Made by a program: the position numbers and the translations under genes. From assembly GCA_902727895.1 (NCBI GenBank), contig CACVAP010000074.1, positions 1 to 64,000 on the forward strand: a stretch of 64,000 nucleotides of DNA, read 5' to 3'. The notes under the pieces are model-generated. The model was not told the DNA's origin. It worked only from the letters and a program-made list of their open reading frames with translations, and did no database searches. The stretch comes from an uncultured Sulfurovum sp. (GTDB lineage Bacteria; Campylobacterota; Campylobacteria; Campylobacterales; Sulfurovaceae). Shown piece after piece: positions 1-64,000 of the stretch; position 1 is the first letter of the stretch, and the number at the start of each line of letters is the position of its first letter.

Positions 1-19
1 AGACATCTTGCAAAACTAA
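1..19 (+). repeat. Left terminal inverted repeat of the IS element
   Basis: It reads AGACATCTTGCAAAACTAA, and the reverse complement of 885-903 differs from it only at the fifth base. It may extend to the left of the window. Confidence 0.8.
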
Positions 20-39
20 AAAAGTGCTAAAATAGTAAG

Positions 40-881
40 ATGAGAAAAGTAGATAAATTTGAGAATACAAATGATGAGAATTTTAAGCGAGTAGTAGGCG
101 TAAAACGAGCTACATTTGAAGTAATGGTTATAGAGTACAAGAAGTCAGAAGAAAAGAGAAAAGAAAAGCATAAAATAGGAGGACGAAAGCCTAAATTATG
201 TGAAGAAGATAGAGTACTCTTTATGCTTGAATATTATCGAGAATATCGAACCTTATATCATATGGGGCTAGACTATGGAATAAGTGAAGGACAGGCATCA
301 AAAGTAGTCAGAGATGTAGAAAGTGTTCTAATCAAATCAGGTAAATTTTCGTTACCAAGTAAAAGGGTATTATATGAAGCTGATAGTCCTATAGAGTTTG
401 TGTTAATTGATGCAACTGAAAGCCCAATACAAAGACCCAAAAAAAGCAAAGGCGATACTATTCAGGGAAGAAGAAGCAACATACCTTAAAAGCACAGGTT
501 GTTATAGATCAAAACCATAGAATTATTTGTGTAAATACTACAAATGGGAAAGAGCATGATTTTTCTCTTTTTAAAAACTCTAGACTTGCTATTAACGAAA
601 CTATTCAAGTCAAGGTAGATTTAGGTTATCAAGGGATTCAAAAGTTCCATCTAAATAGTGAAATTCCAAAAAAATCTAGTAAGAATTATAAGCTAACTGA
701 TGAAGATAAGAAAGAGAATCAAGAGAAAGCTTCTAAACGTATTTTTGTCGAGCATATCAATGCTAAGATTAAAACTTTTCAAATACTTAAACAAAAATAC
801 CGTAATCGACGTAAACGCTATAATTTAAGAGTAAATCTTATTTGTGGCTTAATTAATTTTGATAGGAATATGATGCTTTGA
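40..881 (+). CDS. IS5-family transposase, joined by -1 frameshift
   Basis: DDE transposase that would cut and move the surrounding element. The first frame (40-489, 149 aa) has an N-terminal helix-turn-helix region (about residues 50-100, GGRKPKL then GISEGQASKVVRDVE) and the first catalytic Asp in LIDATESPIQRP. That frame then runs into unrelated residues and stops. The -1 frame is open from 420 to the stop at 879-881 and carries YYSGKKKQHTLKAQVV, the second Asp in VDLGYQG and the Glu in RIFVEHINAKIK. The switch point is the run of seven A at 439-445. The second frame has no start codon near its beginning, so it is probably expressed only by slippage. The alternative is a simple inactivating indel. 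The fused product would be about 280 aa, normal for the family. Confidence 0.85.
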
Positions 882-884
882 AAG

Positions 885-903
885 TTAGTTTTGCAAGAAG
901 TCT
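885..903 (-). repeat. Right terminal inverted repeat of the IS element
   Basis: Reverse complement reads AGACTTCTTGCAAAACTAA, an 18/19 match to the left end. It supplies the last codons (about DFLQN) and the stop of the truncated gene to its right. Confidence 0.85.
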
Positions 904-1148
904 ATTATCCCTCCACAATCTACAAGCACTTTTTTAAGCTCATATCTACTTGGTAATCTCCCCCCACTGGCACGACAAATATCCTCTGCATCTAACCATT
1001 TAGCCTTACATACCCCTTCATTATTTATCTTTCCACCATACCCAACACAAACTTTTTTACTAGAAGTTATCCATTTAGTCTCCTCAGCATAACTTCCTAT
1101 ACTCAACCCTAAAATCATTACTGGTACTAATACAAATTTTAACTTCAT
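885..1148 (-). pseudogene. Secreted Lcl/DUF1566-like protein, 3' end cut by the IS
   Basis: An 87-aa reading frame begins with a clear signal peptide (MKLKFVLVPVMILGLSIGSY, then AEE). The mature part has four cysteines and the segment WLDAEDICRASGGRLPSRYE, which resembles the start of Lcl/DUF1566 domains (Trp, Cys, then G-RLPS-EL). Such domains normally run on for 60 or more residues, whereas here the frame stops after DFLQN, residues encoded by the IS inverted repeat. The original gene therefore ended further left and was interrupted by the insertion. Native sequence is about 904-1148. The family assignment is tentative; the truncation is seen directly. Confidence 0.7.
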
Positions 1149-1270
1149 CTCATTTCCTTTATTTAGATTTTAATAGTGTAGCACTTTTTCTTTTTACTCT
1201 TTACCCAACTAACCTCTACCTTTCCAAAAAATTCTGAACTGCTCGAAATTACTATGTTTACAGTAATCAT

Positions 1271-1406
1271 AGGTCGGACTGCCCTCTGTCCGACACAAAT
1301 CGGCAAAAAATTATGTTTTGAATTGTAAAATAGAAGTTTATATGTAAAAAAGTTATGGAAAGTTTATGGTATGCAAGTATTTGTCGGACAGAGGACAGTC
1401 CGACCT
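1271..1406. repeat. Pair of REP-like hairpins in inverted orientation
   Basis: Two units, 1271-1295 and 1382-1406, are inverted copies of each other (about 24 of 25 positions) about 85 bases apart. Each unit is itself a hairpin, GTCGGAC and GTCCGAC around an 8-base loop. The arrangement resembles a BIME, or the two ends of a small non-coding mobile element. It lies between the truncated secreted protein gene and the 3' end of the aminotransferase gene. Confidence 0.75.
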
Positions 1407-1410
1407 ACGG

Positions 1411-2556
1411 CTAAAGCCTTTTCAATCTCTCTATAGCCTCATCTAACTCTTCTGCCTTTTTAGAAAAACAAAACCGTGCAAGGTTAATACCTTCACTGTC
1501 TTGATAAAAAGCCCTAGCAGGTACAGTAGCAATGCCTGTTTTTTCAAGTAAAGTAAGTACTTTTTCTTTATCATCAGCACCTTCAAGTTTAGAGATGTCT
1601 GCGAGTACATAGTAAGCACCTTTAACATACTCAGCTTTTAGCCCAGCATCATTAAGTGCTTTTATGAACTTGTCTCTTTTTTCTTGATGCTCTTTTGCCA
1701 CATCGGTGTAGTAAGACTTTGACAGTTCATTGAGTCCTTTTAAAATTCCATGTTGCAATGGAGCAGGAGGACAGACATAGACAAGGTCATTAAAGGCTGA
1801 TGCAGCATCAATAACCTCTTTACTCGTAATGGCATACCCAAGTCGCCAACCCGTAATGGAGTAAATCTTTGAAAACCCAGAGATAACCACCGTTCGCTCT
1901 TTTAAACTCTCAATACTCAATGCTGAGCTAAACGCTAAACCATCATAAATAAAGTGTTCATACATCTCATCTGAAAACAAAAAAAGGTCGTTCTCATGAA
2001 TAATGCTTGAAAGCGTTTCTAACTCTTCTTTGGTATAAACTTTTCCACTAGGATTTGAAGGGTTACAAATAAGTACGGCTTTTGTCTCTTCAGAAATAGC
2101 CTCTTTCAGTTCATTAAAATCTATCTCATAACTTGGTGGTGTGGTTCGGATGTATTTTATCTTACAGCCAATGGACTGAAGCGTTGCCACATGGTAACCA
2201 TAGTATGGCTCGAACAATACAACCTCATCACCTTCATTAAGTAAAGACATCGCAGTTGCATAAAATGCTCCCGTAGCCCCAAGACTTACCAAAACATTGT
2301 CCACTTCTACACCTTGGTCATAAAAGTCATTTTGTTTTTTAGCAATGGCTGCTCTTAACTTGTAGTTACCATAAGCAGAAGTATAGGTATTATGCCCAGC
2401 ATCAATACCCTCTTTTGCCCCTTGTACAACAGGTAAAGGCACTTCAAGGTCACAAAGCCCTTGAGCCATGTTAAGTCCTTTTTTTTGATTACATAAAATG
2501 GACATTGCGCGTATTTCAGATTGTGCGATGTTGTTTGCACGGTTACTTAGTTTCAT
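1411..2556 (-). CDS. PLP-dependent class I/II aminotransferase
   Basis: Cytosolic fold-type I aminotransferase of 381 aa, full length for the aspartate/methionine aminotransferase superfamily. It transfers an amino group between an amino acid and a 2-oxo acid. Seen: YTSAYGNYKLRAAIA substrate loop (57-71), NPSNPSG (165-171), DEMYEHFIYDG (196-206), PLP lysine K230 in SGFSKIYSITGWRLGY, and the C-terminal carboxylate-binding arginine in LARFCFS. It is most like broad-specificity MtnE/AspC-type enzymes; the substrate cannot be told from sequence. It stands alone, with REP-like hairpins on both sides. Confidence 0.9.
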   Translation of the reverse strand: MKLSNRANNIAQSEIRAMSILCNQKKGLNMAQGLCDLEVPLPVVQGAKEGIDAGHNTYTSAYGNYKLRAAIAKKQNDFYDQGVEVDNVLVSLGATGAFYATAMSLLNEGDEVVLFEPYYGYHVATLQSIGCKIKYIRTTPPSYEIDFNELKEAISEETKAVLICNPSNPSGKVYTKEELETLSSIIHENDLFLFSDEMYEHFIYDGLAFSSALSIESLKERTVVISGFSKIYSITGWRLGYAITSKEVIDAASAFNDLVYVCPPAPLQHGILKGLNELSKSYYTDVAKEHQEKRDKFIKALNDAGLKAEYVKGAYYVLADISKLEGADDKEKVLTLLEKTGIATVPARAFYQDSEGINLARFCFSKKAEELDEAIERLKRL

Positions 2557-2658
2557 GGGTACTCATTTGTGTGATTTTTTTGAAGTATAGTTGAAGTTCT
2601 CTTATATCACATACTAAATGATGTTTTAATATAAGTAAATTAATTTTTATGTAAATTA

Positions 2659-2685
2659 TAGTCGGAATAAAAATATCCCGACCTA
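2659..2685. repeat. Single REP-like hairpin
   Basis: Imperfect palindrome with arms TAGTCGGAATA and TATCCCGACCTA. It shares the GTCGG/CCGACCTA core with the pair at 1271-1406, suggesting one dispersed repeat family. It lies between the aminotransferase promoter region and the end of the adenylate-kinase-like gene. Confidence 0.5.
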
Positions 2686-2703
2686 TGAAAGTTGTCTGTC
2701 TAA

Positions 2704-3285
2704 CTATTTGATTTTAAGTGCTTCTATTTTACTTAAAAGATGTTCATCAATCTCATTTACAACAATATCTAACGCTCTTTCTGCATTAATAATTTCTAAA
2801 AGATGTTCTTTGTTGTAGTATTTCTCAATTTCATCAATAGAATCTTTATAAGCATCCATCTCATGATTAAAAAGATCTTCACTTCTACCTGTTGATAAAA
2901 AGCGTTCTTTTGCCAAATCATCATTCACACGAAGCTCTACAACAGAAATAAGTTCAATGTTATCATGCGTAAAAAGGTAGTCACCAAAATAAGCTAACTG
3001 TTTTTGTTTTCCAGGGAAACCAGAAAGAAGAACAATGTCAGTCTTAGCATTTAAAATAGCATCAACTATAATATCAAGTACAATCCGTGTCGGAACAAGA
3101 TCTCCTTTATCAAAAAACTCTTTAGCAATCTTACCAACTGCTGTCTCTCGATCTATCTCTTCCTTGATAAGAGTTCCCGTAGAATAGCTAGTAATCTCGT
3201 TCTCGTGTTTTTCAGAAATTAACTTTGCATCAGTTGTTTTTCCACATCCAGGTACACCTATGAGTAAAATAAGTTTTTTTGACAT
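2704..3285 (-). CDS. Adenylate-kinase-like nucleoside monophosphate kinase, divergent
   Basis: P-loop kinase of 193 aa resembling the short Campylobacterota adenylate kinase (ATP + AMP to 2 ADP). Seen: Walker A GVPGCGKTT near the N-terminus, the YSTGTLI nucleotide-binding segment, and the GDLVPTRIV region. Odd: the usual DGYPR motif reads SGFPG, so the conserved arginine that contacts the phosphates is missing, and the LID region (LSTGRSEDLF) is also changed. It may be a paralogue with another substrate rather than the housekeeping Adk. The start is taken at 3285, where AAGGA sits just upstream; an in-frame codon at 3321 would add 12 residues but has no such site. Confidence 0.7.
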   Translation of the reverse strand: MSKKLILLIGVPGCGKTTDAKLISEKHENEITSYSTGTLIKEEIDRETAVGKIAKEFFDKGDLVPTRIVLDIIVDAILNAKTDIVLLSGFPGKQKQLAYFGDYLFTHDNIELISVVELRVNDDLAKERFLSTGRSEDLFNHEMDAYKDSIDEIEKYYNKEHLLEIINAERALDIVVNEIDEHLLSKIEALKIK

Positions 3286-3343
3286 ATCTATTCCTTTATT
3301 TATCTTTATAAATTGTAGCATAAAAAAGCGTGAAATTATCTAA

Positions 3344-3712
3344 TTAATAAATATTAAAACAACTACAGCTTATCTCTTTTTTATCTACAATCTGAAGAAA
3401 CTCAATCTCTGCAATATAACACTTTTTATTCTCTTTCAGTAAAGTAAACTCTTTTATAATCTGTTTTTCTGCTAATGGACTCTCAATATTTGTTTGCGTA
3501 GAAAGTCTAAATTTTGCAGTAGATTTAAAAAGAGATTCTCCTATAAAAAGTTTTTTTGAGGGCATAATTTGTTGTATACCTTCCTTTGCCTCGCGAATAC
3601 ACATACTATTTTGTTTCAATGAAAAAGCACTTGAATAATTATAAGTCGAATCCTTTGCACATCCCATAAGTGTCAACGCTATTAAGAGCTGACTAAAAGG
3701 CATCAATTTCAT
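3344..3712 (-). CDS. Small hypothetical lipoprotein
   Basis: 122 aa with a type II signal peptide and lipobox LTLMGC near residue 18, so probably anchored to a membrane and exposed to the periplasm. The mature part is mostly beta-prone with several cysteines, including a C-terminal CSCF. I do not recognise the family. Its start overlaps the end of the S41 protease gene by 20 bases in the same direction, so the two are very likely co-transcribed and translationally coupled. It may assist the protease; that is inference from position only. Confidence 0.7.
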   Translation of the reverse strand: MKLMPFSQLLIALTLMGCAKDSTYNYSSAFSLKQNSMCIREAKEGIQQIMPSKKLFIGESLFKSTAKFRLSTQTNIESPLAEKQIIKEFTLLKENKKCYIAEIEFLQIVDKKEISCSCFNIY

Positions 3713-5225
3713 ACTCTAATCCTTTTTGTGGAACTCTTTTATATTCAATACTAGGTGCTTCTTGCTTAGCTGTCTTTTGAACATTTATTGAACATTTATT
3801 ATTTCCCATAAAATATAATGTCTCTTTTAACATTGCTTCATTTTCATCTCCAAATGGATGGAGAATATCATCCTCTACAGTACAGCTAGGTGCAATTCCA
3901 TCAAAATAGTCGCCATAGCCTTCTGCATTAACACCTTGAAACTGTATTGGTGAAAGATGCTTTTCACAAAAAGTAAACCCACGCATACCTACAGGCTTAC
4001 CATGTGTTTTAGAACCAATTAGATGAACATCCAAAAATGGTGTTAATCCATTAATTACATACTCACTTGCAGATGCTGTATTTTCTGTTGTAATCACATA
4101 AACTCTATCTAGACTTAAATGATTTATCTCATCTGTGAACTTATAATCAAAGTTCCAATTTGTATATCTATCATTAAACTTAAGTGTATTAAAAACATTT
4201 TCATTACTCTTATCTCCACCAATTAAACTCGCAAGGTATTGGGCAATATGCAGTCGTCCTCCTCCATTGTATCTGAGATCAAGAATTAATTCTTCAATAC
4301 CATCTTTTTTAAACGCTTCAAATGTTTCTGATAACTCTGCTAATGAAGGCTCAATAAATTTATTAAAAACTAAATAACCAACTTTCTTTCCCTCTAACTC
4401 TAGCGTTTTACTTTCTATAACAGAGTGAGCTGTAACAATTGCTTTTTTAATACTCACCGTTGAGGTAGTTCCATTAGTCTTTACCTTAAATGTACGTTCA
4501 ACACCTACTTCTTCAGAACCAAGGATTGTATTCCAAAGGTCTTGCGCTGTTATCTCTTGAATCGTTTTTCCCTCTATCTCCAAAATTTCTGAGCCTCTTT
4601 CTATGCCTACTAGATGGGCAGGTGAATCTTTATAAATAAGGCTAATATAAATTTTTTCATCAAGAAGTCGCATCGAAAATCCAAATCCTAAATAAGTTCC
4701 TTCTTCAAAATAATTCGTATAACTACTTAAAGAACTAATATAACTCCATCTATCATATTTTTCATATTTTAAATCTTCTAACAGTGTCTCTGTATTAGTA
4801 TATTCATCATAGGCTAAATCATCTACATGTTCATACCATAAATAGGCATCTTTCATAATGCCGTAAACCAATTTATTTTGTCCCTTAAGTGAACAATCAT
4901 ATGCAACTGAAACTGTTCGTGTTAAGCTACTTTTATTACCTGATTTATCTTCAGCACTGTATGTTATGATATACGTTCCAATTTGAGTACTATCTACTTC
5001 CCCTGAAACTCCTACTCGCACACTACCGTCAACATTATCAACAGCAGTTGCTCCTTTATCAAGAAAAGTACTCCCAAAAAGAACTGTCATTTTACTTTCA
5101 CCATTAAGTTTTATGATAGGTGCTGTGGTATCACTACTACTTTTTGATTCACCACCACATCCAACTACTAAGAAGAAACCCATCATAAAAATAAATAACC
5201 TAAACAACTTTCTACATTTAACCAT
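3693..5225 (-). CDS. S41-family (C-terminal processing) peptidase, Ig-like N-terminus, lipoprotein
   Basis: 510-aa periplasmic serine protease. Order: lipoprotein signal with lipobox LVVGC (Cys 23); an Ig-like DUF5011 domain at about 35-108 (DNVDGSV then GTYIITYSAEDKSGN); a PDZ-like domain (FGFSMRLLDEKIYISLIYKD onward); then the S41 catalytic domain with LDLRYNGGG and the nucleophile region NTASASEYV, followed by SKTHGKPVG. Family members cleave the C-termini of exported proteins. The DUF5011 module probably serves as a binding or spacer domain. It is co-transcribed with the small lipoprotein downstream and divergent from apbE. Confidence 0.88.
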   Translation of the reverse strand: MVKCRKLFRLFIFMMGFFLVVGCGGESKSSSDTTAPIIKLNGESKMTVLFGSTFLDKGATAVDNVDGSVRVGVSGEVDSTQIGTYIITYSAEDKSGNKSSLTRTVSVAYDCSLKGQNKLVYGIMKDAYLWYEHVDDLAYDEYTNTETLLEDLKYEKYDRWSYISSLSSYTNYFEEGTYLGFGFSMRLLDEKIYISLIYKDSPAHLVGIERGSEILEIEGKTIQEITAQDLWNTILGSEEVGVERTFKVKTNGTTSTVSIKKAIVTAHSVIESKTLELEGKKVGYLVFNKFIEPSLAELSETFEAFKKDGIEELILDLRYNGGGRLHIAQYLASLIGGDKSNENVFNTLKFNDRYTNWNFDYKFTDEINHLSLDRVYVITTENTASASEYVINGLTPFLDVHLIGSKTHGKPVGMRGFTFCEKHLSPIQFQGVNAEGYGDYFDGIAPSCTVEDDILHPFGDENEAMLKETLYFMGNNKCSINVQKTAKQEAPSIEYKRVPQKGLEYEIDAF

Positions 5226-5331
5226 CTAACGCCCCTGTTCATACTTTTTTAATTAACATACTAATATTAACATTAAAAGTTATATTTAATATAAAATATT
5301 ATTATTAAATTAATAAATTAAATATAATCAG

Positions 5332-5354
5332 TACTTTTTAGCGCTAAAAAAGTA
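5332..5354. promoter_or_regulatory. Operator-like palindrome between divergent genes
   Basis: TACTTTTTA and TAAAAAAGTA flank GCGC, a near-perfect palindrome with one extra A. It lies directly upstream of the apbE -10 box, between the divergently transcribed S41 protease and apbE genes, where a repressor or activator site would be expected. It has no downstream U-tract position that would fit a terminator for either gene. Confidence 0.45.
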
Positions 5355-5363
5355 TGATATAAT
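5355..5363 (+). promoter_or_regulatory. Extended -10 promoter of apbE
   Basis: TGATATAAT is a consensus extended -10 element without a clear -35 box, as usual in Campylobacterota. Transcription would start near 5370, just before the Shine-Dalgarno AAGGA at 5374-5378. That leaves a very short leader and supports initiation at 5387. Confidence 0.6.
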
Positions 5364-5386
5364 AAACTAAAATAAGGAACAACCCC

Positions 5387-6238
5387 ATCAACTCAAAACA
5401 ACACATCTACAAATTCACCGTTATGACATCTCCTTGTGAGGTTCATATCTATGAAAATGATGAGCAAAAAGCACGTACATTGGCTCAACATATTTTGAAC
5501 ATGGCTAAAGAACTAGAGCAAAAATACAACTTTTATAATCCTAACGCTTACCTCTCTGCTTTAAACCAACGAAAAACAAATATTCTTGATATGCAAACAA
5601 AAGACTTACTAACACGTGCCAAGCTTTTTTATGGGAAAACTGATGGGATTTTTGATGTTACTAGGGGAACATTAACACAAAGTAGAAAACTTTCAAGCAT
5701 AGAAGCCATCGAAGAAGCGTGTAAAGGATTAGAACCATTTATTGGCGTAGAACACTTTAAAATCAAGAAAAATAAGCTTATATTTGATAATCCTCATACC
5801 CTCATCGACTTAGGTGGTTTTGTGAAAGAGTTTGCTGTTGACCAAGCTGTTAAATTAGTCAAAAAAGAAAAAGTGAGTTCTGCGCTTATAAACTTTGGTG
5901 GAGATATTTATGCTTTAGGATTAAAACCTAATGGCAAAGCTTTTAAAGTAGGTATTAAAAACCCACTCAAACCAAGCGAATACTTAACAGGTGTAGAAAT
6001 TACCAATCAAGGTCTGACTACTTCTGCTTCTTATGAACGTAACCATTCAGTAGAGGGCAAAAACTATTCGCATATTATTTCTTCTTCTAAACTGCAAGAT
6101 GAGGTACTTTCTGCAACAGTTATTTCCTCTTCCGTTGTTGAGTCTGGTGTTTATTCTACTGCCTTAATGATTAAGCCTACCCTTTCTACAACCTTGACTA
6201 AAATCTTAATAGATAAAGAGTTAAAAGTGCTTTCTTAA
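5387..6238 (+). CDS. apbE: ApbE-like FAD:protein FMN transferase, apparent ATC start
   Basis: Attaches FMN from FAD to a threonine of exported flavoproteins such as Nqr/Rnf subunits. Seen: a FxxM-T/S-P entry segment (FTVMTSPCEVHIY), FDVTRGT, the conserved DLGGFVKEFAVDQA, NFGGDIYALG, and GLTTSASYER near the C-terminus. The first ATG (5423) falls inside the conserved entry segment and has no Shine-Dalgarno, while AAGGA at 5374-5378 is 8 bases before an in-frame ATC at 5387 that would give the leader INSKQHIYKFTV (first residue Met). No ATG, GTG or TTG lies between. No signal peptide is seen, which is odd for an enzyme that usually acts in the periplasm. Confidence 0.82.
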   Translation: MNSKQHIYKFTVMTSPCEVHIYENDEQKARTLAQHILNMAKELEQKYNFYNPNAYLSALNQRKTNILDMQTKDLLTRAKLFYGKTDGIFDVTRGTLTQSRKLSSIEAIEEACKGLEPFIGVEHFKIKKNKLIFDNPHTLIDLGGFVKEFAVDQAVKLVKKEKVSSALINFGGDIYALGLKPNGKAFKVGIKNPLKPSEYLTGVEITNQGLTTSASYERNHSVEGKNYSHIISSSKLQDEVLSATVISSSVVESGVYSTALMIKPTLSTTLTKILIDKELKVLS

Positions 6239-6282
6239 CCACTCTTTTTTGTTATACTTAATAACATCGATAAGGACATAAT

Positions 6283-6939
6283 ATGACTTATAAATTTTTA
6301 CTTATTTTTACACTTTCTTTCTCACTACTAACAGCTACTGACTTTAAAGACATAAACCCAGCACCCAACAAAACAATGTTAGAAAATCAAAGCCATGCTA
6401 AAGACTGTACATCACCTGCACCTGCAAATGAAGATATATCTGAAAGTTTTAAATATGGATGCTTTTGTGGAGAAGACTACCCAAAGATGGATGCAAACGA
6501 AAGTAAAGACTTTAGAAGACTGCGTAAAAAGGAAAGAATAAAAGTTATAGAATCTTACTTTCTTGTAAAACCCTATGATGACATAGACGCAGTCTGTATG
6601 CAACATGACATTTGCTATCTTTACCGTGGTAAAAAAGCCAGAACTTGTAACCGTGCCATCTACAGTGAATTACGTGATTTAAGACATCAATTTAAAACAG
6701 AAAATGAACCAAAAAAAGATGAACAATGTTCACACCTAGCGACAGATATAGCTTCTGTTTTTCAAACTATCTTTGCTTCATCAGATGATAAAACAGGTTT
6801 TTTTGAATTTGGTTCCTTACTTTTTAATACTACACTGACCATCGCTGAAAAAACACTGGAAGAGTCCATAGACACCATTATAGATCAAGGGAAACGCTAC
6901 CCTAAAAAAGATGAAAAGTGCATCGTTAGTAAGATTTAG
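6283..6939 (+). CDS. Secreted phospholipase-A2-like protein
   Basis: 218 aa with an N-terminal signal peptide (cleavage near residue 18). Residues 58-63 read YGCFCG, like the calcium loop of secretory phospholipase A2. Residues 97-112 read PYDDIDAVCMQHDICY, matching the PLA2 active-site helix pattern P-D-D-C-HD-CY with catalytic His108 and Asp109. A further Cys (122) follows in the second helix region. A roughly 30-residue insertion separates loop and helix, and the second Gly of the calcium loop is replaced (GED). If active, it would hydrolyse the sn-2 acyl ester of phospholipids, in the periplasm or outside. Preceded by TGTTATACT at 6250-6258. The family call is by motif only. Confidence 0.65.
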   Translation: MTYKFLLIFTLSFSLLTATDFKDINPAPNKTMLENQSHAKDCTSPAPANEDISESFKYGCFCGEDYPKMDANESKDFRRLRKKERIKVIESYFLVKPYDDIDAVCMQHDICYLYRGKKARTCNRAIYSELRDLRHQFKTENEPKKDEQCSHLATDIASVFQTIFASSDDKTGFFEFGSLLFNTTLTIAEKTLEESIDTIIDQGKRYPKKDEKCIVSKI

Positions 6940-6998
6940 CCTAAGCCTCTTTAGTAATTAGGCAAATTATTTAAGTCTAAATATCTTATACTAATGCA

Positions 6999-8159
6999 AT
7001 GATAACAACAGCCTTCCCCTACCTAACAATTTTAATATTTATCGCATCAATGCTTGTTTTTCTTGAACATAAGACAAAAGCCAAACTTTTTGAGTATCTT
7101 CCTGCCATTGTCATCTTGTACTTTACAGTTATGACACTCTCTACTTTAGAACTTTGGACAAAAACAGAAGAAATCAATAGCATCTATAAAAGCTTCAAAT
7201 CCAACCTACTTCCAGCCATGATATTTTTGATGTTACTGCAAAGTGACATTCGCATTATTTTAAAATTGGGTAAAAAGATTTTACTAACATTCTTTTTGGC
7301 ATCACTCAGTATTTCATTGGGCTTCATTATTATGTTTGCTTTACTCAATGGATTTTTTGAAGAAGGAGCATGGAAAGCATTTGGTGCTTTAAGTGGCTCA
7401 TGGATGGGTGGTACAGGAAACATGGTCGCCATTCAATCAGCACTTGAACTACCTGATTCTAAAATGGGTTATGTATTACTAATTGACAGCATAGACTATG
7501 CCATTTGGGTCATGATACTCCTAGCACTTGTTCCTTTTGCAAAACGATTTAACCAATGGACAAAAGCAGATGGAGACATACTCAAAAAACTTAGTAGCAC
7601 CCTAGATACAAGTGAAAATAAAAAGAGTATTGACTTTCCTTCCTTGTTTATGATGTTAGGTTTAGCCCTTATGGTCTCTTTCATAGCCCAAGCTCTAGCA
7701 CCTCTACTTCCTATTACAAACTTTTTAACACAGACAACTTGGGTTGTGATTATGGCTACTTTAGCAGGAGTATTGTTTGGAATGACACCTCTTTCTAAAG
7801 AAGCCTCTGCACAACCTTTAGCAAACATCATGCTTTACCTCATTGTGGCACTCATTGCTTCTCGTGCAAACTTTACAGAATTGACCCAAGCACCACTTTA
7901 TATTTTTGCTGGATTTATTATTATTGTTATTCATGCAAGTATTATGGTTGTTTTTGCCAAAATATTTAAACTCGACCTTTTCTCTTTAGGTGTGGCTTCT
8001 TTAGCCAACATTGGAGGAGTAGCTTCTGCTCCTATTTTAGCTGGTGCTTACCATAAAGCACTCATTCCCATTGGTGTTCTTATGGCAATGATGGGCTACA
8101 TCGTTGGAACATTTATGGGACTTGGCGTTTCCCAAGTTTTAAAGTTTATTTCCATATAA
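6999..8159 (+). CDS. DUF819 family integral membrane protein
   Basis: 386 aa, almost wholly hydrophobic, with around ten predicted membrane segments and several Gly-rich helices (ALSGSWMGGTGNMVAIQ; ANIGGVASAPILAGAYH). These two similar Gly-rich stretches in the two halves suggest an inverted-repeat transporter fold. It matches the DUF819/YjcL family, for which no substrate is established. Only about 20 bases separate it from the DUF502 gene, so the two probably share a transcript. Confidence 0.8.
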   Translation: MITTAFPYLTILIFIASMLVFLEHKTKAKLFEYLPAIVILYFTVMTLSTLELWTKTEEINSIYKSFKSNLLPAMIFLMLLQSDIRIILKLGKKILLTFFLASLSISLGFIIMFALLNGFFEEGAWKAFGALSGSWMGGTGNMVAIQSALELPDSKMGYVLLIDSIDYAIWVMILLALVPFAKRFNQWTKADGDILKKLSSTLDTSENKKSIDFPSLFMMLGLALMVSFIAQALAPLLPITNFLTQTTWVVIMATLAGVLFGMTPLSKEASAQPLANIMLYLIVALIASRANFTELTQAPLYIFAGFIIIVIHASIMVVFAKIFKLDLFSLGVASLANIGGVASAPILAGAYHKALIPIGVLMAMMGYIVGTFMGLGVSQVLKFISI

Positions 8160-8180
8160 TTCAAACATAAGGATACAAAT

Positions 8181-8861
8181 ATGGATAAACAAACAGATAT
8201 AAAACTAACCTATACTCAAAAATTTAAGAACAGAACCATGCAAGGGCTTTTTTGGATTTTACCCATTGCAGCCATACTCATGATAATTTTTTGGCTCTAC
8301 GAAAAGATTGACCTTATTGTCACTACCTTTTTAGATTTTATAGGTATTAACCCTCAGAACAATGAATTTTTATGGGTAGTTGGGGTTGTTGCTGTTTTTA
8401 TACTCATTTTATATCTTATTGGATACCTCATCAAAACACAAATTGCTTTTTATGTTGAATCCCTTTTTCATGACATTCCTGGTTTTTCAACTATTAAAGA
8501 CATTATTGGAATCTTTAACTCATCTAAAGAAGGAGACAACAAAGTCCTAGTCGTTGCCATACGAGGCTTTGCAAATGAAGGTTATAACATTGGGCTTATG
8601 TATTCTCAAAAAGAGAGCATCATAAAAGACCACTACACTGTTACCCTTTCCATGACTCCTATTCCAAACGGTGGGTACATGTTTGAAGTCCACAAAGACA
8701 ATATATTTATAATAGAACACGCAACCTTTGATGACAACTTACAATACCTACTCTCGATGGGTGTTAAAAGTATTGCTGAGGTATTAAAAGTTAAACCAAA
8801 AAGTCTTGATGAAATGCAAAGTTTAAATGAGTGGTTAGCAGGAAAATCAAAAGAAAATTAA
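8181..8861 (+). CDS. DUF502 family membrane protein
   Basis: 226 aa. Two membrane helices in the first half (about residues 20-42 and 62-85) are followed by a soluble domain with DIPGFSTIKDIIGIF and SMTPIPNGGYMFEV, characteristic of DUF502. The biochemical role is unknown. It follows the DUF819 gene closely in the same direction. Confidence 0.8.
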   Translation: MDKQTDIKLTYTQKFKNRTMQGLFWILPIAAILMIIFWLYEKIDLIVTTFLDFIGINPQNNEFLWVVGVVAVFILILYLIGYLIKTQIAFYVESLFHDIPGFSTIKDIIGIFNSSKEGDNKVLVVAIRGFANEGYNIGLMYSQKESIIKDHYTVTLSMTPIPNGGYMFEVHKDNIFIIEHATFDDNLQYLLSMGVKSIAEVLKVKPKSLDEMQSLNEWLAGKSKEN

Positions 8862-8936
8862 TTTCTGTGTCCACTACACGTTTTCTATACATAAGCTATT
8901 GTAATATACCTACATCAAAATAACTAAAGGACAAAC

Positions 8937-9419
8937 ATGAAGAAAATCACCATTCTATTAGCTTTACTACTTACTACATTTACCTTACTTAACGCAGCAG
9001 AGGCTGAAGTTAAAACATTTCCCGTTATAAGTGAAGAAGGCATGAAAAAATGTGCTACAAAAAGCGCTGATTCTAACGGTACAACTAAAAAATGTGACAG
9101 AAAAAAAGGTGTTGATTCTAATTGCACAACCAAAAAATGTGACAAAAAAATGAATGCAGATTCTAATTGTACAACTAAAAAATGTGATAAAAAAATGAAT
9201 GCAGATTCTAATTGTACAACCAAAAAATGTGATAAAAAGAAATGTACTGATACTAACTGTAAAGTTGAAAAATGTGATGGTACAAAATGTGTAACTCCAA
9301 AAGCAAGCAAGTGTGGAGAAGGTAAATGTGGTGGCGATAAAAACGCTTCAACTAAATGTGGTTCAGACAAACCTAAAGCTGAAAGCAAATGTGGTGAAGG
9401 TAAGTGTGGAGGAAAGTAA
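8937..9419 (+). CDS. Secreted Cys-rich tandem-repeat protein with CGEGKCGG motifs
   Basis: 160 aa. A clean Sec signal peptide (to about residue 20, LLNAAEA) is followed by four 15-residue repeats of the type ADSNCTTKKCDKKMN and a C-terminal part with two copies of CGEGKCGG. About one residue in seven of the mature protein is Cys, often followed by Gly or Asp. EGKCGG motifs are characteristic of HvfA-type precursors, in which Cys residues are modified by HvfB/HvfC to bind copper. No hvfB (DUF692/MNIO) or hvfC (DUF2063) gene is in this window. It could instead be an unmodified metal-binding periplasmic protein. Monocistronic by position. Confidence 0.65.
   Translation: MKKITILLALLLTTFTLLNAAEAEVKTFPVISEEGMKKCATKSADSNGTTKKCDRKKGVDSNCTTKKCDKKMNADSNCTTKKCDKKMNADSNCTTKKCDKKKCTDTNCKVEKCDGTKCVTPKASKCGEGKCGGDKNASTKCGSDKPKAESKCGEGKCGGK
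9066..9245 (+). repeat. Four 45-base in-frame tandem repeats
   Basis: Units begin at 9066, 9111, 9156 and 9201. Each encodes about x-DSN-x-TTKKC-D-KK. Units 2-4 differ at only a few bases, so they expanded recently and copy number is likely to vary among strains. A decayed fifth unit (TDTNCKVEKCD) follows. Confidence 0.85.
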
Positions 9420-9528
9420 TAAGCTCAACTGAACCAAAAAACCTTCTAAACTTCTTCTTTTTTATAAGAGGAGAAGTTACTAACTCTCTAAAATCCAAAC
9501 TCATATTATGATAATTATGTAAATAAAC

Positions 9529-9536
9529 TGTATAAT
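9529..9536 (+). promoter_or_regulatory. Probable -10 promoter of hisS
   Basis: TGTATAAT about 45 bases before the hisS start, in an AT-rich stretch; no -35 box is evident. Confidence 0.45.
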
Positions 9537-9582
9537 TCCACAAATAAAACAGACCCTTATAAAGTCTAAAAAGGAATACAAT

Positions 9583-10797
9583 ATGATAAACGCACTTAGA
9601 GGAATGAAAGACTTAACTTTTGAAGAGAGTGAAAGATTTGTGCATATTGTTAATACAGCAACAAAAGTAGCTACTAGATATGGATACAACTACATAGAAA
9701 CACCTATACTTGAAGAGACAAAACTGTTTAAACGCTCTGTGGGTGAAAGTTCTGATATTGTCGGTAAAGAAATGTATCAGTTTATGGACAAAGGTGACAA
9801 TGACGTTTGTATGCGTCCAGAAGGAACTGCTGGCGTGGTGCGTTCTTTTGTTCAAGCTAAACTTGACAGACGGATGAATGAAAAATTTAAATTTTACTAC
9901 TATGGACCAATGTTTCGTTATGAGCGTCCTCAAAAAGGGCGTTTAAGAGAATTTCACCAGTTTGGTTGTGAAAGTTTTGGCGAAGGCTCTGTGTATGAAG
10001 ACTTTAGTATTATCTCTATGGTTGGAGACATTTTTAAAGAGCTTGGCATTGGTTATGACCTTGAGATTAACTCTCTTGGTTGTCCTGAGTGTATGCCTCC
10101 TTACCGTGAGAAACTTATTGATTTTTTGACAGAATGTAAAGATGAACTTTGTGAAGACTGTAACCGAAGAATAGACACAAACCCTATTCGTGTACTTGAC
10201 TGTAAAAATGAAAAATGTCAAACACTTTTAAAAGACTCACCAAAGCTTATGACCAACCTTTGTAACACTTGTGACACAGACTTTAAAAAACTAACGCAAC
10301 TTTTAGATGATGCAAACATTGGCTATAAAGTTGACACGCATTTAGTAAGAGGTTTAGACTACTACTCGAAAACTGCTTTTGAATTTGTTTCTAACAACAT
10401 TGGTTCTCAATCTGCCATTGCAGGTGGTGGACGTTATGACAAACTCGTAGAATTTTTAGATGGTAAACCTACGCCTGCTGTTGGGTTTGCTCTTGGGATT
10501 GAGCGTATTATGGAACTGGTTCAAATGCCAGAGACCCAGCGTGAAGGTTACTATATTGGGGCTATGGATGAAGAAGCCATTGACTCTTTGTTTCCTTTAG
10601 CTTCTAAAAAAAGAATGACTGACAAAGTGACTGTTGAGTATGCTCCTAAAAAGCTCAAAGCACACCTTAAAAATGCCGACAAAGCCAATGCACGTTACTG
10701 TGCTGTTATCGGTGAAGATGAGTTTAAATCTGCCACTATTTGGGTTAAAGACTTAGTGAAAAAAGAAGAAAAAACTGTTTTACAAAGTGAGCTTTAA
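9583..10797 (+). CDS. hisS: Histidyl-tRNA synthetase
   Basis: Class II synthetase of 404 aa that charges tRNA-His in the cytosol. Seen: N-terminal RGMKDLTFEE, motif 2 region FYYYGPMFRYERPQKGRLRE, the HisA loop GLDYYSKTAFEF, motif 3 GFALGIERIMEL, and a C-terminal anticodon-binding region. The central insertion is rich in CxxC pairs (CPEC, CEDC, CNTC), suggesting a bound metal in this lineage. The start at ATG 9583 has GGAA upstream. It is preceded by its own promoter and followed by a separate gene. Confidence 0.95.
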   Translation: MINALRGMKDLTFEESERFVHIVNTATKVATRYGYNYIETPILEETKLFKRSVGESSDIVGKEMYQFMDKGDNDVCMRPEGTAGVVRSFVQAKLDRRMNEKFKFYYYGPMFRYERPQKGRLREFHQFGCESFGEGSVYEDFSIISMVGDIFKELGIGYDLEINSLGCPECMPPYREKLIDFLTECKDELCEDCNRRIDTNPIRVLDCKNEKCQTLLKDSPKLMTNLCNTCDTDFKKLTQLLDDANIGYKVDTHLVRGLDYYSKTAFEFVSNNIGSQSAIAGGGRYDKLVEFLDGKPTPAVGFALGIERIMELVQMPETQREGYYIGAMDEEAIDSLFPLASKKRMTDKVTVEYAPKKLKAHLKNADKANARYCAVIGEDEFKSATIWVKDLVKKEEKTVLQSEL

Positions 10798-10888
10798 AAT
10801 CACGAAAAGCCATAAACTTTTTAAAAACTTAAATATTTAAATCAATATTTCATATAAAGATGTTACCCTATAATTAAGAGGAACTTAT

Positions 10889-12340
10889 ATGAAATCATAT
10901 TATTTTAAAATCTTACTCCCCATAGCTTTTGTTATGGGTTACTTTACTCATGTTATTTATAAGCAACAAACAAACGCTAATAGCCCTTTACTTACCTCTA
11001 TAAAACCTTCTAAAGTCACAACCCTACTCGACAAAATAAAAGCTAAAAAGCGTTTAGATGTGGTTATTTTAGATGCGCCTACCGTTTATTATGTTGGGTC
11101 AGATGACCATCAAGGTTTTGAATATGACTTACTCAAAGACTATACTGAAAATATGGGACTAGAGCTGAACTTAACCGTTGTACATACAGTAAAAGAAGCC
11201 TTAGAACTTACAAGGCGTGGGTATGGTGATCTTACAGCTGCATCACTTTCTGTTGATGAAGCACGATTAAAAGAGTTTAAATTTGGACCTTATTATCACA
11301 GTATTAATGAAGAGCTTATTTGCCATAATAGTTTGTACAAACAAAAACTATTTCCTAGAGAGTTAAAAGATTTAATTGAGCTAAATATTACCATTGGTGA
11401 AAATACCAGTGCAGCAAAAACCTTAGAAGATATAAAAGCTAAAGTACCTGAATTTACTTACCAAATATCAAAAGACGGTTCAACAGAAGAACTTTTAGCA
11501 AAAGTATGGAAAAATGAAATAGACTGTACTGTTGCTGACACGCATATTTTTTCCATTAGCCAACGTTACTACCCTGAACTTGTTTCGAGTATAAAACTAA
11601 CACCAAAGATTCACTTAGGGTGGATACTTAGAAAAGGTGATGACTCACTCAACGAAAGTCTTTTCCGTTGGTTAAACAAGTACGAACGCTCTGGGAAAAT
11701 GGCAGAGTTGCATAACTTTTACTATGGTTTTCTAAAAATCTTTGACTACTACGATACGAAAGTATTTTATAAACGTATTAAAAAAACTTTACCAAAATAT
11801 GAAAAGCTATTTAAAGGTGCAGGTAAAAAATATAACATCCCATGGATTATATTGGCTGCTCAGTCTTACCAAGAGTCTCATTGGAATCCTCAGGCAAAAA
11901 GCTATACGGGTGTACGAGGGATGATGATGCTAACCAATGACACAGCTAAACTTTTAGGGGTTAAAAATAGGCTTTCTACGAAACAAAGTATTTATGGTGG
12001 TGCAAAGTATTTTGATATGGTTAGAAAAGAATTTCCAAAAGACTTAGAAGGTAAAAACCTTTGGGCATTTACCCTTGCTGCTTATAATGTTGGTCTAGGA
12101 CATATTTATGATGCACAAAAATTAGCCAAAAAGCTCAATAAAAACCCCTACTCATGGAATGATTTAAAAACAGTATTACCTTTACTAACACAAAAAAAAT
12201 ACTACAAAGACCTAAAACATGGTTATGCACGAGGAAATGAACCTGTACATTATGTGGATGCTATTCAACATTATTATGACATTATTGTAAAGCATGAATT
12301 AGAAGAAATGCCAGAGAATGCTAATGGGTCTAAAAAGTAA
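10889..12340 (+). CDS. MltF-like membrane-bound lytic transglycosylase
   Basis: 483 aa, envelope-located. An N-terminal hydrophobic segment (residues 8-24) is followed by a substrate-binding-protein-like domain (about 50-290, SBP_bac_3 type: DVVILDAPTVYYVGS onward) and a C-terminal SLT domain with the catalytic Glu in QSYQESHWNP and then GVRGMMMLTNDTA and LAAYNVGLGH. Such enzymes cleave peptidoglycan between MurNAc and GlcNAc with formation of the 1,6-anhydro end; the binding-protein-like domain regulates activity. The domain order is that of MltF. Confidence 0.88.
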   Translation: MKSYYFKILLPIAFVMGYFTHVIYKQQTNANSPLLTSIKPSKVTTLLDKIKAKKRLDVVILDAPTVYYVGSDDHQGFEYDLLKDYTENMGLELNLTVVHTVKEALELTRRGYGDLTAASLSVDEARLKEFKFGPYYHSINEELICHNSLYKQKLFPRELKDLIELNITIGENTSAAKTLEDIKAKVPEFTYQISKDGSTEELLAKVWKNEIDCTVADTHIFSISQRYYPELVSSIKLTPKIHLGWILRKGDDSLNESLFRWLNKYERSGKMAELHNFYYGFLKIFDYYDTKVFYKRIKKTLPKYEKLFKGAGKKYNIPWIILAAQSYQESHWNPQAKSYTGVRGMMMLTNDTAKLLGVKNRLSTKQSIYGGAKYFDMVRKEFPKDLEGKNLWAFTLAAYNVGLGHIYDAQKLAKKLNKNPYSWNDLKTVLPLLTQKKYYKDLKHGYARGNEPVHYVDAIQHYYDIIVKHELEEMPENANGSKK

Positions 12341-12347
12341 AACTGAG

Positions 12348-12353
12348 TATAAT
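12348..12353 (+). promoter_or_regulatory. -10 box for pdxJ-dut
   Basis: Consensus TATAAT 40 bases before the pdxJ start codon, in the gap after the MltF-like gene. Confidence 0.5.
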
Positions 12354-12393
12354 ATAGCGAAAATTACAAGCCATAAATAATAGGAATTATAAT

Positions 12394-13176
12394 ATGAAAT
12401 TAGGTGTAAATATAGATCATATTGCTGTTTTGAGAGAAGCACGAAAAGTTGCAGACCCTAGCCCATTAGATGCATTAAGCATAGTTAAACGTGCTGGGGC
12501 AGATCAAATCACAATACATCTACGTGAAGACAGACGACACATACAAGATATTGATGCTTTAAATATTATCTACCACTCTTCACTGCCTGTAAATCTTGAA
12601 TGTGCTTTAGCACCTGAGATTATTGATATAGTTTGTGAATTACAACCCCATAGAGTTACCCTTGTTCCTGAGAAAAGAGAAGAAGTAACAACTGAGGGTG
12701 GTCTAGATATTTTTTCTAATGCAGAAGAACTTACGAGAACCATTAGACGTTTAAAACAACATGAAATTGAAGTTTCACTTTTTATAGACCCAACTTTAGA
12801 TAACGTAGAAATGTCTGAAAAGTTTGGTGTAGATTGGATTGAGTTTCATACAGGAAAATACGCCAATGTCTATGCAATGTATTACGGAAACTTAGGTAAT
12901 ACTCATCATAGTATCAAAGAGTTAGAGCTTCCTAGATCTGAACTCAAGGAAATGCTTGAAGAAGAAGTTTCAAACCTTCGTACCCTCTCTTGTGATGCAA
13001 TGGAACTTGGGCTAAAAGTGGCAGCTGGTCATGGACTTAACTACCAAAATGTTAAAGAAATAGCTGACATAGAAACCATTGAAGAGTTAAATATAGGACA
13101 AAGCATTATTGCTCGTTCTGTTTTTACTGGACTTGAACAAGCTGTAATAGAAATGAAAATATTATTAGAAAAATAG
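12394..13176 (+). CDS. pdxJ: Pyridoxine 5'-phosphate synthase
   Basis: 260-aa TIM-barrel enzyme of the DXP-dependent vitamin B6 pathway. It condenses 1-deoxyxylulose 5-phosphate with 3-amino-2-oxopropyl phosphate. Seen: LGVNIDHIAVLREAR at the N-terminus, the HLREDRRHI loop, VTLVPEKREEVTTEGG, and the C-terminal AAGHGLNYQNV and IGQSIIARSVF phosphate-binding segments. Campylobacterota often carry pdxA next to pdxJ; here dut follows after 8 bases instead. Confidence 0.95.
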   Translation: MKLGVNIDHIAVLREARKVADPSPLDALSIVKRAGADQITIHLREDRRHIQDIDALNIIYHSSLPVNLECALAPEIIDIVCELQPHRVTLVPEKREEVTTEGGLDIFSNAEELTRTIRRLKQHEIEVSLFIDPTLDNVEMSEKFGVDWIEFHTGKYANVYAMYYGNLGNTHHSIKELELPRSELKEMLEEEVSNLRTLSCDAMELGLKVAAGHGLNYQNVKEIADIETIEELNIGQSIIARSVFTGLEQAVIEMKILLEK

Positions 13177-13184
13177 GAATATAA

Positions 13185-13865
13185 ATGAATAGAATTTTAC
13201 AAATGCTAGAGCTTCAACAAGAACTTAACGATGCAACCAATGGCAAAAACTGGGAAGAAGGACTCACTAAGAACAACAAGAAAATTGATTGGCGACGTTG
13301 TATCTACCTTGAAGCAGCTGAGCTTGTGGAGTCTTACCCTTGGAAACACTGGAAAAATATTGATGCTTCACCTGACTATGAAAACATTAAGATTGAGATT
13401 GTGGACATCTGGCATTTTGTTATGTCTGAAGCATTACGTCTTTATAAGGTAGAAAAGAAAGGAAGTATTTCTGACATTTCCACAGCCATAATAGCTATGG
13501 AAGGTTTTGATGCATTTCTTAATGCTGAAAAAGGCAAAGAACTTGACCCTTATGTAGAGATTGAACTTGTTGAGAAGATGATTAAGACACTCTTTTGTAA
13601 TGATGACATTGATGCACTTGTGATTTCATTTTTAACCATGGCTTCAAAGTTAAATCTAAAATTACCTGAACTCTATACCCTCTATGTGGGTAAAAATATT
13701 TTAAATAAATTTAGACAGAATCATGGTTATAAAGATGGGTCTTACCTAAAAGAGTGGAATGGTAAAGAAGATAATGTAGTAATGCAGAGCATATTAGCAA
13801 CTAAGTCTAATATAACTCCTGAAGAACTTTATACAGCTTTAGAAGAAGCTTATCCTAAAGCGTAG
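13185..13865 (+). CDS. dut: Dimeric dUTPase (all-alpha NTP pyrophosphatase)
   Basis: 226 aa; hydrolyses dUTP to dUMP and pyrophosphate, protecting DNA from uracil and feeding dTMP synthesis. It belongs to the all-alpha MazG-like dimeric dUTPases found in Campylobacter, not the trimeric Dut fold. Seen: the metal-binding helices YLEAAELVESYPWKHWK and EIVDIWHFVMSEAL, and the later FLTMASKLNLKLPELYTLY and KNILNKFRQNHGY segments. Co-transcribed with pdxJ. Confidence 0.9.
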   Translation: MNRILQMLELQQELNDATNGKNWEEGLTKNNKKIDWRRCIYLEAAELVESYPWKHWKNIDASPDYENIKIEIVDIWHFVMSEALRLYKVEKKGSISDISTAIIAMEGFDAFLNAEKGKELDPYVEIELVEKMIKTLFCNDDIDALVISFLTMASKLNLKLPELYTLYVGKNILNKFRQNHGYKDGSYLKEWNGKEDNVVMQSILATKSNITPEELYTALEEAYPKA

Positions 13866-13889
13866 AAGAAGGTTTTAAACCTCTTCTAT
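13862..13889. terminator. Bidirectional terminator-like hairpin
   Basis: TAGAAGAAGGT and ACCTCTTCTA form a stem with one bulge around TTTAA or similar, between the convergent dut and lipoprotein genes. It overlaps both stop codons. Confidence 0.5.
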
Positions 13890-14620
13890 GGTACATGCTT
13901 CATTAGGTCTACTCTTGTAGTACCTTTTCCAGCTGAGATCTGTCGTACTAGACGGTGTGATCTCTTTTTATTATACCCACATGCTTCTCCACAAGATATC
14001 GTACCAGTTAAATAGTACTCACCTGCTGGCACACCATAAAAGTTAAACTTTCCAGATCTGTCAGAATAAGTAAACTTCAAATAGTTATAAAGTCTTTTGT
14101 CTGTTTTAGACAATTTATAACCACCTAAATAGCTCTCTTGATACCATTGACGAGAATACGAAGTAACAGGGTTTAGCCAAAGTTTTACTTTTTGACCTTT
14201 AATCTTTTCTGAGGTATGAGAATTTTCTAAATATATGGTTCCAGAAACTGTACTTGATCCACGTTTCTTAATGTATTTATATTCTCCAGAAGGAAAAGGC
14301 ATACGCTCTATAACTTCATTTTTTGAAACAGGCGTTTGCTCTTCAATTACAGTAAGCTCTTCCTCAACTAGTATTTCACCTACAGAAGGATTATTAGCAG
14401 GGACATTAACTCTGTTACCTAAAGCGTTTGGATTCTTTGAATTATTGCCCAATAAAATTTCTTCTTTAATTACTGGTCTCTGTACAGGTGCAACAACAGC
14501 TGGTCTTTGAACTGGAGCTGTAGCCTCCTGATTTACTGTAATCGTACGTCCACCACTACAAGCCAATAAACCCCACACACTCACTGATAGTAATGAGTAC
14601 TTCATCATTTTTTTTATCAT
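13886..14620 (-). CDS. Lipoprotein with a carboxypeptidase-regulatory-like domain
   Basis: 244 aa. Lipobox LLACSGG near residue 21 indicates a lipid anchor. A Pro/Val-rich linker (APVQRPAVV, repeated) runs to about residue 100. A C-terminal domain follows with SGTIYLENS, FTYSDRSGKFNFYGVPAGEYYL and DLMKHVP, typical of the CarboxypepD_reg/SpaA beta-sandwich that binds ligands or spaces domains. The start may be the second or third Met (residues 5-6). No enzymatic residues are visible. Tail to tail with dut and just downstream of mnmE in the same direction. Confidence 0.7.
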   Translation of the reverse strand: MIKKMMKYSLLSVSVWGLLACSGGRTITVNQEATAPVQRPAVVAPVQRPVIKEEILLGNNSKNPNALGNRVNVPANNPSVGEILVEEELTVIEEQTPVSKNEVIERMPFPSGEYKYIKKRGSSTVSGTIYLENSHTSEKIKGQKVKLWLNPVTSYSRQWYQESYLGGYKLSKTDKRLYNYLKFTYSDRSGKFNFYGVPAGEYYLTGTISCGEACGYNKKRSHRLVRQISAGKGTTRVDLMKHVP

Positions 14621-14638
14621 TTCATCTCCTAATAAATT

Positions 14639-15979
14639 CTATTTTCCTAAACAGAATTCTCCAAACATTTTATCTAAAATTTCTTCAGAGTCGTAGGGTT
14701 TAGAGATAGAACTAAGCGCTGTTATAGCATCTTGTAGATGATAGGAAAAGAACTCTAACTCACCTCTAAGTAGAGGTTCTTTTGATTCTAAAATGGCTGT
14801 TCTAGTTTTTGTTACTGCTTCAATTTGACGTGTTGAAATTAGCATTAATTCTTCATCTTGACCGATACTATTAAAAAAATCTTCCAGTTTCTTTGTCAAA
14901 TTTTTAAAATCACCTTTCGCAGAAACATCAATGGTCTTAAAAACTTTTAATTCTTCTAACTCTAATACTGGTTCCAAATCAGATTTATTGAGCGTGACAA
15001 TTATTTCTTTGTCTTCGATTTTTTCAATAATCTCAACAATTTTTGCATCTTCATCATCAAAGGCTCTACTCATATCAAAAAGAGCAATAACAACATCAGC
15101 ATCTTTAATAGATTCTAAAGAACGCTCTACCCCAATCTTTTCAATACTGTCACGAGCATCACGAATACCTGCTGTGTCAATCAAACGAATAATATGTGTA
15201 CCAATACGTACTTGTTCTTCAATGGTATCCCGTGTGGTTCCAGCAATATCTGAAACAATGGCTCTTTCATGTGATAGGAATCCGTTGAGAAGTGAACTTT
15301 TTCCAACATTAGGTTTTCCTATAATAGCAACCCTAAAACCTTCTATAAGTCCTTTACGCCGATGACTGGCTTCTACAATATTTTCTATTTTTAGAACCAG
15401 TGCATCTAATTGTTTAAGAATATTTTCTAAAATGTCTTCAGGAATATCTTCTTCAGCATAATCAATCATTACTTCAGAGTAAGCAGTAGCTCGAAGCATT
15501 GCTTCTCTACTATCATCAACAAACTCTTTTAAATCACCTTTGAGTTGTTTGGCTAAAATCTTAGCTGCATCAACAGACTTGGCTTCTATAAGTTTAGCAA
15601 TGGCTTCTGCTTTTGTTAAATCTATTTTTCCATTTAAAAAAGCGCGTTTAGAAAATTCTCCAGGCTCTGCGAGTCTTGCGCCATGTACTAAAAGTGTTTC
15701 GAGTATTTCTTGTGCAACTATCATTCCACCATGACATTGAAACTCAACAATATCTTCACCTGTAAAAGAATAAGGATTTTTAAAATAAATCATAATAGCC
15801 TGATCAATTAAATCATCTTCTTTATTATATAAAGAGCTTAGATGGGCATGTCGAGGAACAATGTTGTCTTTTTTTGAAATGCGTTGTGCGAGTTCTAGTG
15901 ATAACTCACCAGAAACGCGTATAATAGAAATAGAAGAAATACCACTTGCCGTAGCAATGGCAGCGATAGTACTAGACAT
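14639..15979 (-). CDS. mnmE: tRNA modification GTPase MnmE
   Basis: 446 aa. With MnmG it installs the 5-carboxymethylaminomethyl group on U34 of certain tRNAs. Seen: N-terminal formyl-THF-binding domain (ISSISIIRVSGE; FTGEDIVEFQCHGG), G domain with Walker A GKPNVGKSSLLN, DTAG and NKSD, and the C-terminal FCLGK, whose Cys is conserved in active enzymes. Last conserved gene of the rpmH-rnpA-yidC-jag-mnmE cluster; 14 bases follow jag. Confidence 0.96.
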   Translation of the reverse strand: MSSTIAAIATASGISSISIIRVSGELSLELAQRISKKDNIVPRHAHLSSLYNKEDDLIDQAIMIYFKNPYSFTGEDIVEFQCHGGMIVAQEILETLLVHGARLAEPGEFSKRAFLNGKIDLTKAEAIAKLIEAKSVDAAKILAKQLKGDLKEFVDDSREAMLRATAYSEVMIDYAEEDIPEDILENILKQLDALVLKIENIVEASHRRKGLIEGFRVAIIGKPNVGKSSLLNGFLSHERAIVSDIAGTTRDTIEEQVRIGTHIIRLIDTAGIRDARDSIEKIGVERSLESIKDADVVIALFDMSRAFDDEDAKIVEIIEKIEDKEIIVTLNKSDLEPVLELEELKVFKTIDVSAKGDFKNLTKKLEDFFNSIGQDEELMLISTRQIEAVTKTRTAILESKEPLLRGELEFFSYHLQDAITALSSISKPYDSEEILDKMFGEFCLGK

Positions 15980-15993
15980 TAAGGTACAAACTC

Positions 15994-16941
15994 TTATTTT
16001 TTTCTGGTATTAAAGTCATTAATAATAATAAACTTTTTACCATCTTTACCAGTCTTAATAGCAATGTATTTATTAGGGAACATGGCTCTAAGTTTTTCTA
16101 GTGCAATCTGCACTAAAATACCATCAAGAGGTTTTGTTTTACCTTTTCCATGCTCTTTAATATGTTCAGATATTGGTTTTAAATAATTGTCAATCATCTC
16201 TTCTTGTGCTTGAATAAATTCAGCAATTTCTAATTTGATGTACAAGTTATACTCAGCATTAATCCAATTAAATAACATGTATGAAAGTGCATTGTATCTA
16301 TAACCCTCTTTACCAATAAGTAAAGCTGCATCATCACCATCTATAAAGATATGTGCAATACCATTGAAAACATCTACTTCAACAGTATCAATTTCGAAAC
16401 ATCCAGCTTTCATTAAATTTTGCATCTTCTGCTCAATTTCAAGTGAAAGTTCTTTGTTTTCTGGTGCATCTCTATCATCAATAATAGCTTCTTCATCAGA
16501 AGTAGACTTTGTTTCTACTTGCTTCTCAGCTACTGTTTTAATGTCATTAGCTTCATTATTGAAAAAACCATCAACAATACTGTCATCTTTAGCCATCAAA
16601 GTATCTAATTTGTTTTCTACAACAGGTGCTGCTTCTTTTACTACTTCTGTTTCTATCTTCTTCTCTTGCTTTTTAGGTGTTTTAGTAATATTATTTTGAG
16701 AAGCTTCTACCTTTGGTTGAGTAACTTCTTTTGGTTTCTCTTCTGCTACTTCATTAGTAGTAGCAGGAGTAACTTTTTTAACAGCAATAATTATGGCTGT
16801 CTTTTTAAACAATCCCATCATTCCAGATGTTGGGTGCTGTACAATTTCATAGTTTATCTCAGTTACAGAACAAGACAGCTCTTTAGCTGCTTTGCTGTAA
16901 GCTTCTTCTAATGTATCAGCTTCAATTCTTTTCATTTCCAT
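15994..16941 (-). CDS. jag: Jag/KhpB RNA-binding protein
   Basis: 315 aa. Domains: Jag_N at 1-55 (RIEADTLEEAYSKAA), a long low-complexity Lys/Glu/Val linker (about 60-170), a KH domain with GKEGYRYNALSYMLF, and a C-terminal R3H-like domain ending in FIIINDFNTRKK. It binds RNA in the cytosol and is linked to envelope growth control in other bacteria. A good Shine-Dalgarno (GGGAGAG) precedes the ATG at 16941. It sits between yidC and mnmE, as in most of the phylum. Confidence 0.92.
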   Translation of the reverse strand: MEMKRIEADTLEEAYSKAAKELSCSVTEINYEIVQHPTSGMMGLFKKTAIIIAVKKVTPATTNEVAEEKPKEVTQPKVEASQNNITKTPKKQEKKIETEVVKEAAPVVENKLDTLMAKDDSIVDGFFNNEANDIKTVAEKQVETKSTSDEEAIIDDRDAPENKELSLEIEQKMQNLMKAGCFEIDTVEVDVFNGIAHIFIDGDDAALLIGKEGYRYNALSYMLFNWINAEYNLYIKLEIAEFIQAQEEMIDNYLKPISEHIKEHGKGKTKPLDGILVQIALEKLRAMFPNKYIAIKTGKDGKKFIIINDFNTRKK

Positions 16942-16965
16942 GGCGCTCTCCCGGGCATATAAATT

Positions 16966-18585
16966 TTATTTTCTTAATGCTGCTTTAGCAGCTTTTTGTC
17001 TTTCGTAAGCACTGTTAATAACAAACTGTTGTCCAATTGTAAAGAGGTTATTCACTAACCAGTAAAGTACAAGTCCAGCAGGGAATGTTAAGAAGAATAC
17101 AGTCATTACCACTGGTAACCACTGGAAAATCTTCTGTTGTAATGGATCAGTCATTGTATTTGGTGTAAGTTTCTGTTGGTACCACATAGATGCACCCATT
17201 AAAATTGGTAATACAAAGAAAGGATCTTTAATAGATAAGTCTGTAATCCATAATGCCCATTCAGCACCTTGAAGTTCAACAGCGTTCAGTAAAACTCTAT
17301 AGATAGCAAAGAAAATTGGAATCTGTATTAACATCGGAAGACATCCACCCATTGGGTTTGCGCCTTCTTTTTTATACATCTCCATCATTTTCATGTTCAT
17401 TTTTTGTGAGTCATTAGCATATTTAGTTTTTAACTCTTTCATCTGTGGTGTAAGGTCTTTAAGCTTTTGCATTGACATCATACCCTTGTAAGAAAGAGGG
17501 AAAAGAACCAATTTAATAAGTAAAGTAACTAAAATAATAGCCCAACCCCAGTTTCCTACTAAACCATGAAACCATTCAAGAAGTTGAAAAAGAGGTTTCG
17601 CAAAGAAAGTAATAACACCATATTCAATAGCATCTGTTAATTTAGGGTTAAGATTTGCTAAGACTGTAGATTCTTTTGGTCCAAGGTAACCATGTAAAGC
17701 AAATGATTGTTCACCTTGAATAAATACTAAAGCATTTTCATCTTTTGTTATTTGTGTATAAACCTTTAATGGTTTATCAAAGTCATATAAAATTGAAGCA
17801 AAGTATCTGTCAAATGAAGAAGCAAAGTCTACATAAATACCATTAAGTTTTTCATCAGCATCACCATCTTCAATAATATGAATGTCACCAGAAGTTTTCT
17901 TAAGCATTGCTCCTTGGTTTACCATATAAATAGTATGATCAGCATTTGGTCTACTACCAGGCATTACAAAGTAAGCTTGAGGAGTAGATAAATTAATATT
18001 TAAATCATAGTGTCCATCTTCATAGAAAGTTAATTCCTTAGTCACTGTTGTGCTACTTAATACTTGTGTTAAGGTAACTTTTGCAGTTCCAGAAGACAAA
18101 TCTATAGATGATGCAGATGTTGTATATGGTACCTTAAGTGCTTCAGCATTTAAATTAATGTCTGAAAAACGAAGTTCTAAAGGTTTAACCCAATCAGGAT
18201 TTAAAAGTTTTAACTTTTCACCTTCATATTCGTACTTCTTCTCTAACATAGTTGCTTGTGCAATACGTCCTAGTTCATCAATACTGTAAACAAATCTATC
18301 AGAGTTAACAGATGTTAAAACTTTAAAAGATGACATTGGAACTGTTAAACTTGAGCTTGGAGCCATATCGGCAGTAGTAGTTGAAGTTACAGCAGGGGCA
18401 CTGTTGTTTGTACCAGTAACTTGGGGTGCATTTTCTCCTGCAACAACTTGTTGAGTTTGTACAGTAGCATTAGCATCAATAGGTTTTAATGTTTTGGGCA
18501 TAAATAAATCAAAAGCTATAAATACCACAAAAGACAGAGTCAGTGCTATTAATAGCCGTTTTTGAAGATCAGATTGTTGTTCCAC
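16966..18585 (-). CDS. yidC: Membrane protein insertase YidC
   Basis: 539 aa. Inserts and folds inner-membrane proteins with or without SecYEG. An N-terminal helix (residues 11-29) is followed by a large periplasmic beta domain, then the conserved core: GNWGWAIILVTLLIKLVLFP, KMMEMYKKEGANPMGGCLPM and WLPVVMTVFFLTFPAGLVLYW. Lys-rich C-terminus (RQKAAKAALRK). Length and order are typical of Gram-negative YidC1. Confidence 0.96.
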   Translation of the reverse strand: MEQQSDLQKRLLIALTLSFVVFIAFDLFMPKTLKPIDANATVQTQQVVAGENAPQVTGTNNSAPAVTSTTTADMAPSSSLTVPMSSFKVLTSVNSDRFVYSIDELGRIAQATMLEKKYEYEGEKLKLLNPDWVKPLELRFSDINLNAEALKVPYTTSASSIDLSSGTAKVTLTQVLSSTTVTKELTFYEDGHYDLNINLSTPQAYFVMPGSRPNADHTIYMVNQGAMLKKTSGDIHIIEDGDADEKLNGIYVDFASSFDRYFASILYDFDKPLKVYTQITKDENALVFIQGEQSFALHGYLGPKESTVLANLNPKLTDAIEYGVITFFAKPLFQLLEWFHGLVGNWGWAIILVTLLIKLVLFPLSYKGMMSMQKLKDLTPQMKELKTKYANDSQKMNMKMMEMYKKEGANPMGGCLPMLIQIPIFFAIYRVLLNAVELQGAEWALWITDLSIKDPFFVLPILMGASMWYQQKLTPNTMTDPLQQKIFQWLPVVMTVFFLTFPAGLVLYWLVNNLFTIGQQFVINSAYERQKAAKAALRK

Positions 18586-18716
18586 TAGAAAGTACCTTTT
18601 TCATATTTCTTTAATAATATTAATTAAGAATTTACTTATGTGTTAAATTATATTAATATTTTAAGAATTATATTTAAATTATGTGAGAAAATTATATCGA
18701 AAAGTGTTTGAGATTA

Positions 18717-19058
18717 TCATTTTTTAAAAGCTTTTAAACGTGTTAATGCTTTAAAAATTTCATGATTCGTTTTTTTATACTCATTTGTGAGTAAATTAGG
18801 TTTAGCTACGAGAATGTACCGACCTGTTTTTAAATTGTCAATGGAGTTTAAGAATTGAGCCCGAAGAAATCTTTTGGCTCGATTACGGTGGACAGCATTA
18901 CCAACTTTTTTGCTGGCAACTATCCCAAGCTTATACTCTTCTTCGCAAGATTGGAAGAACAGCACAAACTGTGAAGTATGTACAGTTTTAGAATTTTTAT
19001 AAATTCTGTTGAACTCTTTAGTAGTTTTGACACTACCAAAATGTTTTAAACTGCTAAT
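18717..19058 (-). CDS. rnpA: Ribonuclease P protein component, apparent ATT start
   Basis: Protein subunit of RNase P, which trims the 5' end of tRNA precursors. The core [20 protein letters not shown] is diagnostic. The first standard start (GTG at 18965) would give only 82 aa and lose the conserved N-terminal strand. The open frame continues upstream ([20 protein letters not shown], then [10 protein letters not shown]) to an in-frame TAG. The only plausible start after that TAG is ATT at 19058, 9 bases after AAAGG, giving 113 aa, the normal size. It overlaps the end of rpmH by 13 bases. Confidence 0.85.
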
Positions 19059-19180
19059 CTTTTTCTACCTTTTGCTCTTCTAGCAGAAATTACTTTTCTT
19101 CCGTTTTTAGTTTTCATTCTTGTTCTAAATCCGTGAGTTCTTTTTCTTGGTGTGTTATGTGGTTGAAAAGTTCTTTTCAT
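19046..19180 (-). CDS. rpmH: 50S ribosomal protein L34
   Basis: 44 aa: begins [20 protein letters not shown] and ends [11 protein letters not shown], near-identical in pattern to bacterial L34. Shine-Dalgarno AAGGA lies upstream, and a GGGATAAAAT -10-like box is present further up. First gene of the rnpA-yidC-jag-mnmE transcript. Confidence 0.97.
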
Positions 19181-19338
19181 AACTGAGTACCATCCTTATT
19201 AGTATTTTACTCAGTCATAAACATGAGCATTAATTTGAAACGCGATTTTATCCCATTTATACTTAATAAGTTGTTAGAATAATTAACAATTTGACTATTC
19301 ACCCTCATATCATACAAAAATCGTAATTATTAGAACGT

Positions 19339-19755
19339 TTAGGGTAAAACATCTTCCATTATTTCAAACCAATCTCTAGAAAAATTTCTTCTAATATAGG
19401 ATTCCATATGAGGTACAAGACACTTTGAACAATCTTGATGAATTCCAGCATCAGTAACAAATTCTCCTCCTTCTTTAGAATTAATACTACACGTGGACAA
19501 ATACGTTTTACCTTTCATCTCCCAAGTATCATCATCAAATCTAAAGTTAGGACAAGCACAAAGATAACAATTAAGCTCTTCAACATCATGACATTTTTTA
19601 TTATCTTTATATAAGAGACAAAAGTCTGGTTCTTTTTCAACCATATTATCAAATCGAAAATAAGCCACAATCTCTTCATTACTAAGATGTGTTAACTTGT
19701 CCATGATTACTTTATGCTTCTCTCCATGTGCTTGGTACCATTCCATATATGTCAT
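19339..19755 (-). CDS. Conserved-looking Cys-rich cytosolic protein
   Basis: 138 aa with no signal peptide. Cysteines cluster as CLLY, KKCHD, NCYLCACPNF, STCSIN and CSKCLVPH, a spacing that suggests a zinc or iron-sulfur site. The C-terminus has FSRDWFEIMEDVLP. I cannot name the family. It follows the YgjP-type metalloprotease gene by 14 bases, so the two are probably one transcript and may work together. Confidence 0.65.
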   Translation of the reverse strand: MTYMEWYQAHGEKHKVIMDKLTHLSNEEIVAYFRFDNMVEKEPDFCLLYKDNKKCHDVEELNCYLCACPNFRFDDDTWEMKGKTYLSTCSINSKEGGEFVTDAGIHQDCSKCLVPHMESYIRRNFSRDWFEIMEDVLP

Positions 19756-19769
19756 TGTTTTCCTTGTTG

Positions 19770-20468
19770 TTAAAATAATATTTCAAATTCTCGAATCTTC
19801 TCTTGTTTTTGCTTATAGTCTGCCAAATACTTCTCTACCAACGCCCAAAATCTAGCCGAATGATTTTTATGTTCTATGTGTGCCAACTCATGTACCACCA
19901 CATACTCCACAAGTTCAAGAGGTAATTTCATGAGATAATAGTTAAACGAAATCCTATCACGTGAACTACAAGATCCCCAACGCGTCTTAGCTTTCCTATA
20001 ACCCACAAAAGTAGGCGTTAACCCCATCTTACTAGACCAAAGCTCAACCATAGGTTCTATCTTCTCTATGGCGTTTTCTTTATAGAACATATTTATATGC
20101 CAAACCAGCTCTTCTTGTGTCACGTTAGGATGAGTGTTAATAATAAATTTCGAGTCCCTAAACGCCAACTTACACTTTTTTAACCTAGTATCAACTTGCA
20201 ATTCAACATAACAACGCTTCCCTAAGTAATAAATGTATGACCCAGTTACTATTTCTCTATCTATCTTTTTAGCTTGTTGCTTCTCTAAATGTTTAACTAT
20301 CCAAGCAGATTTCTTAGAAACAAAAGCTTTAACCTCTTTGAGACTTGTAGTTTTGTTTGTCTTAACCAATACGCCATCAGATGTTACTTGTATGTAGGTA
20401 TTTTTAAGTCGGGGTTTTCGTAGTAGTTCAAACTCTATGGTTTGCGTTTCGTGAGTGATGGTATGCAT
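19770..20468 (-). CDS. YgjP-type metalloprotease (DUF45, M48-like)
   Basis: 232 aa. The zinc site is clear: VVHELAHIEHKNHSARFW, an HExxH motif followed by the third ligand region typical of YgjP/WLM (DUF45). Upstream are KTRWGSCSSRDRISFNYYLM and PLELVEYVV, also family signatures. YgjP-like proteins often sit beside type I restriction or other defence genes; the cellular substrate is unknown. Probably co-transcribed with the Cys-rich protein gene. Confidence 0.9.
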   Translation of the reverse strand: MHTITHETQTIEFELLRKPRLKNTYIQVTSDGVLVKTNKTTSLKEVKAFVSKKSAWIVKHLEKQQAKKIDREIVTGSYIYYLGKRCYVELQVDTRLKKCKLAFRDSKFIINTHPNVTQEELVWHINMFYKENAIEKIEPMVELWSSKMGLTPTFVGYRKAKTRWGSCSSRDRISFNYYLMKLPLELVEYVVVHELAHIEHKNHSARFWALVEKYLADYKQKQEKIREFEILF

Positions 20469-20556
20469 TTTTGGATTATACTTATTTCATATTAAAAGGG
20501 TTGTTTCATTTCTGAGTTGAATTCAAGATATTATAGAATACTTTATCTAGTCAGTC

Positions 20557-20862
20557 TTAAGCAACTATTACTTCATAAGCCTTAACCTCATCAAGAACAT
20601 CTTTTTTCTTTTTAGCCACTTTATACAAATCATATTGATTTTGAAGATTCAACCATAACTGTGGAGTTGTTCCAAAATATTTAGAAAGCTTTAATGACAT
20701 TTCAACAGTTATCCCCCTCTTCTCATTTACCAATTCATTAATCGCACGAAATGATGTTCCAAGAGCTTTTGATAAATGGCTTTGTGTCATCTCATAAGGT
20801 ACTAAAAACTCTTCTTTAAGTATTTCTCCAGGATGTGTTGGCATTCTTTGTAACTCTATCAT
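20557..20862 (-). CDS. higA: HigA-family antitoxin
   Basis: 101 aa, XRE helix-turn-helix of the HigA1/VapI type: MPTHPGEILKEEFLVP, MTQSHLSKALGTS, then WLNLQNQYDLYKV. It neutralises the toxin and normally represses the operon by binding its promoter. It follows the toxin gene by 9 bases, the toxin-first order usual for higBA. Confidence 0.93.
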   Translation of the reverse strand: MIELQRMPTHPGEILKEEFLVPYEMTQSHLSKALGTSFRAINELVNEKRGITVEMSLKLSKYFGTTPQLWLNLQNQYDLYKVAKKKKDVLDEVKAYEVIVA

Positions 20863-20871
20863 TTTCTCTCC

Positions 20872-21153
20872 TTAATGGTAGTCTATTATTTTAACTTCAT
20901 AAGCATTATTATTTTCAAATTTAAAAATAACCCTATACTGCTTATTAATTCGTATAGAGTAAAACTCATTTAAATCCCCAAGTAACTTTTCTAAACGGTT
21001 AGCAGGTGGAACTTTAAGGTCTTCCAGTTCAAATGTACTGTTTAGATAATCTAACTTCCGTAATGCAACTTTATGTATGGTAGATGGAATTTTTCGACTT
21101 TTTCCTGTCACATAAAGTTGCTCGGTTTCTTTGTCTGAAAAACTCTTAATCAT
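20872..21153 (-). CDS. higB: HigB-family toxin (RelE/ParE superfamily)
   Basis: 93 aa, normal for HigB-1: starts MIKSFSDKETEQLY, central LKVPPANRLEKLLGDL, and FYSIRINKQYRVIFKF before the C-terminal IIDYH. Such toxins cleave mRNA on the ribosome; the conserved Arg residues and terminal His of the family are visible. Together with higA it makes a complete toxin-antitoxin pair placed between YgjP and the helicase/STAND genes. Confidence 0.92.
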   Translation of the reverse strand: MIKSFSDKETEQLYVTGKSRKIPSTIHKVALRKLDYLNSTFELEDLKVPPANRLEKLLGDLNEFYSIRINKQYRVIFKFENNNAYEVKIIDYH

Positions 21154-21280
21154 AGCACAGTATAACAGTTAGTGTAATAGTTGTCAAGTTTTGCATCTGT
21201 TACTCCTTTTTAGCTTTAGAAGTAGCTTAACATTAAAAAATAATTTTTGTTATAAATATGTCAAATTGTCATGTTTTAAT

Positions 21281-21303
21281 GGTCACTGAGTGAAGCCGAA
21301 GTG
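21281..21303. repeat. REP-like CACTGAG...AGTG repeat
   Basis: GGTCACTGAGTGAAGCCGAA followed by GTG has CACT and AGTG ends around a GAAG core. It resembles the widely dispersed CACTGAGCGAAGTCGAAGTG-type intergenic repeat. It is the only recognisable element in the 251-base gap upstream of higB. Confidence 0.4.
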
Positions 21304-21404
21304 TTGGGTAAACTCTTTTTTACTGATATTCTGGTGCTTTTTTACTCTTTTATTGACAAGGTTATAGCATAAACTATATTTATATTAATCTATTATTCAT
21401 TCAG

Positions 21405-22187
21405 TTATAATCCACCATAATCAGGAATTTCAATACCTTTATCTATTTTTCCTTTCTTTATCAGCATTTTTCTTTCTATACCAATCCAATCTTCCGTATG
21501 TTTCCAACCTTTATTTAAATAAATAGTGTGTGGTTCTTTAGGTATATTTAATGGCAAAGACGTTTTATCTTTATATTCACCACTACAATATTTTTTCCAA
21601 TCTTTTCTTTTTTGTAATTTCAACTTATGTACAAATTCTCTAGCTTCTTTAAATGGTAAATATTTTTCAACTTTAAGACCTAACCAATTATTATAATCTA
21701 TCCAACCCTTCGACTTGTAAACTTCTTCTGGATGAGAAGGTATAGCTATTGGTTTTTTAATATTATTTTTCAATGAAATAGCTGATGGACTTTTATACAA
21801 AGTACTAGCTATACAATATCCTTTCCATTCTTCTCTAGAGGATAATTTTATGTACTTATGTACAAATTCTATAGCTTCTTCAAATGGTAAATACCTTTCT
21901 TTTTCAAGCTCTATTTCTTTGCTTACCTTAATATCTATGCAATCATGTTTTTTTTCTATACCAATCCAATCTTCCGTATGTTTCCAACCTTTATTTGAAT
22001 AAATATTATATGGGTTTTTAGGTATATCTAATGGCAAAGAAACTTTATCTTTATACTCACCATTACAATATTTTTTCCAATCTTTTCTTTTTTGTAGTTT
22101 CAACTTATGAACAAACTTTCTAGCTTCTTTGAAGGGTAAATACTTTGAATCTTTATCTTTTATCTCCACAAACTCTTCATCTCCCAT
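21405..22187 (-). CDS. Integrase-repeat (INT_rpt) protein, probable detached helicase C-terminus
   Basis: 260 aa made of three copies of a 50-60-residue unit: LPFKEARKFVHKLKLQKRKDW, then KYCNGEYKDK, then IPKNPYNIYSNKGW and DWIGI, matching the phage-integrase repeat unit found in many bacterial proteins. No integrase catalytic domain is present. The ATG at 22187 is only the first Met: the same frame is open for 26 further codons upstream, up to the stop codon of the helicase gene. Those codons include a Cys pair (LDCTCGEK) that would complete a zinc ribbon begun by the helicase C-terminus. It is therefore probably the 3' part of one larger helicase gene. Confidence 0.7.
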   Translation of the reverse strand: MGDEEFVEIKDKDSKYLPFKEARKFVHKLKLQKRKDWKKYCNGEYKDKVSLPLDIPKNPYNIYSNKGWKHTEDWIGIEKKHDCIDIKVSKEIELEKERYLPFEEAIEFVHKYIKLSSREEWKGYCIASTLYKSPSAISLKNNIKKPIAIPSHPEEVYKSKGWIDYNNWLGLKVEKYLPFKEAREFVHKLKLQKRKDWKKYCSGEYKDKTSLPLNIPKEPHTIYLNKGWKHTEDWIGIERKMLIKKGKIDKGIEIPDYGGL

Positions 22188-22265
22188 ATAACTAGAGATA
22201 AGGGTCTTCTCCCCACAAGTACAATCTAAAAATAATTTATTTTTTGTTAGTCTAAAAGTACTCTT

Positions 22266-23480
22266 TTATGTATGTTCTTTCTTACACTTTATACATTTAT
22301 ATGTAGCTTGTTTAATTTCTTTAACTGAAGCACAATCTTTACATTTCCAATATACTTTTTTATTTTCATAGAATAGCTTTAATTTTTCACTCTGACATTG
22401 ACTGCATTTGAGTTTATTTTGAATTACATTACCTTCAATTTCATGAATAGGTGCTAAAGGCATACCTAAATTTTCAACAACATTACCACAATCAAGTAGA
22501 GTTGCATACTTTTTTTTCTTAGCTATTCGTAAAATTCTACCTACCATCTGTTTATAAAGATTTTGACTTTTTGTTGGTCTTGCAATCACAGCACAGTCTG
22601 TATCAGGTACATCAAATCCTGTAGTAAGCATTAAGACAGATACAAGTACTTTGGTCTCTCCTTTTTTAAATGATTCTATCTCTTTATAGACCTCATCCTT
22701 TTTCATTTTTGAATGAAGAGCTTTGGTTTTAAAACCATTTTGAATATATGCTTTTGTTAAAAGTTCAGCATGTGTAATATCAACAGCAAATACAATAGTT
22801 TTCCTAGAGTCTAAAATATATTTTTCTGTAGATTTTACTATTTCTAAAATCGTATTTTTATTACAAACAACTTTACTTAGTTCATTAAGGTTATAGTCAC
22901 CTGCTGTAATTTTCACATGAGACAAATCTTGTTTCACTAAAACAAATGTTTTTAAAGAAACTAAATAACCCTTATTAATCATGTACTTCATATCATATTT
23001 ATCAAGTACTAAATCAAAACCTTTTAATAGTTTACCTTTTCTATCATACGGTGTAGCCGATAAACCTATAACTCTTGTATTGGGTTTTTTTTTAATCAAT
23101 TTTTCAATCATAGAACCATCAAAACCATAATGAACCTCATCTATAATAATGACATCAGGCTGTAAGTTTTCTCGTCTACTTGCTGTTTGAATCGTACTAA
23201 CTAAAATTTTATCTTTATTTGTATATTTTGATTGACCATGTACTAGTTTTGGATTTAAACCTTTAAAAACTTCCATTGTTTGTTCCATTAAAACAATCTT
23301 CGGAGCAACAAAAAGTATCTGAAAATCAAAATCTCTATATAACTTAAAAATAATCTCTTTAGCAATAACTGTTTTTCCACCACCTGTAGGAATCTGAATT
23401 AGTGTTGATTTTTTACTTTTTACAGTTTGCTCAATTATATCTTTTTGATATGGTCTTAATATAATTTTCTTACTACTCAT
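22266..23480 (-). CDS. SF2 DEAD/DEAH-box helicase with zinc ribbons
   Basis: 404 aa, ResIII-type superfamily 2 helicase core. Seen: Q-motif region LRPYQKDIIEQ, Walker A PTGGGKT (31-37), DEVH (114-117), SATPYDRKG, VSVLMLTTGFDVPDTD, and motif VI QMVGRILRIAKKKKY. The C-terminus has one complete zinc ribbon (C359, C362, C380, C383) and the first half of another (C396, C399) that breaks off at TAA 22266-22268. Its start overlaps the STAND NTPase gene by 8 bases, so the two are translated together. It probably remodels nucleic acid as the partner of the NTPase, by analogy with defence operons. Confidence 0.85.
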   Translation of the reverse strand: MSSKKIILRPYQKDIIEQTVKSKKSTLIQIPTGGGKTVIAKEIIFKLYRDFDFQILFVAPKIVLMEQTMEVFKGLNPKLVHGQSKYTNKDKILVSTIQTASRRENLQPDVIIIDEVHYGFDGSMIEKLIKKKPNTRVIGLSATPYDRKGKLLKGFDLVLDKYDMKYMINKGYLVSLKTFVLVKQDLSHVKITAGDYNLNELSKVVCNKNTILEIVKSTEKYILDSRKTIVFAVDITHAELLTKAYIQNGFKTKALHSKMKKDEVYKEIESFKKGETKVLVSVLMLTTGFDVPDTDCAVIARPTKSQNLYKQMVGRILRIAKKKKYATLLDCGNVVENLGMPLAPIHEIEGNVIQNKLKCSQCQSEKLKLFYENKKVYWKCKDCASVKEIKQATYKCIKCKKEHT

Positions 23481-25890
23481 TTTGTAACTCTTTTTCTATG
23501 AAAAGTAATCGTTCTCTCGCGTCAATTAAATAACTATGGTTATCATTGTAATTAGAACTCCATATTTCTATAGCTTTATCTTGTTCTACTTTAGCTTCTT
23601 TATACTTCTCTCTTTTAAAATGAATAATGGCTAAATTATCATAACTTTCTCCAAAATATTCATGATTCTCATCTAATTCATACTCTGAATATAACTCTTC
23701 TCTCATTTTTAATGCTAATAAAATATCTTCTTCTGCTAATTCATATTTCCCTTCCTCTGTATAAAGCTCTCCTCTATTATTGTAAAATTGTGCAAATGCT
23801 TTTTTATCGTCAATCTTTAAAGCTAAAGCTTTTTGCAAAAAATCATGTGATTCAGAATAATCCTTTTTATTTCTATAGATTAAAGACATATTGTTAAACA
23901 CAATAGCCATATGATGAGAGTTGTTCATTTTTTTAGCAATTACTAAACTTTTATTGAAATAGTATAAAGCTTTATCTGATAGTTGAGAATCATTGTTATT
24001 TTTTGCATTTATCCAATATATTGAACCTTTATCATCATAACAAGTAGCAACAGACTGATCTTCTTTTTTATCAATAAAAATTTCTAAAGCTTTATTAATA
24101 TAAGTTAAAGCATCATCCAATTTTTCCGATTTTTCAAATATTCTAGCTAATAGCTGATAAGTATTTTCTATATCATAATCTATTTTTATCTCTTTCCAAA
24201 CTTTTTCATTTAAAAGGAAATATTTTTTAGCACTCTCATAGTCGCCATACTTATCAAAAGAAACTTTAGCTGTAAAAAAATATAAATTTAAAACTTTTTC
24301 ACTTTTGAAATTTAATTTTTCTAAAACCTTAGCTATAGACTCAAGGAACTCTATCCAAATATCACCTTTATTTGTATGGCTAGAAAAATACTCTACAATT
24401 GTTTCTATCTCTTCTAAAGAAGGAGCATAATTAGCTAATAAAAACTCTTTAACAACCTGATGTAACTTATACCCATCAACACTCTCAATAAGCCATCCTT
24501 GAACAACCAAAAAATTCAATCTACTCTTTAATTTTCTATCAAAAATCTCTTCTAAAAAATGCAATTCAATATTAATAGAAGGAAGAATAGCCAACTGTTT
24601 TAGAAGCAGAAGATACTCATCTTTTAAACTCTTCTTTTGCATCTCAAAAAGCTCTTTTAAATTCTGATTAAATGAAATTTCATCTCCGTCATCATCTATA
24701 AACTCTATTTTAGCCAACTCTCCAAATTTAAATTTCTCTATAATATCATCTAAAGAGTAATCCTCATTCTCAATTGTCTTTGCCACAAGTTCAATAAACA
24801 GAGGATGATAATCAAGATACTCTATAATCTTATTAACTTTTTCTAGTTCATTTGTTCTATAATTATCTAAAAAAAGTTTTTGAGCATCTTGTGGGTCAAG
24901 TGTAGGCAAAGGGTAAATATTTACATTTTTAACTTTAAGTCGAGAAGTCAAAAGCACCCTATATCCATTATGCTCTAACCCTAAAATCTTCTCTAATTTC
25001 TCTTGGTTGTCTTTTATCTCTTTGACATTATCTATAATCAAAAGCTTATTAGTCGTTGGTTCTAATTTTATAAGCTCACGCAAAACCCCATCAAGTCTAT
25101 CTTGACCTTGTGCAATCTCTAGTTTAAAAGCACCTTCAAGCTCACTCTCAAAACTCTCTAAGCCCTCAAAAAATCCATAATAATCATACTCATCTTTATG
25201 ACGATGTAAATAGTTACTTGCGATAGTTGATTTACCCACACCACCAATACCCTTGACAAGCAGTGTATTAGAAGCTTTTAATCGTTCATCTATCTCTTGA
25301 AGTTCCTTTTCTCTACCTATAAGGGTTGATTTTCCTAGTTTAATGCTTAGTTGTGGAGAGATATCAGAGTCACAAGCTTTATCATGTAGGAGTTTACAGA
25401 GTGTTTTAAAAACCTTGGTTGCAATATCAGGATTCGTACTAACTTTACTATTTATATCTTCAATCCCATATAAATGAGATTTCGGTACACCTTTACCTCT
25501 AAACTCTTCTAAAATTTTATCAGAAAAATTTGGTTTATTTTTAATGTAAAACATCTTAATTTTATAATGAGCATATTTTTTATATTCATCTTGTTTTACC
25601 AACTCATTAAATTTATCAATCGTATCTTCTCTTACTTTTTTAGTTGAAATTTCAGAGGTCACTTGAAAAACAGTTTCATTAACTGTATCAATCAAATCTA
25701 TAGCAGGAAAGTTGGGCTTTTCTTCATTAGCATTAATCAAATTCCAGCCATACACATCATTTAAAATTTGCATAAAAATATATTCAGCTGATGTATTAAT
25801 ATTATAAAGTTTTTGTTTAGTATCATCTTCAACCATAGACTTTATGTAAGAGAGCTTCCTTCTAATATATTCTGATTTGATTATTGACAT
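23473..25890 (-). CDS. SMEK-STAND-TPR NTPase, candidate anti-phage sensor
   Basis: 805 aa. N-terminal domain (1-175) has the SMEK-type pattern: SAEYIFMQILNDVYGW, then PAIDLIDTVNETVFQVTSE and a following STKKV, a DxxD/QVTS/K arrangement resembling a PD-(D/E)xK nuclease fold. The NTPase has Walker A GIGGVGKST (214-222), Walker B LLIIDNV and the sensor-like VLLTSRLKVKN, like NB-ARC/STAND proteins. A winged-helix-like region follows, then about six TPR repeats (550-790; for example DDALTYINKALEIF, YNNRGELYTEEGKYELA). STAND NTPases of this build oligomerise on sensing a phage product and switch on the N-terminal effector. Role and effector activity are inference; domains are by motif. Confidence 0.85.
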   Translation of the reverse strand: MSIIKSEYIRRKLSYIKSMVEDDTKQKLYNINTSAEYIFMQILNDVYGWNLINANEEKPNFPAIDLIDTVNETVFQVTSEISTKKVREDTIDKFNELVKQDEYKKYAHYKIKMFYIKNKPNFSDKILEEFRGKGVPKSHLYGIEDINSKVSTNPDIATKVFKTLCKLLHDKACDSDISPQLSIKLGKSTLIGREKELQEIDERLKASNTLLVKGIGGVGKSTIASNYLHRHKDEYDYYGFFEGLESFESELEGAFKLEIAQGQDRLDGVLRELIKLEPTTNKLLIIDNVKEIKDNQEKLEKILGLEHNGYRVLLTSRLKVKNVNIYPLPTLDPQDAQKLFLDNYRTNELEKVNKIIEYLDYHPLFIELVAKTIENEDYSLDDIIEKFKFGELAKIEFIDDDGDEISFNQNLKELFEMQKKSLKDEYLLLLKQLAILPSINIELHFLEEIFDRKLKSRLNFLVVQGWLIESVDGYKLHQVVKEFLLANYAPSLEEIETIVEYFSSHTNKGDIWIEFLESIAKVLEKLNFKSEKVLNLYFFTAKVSFDKYGDYESAKKYFLLNEKVWKEIKIDYDIENTYQLLARIFEKSEKLDDALTYINKALEIFIDKKEDQSVATCYDDKGSIYWINAKNNNDSQLSDKALYYFNKSLVIAKKMNNSHHMAIVFNNMSLIYRNKKDYSESHDFLQKALALKIDDKKAFAQFYNNRGELYTEEGKYELAEEDILLALKMREELYSEYELDENHEYFGESYDNLAIIHFKREKYKEAKVEQDKAIEIWSSNYNDNHSYLIDARERLLFIEKELQNE

Positions 25891-25978
25891 GATTATAGTT
25901 TCCCTATTTTCTTCTTAAATATATTATAGCAAACATTAGAAGCCTTTCGGCAAAACATTCATTTACGCCAACTCCATT

Positions 25979-26012
25979 AAACGGTGGGTTAGAAACACCA
26001 CCCTACGGTTTT
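25979..26012. repeat. GTAGGGTGG-type palindromic repeat
   Basis: CGGTGGGTT and CACCACCCTACGG flank AGAAA, an imperfect hairpin. This is the widely dispersed form CGTAGGGTGG...CCACCG found between genes in many bacteria. It lies between the divergent STAND and SUV3-like helicase genes. Confidence 0.55.
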
Positions 26013-26066
26013 AAAATTAAATTATAAGCTGTGAATTAATAGTTTTTTCATGACCCCAACCTTTTA

Positions 26067-26075
26067 TGATATAAT
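26067..26075 (+). promoter_or_regulatory. Extended -10 promoter of the SUV3-like helicase
   Basis: TGATATAAT, identical to the box before apbE, 33 bases upstream of the start codon. Confidence 0.6.
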
Positions 26076-26107
26076 CATATATACTAAAAATAAAGAACTA
26101 AAAACAT

Positions 26108-28954
26108 ATGGCAAAAAAAAAGAGAAAACAATCAATTAAAATAAATAATAAAGTAAAAGAACTAATGGATGGTGAACCTTTTGATGAGGGTATCAAATAT
26201 TTAAGTGAAGATGTTCTAGTAGAACTTACCATGTTACTTGACCTTCAAGTACCCATGTTGGTTAAAAAAGAAATGGTTCGAGCTTTACGCCAAGCTTGGT
26301 CAGAGGGTAATGTACAATTACGGCTAAATATTGTTAACTACCTCGACCAAATGAACATTAAAAAAGTGACTTTAGATGAGACAGATAAAGTTTCTTACAT
26401 TGTCTCTCTTTTAGACAAGCATGACCATGACAAAGAAGAAGAACAAATGGTACTTTCTTCTTTTATGGACACTAAATTTAACAAAATATCCGAAGACAAA
26501 ATTGCCAACAAACTAAACTATATAAGACAACAAAAGCTTATGAACTTGTGGGAAAAAAAGATTGATGTAGAGTTTAACACCCTCTCAGAAATGGAATTTT
26601 ACCACTCTTATGAATTTGTTATGAATGAAGAGACTTTTTATAAATCGCTACTCACCACAACAGGTAGTATAGAAAACAATCTACTTCTACATGAAGATGA
26701 AAGTCACATCACAAAAACTTTAGAACTACTCAGACTCTCAGCTATTACAGAAAAAACCGAAGAAATAAACACTTTTTTAGAGAGCGTTAAAAATAATCAT
26801 AAATACCTTTCTGAAAGTGAAGTCATAAAACTCATTCGTTCTATGCCTCCAGAAGATTCTTTTTATGAAATAGAAATTCCCCTTAGTATTTTAAGAGAGA
26901 TTGTTAGCCTTATAGATCCTTTGTATGTGCTTACCTTACAAGGTAGTAGCATTATTGTTAGTAAGGAAAAATCTTACTCTCTTTACACCAAAGACATACC
27001 TTATACAGCTGTTGTAAACTATGGTCGTCCTTTTATTTTCCACCACATTTGGAAAGCTGAGAAGCTTCCCATCAAAGACGACTTACTACGTGTAAAAAAA
27101 GAGATGCAAGAACATCTTGAACATAATATGGCAGACTTAGAAGATGAACTTTATGAGTTAGCAGAGGGTTTAGAGTTAGAAGATTCTGTGGTTGAACAGC
27201 ATATTATAAAATTTGTGGAACCACAACTTATTTCAGCTCAAAACCTTAAACTCAAAGAGAAAGTTAAACGCCGTATTGTTTACCACTTTATGGAACATAT
27301 ACGCCCTTTAAAAGAAAAACGACGTAAAGAGGAACTTTTAGCCAAAACCATTCGAGACTTTAAAAACCTTTTCCCTTTGGCAAGATTACTTAAACGTGAA
27401 ATTTTCTTTCATGTTGGACCAACCAACTCAGGAAAAACTTACCAAGCACTTAAAATCTTAGAAGAAGCAGACACAGGTTACTACTTAGCCCCTTTAAGAC
27501 TTTTAGCACTAGAAGGTTATGAGAACTTAAAAGCTAAAAACGTAGGGGTGTCTTTAATTACGGGTGAAGAAGAAATTATTGATGAAGAGTCAACGCACAT
27601 ATCTTCAACCATTGAAATGATGAACGGTTCAGTAGATGTTGATGTCTGTGTCATAGACGAAATACAAATGATAAGCGACCGTGACCGTGGTTGGGCTTGG
27701 GCAAATGCACTCATTGGTGTTCCTGCTAAAAAAGTCATATTAACGGGTTCTGCTGATGTTTTAGAAGCTGTCACCCTACTTTGTGAATACTTAGAAGAAC
27801 CATTAACAGTAACACACTTTGAACGTAAAAACGAACTTAAATTACTCACTCAACCTACGCCGTTAAAAGAGATAGAAAAAGGAACAGCCGTCATTGCATT
27901 TTCACGACGTGATGTCCTAGGACTTCGTCAACAACTTTCACAAAACTTTGAAGTCTCAGTAGTCTATGGAGGTTTATCACCCGAAGTAAGAAGAGAAGAA
28001 GCCAGACGTTTTAGAGAAGGAAAATCACAAATACTCGTAGCCACCGATGCCATTGCTATGGGTTTAAACCTTCCCATTAAAACCCTGCTCTTTTCAAAAG
28101 ACAACAAGTTTGATGGTTTACGAAGACGTGAATTACTCCCAACTGAAGTAGCACAAATCTCTGGACGTGCTGGACGTTATGGTTTAGAAGAAGTTGGTTA
28201 TATTGGGGCTTTAGATAAAAAGGCTTTAGAGACCATTGAGTCAAAATTTTATCAGCCTTTACCTACCTTAGAACTTCCTTTTTCTGTCATGGCAAACTTA
28301 GAACATGTCATGCTTATTGGTGAGATTCTTGAAACTGAAGACCTCTCAACCATTTTAAATTTCTTTGCTGACAACATGGAGTTTGAAGGTCCTTTTGTCG
28401 CAGCAAACTTAGACTCCATGCTTGAAATTTCGACCATTGTTGACGAATACAGACTGGACTTAAAAACACGTTTCCATTTAGCCTGTGCGCCTGTTTCATT
28501 GTCTTCACCTTACATAGAATCAGTTTTTAACCGTTACATCAAACAAATTGAAGCTGGACTACCTGTAGCCTACATTCCACCACGTGACCTACCAAAGTTT
28601 GCACAAACCAATGAAATGATGCTAAATGCAGAAGACCGAGTAAAAGAAATTTCTCTCTACCTATGGCTTTCATTTAAATTTGAAGACTTATTTCAAGAAA
28701 AACAAAAAGCCCTAGAGGCACGAGTACGACTAAACCAGTACATAGAAGCTTCTTTAAAACAAGGAAACTTTGTTAAAAAATGTACACGTTGTTCTAAGAG
28801 TTTAGATTTTACTTACCGTTTTTCAATCTGTGATGCTTGTTTTACCAAAGGTCGAAGAGGATCTAGAACAACTAACAGAGGTGCCAGAAATGGTGGTACA
28901 GATGCAGACAAAAGTCCTACAAGAAGTAGACGAAGCTCTAGCAGACGTTCATAA
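26108..28954 (+). CDS. SUV3-like RNA helicase
   Basis: 948 aa. A 430-residue N-terminal region without recognised motifs precedes a helicase core that resembles SUV3, the RNA helicase of the mitochondrial degradosome: FHVGPTNSGKTYQALKILEE (Walker A near 437), YYLAPLRLLALEGYENL, SLITGEEE, CVIDEIQMISDRDRGWAW (DEIQ at 517), SVVYGGLSPEVRREEARRF and QISGRAGRYG. A C-terminal CTRCSKSL...CDAC zinc ribbon and an Arg/Ser-rich basic tail follow, suited to RNA binding. Likely role is ATP-driven unwinding of RNA for decay or processing. Own promoter, no operon partners. Confidence 0.85.
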   Translation: MAKKKRKQSIKINNKVKELMDGEPFDEGIKYLSEDVLVELTMLLDLQVPMLVKKEMVRALRQAWSEGNVQLRLNIVNYLDQMNIKKVTLDETDKVSYIVSLLDKHDHDKEEEQMVLSSFMDTKFNKISEDKIANKLNYIRQQKLMNLWEKKIDVEFNTLSEMEFYHSYEFVMNEETFYKSLLTTTGSIENNLLLHEDESHITKTLELLRLSAITEKTEEINTFLESVKNNHKYLSESEVIKLIRSMPPEDSFYEIEIPLSILREIVSLIDPLYVLTLQGSSIIVSKEKSYSLYTKDIPYTAVVNYGRPFIFHHIWKAEKLPIKDDLLRVKKEMQEHLEHNMADLEDELYELAEGLELEDSVVEQHIIKFVEPQLISAQNLKLKEKVKRRIVYHFMEHIRPLKEKRRKEELLAKTIRDFKNLFPLARLLKREIFFHVGPTNSGKTYQALKILEEADTGYYLAPLRLLALEGYENLKAKNVGVSLITGEEEIIDEESTHISSTIEMMNGSVDVDVCVIDEIQMISDRDRGWAWANALIGVPAKKVILTGSADVLEAVTLLCEYLEEPLTVTHFERKNELKLLTQPTPLKEIEKGTAVIAFSRRDVLGLRQQLSQNFEVSVVYGGLSPEVRREEARRFREGKSQILVATDAIAMGLNLPIKTLLFSKDNKFDGLRRRELLPTEVAQISGRAGRYGLEEVGYIGALDKKALETIESKFYQPLPTLELPFSVMANLEHVMLIGEILETEDLSTILNFFADNMEFEGPFVAANLDSMLEISTIVDEYRLDLKTRFHLACAPVSLSSPYIESVFNRYIKQIEAGLPVAYIPPRDLPKFAQTNEMMLNAEDRVKEISLYLWLSFKFEDLFQEKQKALEARVRLNQYIEASLKQGNFVKKCTRCSKSLDFTYRFSICDACFTKGRRGSRTTNRGARNGGTDADKSPTRSRRSSSRRS

Positions 28955-28980
28955 AAAGATAGAATTTATTTCCTATCTTT
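28955..28980. terminator. Bidirectional terminator between convergent genes
   Basis: AAAGATAG and CTATCTTT form a perfect 8-bp stem around a 10-base loop, just after the SUV3-like gene. It overlaps the end of the YiiX-like gene on the other strand. Confidence 0.55.
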
Positions 28981-29581
28981 CATAAACAGTTTCAAGTAAA
29001 TCTGAATCAAATATTCCCTGAGGGTCAATTACCTTTTCCTCAAACGGAATATTATCTCCATAACGTTCTTTTAATTTTTCTTGGACTACGGGATGTGTCA
29101 AATTAAAACTCTTCAACTTCTTTAAAGTTCCAAGCTCTATATTTGCTCCTCGTTTATAAATTTTCCAAACCAATTCAGAACAATATATCTTTGAATCACT
29201 CCATTCAAAAAGTGCATCATAAGGTTTTTTAGAAAAATCTCTAGCAACAGTTTCCATACGTTTTAAAATAGAAGAGTTTAAAGTTGTTTTGTCTTTCAGA
29301 CGTTTCACCACATAATGTTTCCCTATTCCATTAAGTACCCAATGTTCTAAAGGTGTTGCTTCTACTGAACCAACTGCTTCATATACATATGACTTACCAT
29401 TTTTATTATAAACTATACCCATATGAGAATATTCTGAGTTTGTAGCCAGTTTAATCGCTTGAGATTGAGAAGATGGCGAATCTTGAAAAACAATATCTCC
29501 ATCTTCTAAAGTCAAAGACTGTGGACTAGAACAGCCAAATATTAAAAAAATAAAAATAAGGCTTAGTAGTGTTTTATGCAT
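28973..29581 (-). CDS. YiiX-like NlpC/P60-superfamily lipoprotein
   Basis: 202 aa. Lipobox IFGCSS (Cys near 17). The body matches the YiiX/YebB permuted papain-like hydrolases: GDIVFQDSPSSQSQAIKLAT, the His of SHMGIVYNKNGKSYVYEA, and the catalytic Cys in SKIYCSELVWKIYKRG. Members of this group act on peptide or amide bonds in the envelope; the precise substrate is unknown. Convergent with the SUV3-like helicase gene. Confidence 0.82.
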   Translation of the reverse strand: MHKTLLSLIFIFLIFGCSSPQSLTLEDGDIVFQDSPSSQSQAIKLATNSEYSHMGIVYNKNGKSYVYEAVGSVEATPLEHWVLNGIGKHYVVKRLKDKTTLNSSILKRMETVARDFSKKPYDALFEWSDSKIYCSELVWKIYKRGANIELGTLKKLKSFNLTHPVVQEKLKERYGDNIPFEEKVIDPQGIFDSDLLETVYER

Positions 29582-29799
29582 AAAGTATCCTTCTTATAGT
29601 TTACAACCTTGATGTCTTGATTATACTATAAAGGAATATTAAATGCTCTAACAGTGATAGAAAAAGCCTAAGGAGTTAATTAAATTACTAAAGTTGAAAC
29701 AAAAATATCATGAATACAATTCATAAAAGTATTCTCTTTCATTCTTATCTTTTCCTCATCTTATTTTGTTAAAATACAGCCTTCCTAAAAAGGTAAAAA

Positions 29800-31449
29800 A
29801 TGTTCACAACCCAAAGTATACTACTTGTCATTATCGTCGCTATTTTACTCATCAACTTTCAAACAATTATTACCGTATTTATGGTTTACTTTATGAAGCT
29901 AAGAGATGTTGCTATTCGCATTGTTCAAAAAGAAGAAATTGCAAGTGAAATAAAAGAGATTATTAAACCTTACGAAGAACTTCTAATCAAAAATGGCTTT
30001 GTCTATAAGTCAGCCATTGAATACAATAATATGCTTGAAATGGTTGATCAACCACAACATACATTTTATTATTTCAATGAAGAAAAAAGCATTCATGCTC
30101 TTCTTGCTACACAACCATACAAAGGAGCATTACAGACTGTAGTTCTTGAATACAGTACCTTCTATGAAAGTTATCATATTGCCACTACCTATGACTGTTT
30201 TAAATACAACCTACCAAAAATAGAATCTGTCAGTGCTTTTGACCATTACCATGGCTCTTTTCAAAAGTCTTTTGATTCTCACCTAAAAGACAGAGAGCTT
30301 AAAGGTCAGGTGATTCGTCAGGAAGCACTAGACCCAGAAAGTTTAGCCCAATACATGGACTTCCAAGTCAATGAAATCCTTGAGGTTTTAGAAAAAGAAA
30401 ACATCATAAAAAATACAAATGCTGGTTTAAAATACACGTTTAGCATTCCTTTTATAAAATACATTCATAGCATACTAAAAGGTCATAAATTTACTTCTAA
30501 GGTTTTAAGTGAACAACATAAGCATACAGAAACAGAACCAAAAAACAATGCAAACTTTGCGTTCAAAAACTCTGAAGAACTTGCCCTAGCACAAGAACTC
30601 ACTTATAAACCAAAAGAGCAAGACAAGCAAAGTAAAATAAGGACTTTCATCATTTCAGGTCTAGCATTTGTTCTTTTCTTTGGACTCATAGGTATTCCTT
30701 TTGCTATTTTACCCATGCTACTTGTTATTTTAATTATTCATGAATTAGGACATTTTTATGCCATGAGGTTCTTTGGTTATAAAGACACAAGTATATTTTT
30801 TATTCCATTATTTGGGGCAGCAGCTAAAGGTGAAAAAGAGAATGTTACAGCTTTTCAAGAGTTCATTGTTTATTTAGCTGGACCAGTCCCGGGAATGCTT
30901 ATTTCTATAGCCATTGGACTTTTTATGCTTAATGACCCATCACTTTTAGAAAATGCCCTTTTAAAAGAATATGCCATCATGTCATTTGCATTAAATTATT
31001 TAAACCTTCTTCCTATCTTTCCACTTGATGGAGGAAAAATTGTACAAACCCTACTCTTTAGCCGTTATCCAAAAGTACAGTTTTACTTTTTTCTAATTAG
31101 TTTACTTGCCATTATTATTTCTGCTCTACTTTTGGAAAGTATTATTCTAGGTGTTTTTGCACTTCTTTTATTCTTTGCCATTAATCACAACCACCATATT
31201 GCAACACTGATTGCTAAAGTATTAACAGTAAAAAATGATGATGTGTTAAGTGATAAAGTTATAAAAATTTTAGTAAATGATGAGCGTTATAAAGAAATTC
31301 CTTTTGCGAGAAAAGGCTCTATGCTTAAACAAGCGCTTAAAGTATTGAACCTAAAGAAACCATCATTACTTGTTATGCTTATAGGAATGAGTATCTATCT
31401 AGTCTTATTAGTGCCACCTATTTGGTTTTACTTTTTTGTTTTAGGTTAA
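29800..31449 (+). CDS. M50-family (site-2-protease-like) membrane metalloprotease
   Basis: 549 aa. One N-terminal membrane helix, then about 260 residues of soluble sequence, then a multi-helix M50 core with HELGH (314-318) in IIHELGHFYAMRFFGY, AGPVPGM, and NLLPIFPLDGGKIVQTL carrying the third zinc ligand. Such enzymes cleave substrates inside the membrane or handle membrane protein fragments. The long soluble N-terminal part is unlike RseP (no PDZ) and may sense or recruit substrate. Single gene; convergent with pckA. Confidence 0.85.
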   Translation: MFTTQSILLVIIVAILLINFQTIITVFMVYFMKLRDVAIRIVQKEEIASEIKEIIKPYEELLIKNGFVYKSAIEYNNMLEMVDQPQHTFYYFNEEKSIHALLATQPYKGALQTVVLEYSTFYESYHIATTYDCFKYNLPKIESVSAFDHYHGSFQKSFDSHLKDRELKGQVIRQEALDPESLAQYMDFQVNEILEVLEKENIIKNTNAGLKYTFSIPFIKYIHSILKGHKFTSKVLSEQHKHTETEPKNNANFAFKNSEELALAQELTYKPKEQDKQSKIRTFIISGLAFVLFFGLIGIPFAILPMLLVILIIHELGHFYAMRFFGYKDTSIFFIPLFGAAAKGEKENVTAFQEFIVYLAGPVPGMLISIAIGLFMLNDPSLLENALLKEYAIMSFALNYLNLLPIFPLDGGKIVQTLLFSRYPKVQFYFFLISLLAIIISALLLESIILGVFALLLFFAINHNHHIATLIAKVLTVKNDDVLSDKVIKILVNDERYKEIPFARKGSMLKQALKVLNLKKPSLLVMLIGMSIYLVLLVPPIWFYFFVLG

Positions 31450-31464
31450 TTGAAGAGAGTTAGA

Positions 31465-31488
31465 GATGAACGCCGAGAGACGTTCATC
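31465..31488. terminator. Hairpin between convergent M50 protease and pckA genes
   Basis: GATGAACG and CGTTCATC form a perfect 8-bp stem around CCGAGAGA. T- or A-tracts are weak, so termination efficiency is uncertain. Confidence 0.45.
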
Positions 31489-31496
31489 GGTAGTTT

Positions 31497-33077
31497 CTAA
31501 AGTTGAGGTCCAGCACCTGAATAATCAACATCAGAACCATGATCATTATAACGGTTAAAGTTTTCAATGAATTTAGCACCTAAATCTTTAAGTGTTTCAT
31601 TGAATTTAGCTTCATCATCCCAAGTATTTTTTGGATTTAGAATAGCATTGTCTTTAATACCCTCTAAAGTCTTTGGAACCTCAAGGTTAAAGACAGGAAG
31701 TGTTTCAAACTCTGCATCTAAAATAGAACCATTTAAAATACCATTAATACAAGCTCTTGTATCTTTAATACTCATTCTGTCACCTTGACCATTAAGACCT
31801 GTGTTTACTAGATAAACATTTACTTCATGCTCATCAATCTTTTTACCAAGAAGGTTAGCATACTCAGTTGGGTGAAGAGGTAAAAATGCCTCTCCAAAAC
31901 AAGCAGAAAATGTTGTTACAGGCTCAGTAATACCACGCTCAGTACCAGCAACTTTAGCTGTATAACCACTAAGAAAATAATACATTGCTTGTTCTTTAGT
32001 AAGTTTAGAAACTGGAGGAATAACACCAAATGCATCGTATGATAAGAATATAATATTATTGGGATGACCAGCTTGTAAATCTTCTTTGTGATTTTCAATA
32101 TGCTCTATGGGGTAAGAAACACGTGTATTTTGTGTTTTTGACACATCTTTATAGTCAACATTACCAGCATTATCTGCCACAACATTTTCTAAAAGTGCAT
32201 CTTTAACAATGGCACCAAAAATTTCTGGTTCATTTTCTTCTTTTAAGTCAATGACTTTAGCATAACATCCACCTTCAAAGTTGAAGACACCATCATCGTC
32301 CCAACCATGTTCATCATCACCAATTAAGGCTCTATTAGCATCTGTTGAAAGTGTCGTTTTACCTGTTCCTGAAAGACCAAAGAAAAGACATACATCTCCT
32401 GCTTCACCTACATTGGCTGAACAGTGCATAGAAAGTTTACCTTCAAGTGGTAACCAGTAGTTCATCATTGAAAAAATTCCTTTTTTCATTTCACCACCGT
32501 ACCATGTTCCACCAATTATAGAAACATTTTTTTCAACATTAAAACAAGCATAAACATCAGAGTTTAGTCCCATTTCTTTATAGTTAGTATTTGATGTTTT
32601 ACATGCATTGTACACAACAAAGTCAGGTTCAAAACTTTCAAGCTCCTCTTCTGTTGGACGAATAAACATATTTTTTACAAAGTGTGATTGCCACGCTATT
32701 TCAGATATAAAACGAACAGACCGTTTGCTTGTTTCTGATGAGCCAGCATAAACATCCATAACATAAATATCTTTACCAGATAACTGTGTCGTAGTTAAAT
32801 CAAAAAGTGTATCAAACTTATCAGCATCTATCTTTCGATTAACATTACCCCAAGAGATATTTTCATTAGAGTTTGGATGATCAACAAAATATTTATCTTT
32901 AGGACTTCTACCTGTAAAGATACCAGTATCACACATTGCTGCACCCGTAGATGACATTTTACACTCATTATTATTAATTTCATGGGCTTGAAGTTCATCA
33001 TAGCTTAGGTTATAATAAACTTTTCCAATGTTTTCAAGTCCTAATTCCTCAAGACCATTTGGTGTACGGCTGCTCAT
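31497..33077 (-). CDS. pckA: Phosphoenolpyruvate carboxykinase (ATP)
   Basis: 526 aa. Converts oxaloacetate + ATP to phosphoenolpyruvate + CO2 + ADP, the entry to gluconeogenesis. Seen: [38 protein letters not shown], Walker [33 protein letters not shown] and the [10 protein letters not shown] segment. Full length. It lies just downstream of, but separated by a terminator from, the oadGAB operon, which also acts on oxaloacetate. Confidence 0.97.
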
Positions 33078-33272
33078 TTATGTACCTTTGTATTTATATA
33101 TGTTTTTTTTCTTGCTATCTTATTCTTAAATAATATAACAAATTAAAAAAGACAATATCTCTTTTAATTTATTATATTTAAGATAACGAAATAGCATTAT
33201 CAAGTGTACTTATGAAGTCATGGAATTATACTATTGAAAAGATGTTAATAAACTTACTTAAAGGGGAAATTT

Positions 33273-33305
33273 AAAACAACGTTGCTAAACGCAACGTTGT
33301 TTTTT
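33273..33305. terminator. Strong intrinsic terminator for oadGAB
   Basis: ACAACGTTGC and GCAACGTTGT make a perfect 10-bp stem around TAAAC, with an A-run before and a T-run after, so it works on both strands. It sits right after the oadB stop on the minus strand. Confidence 0.85.
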
Positions 33306-33330
33306 GAAGATTAGATTTAACTATAATTCT

Positions 33331-34659
33331 CTATTTGAAAATAGAAAGAAGAACACCAGCTGCAACAGCTGAACCAATAACACCTGCAACATTTGGACCC
33401 ATTGCATGCATTAGCAATACATTTCCTGGTTTCTCTTCAGAACCAACTTTAGAAACAACCCGTGCTGACATTGGTACAGCAGAAACTCCTGCTGCTCCAA
33501 TCAATGGGTTAATAGGTTCATCAGAATACTTATTCATTATTTTTGCCATAATCACCCCTGAAGCTGTACCAACAGAGAACGCAATAAGACCAATTGCCAT
33601 AATTCCCATTGTTTCAACAACTAAGAACTTATCAGCTGCTAGTTTTGAACCAACACCAAGCCCTAAGAAAATAGTTACAACGTTAATCAATGAATTTTGC
33701 ATTGTGTCAGATAATCTGTCAACAACACCTGATTCTTTAGCAAAGTTACCAAATGCAAACGCTCCAATAAGTGGTGCAGACTCTGGTAAAATTAAAAGTG
33801 CCAACATAAGTACAACAATAGGGAAAATTAATTTTTCTAATCTATGTACCTTTCTAGTTGTCTTCATAACAATAACACGCTCTTCTTTTGTTGTTAATGC
33901 TCTCATTATTGGTGGTTGTATAACTGGTACCAATGCCATATATGAGTAAGCAGCAACAGCAATAGCTCCAAGCATATCAGGGGCTAATCTATTGGCAATA
34001 AAAATTGATGTTGGACCATCAGCTCCACCAATAATTGAAATTGCTGATGCATCTTGTAGATCAAATCCAATTATAACAGCACCAACTAAAGCACCAAAAA
34101 TACCAAACTGAGCAGCTCCACCAAGGATTGCTGTTTTAGGGTTTGCTAAAAGTGGACCAAAGTCCGTCATCGCACCAACACCCATAAATATCAATAATGG
34201 GAAAAACTCATTGGCAATACCCATATTATAAATAATACCAAGCATTCCATCTTCACCACCCATTCCAGCTAAAGGAATATTGGCGAGTAACCCACCAAAG
34301 GCAATTGGAATCAATAATAATGGTTCAAAATTTTTAGCAATGGCTAAATAGAACAAAATGAAAACGATAACAATCATAATAATACGACCAAGAGAAGACT
34401 CAAACCAATTCATCTCTCTTTCGTATGCTGGACCTTTAGGTTCAGAGGTCATCTCACCATCATTAACATCAAAAATTGCTTTTAATCCTGTAGTCTCCCA
34501 GAAACTTGTAGCCAATTCACCAATAGATTTTGGTTCATAAGCTTTTCTTTCTGAGGTTTCTTCTACAACAACCGGTACCTCTGTACTACTTGCTTGAGAG
34601 ACCGAAGTCAAAGCAAAAATAGCAAAGAGAATAGAAATTATAATCTGTTTTAGTTTCAT
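33331..34659 (-). CDS. oadB: Oxaloacetate decarboxylase beta subunit (sodium pump)
   Basis: 442 aa integral membrane subunit that couples decarboxylation of carboxybiotin to sodium export. Seen: [40 protein letters not shown] (the central Asp-containing ion-binding region), and [15 protein letters not shown] with [19 protein letters not shown]. The N-terminal 90 residues are extra compared with classical OadB: a signal-like helix (to SQAS) and a soluble stretch before the first core helix. Three bases separate it from oadA. Confidence 0.93.
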
Positions 34660-34662
34660 GGA

Positions 34663-36453
34663 TTACTCCATTGTGGCTAGAAGCTGTCCATCGACTACAG
34701 CATCATTTGTGTTAACGTCAATAGACTTAATAACACCAGCTTTGTCAGCAACAATGTCAATTTCCATTTTCATTGCTTCAAGAATCATAATTTGTTCACC
34801 TTCGGCTACAGAATCTCCTGCTGCCTTTAAAATCTTCCAAACGTTACCTGGTGTTTGAGAATTAATTTCAATCGAACCTTGACCACCTGCTACCACGGGA
34901 GCTGCTACAGCTGCTGCTGGTGTTGCTGCACTTGGTGTGATTTGAATATCACCTTCACCCTCTGCTACCTGTACACTATATTGTTTACCATCTACTACTA
35001 CTGTATAATTTCCACTCATTTCTTCTTCTCCACTATTTTGATTGTTTTTACCTTTTCTGATCATTAAAGGGCCGTCACCCTTTAAGAATGCAATACCTTT
35101 TTGATCACATGCTGCTGCAATAAAGATATTTTCTTCGCTTGTCTCTAAACCTTCATCTTCTAAAACTTTAGTCCAATAAGCAATAGATTTTTCTTCTTTT
35201 GCATCTGCAATATCTAAAGGATTTTCTTTCGTTGGTTCAAGTTTAAGCTTCTCTGATGCCAATGCAACAATTTCAGCATCTGGCTCAACTGGTGTTTTAC
35301 CGAAGTAACCAAGAACCATTTGTCCATAACCTGGCGCAATTTGCTTCCATTTACCAAACATAACGTTTGCATAAGCTTGTTGCCAATAGAACTGAGAAAC
35401 TGGTGTTACAGAAGTACCATAACCACCTTTTTCAACAACTTCCTTCATTTCAGCAATAACTTCATCAAATTTATCTAGGTTTCCAGCATCTCTCATCATT
35501 TGTGTATTCGCTGTTAACGCACCACCTGGCATTGGGGAGAAAGGAATAAGAGGTGAAACTTGAGTTGCTTCTGGTGGAATCATATATTCAGCCAAACACT
35601 CTTTTAAACGCTCTTCATACTTAAGTACTTTGTTCAGTTGTAAATCACCTAAGTTATAATTAGTACCCTTAGTTGCATGTAACATTGTCAAGATATCTGG
35701 TTGTGATGTACCACCAGATACAGGAGATGCTGCCATATCAATACCATTAGCACCAGCTTCAAGTGCTGCTAAATAAGAAGCAACTGATACACCAGCAGTT
35801 TCATGAGTATGAAGTCTTAAATGAACTTCATCTCCTAAAATATTTCTAGCCATTGAAATGGTTTCGTAAACTTTTTTAGGGTTTGCAGTTCCTGAAGCAT
35901 CTTTGAAACATAAAGAATCAAATTCAATACCAGCATCTAACATATTACGTAATGTTTTTTCGTAAAAAGGTACGTCATGTGCCCCTTGACACCCTGGAGG
36001 TAAATCCATCATTGTAATAACTGCTTCATGATTTAAACCATGCTTTTTAATACAAGATGCAGAATAAGCTAAGTTATTAACATCATTTAATGCATCAAAA
36101 TTTCTAATGGTTGTTGTTCCATGTTTTTTGAATAGTTTAGCATGTAAATCAATCATCTCACGACTACCCGTGTCAAGCATTACTGTGTTAATACCACGAG
36201 CTAATGTTTGAAGGTTTGCTTCTGGACCTACAATTTCTCTAAACCTGTCCATCATCTCAAATGCATCTTCTTGTAAGTAGAAGTATAAACTTTGAAATCT
36301 AGCTCCTCCACCAAATTCAAAGTGATTGATACCTGCATTCTTAGCAGCTTCTACTGCTGGAAAAAAGTCGTCCATAAGAACACGACCACCAAAAACAGAT
36401 TGAAACCCATCTCTAAAAGTTGTATCCATTACATCAATATATTTTTTTGCCAT
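34663..36453 (-). CDS. oadA: Oxaloacetate decarboxylase alpha subunit, biotin protein
   Basis: 596 aa. Carboxyltransferase TIM barrel (DTTFRDGFQSVFGGR, CFKDASGTANPKKVYE, RLHTHETAGVSVAS), a conserved PYC_OADA linker, an Ala/Pro-rich hinge near 505-525, and a C-terminal biotinyl domain with K562 in LEAMKMEID. Takes CO2 from oxaloacetate onto biotin for transfer to OadB. An insertion with GKNNQNSGEEEMSGN precedes the biotin part. It could equally be the B subunit of a two-part pyruvate carboxylase, but the neighbours oadG and oadB favour the pump. Confidence 0.92.
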   Translation of the reverse strand: MAKKYIDVMDTTFRDGFQSVFGGRVLMDDFFPAVEAAKNAGINHFEFGGGARFQSLYFYLQEDAFEMMDRFREIVGPEANLQTLARGINTVMLDTGSREMIDLHAKLFKKHGTTTIRNFDALNDVNNLAYSASCIKKHGLNHEAVITMMDLPPGCQGAHDVPFYEKTLRNMLDAGIEFDSLCFKDASGTANPKKVYETISMARNILGDEVHLRLHTHETAGVSVASYLAALEAGANGIDMAASPVSGGTSQPDILTMLHATKGTNYNLGDLQLNKVLKYEERLKECLAEYMIPPEATQVSPLIPFSPMPGGALTANTQMMRDAGNLDKFDEVIAEMKEVVEKGGYGTSVTPVSQFYWQQAYANVMFGKWKQIAPGYGQMVLGYFGKTPVEPDAEIVALASEKLKLEPTKENPLDIADAKEEKSIAYWTKVLEDEGLETSEENIFIAAACDQKGIAFLKGDGPLMIRKGKNNQNSGEEEMSGNYTVVVDGKQYSVQVAEGEGDIQITPSAATPAAAVAAPVVAGGQGSIEINSQTPGNVWKILKAAGDSVAEGEQIMILEAMKMEIDIVADKAGVIKSIDVNTNDAVVDGQLLATME

Positions 36454-36468
36454 TTTATACCTTCATCT

Positions 36469-36717
36469 CTATGATTTATTGTTACGGAATTCTGTTACAG
36501 CAGCAATAATTGCAGCAACTTTACGTTGCTCATCATCTGCTATTTTTCCTGCTGGAGTAGCAGGGGTTTTGGAAGTATCTTCAGGGAAATACTTTGCAAT
36601 TAGTTTAGCTTGTAATTCAACTACTTTGACAAGAATGAAAAGAAATAAAAATACAATTCCCATTCCTAGTAGCATAAATTTAAAAGCTTCAAGAACATAA
36701 TTAACTTCATCAGCCAT
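36469..36717 (-). CDS. oadG: Oxaloacetate decarboxylase gamma subunit
   Basis: 82 aa with a single membrane helix (about residues 10-32, FMLLGMGIVFLFLFILVKVV), then a short soluble tail with AAIIAAVTEFRNN. Size, topology and position before oadA identify it as the small assembly subunit. First gene of oadGAB. Confidence 0.88.
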   Translation of the reverse strand: MADEVNYVLEAFKFMLLGMGIVFLFLFILVKVVELQAKLIAKYFPEDTSKTPATPAGKIADDEQRKVAAIIAAVTEFRNNKS

Positions 36718-36787
36718 AAAAAACCCTCTATTTAGTAATTTTTGATAGAATATTCTAGGCTAAATTTACTTGAAAATGGTTAATTTA

Positions 36788-38173
36788 CTATCTCTTTTTT
36801 TTACGGTTATTCTTACGTGCTACTTTTTGTTCACCATGATAGTCATCAATCATACTGTTTACAACATTTTCATCAAAACCTATTTGATTTTCTGGCGAAT
36901 TTTTATCCTTAAGTAAAAGTGTTACGACCCTTTCAACAAACTCATGATAATCCATTTCCTCCATACTATCAATAAAGTCTGCAGCATTATCTACAATTTC
37001 AACTTCTTCAATCATATTTTGTAATGTTGAAAAATCCATTGTAGCTTCTACAGTTTCACCTTCTAAAGAAATGGTTGCTAGTTTCATTTCAGCACCTACT
37101 TCTTTTTGAATTCGTTGTAGTTCTTTAAACTCTCCAGTTGAAACTAAAGTAATGGCTTTTCCAGATTTACCAGCACGACCTGTTCGCCCAATTCTATGTA
37201 CATAAGACTGTGGATCAAAAGGAATATGATAATTAAATACATGTGTTACATCTTTAACATCTAAACCTCTTGAAGCAACATCCGTAGCCACCATAATCTT
37301 TGACTCACCACGACGATAACCTTTAACTATACGTTCTCTATCTGACTGCTCCAAATCACCATGTAATCCTTCTGCTGAAAAGCCCATAGCTTTTAAATGT
37401 TCTGTTAATCTATCAACTTCACGCTTCATTCTACAAAAAATGATACATTTGTTTGTCTCTTCAGTCTCAAGTAATCTAACAATAGCATCATCACGTTGTG
37501 CTTCTTCAATAACATAATAAGACTGTTCAATTACATTATTTGTTGTACTATCCCCTTCAGCAACAACAGAGACAAATTGTGGATTACTTAAAATTTCAGT
37601 AGAAAGCTCTTTAATCGGTTCTGGCATGGTTGCTGAAAAAAGTAATGTTTGTCTATTTTGAGGTATATATTCAAATATCTCTTTTATCTCTTCTAAAAAT
37701 CCCATGTCAAGCATTTCATCTGCTTCATCGAGTACAATTATCTCTGGATTAAACGAGTCAATTTTACCTTTTTTATAAAGGTCTTTTAGTCGTCCAGGTG
37801 TCGCTACAACAATCTGTACTCCTTTATTTATAAGTGCTATTTGTCGTCCATAACCAACACCCCCATAAACCGTAATGGTTCGTATACCACAAAAACGTCC
37901 AAGATGATAAAGTTCATCTGAAACCTGTGTCGCTAATTCACGAGTAGGCGTAATCACTAACGCACGTTCTATCTCTTTCTTCGCAATTTTATTCATTAAC
38001 GGCAGACCAAAGGCTGCTGTTTTTCCTGTTCCTGTGTGAGCTTGTCCAACCAAGTCTTCACCTTTTTCAATAATGGGAATAGCCATTTCTTGAATAGGAC
38101 TTGCTTCTTTAAAGCCAGCTATTTTCACCCCTTTTAAGAGGTCTTTATGGAAATTAAATTCATTAAATGTCAA
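36788..38173 (-). CDS. DEAD-box RNA helicase
   Basis: 461 aa with the full set of DEAD-box motifs: Q motif FKEASPIQEMAIP, AHTGTGKTAAFGLP, TPTRELATQ, VATPGRLKDL, VLDEADEMLDMGF, LFSATMPEP, ATDVASRGLD and HRIGRTGRAGK. The C-terminal 90 residues end in a basic tail (RKNNRKKKR) but lack a full DbpA/RRM domain. Likely ribosome assembly or RNA turnover, DeaD/RhlE-like. Confidence 0.93.
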   Translation of the reverse strand: MTFNEFNFHKDLLKGVKIAGFKEASPIQEMAIPIIEKGEDLVGQAHTGTGKTAAFGLPLMNKIAKKEIERALVITPTRELATQVSDELYHLGRFCGIRTITVYGGVGYGRQIALINKGVQIVVATPGRLKDLYKKGKIDSFNPEIIVLDEADEMLDMGFLEEIKEIFEYIPQNRQTLLFSATMPEPIKELSTEILSNPQFVSVVAEGDSTTNNVIEQSYYVIEEAQRDDAIVRLLETEETNKCIIFCRMKREVDRLTEHLKAMGFSAEGLHGDLEQSDRERIVKGYRRGESKIMVATDVASRGLDVKDVTHVFNYHIPFDPQSYVHRIGRTGRAGKSGKAITLVSTGEFKELQRIQKEVGAEMKLATISLEGETVEATMDFSTLQNMIEEVEIVDNAADFIDSMEEMDYHEFVERVVTLLLKDKNSPENQIGFDENVVNSMIDDYHGEQKVARKNNRKKKR

Positions 38174-38235
38174 ATCATTTACCTTGCAAAATTATATGCG
38201 ATTAATCGCACAAGCTATCTCTACGAGAGACAACC

Positions 38236-39000
38236 TTATATTAACATCAATAGAATAATTCCGAAAACTATTCTATAAATACCAAATGCAACAAAAGTAA
38301 ATCGTTGCAAAAAAACAATAAAAAGCTTTATAGTTATATATGCCACAACAAAGGCAACCACAAAACCAACCAAAAACGCAGTCATATCTGCACCAACAAA
38401 ATCTTTGTAATGCTTTAACAAGTCATAGCCAGAAACGGCTGTCATAACAGGAATAGCTAATAAAAAAGAAAACTCTGTTGAAGCCTTACGATTCACACCA
38501 GAAAGCATACCAGCAATAATAGTTGAGCCAGCTCTTGATGTCCCAGGAACCAAAGAAAGTACTTGACCAAAACCGATGCTCATAGCTTGAAACCATGTTA
38601 CATCTTCAACTTCTTTTGATTCTTTTTCTGCGTCTTCATGAAAATACTCTACAATTATAAAAATGATTCCACCAACAATGAACATCCACGCCACTGTTTC
38701 AATCACAAAAATCTCTTTCACCCAATCTTTCAGTAAAAATCCAATAATGGCTAAAGGTAAAAAGGCTGCCATTATTTTACTCCACAGATCAATCTCTTTA
38801 AGATTAATTTTGTCCCTATAGAGTAACATAACAGCTAAAATAGCTGCAAATTGAATAATAACTTCATATGCTTTTATAACAGCTGTCTGTTCAATACCTA
38901 AAAACTTCGAGGCTACAATCATATGACCTGTAGATGAGATGGGTAAGAATTCGGTAAATCCTTCGATAATACCTATAATAATGGCTTGTATAATATCCAT
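38236..39000 (-). CDS. uppP: Undecaprenyl-diphosphatase
   Basis: 254-aa polytopic membrane enzyme (BacA type) that dephosphorylates undecaprenyl diphosphate so the carrier can be reused for peptidoglycan and other envelope polymers. Seen: EGFTEFLPISSTGHMI at 13-28 and the second active segment VPGTSRAGSTIIAGM. The family usually has SRSG at that place; here it is SRAG. Otherwise typical in length and helix pattern. Confidence 0.95.
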   Translation of the reverse strand: MDIIQAIIIGIIEGFTEFLPISSTGHMIVASKFLGIEQTAVIKAYEVIIQFAAILAVMLLYRDKINLKEIDLWSKIMAAFLPLAIIGFLLKDWVKEIFVIETVAWMFIVGGIIFIIVEYFHEDAEKESKEVEDVTWFQAMSIGFGQVLSLVPGTSRAGSTIIAGMLSGVNRKASTEFSFLLAIPVMTAVSGYDLLKHYKDFVGADMTAFLVGFVVAFVVAYITIKLFIVFLQRFTFVAFGIYRIVFGIILLMLI

Positions 39001-39095
39001 GTGCTAAAATCCTATATTAATTTATTTTAATTTACGCGTATAATTTATAATTTTCTTCTAATTTTTGTTAAATAATGTCAAAAAGAGTCATATTT

Positions 39096-39716
39096 TTAAA
39101 CAATTTTTAAAATTTCTCTTAAATCTTTTACATCAATACAATGTGTTGCAGCTTCTCTCAATACTGGTTTTGCACAAAATGCTATTTTTATTGCTGCATG
39201 CTTAAACATGCTTAAATCATTTGCCCCATCACCTACAACAAGCGTATCTTTTTCACTGATTCCAAGTAAATTTTGTAACCTAACTATCATGTCACCTTTA
39301 GCATCTGAATACATCATTTCACCACCAACAGCACCTGTTAGTATTCCATTTTCAGCATGTAAAAAATTAGAAAAATCTGCATCTATGCCCAAAGCTTTAC
39401 ATGCTGGTTCGGTTGCTGATCTAAATCCACCAGAAAAACAAATAATTTTATAGCCACGTTCTTTTAGTCCAGATACAACTTCTTGCGCACCATTCATCAT
39501 AGGTAAAGTTTTACAAATCTCTTCTACTTTTTCATACGGTAACCCTTTAAGTAATGCCACACGTTCTACTAGTGACGCATAAAAGTCTAGCTCTCCTGCC
39601 ATAGCTCTTTCTGTAATAGCCACAACCTCATCTTTAAATCCAAGTTCTTCTGCAAAAAAGTCAATGGTCTCACCATCCATTAATGTTGAGTCAAAATCAA
39701 ATACTGCTAATTTCAT
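39096..39716 (-). CDS. serB: Phosphoserine phosphatase
   Basis: 206-aa HAD-superfamily enzyme for the last step of serine synthesis. Motif I DFDSTLMDGETID, motif II FSGGF, lysine in YSDAKGDMI, motif III VGDGANDLSMFKHA. It is the short form without an N-terminal ACT domain, as in Campylobacter. Stands alone, upstream of uppP on the same strand. Confidence 0.93.
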   Translation of the reverse strand: MKLAVFDFDSTLMDGETIDFFAEELGFKDEVVAITERAMAGELDFYASLVERVALLKGLPYEKVEEICKTLPMMNGAQEVVSGLKERGYKIICFSGGFRSATEPACKALGIDADFSNFLHAENGILTGAVGGEMMYSDAKGDMIVRLQNLLGISEKDTLVVGDGANDLSMFKHAAIKIAFCAKPVLREAATHCIDVKDLREILKIV

Positions 39717-39830
39717 CTATCTATATCCTATATATTATATTTTGTGCAATTATAGCTAATTATTAAATGAAAAATTAGAAATAGAAAACATTTTTAATGA
39801 AAAAACTGTACACTACTTAAAGGAAAAAAT

Positions 39831-40814
39831 ATGTTCAAACTTATTATACTCTCACTCTTAACACTCGCTCCTCTAAGTGCTTTAGAATATTTCGGTCTCA
39901 ACCTAGAACGTTATCAATACCCTTATGAAGTTAAGGAGTTTAATCTAACTGTACAAAAAGAAACCCTGACTATGTCTTATATGGATATAAAACCCAAGAA
40001 ATCCAATGGGAAGAGTGTTCTCTTACTTCATGGAAAAAACTTTACGGGTGCTTATTGGGAAACAACGGCTAAACGATTAACAGAGGAAGGATACAGAGTC
40101 ATTATGCCAGATCAAATTGGTTTTGGTAAGTCGTCTAAACCTGAACACCTTCAATATAGTTTTCAAATGCTAGCACATAATACATCTAAACTAATGGATC
40201 ATCTTAAAATTTCTAAAAGTTATCTTTTAGGTCATTCTATGGGAGGAATGCTAGCCACACGTTATGCCCTGATGTTTCCTGAGCGTGTTGAAAAACTAAT
40301 ACTTGAAAATCCTATTGGACTAGAAGATTGGCAGCGTTTTGTTACAAATCCTTCATTTGACTTTTGGTATAAAAGAGAATTATCAAAAACAGCAAAAAAA
40401 ATACATAACTATCAATTAAAAAGCTACTATGATGGAAAATGGAAAGAAAAGTATCAACCATGGGTAGATATACTTGCTAGTTTTACACTTGGTAAAGAGT
40501 ATCCACAATATGCATGGAACCAAGCACTCATCAGTCAAATGATTTTTACTCAACCTGTTTGCTATCAATTTGATCAATTGAGTATGCCTGTTCTTCTTAT
40601 TATCGGACAACGTGATAAAACAGCATTGGGTAAAGGATTAGCAAGTCCTAAAGTACGTAAAGACATGGGAGACTATCCAAAACTTGGCATAAAAACACAA
40701 AAGAGTATCCCAAATGCTAAATTATTAGAACTTGAAGGCATTGGGCATATGCCACATATTGAAGATTTTGACACTTTTATAAAAAATGTCCTAAAGTTCT
40801 TCTCTAAAGATTAA
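39831..40814 (+). CDS. Exported alpha/beta hydrolase
   Basis: 327 aa. A signal peptide (to about LSALEYF) suggests periplasmic location. Alpha/beta hydrolase core: LLLHGKNFTGAYWE (oxyanion region), DQIGFGKSSKP, the nucleophile elbow GHSMGGM, a late Asp in GQRDKTALG and the catalytic His in EGIGHMPHIED. An insertion of about 40 residues near 175-215 would form the lid. Substrate unknown (ester or epoxide hydrolase type). Confidence 0.82.
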   Translation: MFKLIILSLLTLAPLSALEYFGLNLERYQYPYEVKEFNLTVQKETLTMSYMDIKPKKSNGKSVLLLHGKNFTGAYWETTAKRLTEEGYRVIMPDQIGFGKSSKPEHLQYSFQMLAHNTSKLMDHLKISKSYLLGHSMGGMLATRYALMFPERVEKLILENPIGLEDWQRFVTNPSFDFWYKRELSKTAKKIHNYQLKSYYDGKWKEKYQPWVDILASFTLGKEYPQYAWNQALISQMIFTQPVCYQFDQLSMPVLLIIGQRDKTALGKGLASPKVRKDMGDYPKLGIKTQKSIPNAKLLELEGIGHMPHIEDFDTFIKNVLKFFSKD

Positions 40815-40893
40815 TTTCCTTTTTTAGTAAATGACTTTTTTGGTTAACTTTAGTTAAAATTAGCGTCAATTACTTGTTAGGATTATAAAATAT

Positions 40894-41817
40894 ATGTTTG
40901 AAAAATTTTGCAAAAAACTCTGTAGTGATGAAACGTTTATAAGTGTTGAAATAACGCCTCCACATGGTGCTTCTATTAAACCTACCATTGAAAAAATAAA
41001 AGCACTAAATCTTCATGAAAAAGTAGCTGGGTTTTCAGTTACTGACAACCCGTTAGCCAAACTAAAAATGTCAGGTGTACTCTCTGCCATACAAGTACAA
41101 CAGGCTTTTGAAAAGCCTGTTATCGCTACCATGAGTATGAGAGACAAAAACAAACTTTCTCTACAGTCAACTTTACTTGGTGCTAATGACTTTGATTTAC
41201 GTTGTATTTTGGCACTTACGGGTGACCCTGCAAAATACTCTGACCAACCCGAGGTTAAAGGTGTTTTAGAGCGTGACTCTACTTTGCTATTGAGTATTAT
41301 TTACAGACTTAACAATGGCTTGTCTTATTCAAATAAAGAGTTAAATCCTAAGCCCAATCCCATTTATCCATTTGCTGTTTCTAATGCACATGCTAAAGAC
41401 ATGCGTCGTATTAAAAAAGGTATGTTAAAAAAACTTAATTATGGTGCCAGAGGTATTATTACCCAGCCTGTCTATAATTTAGAAAATGCAAAAGAATTAC
41501 TAGAAATCTTTCAAGAATGTAGAGAAGAAAGTGTTCGTGACACAGCCAAAGATGCTCAATTAATATTAGGACAATTTCCCGTTGTACGTGCTAAAACAGC
41601 TAACTTTATTTCAGACAAAGTTCCTGGTATTACTGTACCAAAAGGCATTATAGAAGAAATGGATTTGGCTGCAATGGATGGAATTGAAAAAGAACAAGAA
41701 GTAGGATTTAACATCTCAAAAGAAATTTTTGATGATATTCTCAAAATTCACCCCAAAATGCACCTTATGACACACAATCGTTTTGACTTATGTTCTAAAC
41801 TTATTGGAGACAATTAG
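40894..41817 (+). CDS. metF: Methylenetetrahydrofolate reductase-like protein
   Basis: 307 aa TIM-barrel flavoprotein of the MetF family. Seen: SVEITPPHG at the N-terminus with the catalytic-type Glu, ALTGDPAKYSD, the GARGIITQPVYNLE segment and the late PGITVPKGI. It would reduce 5,10-methylene-THF to 5-methyl-THF for methionine synthesis or one-carbon metabolism. The protein is divergent from E. coli MetF, so a related methylene-THF reductase role is possible. Confidence 0.75.
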   Translation: MFEKFCKKLCSDETFISVEITPPHGASIKPTIEKIKALNLHEKVAGFSVTDNPLAKLKMSGVLSAIQVQQAFEKPVIATMSMRDKNKLSLQSTLLGANDFDLRCILALTGDPAKYSDQPEVKGVLERDSTLLLSIIYRLNNGLSYSNKELNPKPNPIYPFAVSNAHAKDMRRIKKGMLKKLNYGARGIITQPVYNLENAKELLEIFQECREESVRDTAKDAQLILGQFPVVRAKTANFISDKVPGITVPKGIIEEMDLAAMDGIEKEQEVGFNISKEIFDDILKIHPKMHLMTHNRFDLCSKLIGDN

Positions 41818-41866
41818 TCCACAACATTAAATTAAAATACTATTCAATAATTCAAAAAGGGAAATT

Positions 41867-42292
41867 ATGAATGAACAGCAATATATGGAAAAGCTAAATC
41901 AATCACAAGGATCGGATCACATAGGCGCTATGGAAAAAATGGGACAAAGTTCTTTCGCTAGAGATGTTCCTTTAGAAGGTAATATTACAGCTGACTCACC
42001 TATACCATTTTTAGAAATGGGAAGTAGTTTTATAATAGGTTTAGCTGTAGGATTCTTTATCAAAAAAAGTTTTAAGATGGTACTCTTTATCTTAGGATTT
42101 GCACTAATCATTAGTTTTTACATGGAGTCACAAGGAATCTTTACCATTAACGATAAAGTTTTAGAGGAAAGTATCACAAATGGTAGTAAATATTTTGACT
42201 ATTTAGTTTCTGCTGTAAAAGAAAGAATTACCAGTTTTGAATCTGGTGCTGGTGCAATAGCTGGTTTTCTAGTTGGTCTAAAAATTGGCTAA
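41867..42292 (+). CDS. FUN14-family small membrane protein
   Basis: 141 aa. An N-terminal 40-residue hydrophilic part is followed by two membrane segments (SSFIIGLAVGFFIKKSFKMV and LFILGFALIISFYMES) and a Gly-rich C-terminal helix (AGAIAGFLVGLKIG), the FUN14 pattern. Function in bacteria is unknown. It overlaps the TTG start of lpxB by 8 bases, so the two are translationally coupled. Confidence 0.72.
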   Translation: MNEQQYMEKLNQSQGSDHIGAMEKMGQSSFARDVPLEGNITADSPIPFLEMGSSFIIGLAVGFFIKKSFKMVLFILGFALIISFYMESQGIFTINDKVLEESITNGSKYFDYLVSAVKERITSFESGAGAIAGFLVGLKIG

Positions 42293-43328
42293 AGTAAAAG
42301 TTTTAGTCTCAGCGCTTGAACCCTCTTCTAACCTTCATCTGAAAGAGATTCTAAAGCATACAGACAACATAGAACTTATGGGCATTTTTGACAAATCTTT
42401 AGGTACCCCACTCTATGACATAAGTGAAATGGCAATCATGGGTGTGGTTGATGCCATTAAAAAACTGAGATGGTTTTTTAAAGTTGCCGACGAAATGGTA
42501 GCGCTAGCAAAAAACGCTGACAAAGTTTTACTTATGGATTCTTCAGGTTTTAACCTCCCATTGGCTAAAAAACTTAAAAAAGCTTATCCAGACAAAAAAA
42601 TAATTTACTACATACTCCCCCAAATCTGGGCGAGCCGTCCAAAACGTTCAATAAAGCTAGAAAAATATTGTGACAGGCTTTTAGGTATTTTACCATTTGA
42701 AATTGATTATTATGAAAGTAAAGCCGAATATATTGGTCATCCACTTTTAGATGAAATTCAAATGGATACAATGAAAAATGAAAAAAAAGAATATATCTCT
42801 TTTATGCCAGGAAGCAGAAAAAGTGAAATTCATAGACTTCTACCTATTTTTAAAGATTTAAGAAAAAAGCTTTCGGATAAAAAAGCTATTTTAATTATTC
42901 CTAAAACATTTTCAGATGAAAAAATAAAAAATCTTTATGGTGACATTTCAGACTTTAAGATAGAAAAAGAGACCCACTCTGCTCTTACTAAATCAGAATT
43001 TGCTTTTATCTGTTCAGGAACAGCTACACTCGAGGCAGCACTTATTGGTACACCTTTTACTTTAAGTTATATTGCTAAAAAAGTAGATTTCTTCATTGGT
43101 ACTAAACTCTTAGGAATTACGCAGGTTGGTTTGGCAAATATTATCTTAACTAAGTACAACAACACAAAACTACATAACGAACTCTTACAAGAAGAAGTAA
43201 CTGTTCAAAACCTTTTGAAAGAGTATCAAAATACAGACCGAACAATTTTTAAAAATAAAGCTGAAGAACTTAAAAAGTACCTGGGACATGGTAGCTCGTC
43301 AAATGTGGCAAAAATTTTAACAAATTAA
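42285..43328 (+). CDS. lpxB: Lipid-A-disaccharide synthase
   Basis: 347-aa GT19 glycosyltransferase that joins UDP-2,3-diacylglucosamine and lipid X into the lipid A disaccharide at the inner membrane. Seen: VSALEPSSNLHLKEIL, MDSSGFNLPLAK, YYILPQIWASRPKRS, FMPGSRKSEI, and CSGTATLEAALIGTPFTLSY. TTG start inside the FUN14 gene's stop region, typical of coupled translation. Confidence 0.92.
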   Translation: MAKVKVLVSALEPSSNLHLKEILKHTDNIELMGIFDKSLGTPLYDISEMAIMGVVDAIKKLRWFFKVADEMVALAKNADKVLLMDSSGFNLPLAKKLKKAYPDKKIIYYILPQIWASRPKRSIKLEKYCDRLLGILPFEIDYYESKAEYIGHPLLDEIQMDTMKNEKKEYISFMPGSRKSEIHRLLPIFKDLRKKLSDKKAILIIPKTFSDEKIKNLYGDISDFKIEKETHSALTKSEFAFICSGTATLEAALIGTPFTLSYIAKKVDFFIGTKLLGITQVGLANIILTKYNNTKLHNELLQEEVTVQNLLKEYQNTDRTIFKNKAEELKKYLGHGSSSNVAKILTN

Positions 43329-43416
43329 ATTTTCTTATGAGGTTTAGCATGATATACTCTAAATTAATCTTTTTAGTGATAATAAAAATTGTATTAATGT
43401 TTTAAAATATTTACAT

Positions 43417-43425
43417 ATGTTATAA
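43417..43425 (+). promoter_or_regulatory. Extended -10 promoter before the 222-aa gene
   Basis: TGTTATAAT about 36 bases before the start codon at 43461; same TGnTATAAT form as before apbE and the SUV3-like gene. It would drive the 222-aa gene and queH together. Confidence 0.55.
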
Positions 43426-43460
43426 TATATTTAAAAAATACTTTTCTGTAGGGAGAAAAA

Positions 43461-44129
43461 ATGAGAGAATTGATTTTAGTAAGTGTCTCAGCATTATTAG
43501 GATACATCGTTTTTTCTGCATTTTCAACAAGTGAAACCCCTACAGAAGCTTTTAGCAAAATCATCGAACAACCCCATCAAGACAGAGAAATTAGTCAAAA
43601 TATGGCAGCTACTAAAATAGACAATAGTCATGCGCAAGAACTAATTGCATTAGAAAATAAACGTAAACTAGAGCAATTAGAATTTTATGGTAAGTTAGAC
43701 ATGTACAATAAAGAAAATGAAACTAAAATAGAACTAAAGAAACTGGACAATGAGCTAAACCATAAGTTGGCTGTCTTAAAAGTTGAATCATCTGATGAGG
43801 GAAAAAGTAAAGACAATGCAACATTTATCATTATCATGGTCCTACTCTTTATATTATTCTTTATATATTTAAAGCATAAAAAACACTTACGTGAAATAGA
43901 ACTGGACAAGAAATCAAGATACAATGAAATGTTAGCAAAAAAAGAATATGCAGAAAAGATACTTGCTTATATGAGTGAAGGTAATCTTTCTTTTGAAACA
44001 GAAAAAAGACTTTTACTAATGTTAGATGAACTTAACGGTAAAAGTATTGCTCCAAGAGAAAAAAGTGATATGTATCATCCTAATCCTGATATAATTCAAC
44101 TTTCAAATATTAAAAAAAATAAAAAATAG
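43461..44129 (+). CDS. Two-helix coiled-coil membrane protein, unknown
   Basis: 222 aa. An N-terminal hydrophobic helix (residues 4-20), a charged coiled-coil-like region rich in Lys/Glu/Asn (about 45-115), a second membrane helix (NATFIIIMVLLFILFFIYL) and a second Lys/Glu-rich region. No motif that I recognise. The queH gene follows in the same frame after its TAG, with only 21 bases between, so the two share a transcript. Confidence 0.6.
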   Translation: MRELILVSVSALLGYIVFSAFSTSETPTEAFSKIIEQPHQDREISQNMAATKIDNSHAQELIALENKRKLEQLEFYGKLDMYNKENETKIELKKLDNELNHKLAVLKVESSDEGKSKDNATFIIIMVLLFILFFIYLKHKKHLREIELDKKSRYNEMLAKKEYAEKILAYMSEGNLSFETEKRLLLMLDELNGKSIAPREKSDMYHPNPDIIQLSNIKKNKK

Positions 44130-44150
44130 AGAATTACAAAAGGACACTCC

Positions 44151-45233
44151 ATATTAGTTCATATCTGTTGTGCTGTTGACAGCCACTATTTTCTCCAAAA
44201 ACTACAAACAGAATATCCAGACGAAAAACTTGTAGGATATTTTTATGATCCCAATATTCACCCTTATTCTGAATATAAATTACGACTATTAGATGTAAAA
44301 CGTTCTTGTAAAATGCTAAACATCGAACTACTTGAAGGTGACTATGATGTCGATAATTGGCTCAAGGCTGTTCGTGGTTTTGAAAATGAACCTGAAAAAG
44401 GAGAAAGATGTGCTATCTGCTTTGACAGACGTTTTGAAGTAACAGCAGAACAAGCAGCCAAAATGGGTGAAAAAACTTTTACCTCTACTCTTCTTACCTC
44501 TCCTAAAAAATCTTTAGAACAACTAAAGGTTGCAGGTGATGCATTAGCAAAAAAATTTAATATAGAATTTTTAGCTCCTGACTATCGAAAAGCCTCGGGA
44601 ACACAGGAACAAAATATATTAGCAAAAGCAGATGCTTTATATCGTCAAGACTATTGTGGTTGTCTTTATGCGCTTAACATACAACGTGATAGTCAAGACA
44701 GATTAGCCGATGAGCTATTTTCTCCACTTTCACAACAAATCCAACCTGAATCCATTGAAGCACGTATTGAACTTTATGAAAAACGTTGGAAGTTAGAAGA
44801 TGATAATAAGCTTTACAAAATTGTCAAAGAACGTTTTTTAAACTGGCGACAAATGCATGGATTATTACGTATTAAAAAACAAACTATTCCAGCTCATTTC
44901 TTACCACTATCAACACTTAAAAATGAATATACAAGAGGAAAAGTTGATACTCAAGTAGGTGATTTACACTACATGAATAGAGATGAAGTTAAGTTTATTA
45001 CTTTAGACACCTATAATAAGTTTGCCCAAACAAATTATAGTAATGTAAATGAGCTCATTTATGATTCACCAACATTTGAGAAAGAACTTAAGGTTAGACA
45101 TCAACTTATTTCTAATCCTTATGATTTGTCTTCTATCTTAGTTGTTGAAACAATTCCGTTACAAAAGTTAGAAATTGTCTATAAAAGCCATATATATGAA
45201 GATGTAAAAGAAGTTCTGTTAGAAATTTCTTAA
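44151..45233 (+). CDS. queH: Epoxyqueuosine reductase QueH, apparent ATA start
   Basis: 360 aa. Reduces epoxyqueuosine to queuosine in tRNA, the last step of queuosine synthesis, using an iron-sulfur cluster. Seen: LVHICCAVDSHYF at the extreme N-terminus (the Cys pair is a cluster/active-site motif), GYFYDPNIHPYSEY, CAICFDRRF, and DYCGCLYAL. The first standard start (ATG 44313) would remove the Cys pair and 54 conserved residues. The frame upstream runs to the TAG at 44127-44129 without ATG, GTG or TTG; AAAGGA at 44139-44144 lies 6 bases before ATA at 44151, exactly where homologues begin. ATA is therefore taken as the start. Confidence 0.87.
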   Translation: MLVHICCAVDSHYFLQKLQTEYPDEKLVGYFYDPNIHPYSEYKLRLLDVKRSCKMLNIELLEGDYDVDNWLKAVRGFENEPEKGERCAICFDRRFEVTAEQAAKMGEKTFTSTLLTSPKKSLEQLKVAGDALAKKFNIEFLAPDYRKASGTQEQNILAKADALYRQDYCGCLYALNIQRDSQDRLADELFSPLSQQIQPESIEARIELYEKRWKLEDDNKLYKIVKERFLNWRQMHGLLRIKKQTIPAHFLPLSTLKNEYTRGKVDTQVGDLHYMNRDEVKFITLDTYNKFAQTNYSNVNELIYDSPTFEKELKVRHQLISNPYDLSSILVVETIPLQKLEIVYKSHIYEDVKEVLLEIS

Positions 45234-45288
45234 TATTTTAGTTATTTTTAGATAAGATATTTAAAATTAATCTCTAAAGGCTAAATCG

Positions 45289-45738
45289 ATGCTATATGAT
45301 GTCGTTGAAATTCAAAAAATATTACCTCATAGGTTCCCATTTTTATTGGTTGACCGTATTACAGCACTTGAAAAAGGAACAAGTATAGAAGGCTATAAAA
45401 ATGTTTCAATTTCTGAGCCTATTTTTCAAGGTCATTTCCCTGATCATCCTATTTATCCAGGAGTAATGATTATTGAAGGTATGGCGCAAGCCGGTGGTGT
45501 ACTAGCATTTAAAAGTTCTTCTTCAGAGGATCAATCAGAGATGGATAATAAAGTTGTTTACTTTATGAGCATTGACAAAGCAAAGTTTCGTTCTCCAGTA
45601 ACACCTGGTGATAAACTAGTATATAAGTTAACTGTGTTAAAACAAAGAGGTGCTATTTGGCAGTTAGATGCAAAGGCATATGTTGATGATAAACTGGTTG
45701 CAGAAGCTGAATTAAAAGCAATGATTGTCGATAAGTAA
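45289..45738 (+). CDS. fabZ: 3-hydroxyacyl-ACP dehydratase FabZ
   Basis: 149-aa hot-dog-fold enzyme of fatty acid elongation that also supplies hydroxymyristoyl groups for lipid A. Seen: [34 protein letters not shown] with the catalytic His and Glu, and the C-terminal [10 protein letters not shown]. First gene of fabZ-lpxA-clpX-mreB. Confidence 0.97.
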
Positions 45739-45746
45739 GGATTCTT

Positions 45747-46526
45747 TTGTCAAATATACATGCAACAGCTGTCATTGAAGATGGTGCAAAAATCGGGAAC
45801 AATGTTACTATTGGACCATTTGTAAGCATTTCATCACAATCAACTATTGGTGATAATACAGTTATTGATGCAAATACACTAATAGCTGGTAACACAACTA
45901 TTGGAAAAGGGAATCATATCTTTTCCCATGCAGTTGTCGGTTCAATCCCTCAAGATTTAAAATTTGATGGAGAAGATGTTGAACTGATTATCGGAGACAA
46001 TAATCAAATACGTGAGTTTACCCTGCTAAACCCAGGAACTAAAGGTGGTGGGTCTATAACTAAAATTGGAGACAATAATCTCCTAATGGGTTATGTACAC
46101 CTTGGTCATGATGTCATTATCGGTAACAATTGTATATTAGCAAATGGTGCCACTTTAGCTGGACATGTTGAATTAGGTAACAATGTCGTTATTGGTGGGT
46201 TTACTCCCGTACATCAATTTGTACATATTGGTGATTATGCCATGATAGCTGGTGCATCGGCATTAAGCCAAGATGTTCCCCCATATTGTTTAGCTGAAGG
46301 AAACAGAGCTACACTAAGGGGACTTAATTTAACAGGTCTAAGAAGAGCGCTTCCAAGAGAAGATATTAATGAATTAAAAATCGCTTATAGAGAACTTTTT
46401 GAAAGTGGTCAAGCACTTCAAGAAATAGCAGAAATTTTACAATCAAAAAGTTCTTCAGCGCATGTAAAAAAGTTAGTAAAGTTTATCACAGAATCAAAAC
46501 GTGGTATTCCATATATAAGGAAATAA
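45747..46526 (+). CDS. lpxA: UDP-N-acetylglucosamine acyltransferase LpxA
   Basis: 259 aa. First step of lipid A synthesis: transfers hydroxyacyl from ACP to UDP-GlcNAc. Left-handed beta-helix made of hexapeptide repeats ([IV]G-[DN]N-x), with [13 protein letters not shown] and [14 protein letters not shown], then the C-terminal helical part [17 protein letters not shown] start, 8 bases after fabZ. Confidence 0.96.
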
Positions 46527-46528
46527 AG

Positions 46529-47743
46529 ATGTCAAAAAAAGAGTGTAGTTTTTGTGGTACCACAGAAACAGAAGAAAATCCATTTATAGCAGGTAATGGA
46601 GCATATGTTTGTTCAAATTGTGTTACTTCTGCCTATAAAATTCTTTTTGGCGAAGAAGAAAAATTTACAGAAGATATAGAACCTAAAACATTGTTAATTC
46701 CAAAAGAAATTCATCGAATGTTAAATGACTATGTTATTGGTCAAGAATCAGCAAAAAAAACTTTGGCTGTTGCCGTATATAATCACTATAAAAGAATATT
46801 TAAATATAAACAAGAGAATGATACTAGTATTGAAAAATCAAATATTTTACTTATTGGACCTACAGGTTCAGGTAAAACATTATTAGCACAAACCATTGCT
46901 AAATTCTTAGACGTTCCAATTGCGATTACAGATGCAACAAACTTAACAGAAGCTGGTTATGTTGGTGAAGATGTTGAAAACATTTTAACTAAACTTCTTC
47001 AATCAGCTGATGATGATGTCGAAAAAGCAGAGCGTGGTATAATATTCATTGATGAAATGGATAAAATCGCGCGTATGGGTGAAAATCGTTCTATAACGCG
47101 TGATGTTTCTGGTGAAGGAGTACAGCAGGCATTACTTAAAATTATAGAGGGTTCAGTTGTTAACATACCACCAAAAGGTGGAAGAAAACATCCAAATCAA
47201 GATTTTTTACAAATTGACACTTCAAATATTTTATTTATTTGTGGTGGTGCATTTGATGGCGTAGAAGAAATTATTCAAAGAAGACTAGGTGCCAACCAAC
47301 TTGGTTTTGGACAAACTAAAAGATCAAGTAAAGAAAATGAAGATGTTATGCATCTTATTGAATCTGACGACCTAGTTCAATTTGGAATTATTCCAGAACT
47401 TATTGGACGACTTCATGTAACAGCAACACTTGAACCGATTACATTAGATTCAATGATACGTATATTAACAGAACCTAAAAATTCAGTTACTAAACAATAT
47501 CAAAAGCTTTTTGAAATTGACAACGCAATCTTAACCTTTGAAGAATCAGCATTAAAAGCCATCGCAAAAAAAGCAATTAAACGAAAAACAGGGGCAAGAG
47601 GTTTACGTTCAATCATGGAGGAAGCATTGTTAGATATAATGTATGAACTTCCTGAACTTGAGGGGTATGAGATAGTAGTAACAGAAGAAGTAATTAATGA
47701 TGGGGTTAAACCTCTATACATTAAGAATTCTAAAATAGCATAA
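46529..47743 (+). CDS. clpX: ClpX, ATP-dependent unfoldase of ClpXP
   Basis: 404 aa. Unfolds substrates and feeds them to ClpP. N-terminal zinc finger (CSFC ... CSNC), Walker A GPTGSGKT, Walker [12 protein letters not shown], the GYVGEDVE pore-loop segment, and the ClpP-binding IGF-type loop within [12 protein letters not shown]-terminal [15 protein letters not shown]. Two bases after lpxA. Confidence 0.97.
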
Positions 47744-47765
47744 AACAAAGATTAAGGGAGAAAAA

Positions 47766-48800
47766 GTGTTCAAAAAAATATTAGGAATCTTTTCAAATGA
47801 TTTAGCAATTGACCTAGGAACAGCAAATACATTAGTACTGATAAAAGGAAAAGGTATTAGTATTAATGAACCATCAGTTGTCGCAATTCAATATGATAAA
47901 AGAGGGAGAGAACATATCTTGGCTGTTGGTCAAGAAGCAAAAGATATGGTTGGTAAAACACCAGGAAATATTAAAGCCATTCGCCCTATGCGTGATGGTG
48001 TTATTGCTGATTTTAATGTTACAGAGATGATGATTCGTTATTTCATTGAAAAAGTACATAATAGAAAAGGTCTTTTTTCTCCTAGAATTATTATTTGTGT
48101 TCCATTTGGGCTTACACAAGTTGAGCGTAAAGCTGTTAAAGAATCAGCTATGTCAGCAGGAGCTAGAGAAGTACACCTTATAGAAGAGCCTATGGCTGCT
48201 GCTATTGGAGCAGGTATTCCTGTTAAAGATCCAAATGGTAACTTAGTGGTTGACATTGGTGGAGGAACAACTGAAATTGGTGTTATCTCTCTTGGTGGGC
48301 TTGTACTTTCAAAATCAATCAGAACAGCTGGTGATAAACTGGACAAATCTATTATTGATTATATGAAAAAGAACTTTAATCTTCTTATTGGAGATAGAGT
48401 TGCTGAAGAGATAAAAATTGCCATTGGTACAGCTATTCAACTTGATGAAGAGTTGACAATGCAAGTTAAAGGTCGTGACCAAGTAGCTGGACTCCTTACT
48501 TCTATTGAAGTTAATTCTGAGCATATTAGAGAAGCTATGAAAGAACCAATTAAAGAGATAGGCGAAGCACTTAAGCTTGTTCTTGAACAAACACCTCCAG
48601 ATTTAGCTGGAGATATTGTTGAAAATGGTGTTGTATTAACTGGTGGTGGTGCTTTAATTAGAGGTCTTGATAAATACCTGTCTAACCTTATTAAACTACC
48701 AGTTTATGTAGCTGAAGACCCTCTTTTAGCTGTAGCAAAAGGTACAGGAAAAGCATTAGAAGAGATAGATATTTTACAACACTCTGCCTATGAAGACTAG
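47766..48800 (+). CDS. mreB: Rod shape-determining protein MreB
   Basis: 344-aa actin homologue that forms filaments under the inner membrane and guides cell elongation. Seen: phosphate 1 DLGTANTLVLIKGKGI, the VCVPFGLTQVERKAV region, GAREVHLIEEPMAAAIGAG, VDIGGGTTEIGV and VLTGGGALIRGLD. GTG start with GGGAG upstream. Its 3' end overlaps mreC by 11 bases. Confidence 0.97.
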   Translation: MFKKILGIFSNDLAIDLGTANTLVLIKGKGISINEPSVVAIQYDKRGREHILAVGQEAKDMVGKTPGNIKAIRPMRDGVIADFNVTEMMIRYFIEKVHNRKGLFSPRIIICVPFGLTQVERKAVKESAMSAGAREVHLIEEPMAAAIGAGIPVKDPNGNLVVDIGGGTTEIGVISLGGLVLSKSIRTAGDKLDKSIIDYMKKNFNLLIGDRVAEEIKIAIGTAIQLDEELTMQVKGRDQVAGLLTSIEVNSEHIREAMKEPIKEIGEALKLVLEQTPPDLAGDIVENGVVLTGGGALIRGLDKYLSNLIKLPVYVAEDPLLAVAKGTGKALEEIDILQHSAYED

Positions 48801-49617
48801 CCGAATACTCATACTTTTTATTTTTATTGCTATAACAATTTTCCTCTTAAGAAAAGAGGAAAGTTTTCAAGAAAAATTTGCCTTAATAACACTACCTGTC
48901 AAAAAAAGCTATTTAGACGTCAGAAACTCTATCGATAACTCAATTGAAAAGTATTTAACGCAATCAAAATCGATAACAGCCCTAAAAGAAGAAAATCTAC
49001 TTTTACGTAAATATCTTTATCAACAAAAAATTAATCTAATTCAGCTTAAGCACTTAGAACAATACAACGAAACTAAATTTAATCATTTTAATAATATCTT
49101 ACGTGTACAGACTATCTCTTATAAAAAACTAAATGATTTCTCACAAGTATTTCTCACAAAAAGTGAAGAGCTAGGTGAAGATAAAATATACGGACTTATC
49201 CAAAAAAATGTTGTTGCTGGTATTGCCTTAAAAGAAGAAGGTTTATTAAAAGGAATTTTACTGTCTAACCCAGTTTGCCAATTTTCAACCTTTATTGGAG
49301 AGAAAAAGACACCGGGGATAGCAAAAGGTATTGATGCTGAAAGTATTGAAATCAACTTCATACCTAAATGGTCTAAAATAGAAGTCGGAGACAAAGTCAT
49401 GACTTCTGGACTAGATAATATCTTTCTTCCAGATATTCCTGTAGGAATTGTTACTAATATATTAACTAAAAGTACCTACAAAACAGCAATCGTAAAAACA
49501 TATGCTGATGTTTTACACCCTAACTTTTTTTATCTTGTAAAAGAAGTATTACATCAGCCAGAAGACATTAATACTTCAAAAATGAAACTAGAAAATAATG
49601 CTAGTAAGGAACCATAA
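48790..49617 (+). CDS. mreC: Cell shape protein MreC
   Basis: 275 aa. N-terminal membrane anchor (ILILFIFIAITIFLL), a coiled coil (about 55-90), then the periplasmic beta domain (GLIQKNVVAGIALKEEG; KWSKIEVGDKVMTSGLDN). Bridges MreB to the peptidoglycan synthesis complex. Starts inside mreB; its stop and the next start share one base (TAATG), so mreB, mreC and the stator-like pair are one translational unit. Confidence 0.92.
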   Translation: MKTSRILILFIFIAITIFLLRKEESFQEKFALITLPVKKSYLDVRNSIDNSIEKYLTQSKSITALKEENLLLRKYLYQQKINLIQLKHLEQYNETKFNHFNNILRVQTISYKKLNDFSQVFLTKSEELGEDKIYGLIQKNVVAGIALKEEGLLKGILLSNPVCQFSTFIGEKKTPGIAKGIDAESIEINFIPKWSKIEVGDKVMTSGLDNIFLPDIPVGIVTNILTKSTYKTAIVKTYADVLHPNFFYLVKEVLHQPEDINTSKMKLENNASKEP

Positions 49618-50747
49618 TGCGTCAACATCAAAATTCAACTACTCCCTGTTTTATTAACTATTTAATTCTAGCACTATTTGGCACAATATTTTTTATTGGT
49701 ATTTTATTAGGTTATTTAAATATTATCCCTCTAAAAGTCGATTTACACTCTGTTCTCATTATTGGAGGAATTTATTTTATTTATCTTTTCTTTATTAGGC
49801 ATAATGCTAACTTTGTCGTTTGTAAAATGCGTAATGAATATGTAAACTTACAAAAAGATTTACAAGAGAATATTAAAGAAAACTCTTTAACCATTCTTAA
49901 TGAAACCAAATCTACCATTAACATCAATGACTTCATTGCTGACTATTATAAAACATTTAGAAATGACAACTATGCATCAATAGCTTCATCACTATTCCCA
50001 ATGTTAGGAATTTTGGGAACTTTTACAGCCATAGCCATTTCTATGCCAGATTTTTCTTCTGCCAATGAAGCTGCTCTAGATCATGAAATTTCACTTCTTT
50101 TATCTGGAATTGGTACTGCTTTTTATGCTTCAATATATGGTATATTCTTATCTATTGTTTGGTCTTTCTTTGAAAAAAGAGGTCTCTCAAAAGTAGATAA
50201 TGATTCCCACGAACTTCATGATGTTTACTCTAGCTACATTTGGTCTGATAGTGAATTAAGAAAACATGAACATATGCAACATGATATGCGTGACCAAAAG
50301 ATGATTCAAGCTCTTAAAGAAACATTCAATTTAGAGTTTATTCAAGCATTAAATGAAAAACATTTAGAAAACTTTCAAACAATTATTGGTGAAACCAATA
50401 AAAACTTTACAAGCATTACAAATCATATGCAAATGGTTTCTTCTGACTTAAAAGATACCATAGCTAAAATTGAAGCTTCAAAGTCTTCTTTAACAGCACA
50501 TGAGAAAATTGATAATAGTATTCATGAATTTACAAAGGTTAGCTCTTCTCTAAATACTACAATAAGTCAGCTAGATGAAACACTGGAAAAATCACTCAAT
50601 TTAACTTTCAAGAAGATTGATAATGAAGTAGGAGAAATTGTAATAAAACTTGCTAACTTTGCACACAGTACAGCTGAGCAAAATAAGATTTTACAACGTA
50701 CGATTACTGATTACCACCATAGTATCTCACAACACATAGTGAAATAA
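49617..50747 (+). CDS. MotA/TolQ/ExbB-like proton-channel protein (ZorA-like)
   Basis: 376 aa. Two N-terminal helices, a cytoplasmic loop, then the MotA/ExbB core (SSLFPMLGILGTFTAIAISM and LLSGIGTAFYASIYGIFLSI), followed by about 170 residues of cytoplasmic coiled-coil-rich tail. The long tail resembles ZorA of Zorya defence systems more than TolQ or ExbB. With the next gene it would form a proton-driven stator. No ZorC, ZorD or ZorE is next to it, and the coupling to mreC suggests an envelope role instead. Confidence 0.75.
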   Translation: MRQHQNSTTPCFINYLILALFGTIFFIGILLGYLNIIPLKVDLHSVLIIGGIYFIYLFFIRHNANFVVCKMRNEYVNLQKDLQENIKENSLTILNETKSTININDFIADYYKTFRNDNYASIASSLFPMLGILGTFTAIAISMPDFSSANEAALDHEISLLLSGIGTAFYASIYGIFLSIVWSFFEKRGLSKVDNDSHELHDVYSSYIWSDSELRKHEHMQHDMRDQKMIQALKETFNLEFIQALNEKHLENFQTIIGETNKNFTSITNHMQMVSSDLKDTIAKIEASKSSLTAHEKIDNSIHEFTKVSSSLNTTISQLDETLEKSLNLTFKKIDNEVGEIVIKLANFAHSTAEQNKILQRTITDYHHSISQHIVK

Positions 50748-50749
50748 TA

Positions 50750-51946
50750 ATGTTTAAAAAGAAATCAAGCTCAACGGAAACCAATTTTTGGATATCTTAT
50801 GCAGACCTCATGGCAGGTCTGCTTTTTGTCTTTATTCTACTTATTGGTGCTATTGTCGTTAAATCAACTATTATTAGAAACCAACTGAGTGAACAGGAAA
50901 AAGCTTTAGCACTACAAGAAAGTACTTTGAACAATCAAGAAAATGTTATGTCTGAACAAGAGGATGCATTAGATGAACAGTCTGACTACCTTATCGACCT
51001 TTCACAAAACATTGCCATAAAAAGTGACGAAATTACAAAACTTAGAAATCTTTTAGCCAAGCGTGAACAAAGTTTAGAAGAGAGTGATAGTAAACTAACA
51101 CTTACCTCCAATGCATTACAGCTCAAGAAGGATGAACTTTTAAATTTAAACCAGTTACTCTTAGCACAAAATACGAAAGTAGATAACTATTCAGAGCATA
51201 TTGTACTTTTACAAAATTTAACCCAAGAGCAAAACAACACAATTAACAATTCATCTCAAACATTAAATTCCTATAAAAACAAAGTACTCGTTCTATCAAA
51301 TGAATTAACGCAAAGAGATGAGTCATTAAAATTAAATGAAGAAAAACTTTTAAAATTGCTTCAAGCACTTGAAAATAAAAGAACAAGTTATGATGGATTA
51401 CTAACTAAATTACAAAGCCAGAAAGCCAAAATTAAATCATTGACAGGTATTAAACTAAAAGTTATTGCTGAATTAAAAGCGACACTTGGAAACAAAATAA
51501 ACATTGATAAAGAAAGTGGTTCTCTACGTTTAGCATCTAATATTTTATTTGATAAAGGTTCAGCACAACTCAAAGAGGGTTCAAAAGGTGAACTTGAAGC
51601 AAACTTTATTGACTATATTTCAACACTTGTAGGAAACAAAAAAATTGCAAAGCACATTGACACAATCATAATTGAAGGTCATACAGACAGCGATGGGTCA
51701 TACCTTTACAATCTTGACCTTTCTCAAAAACGTGCTTTTGCTGTTATGAACTACCTCTTAACCCTTGACTATATAAAACGAAACAATATTAAGTCAAAAC
51801 TAGTAGCGAGTGGACGTTCTTATCTTGATGCTATCAAGATCAATGGAATAGAAAATAAAGATGCTTCTCGTAGGATTGAAGTAAAGTTTAGACTTAAAAA
51901 TGAAGATGCTATGTATGAAATAGAAAGAGTTTTAGATGCAAATTAA
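50750..51946 (+). CDS. MotB/OmpA-like stator partner (ZorB-like)
   Basis: 398 aa. N-terminal signature NFWISYADLMAGLLFVFILL with the proton-carrying Asp19 of MotB/ZorB, one membrane helix, a long coiled coil (about 45-235, many Glu/Gln/Leu heptads) and a C-terminal OmpA-like peptidoglycan-binding domain (FDKGSAQLKEG; IIIEGHTDSDGSYLYNLDLS; DASRRIEVKF). The coiled coil is much longer than in MotB, so it may span the periplasm. Two bases after the MotA-like gene. Confidence 0.8.
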   Translation: MFKKKSSSTETNFWISYADLMAGLLFVFILLIGAIVVKSTIIRNQLSEQEKALALQESTLNNQENVMSEQEDALDEQSDYLIDLSQNIAIKSDEITKLRNLLAKREQSLEESDSKLTLTSNALQLKKDELLNLNQLLLAQNTKVDNYSEHIVLLQNLTQEQNNTINNSSQTLNSYKNKVLVLSNELTQRDESLKLNEEKLLKLLQALENKRTSYDGLLTKLQSQKAKIKSLTGIKLKVIAELKATLGNKINIDKESGSLRLASNILFDKGSAQLKEGSKGELEANFIDYISTLVGNKKIAKHIDTIIIEGHTDSDGSYLYNLDLSQKRAFAVMNYLLTLDYIKRNNIKSKLVASGRSYLDAIKINGIENKDASRRIEVKFRLKNEDAMYEIERVLDAN

Positions 51947-52079
51947 TTTCAAAGCTAAAAAACTTAAGGAAGCAAATAACTATGTTGATTTGCTTCGTCC
52001 TCCCAAAATAGCTAACATAAAAAGAGAAAAGAAGAAAACGAAACCACTCATAAAGAGAATTTTAAACTTCTTATTTAAA
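51936..52079 (+). CDS. Possible 47-aa basic protein
   Basis: ATG inside the last codons of the MotB-like gene opens a 47-codon frame (MQINFKAKKLKEANNYVDLL, then RPPKIANIKKRKE onward). It overlaps its neighbour in the manner of coupled genes and is followed by the convergent HIT gene. No family recognised; it could be chance. Confidence 0.3.
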
Positions 52080-52439
52080 TAGTTTTAATTTAAGACTTTC
52101 TATAAAAGAATCAAAGCCCTTTAAAGTATAAGTGCATTCTCTCTGCTTTGTTCCCCACATAGGCTCTGGGAAATAAGAATCTTCCTCAAAACGTGCCATA
52201 ATATGCCAATGTACATGAGGTACATAATTCCCAAAACTAGCTATATTAATTTTTGTAGGATTAAAAGTTTCAAGCATTTCTTTTTCAATAATATCTAAAA
52301 CCTTAAAAATTTCTAATTTCACTTCACTTGGTGTTTCAGAAAACTCTTTATAAGCTTTTTGTGTAAAAACTTTAAGCCAAGGAATCTCACTCTCTTCTAC
52401 TTCAATCTTTATCAATTCATTCTCATACACTATACTCAT
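52071..52439 (-). CDS. HIT-family nucleotide hydrolase/transferase
   Basis: 122 aa with the histidine triad HVHWHIMAR preceded by INIASFGNYVP, the normal place near the C-terminal half. HIT proteins cleave or transfer nucleotidyl groups (for example adenosine phosphoramidates or Ap4A). The WGTKQRECTYTLKGF tail resembles the HIT-domain diadenosine-type proteins of Campylobacterota. Confidence 0.85.
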   Translation of the reverse strand: MSIVYENELIKIEVEESEIPWLKVFTQKAYKEFSETPSEVKLEIFKVLDIIEKEMLETFNPTKINIASFGNYVPHVHWHIMARFEEDSYFPEPMWGTKQRECTYTLKGFDSFIESLKLKLFK

Positions 52440-52540
52440 TTAGCCTCTTTCATCAAAAACATTACAATTTGACATATTTTAAATACAAATTATTTTTAAA
52501 GGATATAATTATTTAACTTAATCCTAAAAGGTAAAATTCA

Positions 52541-52867
52541 ATGCAAGGTAAAATAATGGTAACTTACTCCCTCATATGTGACAATGACAATTATTTAGAA
52601 GTTTCAATGAAACAAATTTTAGAAAACGAAAAGATTGTTAAATTACTTAAAAGTGAATTTTTAAAAGGTGTTCGTAATCTTAATGTAGAAAGTTCAATGG
52701 ACGATGCTACAATCATTTTAAGTACAGAAAAAGAGCTTTATACTTTTGAAGCTGAGAAAAAAGATTTTGCTGACCTTCTTGAACTAGCAGAGGAAGATGC
52801 TAAAGAGCGTAAGCTCTTTAAAAAAGGATGTGACGCAGTCAATATCATTGACTTTGTCACGCTATAA
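52541..52867 (+). CDS. Hypothetical small cytosolic protein
   Basis: 108 aa, acidic, without signal or membrane segment. Beta-rich N-terminal half (YSLICDNDNYLEV) and a helix with FADLLELAEEDAKERKLF. No family recognised. ATG 52541 with AAAGG upstream; a second Met at residue 6 is possible. It is convergent with bioA with one base between stops. Confidence 0.6.
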   Translation: MQGKIMVTYSLICDNDNYLEVSMKQILENEKIVKLLKSEFLKGVRNLNVESSMDDATIILSTEKELYTFEAEKKDFADLLELAEEDAKERKLFKKGCDAVNIIDFVTL

Positions 52868-52868
52868 C

Positions 52869-54173
52869 CTATAGTCCTCTAATTGCTTCATAAGCAGTAT
52901 CTATCATCTTATCTATTTGATCGTAAGTAATAATATAAGGAGGCATAAAATAAACAATATGCCCCAAAGGACGTAAAAGGACACCATTATCTAAACCATA
53001 CTGATACACTTTTAAACCAATACGCTCTTCTGCTGTGTATCCTTTCAGCTCAACAGCTGCAATCATACCTGTTTGACGAATTTCTTTAACATTCGGAAGC
53101 TCTTTAAATTTTTGTAACTTTTCTAAAATATAAGCTGATTTTTTTCTATTGTCTCCAATAACATCAGATGCTTCAAAAAGTTCAATGGTAGCTAGAGCTG
53201 CTGAACATGCCAAAGGGTTACCTGTATATGAATGTGAATGTAAAAATGCTTTATACTCATTGTAATCACAATAAAAAGCATTATATACATCTAAGGTAGT
53301 CATGGTGATGGCTAAAGGCAAGTAACCTCCTGTTAATCCTTTCGAGATGGTCATAAAGTCTGGCGTTACACCAGCCTGCTCACAAGCAAACATTGTTCCT
53401 GTTCTTCCAAAACCTGTCATAATCTCATCTGCTATTAAATGTACCCCATATTTAGAACAAATATCTTTAGCCAAAGTTATGTAAAGAGGATGATACATAT
53501 GCATGTACCCTGCTCCCTGAACAAGAGGTTCAATAATAAGTGCAGAAATTTCACTTCCTCTTTCTTCTAAAATCTTCTCAAGCCCAACAGCTGCATCCTT
53601 AGCAGCATCCTCACTTTGATCTTTAGGTACTGGTGTCTGAATACATGAGATTAACAATGGAGCATACGTCTCTTTGTAAAGCTCCACATCACCAACACTT
53701 AAAGCCCCAATCGTCTCACCATGATAAGAGTTTGACAACGAAAGAAATAATGGTCTATTTTCACCTTTGTTTCTATGGTAGTGAAAACTCATCTTCAATG
53801 CCACTTCTACGGCACTTGAGCCATTATCAGCAAAAAATACTTTATCTAAGCCTTTAGGTGTTAGGTTGACAAGTTTTTCAGCTAGGTTGACAGCTGGCTT
53901 ATGTGTAAACCCAGCTAATAAAACATGCTCTAATGTGTCAAGCTGTTCTTTAACTTTTGAAGATATATGCTCATTAACATGACCAAATATATTTACCCAC
54001 CAAGAACTAATAGCATCAATATAACTATTGTCATTGAAGTCATATAAATAAACTCCTTTTCCTCTGTTTATGGGTATAAGAGGTAGACTCTCATGATCTT
54101 TCATTTGCGTACATGGATGCCAAATGTTTTTCAAGTCTTCTGTTACTATCTGAGTATTATTATTCATAGTCAT
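52869..54173 (-). CDS. bioA: Adenosylmethionine-8-amino-7-oxononanoate aminotransferase
   Basis: 434-aa class III PLP aminotransferase that makes 7,8-diaminononanoate in biotin synthesis using SAM as amino donor. Seen: the N-terminal IWHPCTQMKDHE and DAISSWWVNIFGH, YHGETIGALS, LIADEIMTGFGRTG, and PLP lysine in TISKGLTGGYLPLA. Biotin is needed by OadA in this same window. Not clustered with other bio genes. Confidence 0.95.
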   Translation of the reverse strand: MTMNNNTQIVTEDLKNIWHPCTQMKDHESLPLIPINRGKGVYLYDFNDNSYIDAISSWWVNIFGHVNEHISSKVKEQLDTLEHVLLAGFTHKPAVNLAEKLVNLTPKGLDKVFFADNGSSAVEVALKMSFHYHRNKGENRPLFLSLSNSYHGETIGALSVGDVELYKETYAPLLISCIQTPVPKDQSEDAAKDAAVGLEKILEERGSEISALIIEPLVQGAGYMHMYHPLYITLAKDICSKYGVHLIADEIMTGFGRTGTMFACEQAGVTPDFMTISKGLTGGYLPLAITMTTLDVYNAFYCDYNEYKAFLHSHSYTGNPLACSAALATIELFEASDVIGDNRKKSAYILEKLQKFKELPNVKEIRQTGMIAAVELKGYTAEERIGLKVYQYGLDNGVLLRPLGHIVYFMPPYIITYDQIDKMIDTAYEAIRGL

Positions 54174-54283
54174 TTGCCTTAATATAGATAAAGGGAATAT
54201 ACCCTCTATAAAATAATGATTTCATTAATAATTAAACACAAGTAGACTAAAATTATGCAAATTTTAAATTAAGGCAATAAATT

Positions 54284-55735
54284 ATGATAAGTTGGATGCA
54301 AAACAACAACAAATTTACAGTTATCGTTATGTGGGTAGCTGCACTTTCATTTATACTCGCAGGAGCAGTTGGTGGTGTAGGTGGATTACAATCTAATTCG
54401 ATAGGTAAAGTAGGTGAAGTAGAATTAAAGAAAGATAAGTTTCAAATGGAATACTCAAACCTCTACAATAGATACAATCAAATGATGCAAGGTAAGTTCG
54501 ATGATGCACAAGCTAAACAAATGGGTTTACAGAATCAAGTAATCCAAAATATGGCTGCACAAGCAAAAATACTTAACTTGGCAAAAGAGTTTGGTATTAT
54601 TGTGACTGATGAAGAAACAGGTGCAAAACTTGCTTCCTATCCAGCCTTTCAAACTGATGGAAAGTTTGACCGTAAAGCCTATGATACCTATATCCAAAGC
54701 TCTCAACTAACCAATGAAACATTTGAAGACAACTTAAAAGAACAGTTAATTATAGAGAAAACATTTAACTTACTTAATACAGATGGTGTAGAGAACGAAT
54801 ATAAAGCTTTCCAACTTGCATTTGAAGTTGCAGATAAATTAAAATATACTTTATTAACTAAAGAAGATGTTAATGTAACAGTTACCGATGAAAAATTAAA
54901 ACAATTTTGGGAACCAAGAAAAGATCAATTCAAAACAGCTAAACAATATACCTTGGATATTCAATGGACTGAAACTAAAGACACAGAAGTTACAGACGAA
55001 GAAGTCAAAGCATATTATGATGAAAACAGATTTAATTATACAGACAAAGATGGGAAAATTTCAGAATTTAAAGATGTTAAAGAATGGGTAAAAGACGCTA
55101 CAAAAATTGCTAAGAGTAAAAAGTCTGCTTTAAAACGTTATGTAGAATTTAAAAAAGGTGAACTAAAATCAGATGAAACCATTACATTAGATATTAATGA
55201 TCCAAAATTATCAAAAGAGTTATGGGATACGATTGAGACTAAAGAAGTAAATGACCTTCTTAAACCAAAAGTAATAGAAAATCGTTATGCTTCAGTAAAA
55301 ATTGTTAACATTGTTAATCCAATAACCCAAGAATTTTCTGAAATTAAAGAAAAAATGACTCCACTCTATCAAGAAGAAGCTGAGAAAGAAGCCTTATCTC
55401 TACTTGCTGAAGAAAAATTGACAAATATTGACAAATTAGACTTAAATGTGTCAAGTTTTATCACATTAGATAACGCTGAAACACAGAAACTGGGTATTAA
55501 TCAACAAGAAACAGCAAACTTTATATCCAAACTCTTTACTTCTGACTTAGAAAAAGGTATCATACCTATAGGAAGTAAAGTAATGGTTTACAAGATTATA
55601 GAGCAAAAATTGATTTCTCTTGAAAGTAATGAGACAAATATTATGCATGAAAATGCTAATAAAGTTAAGAATCAAAGCTTTCAAACAAGTTTAATGAAAG
55701 CTTTAGAGAAAAAGTACCCTACCACACTTTATTAG
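54284..55735 (+). CDS. PpiD/SurA-like periplasmic folding factor
   Basis: 483 aa. One N-terminal membrane anchor (VIVMWVAALSFILAGAVGGV), a SurA_N-like helical chaperone region (GKVGEVELKKDKFQMEYSNL onward), and a C-terminal part without a clear, complete parvulin domain. The architecture is that of PpiD, the inner-membrane-anchored chaperone at the Sec exit site, in its Campylobacterota form. Peptidyl-prolyl isomerase activity cannot be confirmed. Precedes ftsA, separated by a hairpin. Confidence 0.78.
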   Translation: MISWMQNNNKFTVIVMWVAALSFILAGAVGGVGGLQSNSIGKVGEVELKKDKFQMEYSNLYNRYNQMMQGKFDDAQAKQMGLQNQVIQNMAAQAKILNLAKEFGIIVTDEETGAKLASYPAFQTDGKFDRKAYDTYIQSSQLTNETFEDNLKEQLIIEKTFNLLNTDGVENEYKAFQLAFEVADKLKYTLLTKEDVNVTVTDEKLKQFWEPRKDQFKTAKQYTLDIQWTETKDTEVTDEEVKAYYDENRFNYTDKDGKISEFKDVKEWVKDATKIAKSKKSALKRYVEFKKGELKSDETITLDINDPKLSKELWDTIETKEVNDLLKPKVIENRYASVKIVNIVNPITQEFSEIKEKMTPLYQEEAEKEALSLLAEEKLTNIDKLDLNVSSFITLDNAETQKLGINQQETANFISKLFTSDLEKGIIPIGSKVMVYKIIEQKLISLESNETNIMHENANKVKNQSFQTSLMKALEKKYPTTLY

Positions 55736-55759
55736 TCAAGTATACAACTGTATACTTGA
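55736..55759. other. Perfect inverted repeat between ppiD-like gene and ftsA
   Basis: TCAAGTATAC and GTATACTTGA flank a 4-base AACT loop, 10 of 10 paired, beginning right after the ppiD-like stop codon. No T-run follows (CAAAAGATTG), so it is not a good intrinsic terminator. It could be a processing hairpin, an attenuator or an operator for ftsA-ftsZ. Confidence 0.6.
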
Positions 55760-55792
55760 CAAAAGATTGACAGATATACTAAGGATTAGAGA

Positions 55793-57178
55793 GTGAATAA
55801 ACCAATTTTAGCTATAGACATCGGCTCAACTAAAATATGTGCAATAATTGGTGAGATTAAAGATGGTCAAATGGAAATTGCTGGTCACGGTATTAGTAAA
55901 TCTCAAGGAATTAAAAAAGGTGCTATTTCTAATATTGAATTAGCATCTCAATCAATCAAGCATGCTGTTGATGATGCAAAACGTGTTGCTGGTATTAATC
56001 CTACCACTGCTACTATCTCTATCTCTGGAGCTTATGTTAAAAGCCTTAAGTCTTCAGGTGTGGTTAATATACCAAATCAAGAGATATCAATTAATGAAAT
56101 AAATCGTGTTATGCAAACAGCCCTTTATAATGCAAACATTCCAAATGAATTTGAAATTTTACATGTATTACCCTATAAGTTTAAAATAGATGAACAAGAC
56201 TTCATTGAAGATCCTAATGGAATGAATGCGAGTAGAATGGAAGTTGATACCCATATTATCATGACAGGAAAATCTAATCTTGGAAATTTAAAAAAAGCAG
56301 TTCATGCTGCTGGTATTGAAATTTCAAAAGTAGTCTTGTCTGGTTATGCTTCTTCACTTGCTGTTCTATCTGAGAATGATAGAGAAAGAGGTGTTGCTGT
56401 TATTGACCTAGGTGGACAAACTTCCAACTTAGTTGTACATGCTGGTAATGCTATTCAATATAATGATTTTTTATCTGTGGGTTCAAACCACATAACAAAT
56501 GACTTATCGATAGCACTGCATACACCTTTAGATGTAGCAGAAGAACTTAAAATAAGTAAGGGTAGCCTACTTCAAACAGCAGGTGGTGAAGTTAGACTTT
56601 CAATTATAGGTGATGAAGAAAACCTAAACTTAGTCTCTTTAGATATTGTCCATAATATTATTTATAGTCGTATGGAAGAAACACTTGTTATTTTGGCTGA
56701 TCAATTAGCTAAAAGTGGATTAAAAGAACAATTAGGTGCTGGAATAATTTTAACTGGTGGAATGACACTTATTGAAGGTACAAGAGAACTTGCACAAGCA
56801 CTCATACCAAATATTCCTATAAGAGTTGGACAACCAACTAATATTACTAATATTTCAGAAGATTTAAATTCTCCTGAATTTTCAACAGTGATTGGACTTT
56901 TACAATATGAGTCTGGTAAACATACGGAATACGAACTAGAAGGTAGTAAAACCATGCTTCATTCTAAAGAATATAAACATAAAGACTCATTACAAGATAT
57001 AGCTAATCTTCAAAATATGGATGGCGTACAAAAACCAAAAATTTCAGTCTCAACCCCTTCTTTCAAGGATGAGAAAGAAAGTGATATAGACTTATTTAAA
57101 GACTTAAGTCAAGAACCTAAAAAAAACCAGAATAATCCAATAGATAACTTTATGGACTGGGCAAAAAAAATCTTTTAA
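55793..57178 (+). CDS. ftsA: Cell division protein FtsA
   Basis: 461-aa actin-like protein that ties FtsZ to the membrane. Seen: AIDIGSTKICAIIGE, the 1C domain region (GHGISKSQGIKKGAISN), VAVIDLGGQTSNLVVH, and IILTGGMTLIEGTRELA. The C-terminus ends in an amphipathic membrane-targeting helix (FMDWAKKIF) after a variable linker. GTG start. Thirteen bases before ftsZ. Confidence 0.95.
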   Translation: MNKPILAIDIGSTKICAIIGEIKDGQMEIAGHGISKSQGIKKGAISNIELASQSIKHAVDDAKRVAGINPTTATISISGAYVKSLKSSGVVNIPNQEISINEINRVMQTALYNANIPNEFEILHVLPYKFKIDEQDFIEDPNGMNASRMEVDTHIIMTGKSNLGNLKKAVHAAGIEISKVVLSGYASSLAVLSENDRERGVAVIDLGGQTSNLVVHAGNAIQYNDFLSVGSNHITNDLSIALHTPLDVAEELKISKGSLLQTAGGEVRLSIIGDEENLNLVSLDIVHNIIYSRMEETLVILADQLAKSGLKEQLGAGIILTGGMTLIEGTRELAQALIPNIPIRVGQPTNITNISEDLNSPEFSTVIGLLQYESGKHTEYELEGSKTMLHSKEYKHKDSLQDIANLQNMDGVQKPKISVSTPSFKDEKESDIDLFKDLSQEPKKNQNNPIDNFMDWAKKIF

Positions 57179-57191
57179 AGAGGAGGATAAT

Positions 57192-58358
57192 ATGGAAGAG
57201 TTTAACATAACAGAATCAACAGCTGGCGTACACGGAGCAAAGATTAAAGCAATCGGTGTTGGTGGTGGTGGTGGAAACATGATTAACCACATGATTCGAG
57301 AAGGAATTGAAGGTATTGACCTTATAGTAGCTAATACAGATGCTCAGGCACTGGCTGCTTCCATTGCACCTTATAAAATGCAACTTGGTATCAATTCAAC
57401 TAAGGGTCTTGGTGCTGGTATGAAACCAGAAATCGGAGCTGAAGCTGCACATGAAAGCTTTGACAGTATTAAAACAATGCTAGATGGTGCTGACTTGGTA
57501 TTTATTTCTGCTGGTTTAGGTGGTGGTACAGGTACAGGTGCTGCACCTGTTATTGCACAAGCTGCTAAAGAAATTGGTGCATTAACGGTTTCAATAGTTA
57601 CCAGCCCTTTTAAATTTGAAGGTAGAAAAAGACAAAAACTAGCAAAAGCTGGTCTTGAAGAACTGAAAAAAGAATCTGACTCTATTATTGTTGTTCCAAA
57701 TGAAAGACTACTTTCTATTGTAGAAAAAAATCTTGGAATGAGAGACAGCTTTAGATTGGTTGACAATGTTCTTTCTCAAGCTGTTGGTGGAATTTCTAAC
57801 GTAATTCTTTCTCATGGAGCAAATGATATTAACCTTGACTTTGCTGATGTTAAAACAGTTATGAGCCATAGAGGTTTAGCACTTATGGGTGTTGGTGAGA
57901 GCCAAGGTAATTCAGCTGCATATGATGCTGCTAAAACTGCTATTGAGTCTCCACTACTTGATAACCTATCTATAGATGGTGCAATGGGTATTTTAGTTCA
58001 TTTCCATATTCACCCTGACTATCCATTAGCTGAGATTTCAGAAGCAATGGATATTGTAGAAGAAAATGCTGATGAAGATGCTAATATTATTTTTGGTACA
58101 ACTACTTCAGAAAGCATTCCTATTGATGAAGTTAAGTTAACCATTATTGCAACAGGTTTTGAAGATCCAACAGACTTCGAACTGCCTAATAATAAACCAG
58201 AAGAAACAACCATCAATAATAATATGGCGACACTTAGACAACCAGCACAAGCTTCTGTATTGAACAATATGAGTTCACAAAAAGTTGTGGGTGGGTATAA
58301 CTCTTCTAATGAAGACTATTTAGATACACCAACTTTTTTACGTAAACAAATGGACTAA
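57192..58358 (+). CDS. ftsZ: Cell division protein FtsZ
   Basis: 388-aa tubulin-like GTPase forming the division ring. Signature GGGTGTGAAPVIAQAAKE, N-terminal KAIGVGGGGGNMINHMI, the T7 loop NDINLDFADV and a C-terminal peptide DTPTFLRKQMD that binds FtsA. Good Shine-Dalgarno AGAGGAGG. Confidence 0.98.
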   Translation: MEEFNITESTAGVHGAKIKAIGVGGGGGNMINHMIREGIEGIDLIVANTDAQALAASIAPYKMQLGINSTKGLGAGMKPEIGAEAAHESFDSIKTMLDGADLVFISAGLGGGTGTGAAPVIAQAAKEIGALTVSIVTSPFKFEGRKRQKLAKAGLEELKKESDSIIVVPNERLLSIVEKNLGMRDSFRLVDNVLSQAVGGISNVILSHGANDINLDFADVKTVMSHRGLALMGVGESQGNSAAYDAAKTAIESPLLDNLSIDGAMGILVHFHIHPDYPLAEISEAMDIVEENADEDANIIFGTTTSESIPIDEVKLTIIATGFEDPTDFELPNNKPEETTINNNMATLRQPAQASVLNNMSSQKVVGGYNSSNEDYLDTPTFLRKQMD

Positions 58359-58365
58359 AATAAGA

Positions 58366-59328
58366 ATGACAAAAGTACTCTTCCTCCTCTTCCTCCTTTT
58401 GTCACCTTATCTGCTTTTAGCAGATGGACATATATTTGTCTACCATCGTTTTGACGACAATCGTTACCCTACAACAAATATTTCAACTAAAGAACTTCGA
58501 AAAGAATTTAATTACCTCAAAAATAATGGCTATAAAGTTGTACCACTTATAGACATAATTACGAAAGTTAATGCCAATGAAGAAGTCCCAAAAAACTGGG
58601 TAGCCTTTACCATAGATGATGGGTTTAAAAGTTTTTATACTCATGGACTATCTGTTTTTAAAGAATTTAATTACCCCTTTACCCTCTTTATTGCTGTTAT
58701 GTATACAGAGAAAAATTATAAAGATTATGTCACATGGAAACAGTTAAAAACAATCGCTAAATACGGTGATATAGAATTCCACTCTTATGGGCATGGACAC
58801 TTTGGTCAAATGAGTAATACTGAAATAAAAGATGACATGGACAAAGGTTTAGCCTTAATGAAAAAACATCTTAACTATGAACCTAACCTCTTTGTTTACC
58901 CTTATGGTGAATATGATGATAGAGTTGCTGAAGTTATAAAACCTTATGGATTTAAAGCTGTTTTTAATCAAAATATTGGAGCCGTTCATGGTGTTTGTTC
59001 AGATGCTAATGACATTGATCGTTCAGCAGTAGTTGGATCTAATGCTCATGACTTCAAACTTTACCTCCGATTCCAAGAGCTTTGTGGGGTTTCGTTTCAA
59101 CAACCTTCTATTTATCCAAAAAATAAACTAGTGAAAACAGTTGAAGTAACCTTAGAAGATAAAAGTATCAAGTCAGCAGAAATATTTATTTCTAACAATG
59201 GCTGGACAAAAGTCAAAGTTAACAATGGAAAGATTTTATGGCATGCCAACAAAAAAGTAAAACTAAATCGTATAAAAATTGGTGTAAAAGTTAAGAATAA
59301 AATTAAGCTAATGGTTTTATCTAAATAG
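58366..59328 (+). CDS. Exported polysaccharide deacetylase (NodB-like)
   Basis: 320 aa. A signal peptide (to LLLADG) suggests periplasm. NodB homology: FTIDDGFKSFY with the Asp pair, metal His residues in EFHSYGHGHFGQMS, and VYPYGEYDDRVAE. Likely removes acetyl groups from peptidoglycan or an exopolysaccharide. The C-terminal 60 residues form an extra beta-rich part. Seven bases after ftsZ, so co-transcribed with the division genes, which favours a cell-wall substrate. Confidence 0.85.
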   Translation: MTKVLFLLFLLLSPYLLLADGHIFVYHRFDDNRYPTTNISTKELRKEFNYLKNNGYKVVPLIDIITKVNANEEVPKNWVAFTIDDGFKSFYTHGLSVFKEFNYPFTLFIAVMYTEKNYKDYVTWKQLKTIAKYGDIEFHSYGHGHFGQMSNTEIKDDMDKGLALMKKHLNYEPNLFVYPYGEYDDRVAEVIKPYGFKAVFNQNIGAVHGVCSDANDIDRSAVVGSNAHDFKLYLRFQELCGVSFQQPSIYPKNKLVKTVEVTLEDKSIKSAEIFISNNGWTKVKVNNGKILWHANKKVKLNRIKIGVKVKNKIKLMVLSK

Positions 59329-59365
59329 TTATACTTATAAAAAATCAATTCTAGGGAAACAATTC

Positions 59366-60043
59366 ATGAAACAAAAACTCTTAACGCTTGCTCTACTTGC
59401 TCCTCTATTTTATACAGCCTGTAACAGTACTCCAAGTAAACCTACAACAAGTATAATAGAAACTAAAGAAATCAAAAAAGAAACAGAAGTAGTTCCCCAA
59501 GTATTACCTACTACGATAACGAAAGCTAATTCTTTTACAGAAACTACTGTCTCTTACGCAACTGATAAAACAGCTGTTAAAGAGCAAGGTTTGATGCATA
59601 TAGAAAGTTTTATGGAAACACTTAAACCTACCCTTATGGGACTGATGAAAAGTGACAGTACCTATAAAACAGCTATGGGTGGATGTACTTCAATGGCACA
59701 AGGTATGACAAACGACTATAATGCTATTTCTCCTGATACAAAAATTAGAAGAACAGCACTCAAGTACAGAAATGAAAAAAACAAACCAGATGCTACAGAT
59801 ACTGTTGTAATGGAACGTTTTTTAGCTTCTAAGAATTTAAAAGAACCTTTAGTTGTTGAAATGCCAAATCATTACCGTGTTTATAAAGCTTTAGATATGA
59901 AACAACCTTGTCTTGCATGTCATGGAACTAATATTTCTGAAGACCTAGGAAAAATGTTAGAAAAAAGTTACCCAAAAGACTTAGCGACACACTTTAAACT
60001 TGGTGAATTTAGAGGGACAATAGTAGCAGAAGTAAAAAAATAA
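59366..60043 (+). CDS. DUF3365 (Tll0287-like) haem-binding lipoprotein
   Basis: 225 aa. Lipobox FYTACNS (Cys near 19). The mature part has a DUF3365-type domain with ALKYRNEKNKPDATDTVVME, then CLACHG, a single CxxCH-type c-haem attachment site. Such domains serve as redox sensors or electron carriers in the periplasm. Monocistronic; a hairpin separates it from ubiD. Confidence 0.8.
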   Translation: MKQKLLTLALLAPLFYTACNSTPSKPTTSIIETKEIKKETEVVPQVLPTTITKANSFTETTVSYATDKTAVKEQGLMHIESFMETLKPTLMGLMKSDSTYKTAMGGCTSMAQGMTNDYNAISPDTKIRRTALKYRNEKNKPDATDTVVMERFLASKNLKEPLVVEMPNHYRVYKALDMKQPCLACHGTNISEDLGKMLEKSYPKDLATHFKLGEFRGTIVAEVKK

Positions 60044-60066
60044 AGCTATAATACTCCCAAAATCGT

Positions 60067-60091
60067 AGGGTGTAGTCCTCGACTACACCCT
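60067..60091. repeat. Perfect hairpin repeat between DUF3365 gene and ubiD
   Basis: AGGGTGTAGTC and GACTACACCCT, 11 bp, around a CTC loop, preceded by CGT. It belongs to the same style as the dispersed GTAGGGTGG repeat at 25979-26012. It may act as terminator for the upstream gene, but no T-run follows. Confidence 0.65.
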
Positions 60092-60114
60092 CAAATTAAA
60101 AAGTGGGATTTATA

Positions 60115-61938
60115 ATGCAAGACGTAGTAAAATGGCTCAAAGAAAATGGAAACCTAAAAGTCATAGATGAACCCTTAGATGTTGAATTAGAAATTCCCCA
60201 TGTTGCCTATGTAGAAGTAAAAACTGACAACTCTCGCCCTATTCTCTTTACAAATCCCATTAATAAAAAGAAAAATATTAAATATGATATGCCTGTTCTT
60301 ATGAATATTTTTGCCAACAAAGCGTTGACAGAAAAAATTTTTGAAAAGCATCCTGATGATGTGGCAAAAGGCATTGATAAACTTCTTAAACTAAAACCCC
60401 CAGCAGGTTTTATGGAAAAACTAAAAATGCTTCCAGAACTCATTTCACTTAAAAATGTATTTCCAAAACGTTCCTCTAAACTTGGAGCTTGTCAAGAAGT
60501 TATTATTCCAAAAGAAGAAGTAGATTTAGACAAACTACCTATACTCAAAACATGGGAAGAAGATGGTGGTGCCTTTATTACCATGGGACAAGTCTATACC
60601 CAAAGTCTCGATGGTTCCATGCAAAACTTAGGAATGTACCGTTTACAGCAATATGACAAAAACCATTTAGGGATGCACTGGCAAATTCATAAAGATGCTT
60701 CTCACTTTTTTGACCAATATCAAAAAGCAGGTAAAAAAATGCCTGTAACCGTTGCCATTGGTGGGGATCCACTTTATATTTGGTGTGGACAAGCCCCAAT
60801 GCCTCATGGTATGTTCGAGATGCTTCTTTATGGTTTTGTACGAGGAAAGAATGCCCAACTGGTTAAATCCATTACTAATGACATTCATATTCCTAAAGAT
60901 GTGGATATTGTTATAGAAGGTTTTGTTGATCCAGAGAAAATGCAAATAGAAGGTCCATTTGGTGATCATACAGGTTATTATACTTTAGAAGAACCCTATC
61001 CTGTTATGGAAATAGAAACCATTACCATGAAAAAGAACCCTGTTTTTCAAGCTACCGTAGTAGGGAAACCCCCACTAGAAGACAAATACATGGGCTGGGC
61101 AACAGAACGTATCTTTTTACCTATGTTAAAACCTATGGCTCCAAATCTCATAGACTACTATATGCCTGAAAATGGTGTTTTCCATAACCTAATCCTTGGA
61201 AAGATGCAAACGCTTTATAAAGGACATGCACAGCAGTTTATGCATGCCTTTTGGGGTGTGGGTCAGATGAGTTTTGTAAAACATGCCATATTTGTAAATG
61301 AGGATGCTCCAGAACTCAGTGATGACATTGCCATTACAGAACACATACTAAATCGTCTTGATCCTAACAAAGTTCTCATTACTCAAGGAATTATTGATGC
61401 ACTTGATCACACAGCTAACGAAAACTTAGTCGGTGGAAAACTAGGCGTTGATGCCACAGCAGAAGAAGTAATAAATGCTGTTCAAACACCAATATCTGAC
61501 AAATCACTACTTGTAAAAATGCAAGAATTAGATGGAAATATTTTAGAGTTAAAACAGTACTTCACACATACTAAAAACCCTATTTGTCTTATTACGGTTA
61601 ACAAAGTTCAATCTATGAAAAATATTATTGCAAAACTGCATGTACTAAGTGAACATGTTAAACTACTTGTCATTGTTGACAAAGTAAATAATGATATTAA
61701 TGAACCCTACATGCTCGTTTGGCGTGTGGTAAATAATATTGATGCACAAAGAGACATTACACTTAAGCCATTCATAGCTGTTGATGGAACCAATAAGTCA
61801 GAACTAGATGGCTTTAATAGAGAATGGCCAGGCGATACTTTCTGTACAAAAGAAGTACTCGACTCTTTACAAGAACGTGGACTTATAGACATAGATGATG
61901 CTTTTATTAAGAAGTTTGGACTTTTAGCATTTGACTAA
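60115..61938 (+). CDS. ubiD: UbiD-family decarboxylase (menaquinone pathway type)
   Basis: 607 aa from the ATG at 60115 (a GTG at 60103 would add four residues). Prenylated-FMN-dependent decarboxylase of the UbiD/MqnL type in Campylobacterota, acting late in futalosine-route menaquinone synthesis. Seen: NLGMYRLQQYDKNHLGMHWQ, VAIGGDP, the E(x)nR(x)nE triad region (VIEGFVDPEKMQIEGPFGDH with TGYY), and DPNKVLITQGIIDALDHTA. A hairpin lies upstream. Confidence 0.9.
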   Translation: MQDVVKWLKENGNLKVIDEPLDVELEIPHVAYVEVKTDNSRPILFTNPINKKKNIKYDMPVLMNIFANKALTEKIFEKHPDDVAKGIDKLLKLKPPAGFMEKLKMLPELISLKNVFPKRSSKLGACQEVIIPKEEVDLDKLPILKTWEEDGGAFITMGQVYTQSLDGSMQNLGMYRLQQYDKNHLGMHWQIHKDASHFFDQYQKAGKKMPVTVAIGGDPLYIWCGQAPMPHGMFEMLLYGFVRGKNAQLVKSITNDIHIPKDVDIVIEGFVDPEKMQIEGPFGDHTGYYTLEEPYPVMEIETITMKKNPVFQATVVGKPPLEDKYMGWATERIFLPMLKPMAPNLIDYYMPENGVFHNLILGKMQTLYKGHAQQFMHAFWGVGQMSFVKHAIFVNEDAPELSDDIAITEHILNRLDPNKVLITQGIIDALDHTANENLVGGKLGVDATAEEVINAVQTPISDKSLLVKMQELDGNILELKQYFTHTKNPICLITVNKVQSMKNIIAKLHVLSEHVKLLVIVDKVNNDINEPYMLVWRVVNNIDAQRDITLKPFIAVDGTNKSELDGFNREWPGDTFCTKEVLDSLQERGLIDIDDAFIKKFGLLAFD

Positions 61939-61958
61939 CAACTAAATAAGGAACTTAA

Positions 61959-63056
61959 ATGAAAAGAAGAGACTTTTTAAATACTTCAGCACTTGGATTA
62001 GGTGCCTTAACCTTGAGTGGTTGTTACCGTGAAGAAAACAAAATACAAGACAAGCATGTCAATATCACTAGAGGTAAAAAAGTTACGCTAAAACTGGCAA
62101 CTTCATGGCCAGCTCATTTTCCTATTATGGGTACAGGTTTAGATAATTTTGCTAAAAGATGTAACGAACTCTCTGGAGGAACACTGGAAATTAAAGTTTA
62201 TCCTAAAAACATTCTTGTTCCTGCCCTACAAGTATTTGATACCTGTTCAGCAGCCCAAATAGATGCTTTTCATTCAGGTGTTTATTATTGGAAAGGTAAG
62301 AACTCTGCCTTTTCTATTTTTGGTGGTATGCCTTTAGGTTTAACCTCTGAAGAGATGATTACATGGATGAAGTTTGGTGGTGGGCTAGAACTATGGCGTG
62401 AACTCTATGGAAAGTTTAATCTTTACCCTCTTATAGGTGGTAGTACTGGACCTCAAATGGGTGGTTGGTTTAAAAAAGAAATTAACTCTCTAGCCGATTT
62501 AAAAGGTCTTAAAATGCGTATCCCTGGTCTTGGGGGTGAAGTCATGCAAAAACTAGGAGCAAATCCTGTTTTACTTCCTGCTGGGGAAATTTTCACTTCC
62601 TTAGAACGTGGAACCATTGATGCAACCGAATGGGTAGGACCAGCACTTGACCAAATGATGGGTTTCGACAAAGCAGCAGACTATTACTATACAGGCTGGC
62701 ATGAACCAGGTTCTATCTTAGAAATCACTTTCAATAAAAACCGTTGGGAAAAGCTCAGTTCTGAACATCAAGCCATCATTACAGCTGCCTCAGAAGAGAT
62801 GACAGGAACCATGGTTCAAGAATTCCGTTATAAAAATGCCAAAGCACTTCAAGAATTACCTGAAAATGTACAGATTAAAACCTTTCCAAAAGATATGATG
62901 GACGCAGCCAAAATTGCCCTAACTGAAGTATTGGAAAAGGAGTCTAATAAAAATGAAGACTTTAAAAGAGTTTTAAAATCTTATAGTGATTTCGCAGCCC
63001 TTAATAAACCTTGGGACGATATTAGCACTAAAAACTTCTTAGAGATAAGATCTTAA
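61959..63056 (+). CDS. dctP: TRAP transporter solute-binding protein, Tat-exported
   Basis: 365 aa. Begins MKRRDFLNTSALGLGALTLS with the twin-arginine motif and then GC, so it is exported folded and probably lipidated. DctP-type binding protein: LATSWPAHFPIMGTGLD, LKGLKMRIPGLGGEVMQKLG, ERGTIDATEWVGPALD. The conserved Arg in MRIPG would hold a carboxylate substrate. No dctQ or dctM permease genes lie next to it, which is unusual. The substrate is unknown. Confidence 0.85.
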   Translation: MKRRDFLNTSALGLGALTLSGCYREENKIQDKHVNITRGKKVTLKLATSWPAHFPIMGTGLDNFAKRCNELSGGTLEIKVYPKNILVPALQVFDTCSAAQIDAFHSGVYYWKGKNSAFSIFGGMPLGLTSEEMITWMKFGGGLELWRELYGKFNLYPLIGGSTGPQMGGWFKKEINSLADLKGLKMRIPGLGGEVMQKLGANPVLLPAGEIFTSLERGTIDATEWVGPALDQMMGFDKAADYYYTGWHEPGSILEITFNKNRWEKLSSEHQAIITAASEEMTGTMVQEFRYKNAKALQELPENVQIKTFPKDMMDAAKIALTEVLEKESNKNEDFKRVLKSYSDFAALNKPWDDISTKNFLEIRS

Positions 63057-63057
63057 T

Positions 63058-63621
63058 TTATCGTAGCATTCGTTTAAAGCTATTTAGTAAAACAGCTATA
63101 ATACCTTTAGGTCGAATCAGCTCTTCTATAAACTCATGGTAAGTCACATTTTCATCTTCTAAATAACCCTCTAAATAAGATAAAGATTTTTCCATCCCAT
63201 GCTTCTTTTCAATGGCAACCATTGTTTCATATAGTTCTTCTGCACTCTCTATAACATCTTGAGGTGCAGCACGTCTAAACGCTGTTAAAGCTGTAATATT
63301 TCCATTATTATCTTTTTTCGCTTCAAAATCTGCAATAACCCAATAGTATCGTCCATCTTTAGCTAAGTTTTTAACAACACCAGAAATAGGATTACCAGCA
63401 AGTAATGTCTTCCACACCAAAAAGAAAACAGCTCTAGGCATATCAGGGTGTCGTAATATATTATGATTTTCACCAACCAATTCAGCTTCGGTATATCCAG
63501 AGACTTCTGAAAAGTTCTTATTTGTAAATATGATTTTACCTTTTAAGTCAGTCTTACTTACAATAAATTTTTTCTTTGAAAATTTAATCTCTTCATCTAT
63601 TACAATTGGTCGGTATATCAT
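63058..63621 (-). CDS. PAS-domain sensor, CetB/Aer-like
   Basis: 187 aa. PAS domain (about 20-115): GKIIFTNKNFSEVSGYTEAE, LVGENHNILRHPDMPRAVF, and YWVIADFEAKKDNNGNITAL, the Aer-type pattern that binds FAD. No HAMP, methyl-accepting or output domain follows, so it is like CetB, the separate PAS subunit of the Campylobacter energy-taxis pair. No CetA-like transducer is next to it. Convergent with dctP with one base between stops. Confidence 0.8.
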   Translation of the reverse strand: MIYRPIVIDEEIKFSKKKFIVSKTDLKGKIIFTNKNFSEVSGYTEAELVGENHNILRHPDMPRAVFFLVWKTLLAGNPISGVVKNLAKDGRYYWVIADFEAKKDNNGNITALTAFRRAAPQDVIESAEELYETMVAIEKKHGMEKSLSYLEGYLEDENVTYHEFIEELIRPKGIIAVLLNSFKRMLR

Positions 63622-63686
63622 TAAAATCCTTTGAGTTATTAACTAATTATAATAAAAATAAATAAATTAAAGTTGATTTATATCAA

Positions 63687-64000
63687 CTACCAAGGCTTCT
63701 CTTCTTTTATATAGCCCTCATTTATCAAATCATAGGCTTTAGAAGAGAGTACCCGTTTAGACTCACTCTCTTCATCTGCCTTCATAACTTTGACACTAGA
63801 GTTTTTAGATTTCTTATTTCCTGTGCCTCCTGAGCCACCTGTGGACTCATTTTTTTGAGAACTATTCTTCTCTTCTTGCACTTCTACGTTCTCATTTTTT
63901 GCATTTGATTTTTGGGCTGAAGCAGGATTTGTATAGCCTACTTTAAAAGCATCTTCTTTCACTCTAAACAAAACCACCTCTAAATTATGCTGAGCATCCT
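63687..64000 (-). CDS. Partial protein with low-complexity linker, 5' end beyond the window
   Basis: The frame is open from the right edge to the stop at 63687-63689: DAQHNLEVVLFRVKEDAFKV, then a Ser/Asn/Gly/Lys-rich linker, then KRVLSSKAYDLINEGYIKEE. GTG at 63977 could start a 96-aa protein, but the reading frame continues past it to base 64000, so it is more probably the C-terminus of a longer gene. No family recognised. Confidence 0.5.
   Translation of the reverse strand, partial: DAQHNLEVVLFRVKEDAFKVGYTNPASAQKSNAKNENVEVQEEKNSSQKNESTGGSGGTGNKKSKNSSVKVMKADEESESKRVLSSKAYDLINEGYIKEEKPW

What the first reader, a model, noticed from the sequence alone, without database searches (positions are those of the whole stretch)
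6283..6939. Secreted phospholipase-A2-like protein in a Campylobacterota chromosome
YGCFCG (58-63) and PYDDIDAVCMQHDICY (97-112) match the calcium loop and active-site helix of secretory PLA2, with His108-Asp109, plus a signal peptide. The insertion between loop and helix and the altered calcium loop are unusual. Secretory PLA2-type enzymes are scarce in bacteria, and I do not know one described from this group.
Basis: partly seen in the sequence, partly recalled or inferred. Interest (0 to 1): 0.65.

Follow-up and report, generated by a model that had tools for sequence, protein, structure and literature searches.

The report
Plant-like secreted phospholipase A2 in Sulfurovum
A sulfur bacterium of the Sulfurovum group carries an exported, cysteine-rich protein that looks like a working secreted phospholipase A2 of the plant and animal type, part of a small, patchy bacterial family for which I found no published description.

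Summary
The 218-aa ORF at 6283-6939 (+) has a Sec-type signal sequence, YGCFCG at 58-63 and PYDDIDAVCMQHDICY at 97-112. It is a real gene: 23 further full-length homologues, dN/dS 0.12-0.26. They come from Sulfurovum-, Sulfurospirillum- and Sulfurimonas-type Campylobacterota plus one betaproteobacterial MAG. His108, Asp109, Asp99, Asp102 and six of the eight cysteines (including Cys62, Cys105, Cys111) are invariant.

Pfam's PF00068 is hit by all 15 close members (best E 3.7e-6), below the curated cut-off wherever scores are shown. Profile searches of PDB sequences return only PLA2s. A model of the mature protein (pLDDT 78; loop and active-site helices about 88-95) has rice secretory PLA2 as its best structural matches (Z 9.0-8.4; next unrelated 5.6). 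Unguided Foldseek is not significant.

Best reading: an exported, disulfide-stabilised, Ca2+-dependent His-Asp PLA2 of the sPLA2 superfamily, forming a subfamily of its own. It has an insert between Ca loop and helix, no Gly-Gly late in the loop, an 8-Cys pattern and a C-terminal hydrophobic extension. The presumed second catalytic Asp (Asp155) is kept in 20 of 24 homologues; plant enzymes also replace it. Activity is untested; role and final location are unknown.

The parts
6283..6939 (+). sPLA2-like exported protein, 218 aa, whole gene
   Evidence: ORF; PF00068 E 3.7e-5; homologues
6283..6336 (+). predicted Sec signal peptide, residues 1-18
   Evidence: Lys4, hydrophobic 5-16, LTA before residue 19; cleavage site inferred by eye
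6454..6471 (+). first half of calcium loop, YGCFCG (58-63); Phe61, Gly63 and Asp65 would supply backbone oxygens
   Evidence: G59, F61, C62, G63 invariant in 24 homologues; the ligand roles are inferred from known sPLA2s
6472..6567 (+). insert between loop and active-site helix (residues 64-95), with predicted helix 82-92
   Evidence: alignments A1/A2; shorter in Sulfurimonas and betaproteobacterial homologues; helix in both models
6571..6618 (+). active-site helix motif PYDDIDAVCMQHDICY (97-112), His108-Asp109
   Evidence: D99, I101, D102, C105, H108, D109, C111 invariant; model block pLDDT about 90-95
6646..6651 (+). Cys122-Asn123, start of the second helix; same CN position as in rice sPLA2
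   Evidence: invariant in A1; aligned to rice PLA2 CNENL
6745..6747 (+). Asp155, candidate equivalent of catalytic Asp99
   Evidence: invariant in 15 close homologues, replaced by Ser/Ala/Gln in Sulfurimonas and betaproteobacterial ones
6799..6879 (+). C-terminal hydrophobic helix (173-199), outside the PLA2-aligned core
   Evidence: helix in both models, low confidence (pLDDT about 51-67); hydrophobic across homologues

Best explanation
The gene encodes an exported, calcium-dependent phospholipase A2 of the secretory PLA2 superfamily, most like plant sPLA2 in fold. It would pass the inner membrane by the Sec route, fold with four disulfides and bind Ca2+ through the YGCFCG loop backbone and Asp109. 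His108 would activate a water that cuts the sn-2 ester of a phospholipid, oriented in most members by Asp155. Shown here: the motifs, their conservation, the profile relationship, the structural resemblance and the purifying selection. Inferred: Ca2+ binding, catalysis, disulfide pairing and the final location (periplasm, or outside through the type II secretion system whose secretin the genome has). The physiological role is probably attack on phospholipids outside the cytoplasm, for nutrient release, competition or envelope remodelling; none of these is favoured by the gene neighbourhood.
For: PF00068 matched by all 15 close members (best E 3.7e-6), by Sulfurospirillum-type L034 (3.1e-5) and by Sulfurimonas members (3e-4 to 2e-3). 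Every PDB sequence matched by the family profiles is a PLA2: 22 of 22 and 15 of 15, though the best E is only 0.016-0.032. Catalytic and structural residues are invariant: H108, D109, D99, D102, C62, C105, C111, C122, C149, C213. C42 and C60 are lost together in the four Sulfurimonas members (6 instead of 8 Cys), as a disulfide pair would be. Model of residues 36-218: best structural matches rice PLA2, 2wg8_C Z 9.0, rmsd 3.1 A, 95 of 107 residues, 24% identity, then 2wg9 8.6 and 2wg7 8.4; next unrelated 5.6. dN/dS 0.12-0.26. Type II GspD family over the cut-off in all 7 carrier genomes tested.
Against: The Pfam hit is below its gathering score (24.6 against 32.1 bits). Foldseek alone gives no significant PDB hit, and VIA-align only re-ranks Foldseek candidates; Z 9 for a mostly helical protein is moderate by the tool's own warning. 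The Gly-Gly of the animal calcium loop is absent (ED or KN, then YP). Asp155 is not conserved in the most distant members. No activity has been measured.
Confidence: 0.75

Rival explanations
1. A PLA2-fold protein that has lost or changed catalysis and works by binding lipid or protein, like the known non-enzymatic PLA2 homologues.
For: Gly32-Gly33 of the canonical loop replaced; insert next to the loop; Asp155 replaced by Ser/Ala/Gln in the distant members.
Against: His108 and Asp109, the residues usually lost in non-enzymatic homologues, are invariant in all 24 full-length sequences. Plant sPLA2s with Ser/Asn/His in place of Asp99 are active (PMC6635587). The loop position of Gly32 is mostly Asn, Asp or Gly, residues that tolerate the needed backbone shape (inference).
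Confidence: 0.13
2. A competition toxin: a secreted PLA2 used against neighbouring bacteria or protists, perhaps with an immunity partner (a question of role, compatible with the best explanation).
For: Exported enzyme with patchy distribution (17 of 175 genomes of the family; 3 of 397 in the phylum); T2SS secretin present.
Against: No constant neighbour that could be an immunity protein, no toxin delivery domain, no T6SS gene found adjacent; neighbours are mostly housekeeping genes that differ between lineages. It may still be an untargeted secreted enzyme.
Confidence: 0.12
3. Envelope phospholipid remodelling, a functional analogue of outer-membrane phospholipase A (PldA) (a question of role, compatible with the best explanation).
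For: Signal peptide without lipobox, single copy, neighbours such as an acyltransferase (L021) and a PLD-like gene (L023) in two lineages. The betaproteobacterial homologue has a lipobox-like N-terminus.
Against: The own genome also has a strong PldA (PF02253, E 5.1e-76), as does one other carrier (G172), so it is not a simple replacement; most carriers and most non-carriers of the genus lack PldA.
Confidence: 0.3
4. Chance motif in an unrelated small cysteine-rich protein.
For: Sub-threshold Pfam score; no significant Foldseek hit.
Against: Shuffles never give both motifs and shuffled controls hit no PLA2 family; conservation and profile hits; rice PLA2 on top of the structural ranking.
Confidence: 0.03

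Closest known systems
Plant secretory PLA2, group XI (rice PLA2, PDB 2wg7/2wg8/2wg9)
   Same: Best structural match (Z 9.0-8.4, nearly the whole chain). Loop of YG-K-Y/F-CG type, like HG-N/H/K-FCG in the Sulfurimonas homologues. CCMVHDHC helix and a following Cys-Asn. Asp99 position variable, as in plants (PMC6635587).
   Different: 32-residue stretch between loop and helix, 8 Cys rather than the 12 typical of plants (my knowledge), C-terminal hydrophobic extension; 22-24% identity.
Animal sPLA2 groups I/II/X (PF00068)
   Same: YGC-F/Y-CG loop start, P-x-D-x-x-D-x-C-x-x-H-D-x-C-Y helix; only family hit by all close members.
   Different: No Gly32-Gly33, no second Cys of the CC pair, no recognisable C-terminal half; score below the gathering cut-off.
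Bacterial group XIV PLA2 (Streptomyces violaceoruber) and TtaP
   Same: Bacterial, His-Asp PLA2 with a helical core (PMC11525133).
   Different: No group XIV Pfam match listed; those enzymes have two disulfides or none, and from my knowledge not the YGCxCG loop.
Gram-positive 'phospholipase A2 family protein' (Vagococcus lutrae plasmid WP_202585847; phrog_11353; streptococcal SlaA type, named only)
   Same: YGNYCGPG loop and PIDQLDRYCMYHDLCY...G.....CD; hhalign probability 94%; Sulfurimonas homologue L041 hits phrog_11353 at 1.9e-6.
   Different: Short loop-helix spacing; far fewer cysteines; 26% identity over 80 residues.

Membership tests
Secretory PLA2 superfamily | C-x-x-H-D-x-C active-site helix preceded by D-x-x-D | tested here: met
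   D99, D102, C105, H108, D109, C111 invariant in 24 sequences
Secretory PLA2 superfamily | Calcium loop beginning Y-G-x-x-C-G upstream of the helix | tested here: met
   YGCFCG at 58-63 here; HGxFCG in Sulfurimonas members
Secretory PLA2 superfamily | PLA2 fold | tested here: inconclusive
   Rice PLA2 on top by VIA-align, Z 9.0; Foldseek alone not significant; loop and core helices about 88-95 pLDDT
Secretory PLA2 superfamily | Ca2+-dependent sn-2 hydrolysis | not testable with these tools
   Needs an enzyme assay
Pfam PF00068, animal-type PLA2 | Score over the curated gathering cut-off of 32.1 bits | tested here: not met
   24.6 bits; L034 24.9 bits and the Sulfurimonas members 19.0-21.7 bits; 0 of 397 phylum genomes over it
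Pfam PF00068, animal-type PLA2 | Calcium loop G-x-G-G (Gly32-Gly33) | tested here: not met
   Here E64-D65-Y66; relatives have N, D, G, H, R or E at the Gly32 position
Pfam PF00068, animal-type PLA2 | Second catalytic Asp (Asp99) | tested here: inconclusive
   Asp155 invariant in 15 close homologues, replaced in the Sulfurimonas and betaproteobacterial ones; the equivalence to Asp99 is inferred
Plant group XI sPLA2 | Twelve conserved cysteines (six disulfides) | tested here: not met
   8 Cys, or 6 in Sulfurimonas members
Bacterial group XIV PLA2 | Match to the prokaryotic PLA2 family models | tested here: not met
   No such Pfam or NCBIfam family listed up to E 1
Group XII PLA2 (PF06951) | Match over the curated cut-off | tested here: not met
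   Weak hits only: E 0.004-0.036 in distant members, best in 4 of 15 close ones 0.013

The most novel reading that the evidence does not exclude
A separate group of secretory PLA2, found in free-living sulfur-oxidising Campylobacterota, that keeps a plant-like fold with its own 8-Cys pattern, a conserved loop-helix insert and a hydrophobic C-terminal helix for membrane contact. It could stand near the bacterial root of the eukaryotic sPLA2 families.
Probability: 0.3. Interest if true: 0.6.

Novelty: new variant of a known kind. Interest (0 to 1): 0.42.

Why it matters
If active, it extends animal/plant-type sPLA2 to a phylum where I found no published example. It also gives a stripped-down natural variant (8 or 6 Cys, altered Ca loop, variable second Asp) for testing which parts of the sPLA2 machinery are essential. 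It may inform where eukaryotic sPLA2 came from. The carrier bacteria are not known pathogens, so the interest is enzymological and evolutionary.

Tried and rejected
First model with 15 sequences and the signal peptide: loop low-confidence, no PLA2 in Foldseek or VIA lists; superseded by the second model. PF00068 search of 397 phylum genomes found only a cheA antisense artefact, L042, so Pfam's model misses this family at genome scale. Single-sequence scan of GTDB contigs found nothing; the alignment scan found 24. No homologue in phage records or viral contigs, so it is not visibly phage-borne; the plasmid search gave only Vagococcus. A search for a constant partner gene failed. Idea that it replaces PldA: rejected, both are in the own genome. 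Horizontal-transfer test by tree: too few well-supported branches, L037 on a branch of length 3. Promoter scan no better than shuffles. Viral fold library gave only weak hits, a few to parvoviral capsid proteins.

Full report
What is there. The ORF at 6283-6939 (+) encodes 218 aa. It starts behind a plausible ribosome-binding site, has a Sec-type signal sequence and no lipobox. Composition-preserving shuffles gave C..HD.C[YF] 10 times and YGC.CG twice in 200,000, never both. The gene has the base composition of its surroundings (GC 0.339 against 0.329 for the window) and is single-copy in a 2.96 Mb assembly. Its nearest named relatives are uncultured Sulfurovum MAGs.

Homologues. 17 of 175 genomes of the same family have it (own genome included), at 39-67% identity for most matches and mostly in the same genus. 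A GTDB scan with the alignment gave 24 loci: Sulfurovum-type, Sulfurospirillum-type, three Sulfurimonas and one betaproteobacterial MAG. In even draws it is rare: 3 of 397 in the phylum, 10 of 399 in the order, one of those (L062) being a different PLA2-like protein. No homologue was seen in phages or viral contigs. Selection is purifying: dN/dS 0.12-0.26 over seven pairs (dS is near saturation in several pairs).

Conservation. In the 15 closest sequences all eight cysteines, Tyr58-Gly63, Asp99, Asp102, His108, Asp109 and Asp155 are invariant. With nine distant ones added, Gly59, Phe61, Cys62, Gly63, Pro67, Asp99, Ile101, Asp102, Cys105, His108, Asp109, Cys111, Gly116, Cys122, Cys149, Phe160, Pro207 and Cys213 remain. 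Four Sulfurimonas members have 6 Cys; Cys42 and Cys60 are the two missing, which suggests that they pair. Cys62-Cys105 corresponds to the classical Cys29-Cys45 (inference). Asp155, the candidate Asp99, becomes Ser/Ala in Sulfurimonas and Gln in the betaproteobacterium. Plant sPLA2s have Ser, Asn or His there and are reported to be active (PMC6635587).

Family relationship. PF00068 is the only Pfam family hit by all 15 close members (best E 3.7e-6), below the gathering score in the window protein (24.6 against 32.1 bits). Profiles of the family against PDB sequences match only PLA2s, 22 of 22 and 15 of 15, though weakly (best E 0.016 and 0.032). Four shuffled or reversed controls hit no PLA2 family. 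A Gram-positive plasmid 'phospholipase A2 family protein' is a distant relative by hhalign (94%), and the Sulfurimonas member L041 hits the same phage family as that protein, phrog_11353 (1.9e-6).

Structure. The second (residues 36-218, 26 sequences) reached pLDDT 78 and pTM 0.75, with the loop block at 88, the active-site helix blocks at about 90-95 and the Asp155 helix block at 93. VIA-align put the three rice sPLA2 entries first (Z 9.0, 8.6, 8.4; 94-96 residues; rmsd 3.1-3.4 A; 22-24% identity), 2.8 Z units above the next, unrelated row; bovine pancreatic PLA2 mutants came at Z 2.8. Foldseek alone reported nothing significant. I could not measure atom distances, so His-Asp-Ca2+ geometry is not shown. 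The aligned core is about residues 42-171; 173-199 is a hydrophobic stretch predicted helical at low confidence.

Neighbourhood. ApbE, DUF819 and DUF502 sit around the gene. DUF819 and DUF502 follow it in the three closest relatives too; ApbE precedes it in L019. Elsewhere neighbours differ: AcrB and ZnuA, PLD-like, DXP reductoisomerase, multicopper oxidase, SerA and others. One pattern recurs: a DsbD gene directly downstream in L025, L030, L031 and L035 (a small ORF on the other strand lies between in L031; one gene further in L034), and a thioredoxin-like gene adjacent in L036 and L041. By my count that is 4 of about 15 distinct contexts, 3 if the two DsbD contexts share an origin. Carrier genomes have 5-12 PF13899 matches each, so about 0.1 such adjacency would be expected. 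This was noticed after the fact, but it fits a disulfide-rich exported protein.

Secretion and role. All seven carrier genomes tested have a type II secretin over the family cut-off, so export to the outside is possible. Seawater Ca2+ (about 10 mM, my knowledge) would suffice for a calcium-dependent enzyme. The own genome also has PldA. Nutrient release, competition and envelope remodelling remain open; the rival confidences for the last two concern role and overlap with the best explanation.

Verdict. It is not filed under any numbered sPLA2 group. Enzyme activity is likely (0.75) but not shown.

Noticed in passing
window 8937-9419 (+): 160-aa exported protein with tandem SNCTTKKCDKK-type repeats and a KCGExKCG tail, matching the HvfA oxazolone/thioamide RiPP metallophore domain model over its cut-off, but followed by hisS rather than by modification genes.
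   Followed up: partly
L025, L030, L031, L034, L035, L036, L041: DsbD or thioredoxin-like genes recur next to the PLA2 gene in several lineages, more than their genomic frequency predicts.
   Followed up: partly
L062 1282-2355 (-): A different 358-aa protein in a Sulfurovaceae genome (G081) with NGCS...EACDEHDKCY...CNDKL, weakly like group XII PLA2 (E 0.0023): a second PLA2-like family in the same bacterial family.
   Followed up: partly
L017 1486-1749; L054/L061 1498-1608: Broken or fragmentary copies of the PLA2 gene in G015 and G752/G816, suggesting repeated loss.
   Followed up: no
window 3693-5225 (-): Lipoprotein-like S41 peptidase with PDZ domain and N-terminal bacterial Ig-like domain, next to a small exported Cys-containing protein without known family at 3344-3712.
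   Followed up: no
window 40-489 (+): 149-aa ORF that looks by eye like the N-terminal part of a transposase, possibly an insertion-sequence fragment; not searched.
   Followed up: no
L037 5980-6621 (+): Betaproteobacterial MAG homologue with a lipobox-like N-terminus (LSGC), so that member may be membrane-anchored; none found in 99 relatives of its genome.
   Followed up: partly

Follow-up and report, generated by a model that had tools for sequence, protein, structure and literature searches.

Background

The closest described systems are the oxazolin, Buf_EGKCG or captophorin Lys-Cys precursors, such as HvfA and FonA, which combine a signal peptide with Lys-Cys pentads and a KCGEGKCGG tail in a repeat-built sequence of low complexity. 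Peptides of this kind bind copper and, as a rule, are modified by an enzyme of their own, MNIO. Bacterial metallothioneins, a second group suited to comparison, are rich in cysteines that are clustered in CxC and CxxC motifs. In the available part of PMC13419390, the oxazolin-type modification is reassigned to 5-thiooxazole. Lys-Cys repeats of five residues form one precursor category in the accessible text of PMC13097082, so pentads as such are already known.

We followed up one gene in a window of 64,000 nucleotides, the whole stretch of DNA presented here, from an uncultured Sulfurovum sp. (Table 1). Judged from its sequence, the product is a real, fast-evolving, predicted-exported cysteine array whose tail is related to oxazolin precursors. 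All the traits listed above for HvfA and FonA are found in it. In contrast to them, it has a repeat period of 15 residues instead of the published 17, and no MNIO or DUF2063 partner was found in its genome or genus; by this enzyme test, it is not a member of the oxazolin precursors. As in bacterial metallothioneins, the protein is Cys-rich, its repeat part has no aromatic residues and its apoprotein is predicted to be disordered. Unlike them, it is predicted to be exported, is rich in Lys and lacks His, and its cysteines mostly recur every 5 or 10 residues: the smallest Cys-to-Cys step is 5, and CxC or CxxC clusters are absent.

Table 1. Features of the window and of two further KCG loci in the same genome (G000)
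Feature	Position	Strand	Evidence
DUF502 membrane protein, upstream neighbour, syntenic anchor	8181..8861	+	Pfam PF04367
Shine-Dalgarno-like AAAGGA	8926..8931	+	Sequence comparison
Cys/Lys-rich protein gene, 160 aa, predicted export	8937..9419	+	ORF list, composition, orthologs at same place
Predicted signal peptide, about residues 1-20/21, LLNA-AEAE	8937..8999	+	Sequence; sole AlphaFold2 helix, residues 3-23
Four 45-bp units, 15 aa (three pentads) each, DSNCTTKKCDKKMNA type	9069..9248	+	Tandem Repeats Finder, pairwise comparison
Unbroken run of Cys at every fifth residue (Cys 98, 103, 108, 113, 118)	9228..9290	+	Step analysis
First KCGEGKCGGD motif	9309..9338	+	Sequence; NF050137 match G000:C74:9309-9374
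Second KCGEGKCGGK motif, C-terminus	9387..9416	+	Sequence; NF050137 best stretch, residues 140-159
hisS, downstream neighbour	9583..10797	+	TIGR00442
Short HvfA-like peptide gene, then DoxX	L012:9308-10101 (G000 contig C46)		Pfam run on C46 DoxX
KCG-cytochrome c fusion	L019:6543-7244 (G000 contig C20)		Pfam Cytochrom_C confirmed

A cysteine-rich gene upstream of hisS

The gene is real. It is a single open frame with an ATG start, and the AT-rich region 5' of its AAAGGA is kept in an orthologous locus (L118). An opposing minus-strand frame (8924-9388) was rejected as a gene: it starts with TTG and mirrors the repeats. A terminator scan found none at the locus, and four of the promoter-like matches on the minus strand come back with each repeat unit.

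The protein has 17 Cys and 36 Lys; all of the Cys lie in the 139 residues past residue 21, which include a single Phe and, like the protein as a whole, no Tyr, Trp or His. The signal peptide proposed by the sequence-only reading is borne out by a hydrophobic N-terminus ending in LLNA-A and by the only helix of the structure model. No Pfam family matched at E<=1, and no related solved structure was found (a single match at E 0.29). An AlphaFold2 model, built from three sequences only, has a mean pLDDT of 37.7 and predicts disorder past the signal helix, with no fold. It lends no support to a beta-helix of the kind published for EGKCG, though with three sequences this is a weak negative.

Upstream of the gene lie ApbE, a phospholipase-A2-like protein, DUF819 and DUF502. 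None of these, nor hisS downstream, is a modification enzyme, as had been stated from the sequence; the surroundings are housekeeping genes, not metal genes. The phospholipase-A2-like gene (6283-6939) encodes a secreted protein with a CMQHDICY motif and a weak match to PF00068 (24.6 bits for a cut-off of 32.1), and genes resembling it occupy the corresponding position in L017 and L018.

At the DUF502 locus, the gene occurs only in the window genome and in two further uncultured Sulfurovum sp., HLG_WM_MAG_04 (L118) and HLG_WM_MAG_03 (L119), where it lies after DUF502, towards hisS. A search with the DUF502 protein yielded 35 named loci, two of which hold the gene; within the genus, DUF502 matched in 12 of 34 genomes, three of them with the gene. 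These three orthologs are all that are known, and each comes from a metagenome-assembled genome. The gene is dispensable, since a close relative (L126, HLG_WM_MAG_02) keeps the order DUF819-DUF502-hisS at the same locus without it. Over 37 aligned N-terminal codons, the window and L118 genes differ four, zero and six times at codon positions 1, 2 and 3. When a profile of the three proteins was run over 150 family genomes, 16 were matched at E<=0.01, mainly through KCG-type tails and with some weak or spurious hits. One of the matches (L157, G025) is a similar Cys/Lys protein encoded at a different place, adjoining a gene for a DsbD_2-type membrane protein.

Repeats and cysteine spacing

Tandem Repeats Finder describes the repeats as period 45, with 3.8 copies and 88% matches; the unit limits are 9069-9113, 9114-9158, 9159-9203 and 9204-9248. 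Between units 2 and 3, 42 of 45 bases are identical and the three differences are synonymous, while the remaining five pairs agree at 34-37 of 45, and unit 1 has Gly where units 2-4 have Cys. The description of four almost identical units was therefore overstated, as it applies to units 2 and 3 only. Of the recent expansion inferred from it, one fairly young duplication is left, that of the near-identical units 2 and 3; the others are older.

The steps from one Cys to the next are 14, 10, 5, 10, 5, 10, 5, 5, 5, 5, 5, 8, 5, 10, 11 and 5. Thirteen of these 16 are divisible by five, a number never reached when the mature sequence was shuffled 20000 times. The same holds for 7 of 8 steps in the L118 protein (reached in 1 of 20000 shuffles) and for 11 of 14 in that of L119 (0 of 20000). 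These tests show a Cys register beyond composition; because the shuffles take no account of the repeat origin of the protein, they speak to composition and not to selection. The orthologs vary in length, motif and repeat number, yet all retain the five-residue register.

The KCG tail and its models

Both CGEGKCGG motifs reported from the sequence are present, at residues 126-133 and 152-159. The resemblance to HvfA noted there holds for this tail: the NCBIfam domain KCGExKCG_twice (NF050137) scores 25.7 bits and passes its cut-off of 19.5. The HvfA equivalog NF050188 is failed (16.7 bits for a cut-off of 95); this model is strict, as the short KCG peptides that we scanned fail it too. The orthologs depart further from HvfA and FonA, L119 having no EGKCG-type motif and L118 only KCGASKCGG. 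The gene had also been called an orphan, which is true with respect to enzymes nearby; however, the same genome encodes two further KCG proteins, one adjoining DoxX (C46) and one joined to cytochrome c (C20).

Searches for modifying enzymes

The sequence-only reading had allowed for modification in trans, by DUF692/MNIO and DUF2063 proteins encoded elsewhere. A genome-wide search for MNIO (PF05114) gave no match in the window genome, nor in any of the genus genomes (0 of 34, the window genome included), 13 of which combine a completeness of 90% or more with a contamination of 5% or less. A second profile, built from 16 Campylobacterota MNIO proteins, returned nothing in the 34 genomes at E<=1. 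With both profiles empty, an MNIO elsewhere in the window genome was rejected. The positive control of the second profile was limited to fetched loci; that of PF05114 was the phylum search, in which 27 of 397 genomes matched, 25 above the cut-off and one of the 27 belonging to the same family. The window genome has no DUF2063, and a profile of DUF2063 partners gave no credible match over the genus. A divergent partner protein was likewise rejected, the only hits being two poor fragments at E 0.09 (with two internal stops) and E 0.32. Modification in trans is unsupported because both genome-wide searches were negative: neither the window genome nor the relatives sampled seem to have the dedicated enzyme. 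The genomic part of what the sequence-only reading had named as counting against the RiPP idea, a genome with neither a DUF692 nor a DUF2063 gene, was thus observed.

The residue following each cysteine gives a second view of the substrate. In 12 MNIO-adjacent precursors, Gly follows Cys in 91 of 91 cases (all Cys past residue 22 being counted), in a sample picked by the KCG motif, which itself favours Cys-Gly. In the window protein, this applies to 5 of 17 Cys, all in the tail. Unlike in oxazolin precursors, the other 12 stand in stretches devoid of Cys-Gly, the repeat part (0 of 12), where six are followed by Asp or Lys. The orthologs have Gly after 2 of 9 (L118) and 0 of 15 (L119) Cys. According to the available text of PMC13097082, FonBC left substrates with a charged residue after Cys unprocessed. 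Short KCG peptides from genomes with no enzyme have Cys-Gly at 44 of 47 Cys in the same genus (10 proteins, leaving out the near-identical L035) and at 76 of 82 in other genera (11 proteins, selected for being short peptides).

KCG genes with and without MNIO

In the genus, NF050137 matches 19 of the 34 genomes at E<=0.1 (16 above the cut-off); in the phylum, it does so in 52 of 397 at E<=0.01 (46 above the cut-off). Above the cut-offs, which leaves out two MNIO matches (G205, G234) and six KCG carriers (G264, G306, G307, G328, G400, G413), 19 phylum genomes have motif and MNIO, 27 the motif alone and 6 MNIO alone. The association between motif and MNIO is real (Fisher odds ratio 40, among genomes that are not independent). 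More than half of the KCG carriers of the phylum (27 of 46) are nevertheless without MNIO. Table 3 of PMC12452194 gives 67 of 2583 genomes for Buf_EGKCG genes without MNIO, a figure not directly comparable with ours because models and samples differ; in the part available, its authors describe enzyme-less precursors as rare and leave their role open. Our literature search found no paper on KCG proteins in Campylobacterota, and the accessible part of a study of metal stress in Nitratiruptor (PMC10092412) does not mention cysteine-rich proteins, DoxX, metallothionein or DUF692.

Among 29 loci fetched from the phylum (L077-L105), MNIO and its partner adjoin the KCG gene in 12; among 29 from the genus (L020-L048, where some entries are one gene counted twice), they do so in none. 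At seven distinct loci of the genus (C46 of the window genome, L023, L024, L032, L035, L036 and L044), a short KCG peptide gene adjoins DoxX, present in one or two copies. MNIO and partner are missing from these loci, whereas MNIO-bearing relatives have both between peptide and DoxX. The C46 DoxX also matches DoxD.

In four genomes of the genus, the gene for a KCG lipoprotein adjoins those for Gluconate_2-dh3 and a GMC oxidoreductase (families Pfam-tested on L013, assigned by sequence likeness on L014, L015 and L030). The KCG gene of L014 also adjoins a gene of the metallo-beta-lactamase fold (PF12706). Similar sets stand beside KCG genes in genomes without MNIO at L081, L085, L089 and L097; here, Gluconate_2-dh3 was confirmed for L085 and L089 and is putative for L081, the L097 protein had no family match, and the GMC genes were judged by the start of their sequences.

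In 14 distinct genes fetched from the genus, among them L021, L033 and L028, a KCG module is joined to a cytochrome c recognised by its CxxCH motif. Two layouts occur: a lipoprotein start followed by a KCGEGKCGG motif, helical Ala/Lys/Glu repeats and cytochrome c, or cytochrome c first and then a KCGxGKCGGK tail. The available part of PMC12452194 describes a comparable fusion of cytochrome c with a bufferin domain (Buf1|Cytochrom_C); the module in the genus, unlike that one, is of the EGKCG type, for which a figure legend in that source names EF-hand fusions only.

In other genera without MNIO, the KCG gene lies directly 3' of a Cu-type P-type ATPase at L083 (13 bases apart) and L087 (frames overlapping as called), and after CusA/CzcA and YceI at L077, L094 and L100 (YceI tested on L077 only); the transporter genes at these loci are truncated by the locus ends. 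Such neighbours speak for a role in metal handling among KCG proteins that have no enzyme, without demonstrating one for the window gene. A separate stretch, L150:10658-12596, contains frames full of a regularly spaced FQYIICCWF peptide and is probably a CRISPR array read through.

Possible functions of the window protein

As the dedicated enzyme is seemingly missing, the protein probably binds metal or sulfur through plain cysteines. We lean towards an unmodified, Sec-exported, largely disordered Cys/Lys-rich buffer for a thiophilic metal. The protein would be exported by Sec to the periplasm or surface, and its cysteines would stay unmodified. Spaced every 5 or 10 residues, they would hold the metal, most likely Cu(I), as ordinary thiolates; gain and loss of repeats may tune the number of binding sites. 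Of the two alternatives raised earlier, RiPP metallophore precursor or unmodified metal buffer, the latter is the better. Arguing for it are the absence of MNIO and DUF2063, the Cys register, the repeat part without Cys-Gly, the charge rule of FonBC, the transporters beside KCG genes elsewhere and the modelled disorder. Against it count the housekeeping neighbourhood, the small number of orthologs and the dispensability of the gene; so do a structure model from three sequences and a genome that is 96.2% complete with 4% contamination. Furthermore, the Cys-Gly kept in enzyme-less short KCG peptides is not explained by an unmodified role alone.

Alternatively, the protein may serve as a thiol-redox or sulfane-sulfur carrier whose cysteines pass on disulfides or persulfides in the periplasm of a sulfur oxidiser; DoxX, cytochrome c and flavin dehydrogenases would be the partners of its family. 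The seven DoxX loci (with the additional DoxD match), the cytochrome c fusions and the lipoproteins beside Gluconate_2-dh3 and GMC genes all point this way. We nonetheless think it unlikely here: the window gene has no such neighbours, the transporters in other genera suggest metal and, to our knowledge, C-x4-C is not a usual redox motif.

The gene might also be a relic in decay, once a RiPP precursor, that has lost its enzymes and now drifts by repeat slippage. Its patchy presence, the L119 protein with no EGKCG motif and the Cys missing from unit 1 are consistent with decay; but units 2 and 3 differ by synonymous changes only, the Cys register persists through large changes in length, and the N-terminal differences from L118 avoid codon position 2, which makes a relic rather improbable. 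We give slightly less credit to a RiPP precursor whose modifying enzyme is not an MNIO, or is one so divergent that it escapes recognition. The 93-94% Cys-Gly of enzyme-less short KCG peptides looks as if it were still being read, and the DoxX, Gluconate_2-dh3 and GMC neighbourhood recurs without MNIO. However, Cys-Gly is absent from the repeats of the window protein, its gene has no enzyme-like neighbour, and two different MNIO profiles are empty in 34 genomes. Finally, an MNIO/DUF2063 pair in an unassembled part of the genome might modify the protein in trans, as a classical oxazolin (5-thiooxazole) precursor. This would fit the match of the tail to the KCGExKCG model and the KCG genes right before MNIO in MNIO-bearing relatives, but is very improbable with no MNIO in any genus genome, the 13 good ones included.

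Implications for KCG proteins

Preferring an unmodified buffer for the window protein, we may also hypothesize, tentatively and with less confidence, that across much of Campylobacterota the EGKCG cysteine module has become independent of MNIO chemistry. It would then be a portable envelope module, unmodified or differently modified, that appears as free-standing pentad arrays (the window protein being one), as DoxX-linked peptides, as GMC-linked lipoproteins and as cytochrome c fusions, possibly with an as yet unknown maturation enzyme where Cys-Gly is kept.

The wider point of interest is a clade that has the module but seems to lack the enzyme. The NCBIfam description of KCGExKCG proteins is that of modified RiPP metallophores; should entire genera have them without the enzyme, this name misleads for those proteins. 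If this is true, enzyme-less KCG proteins would provide a natural control for what 5-thiooxazole contributes: similar peptide scaffolds could be compared that differ in this chemistry.
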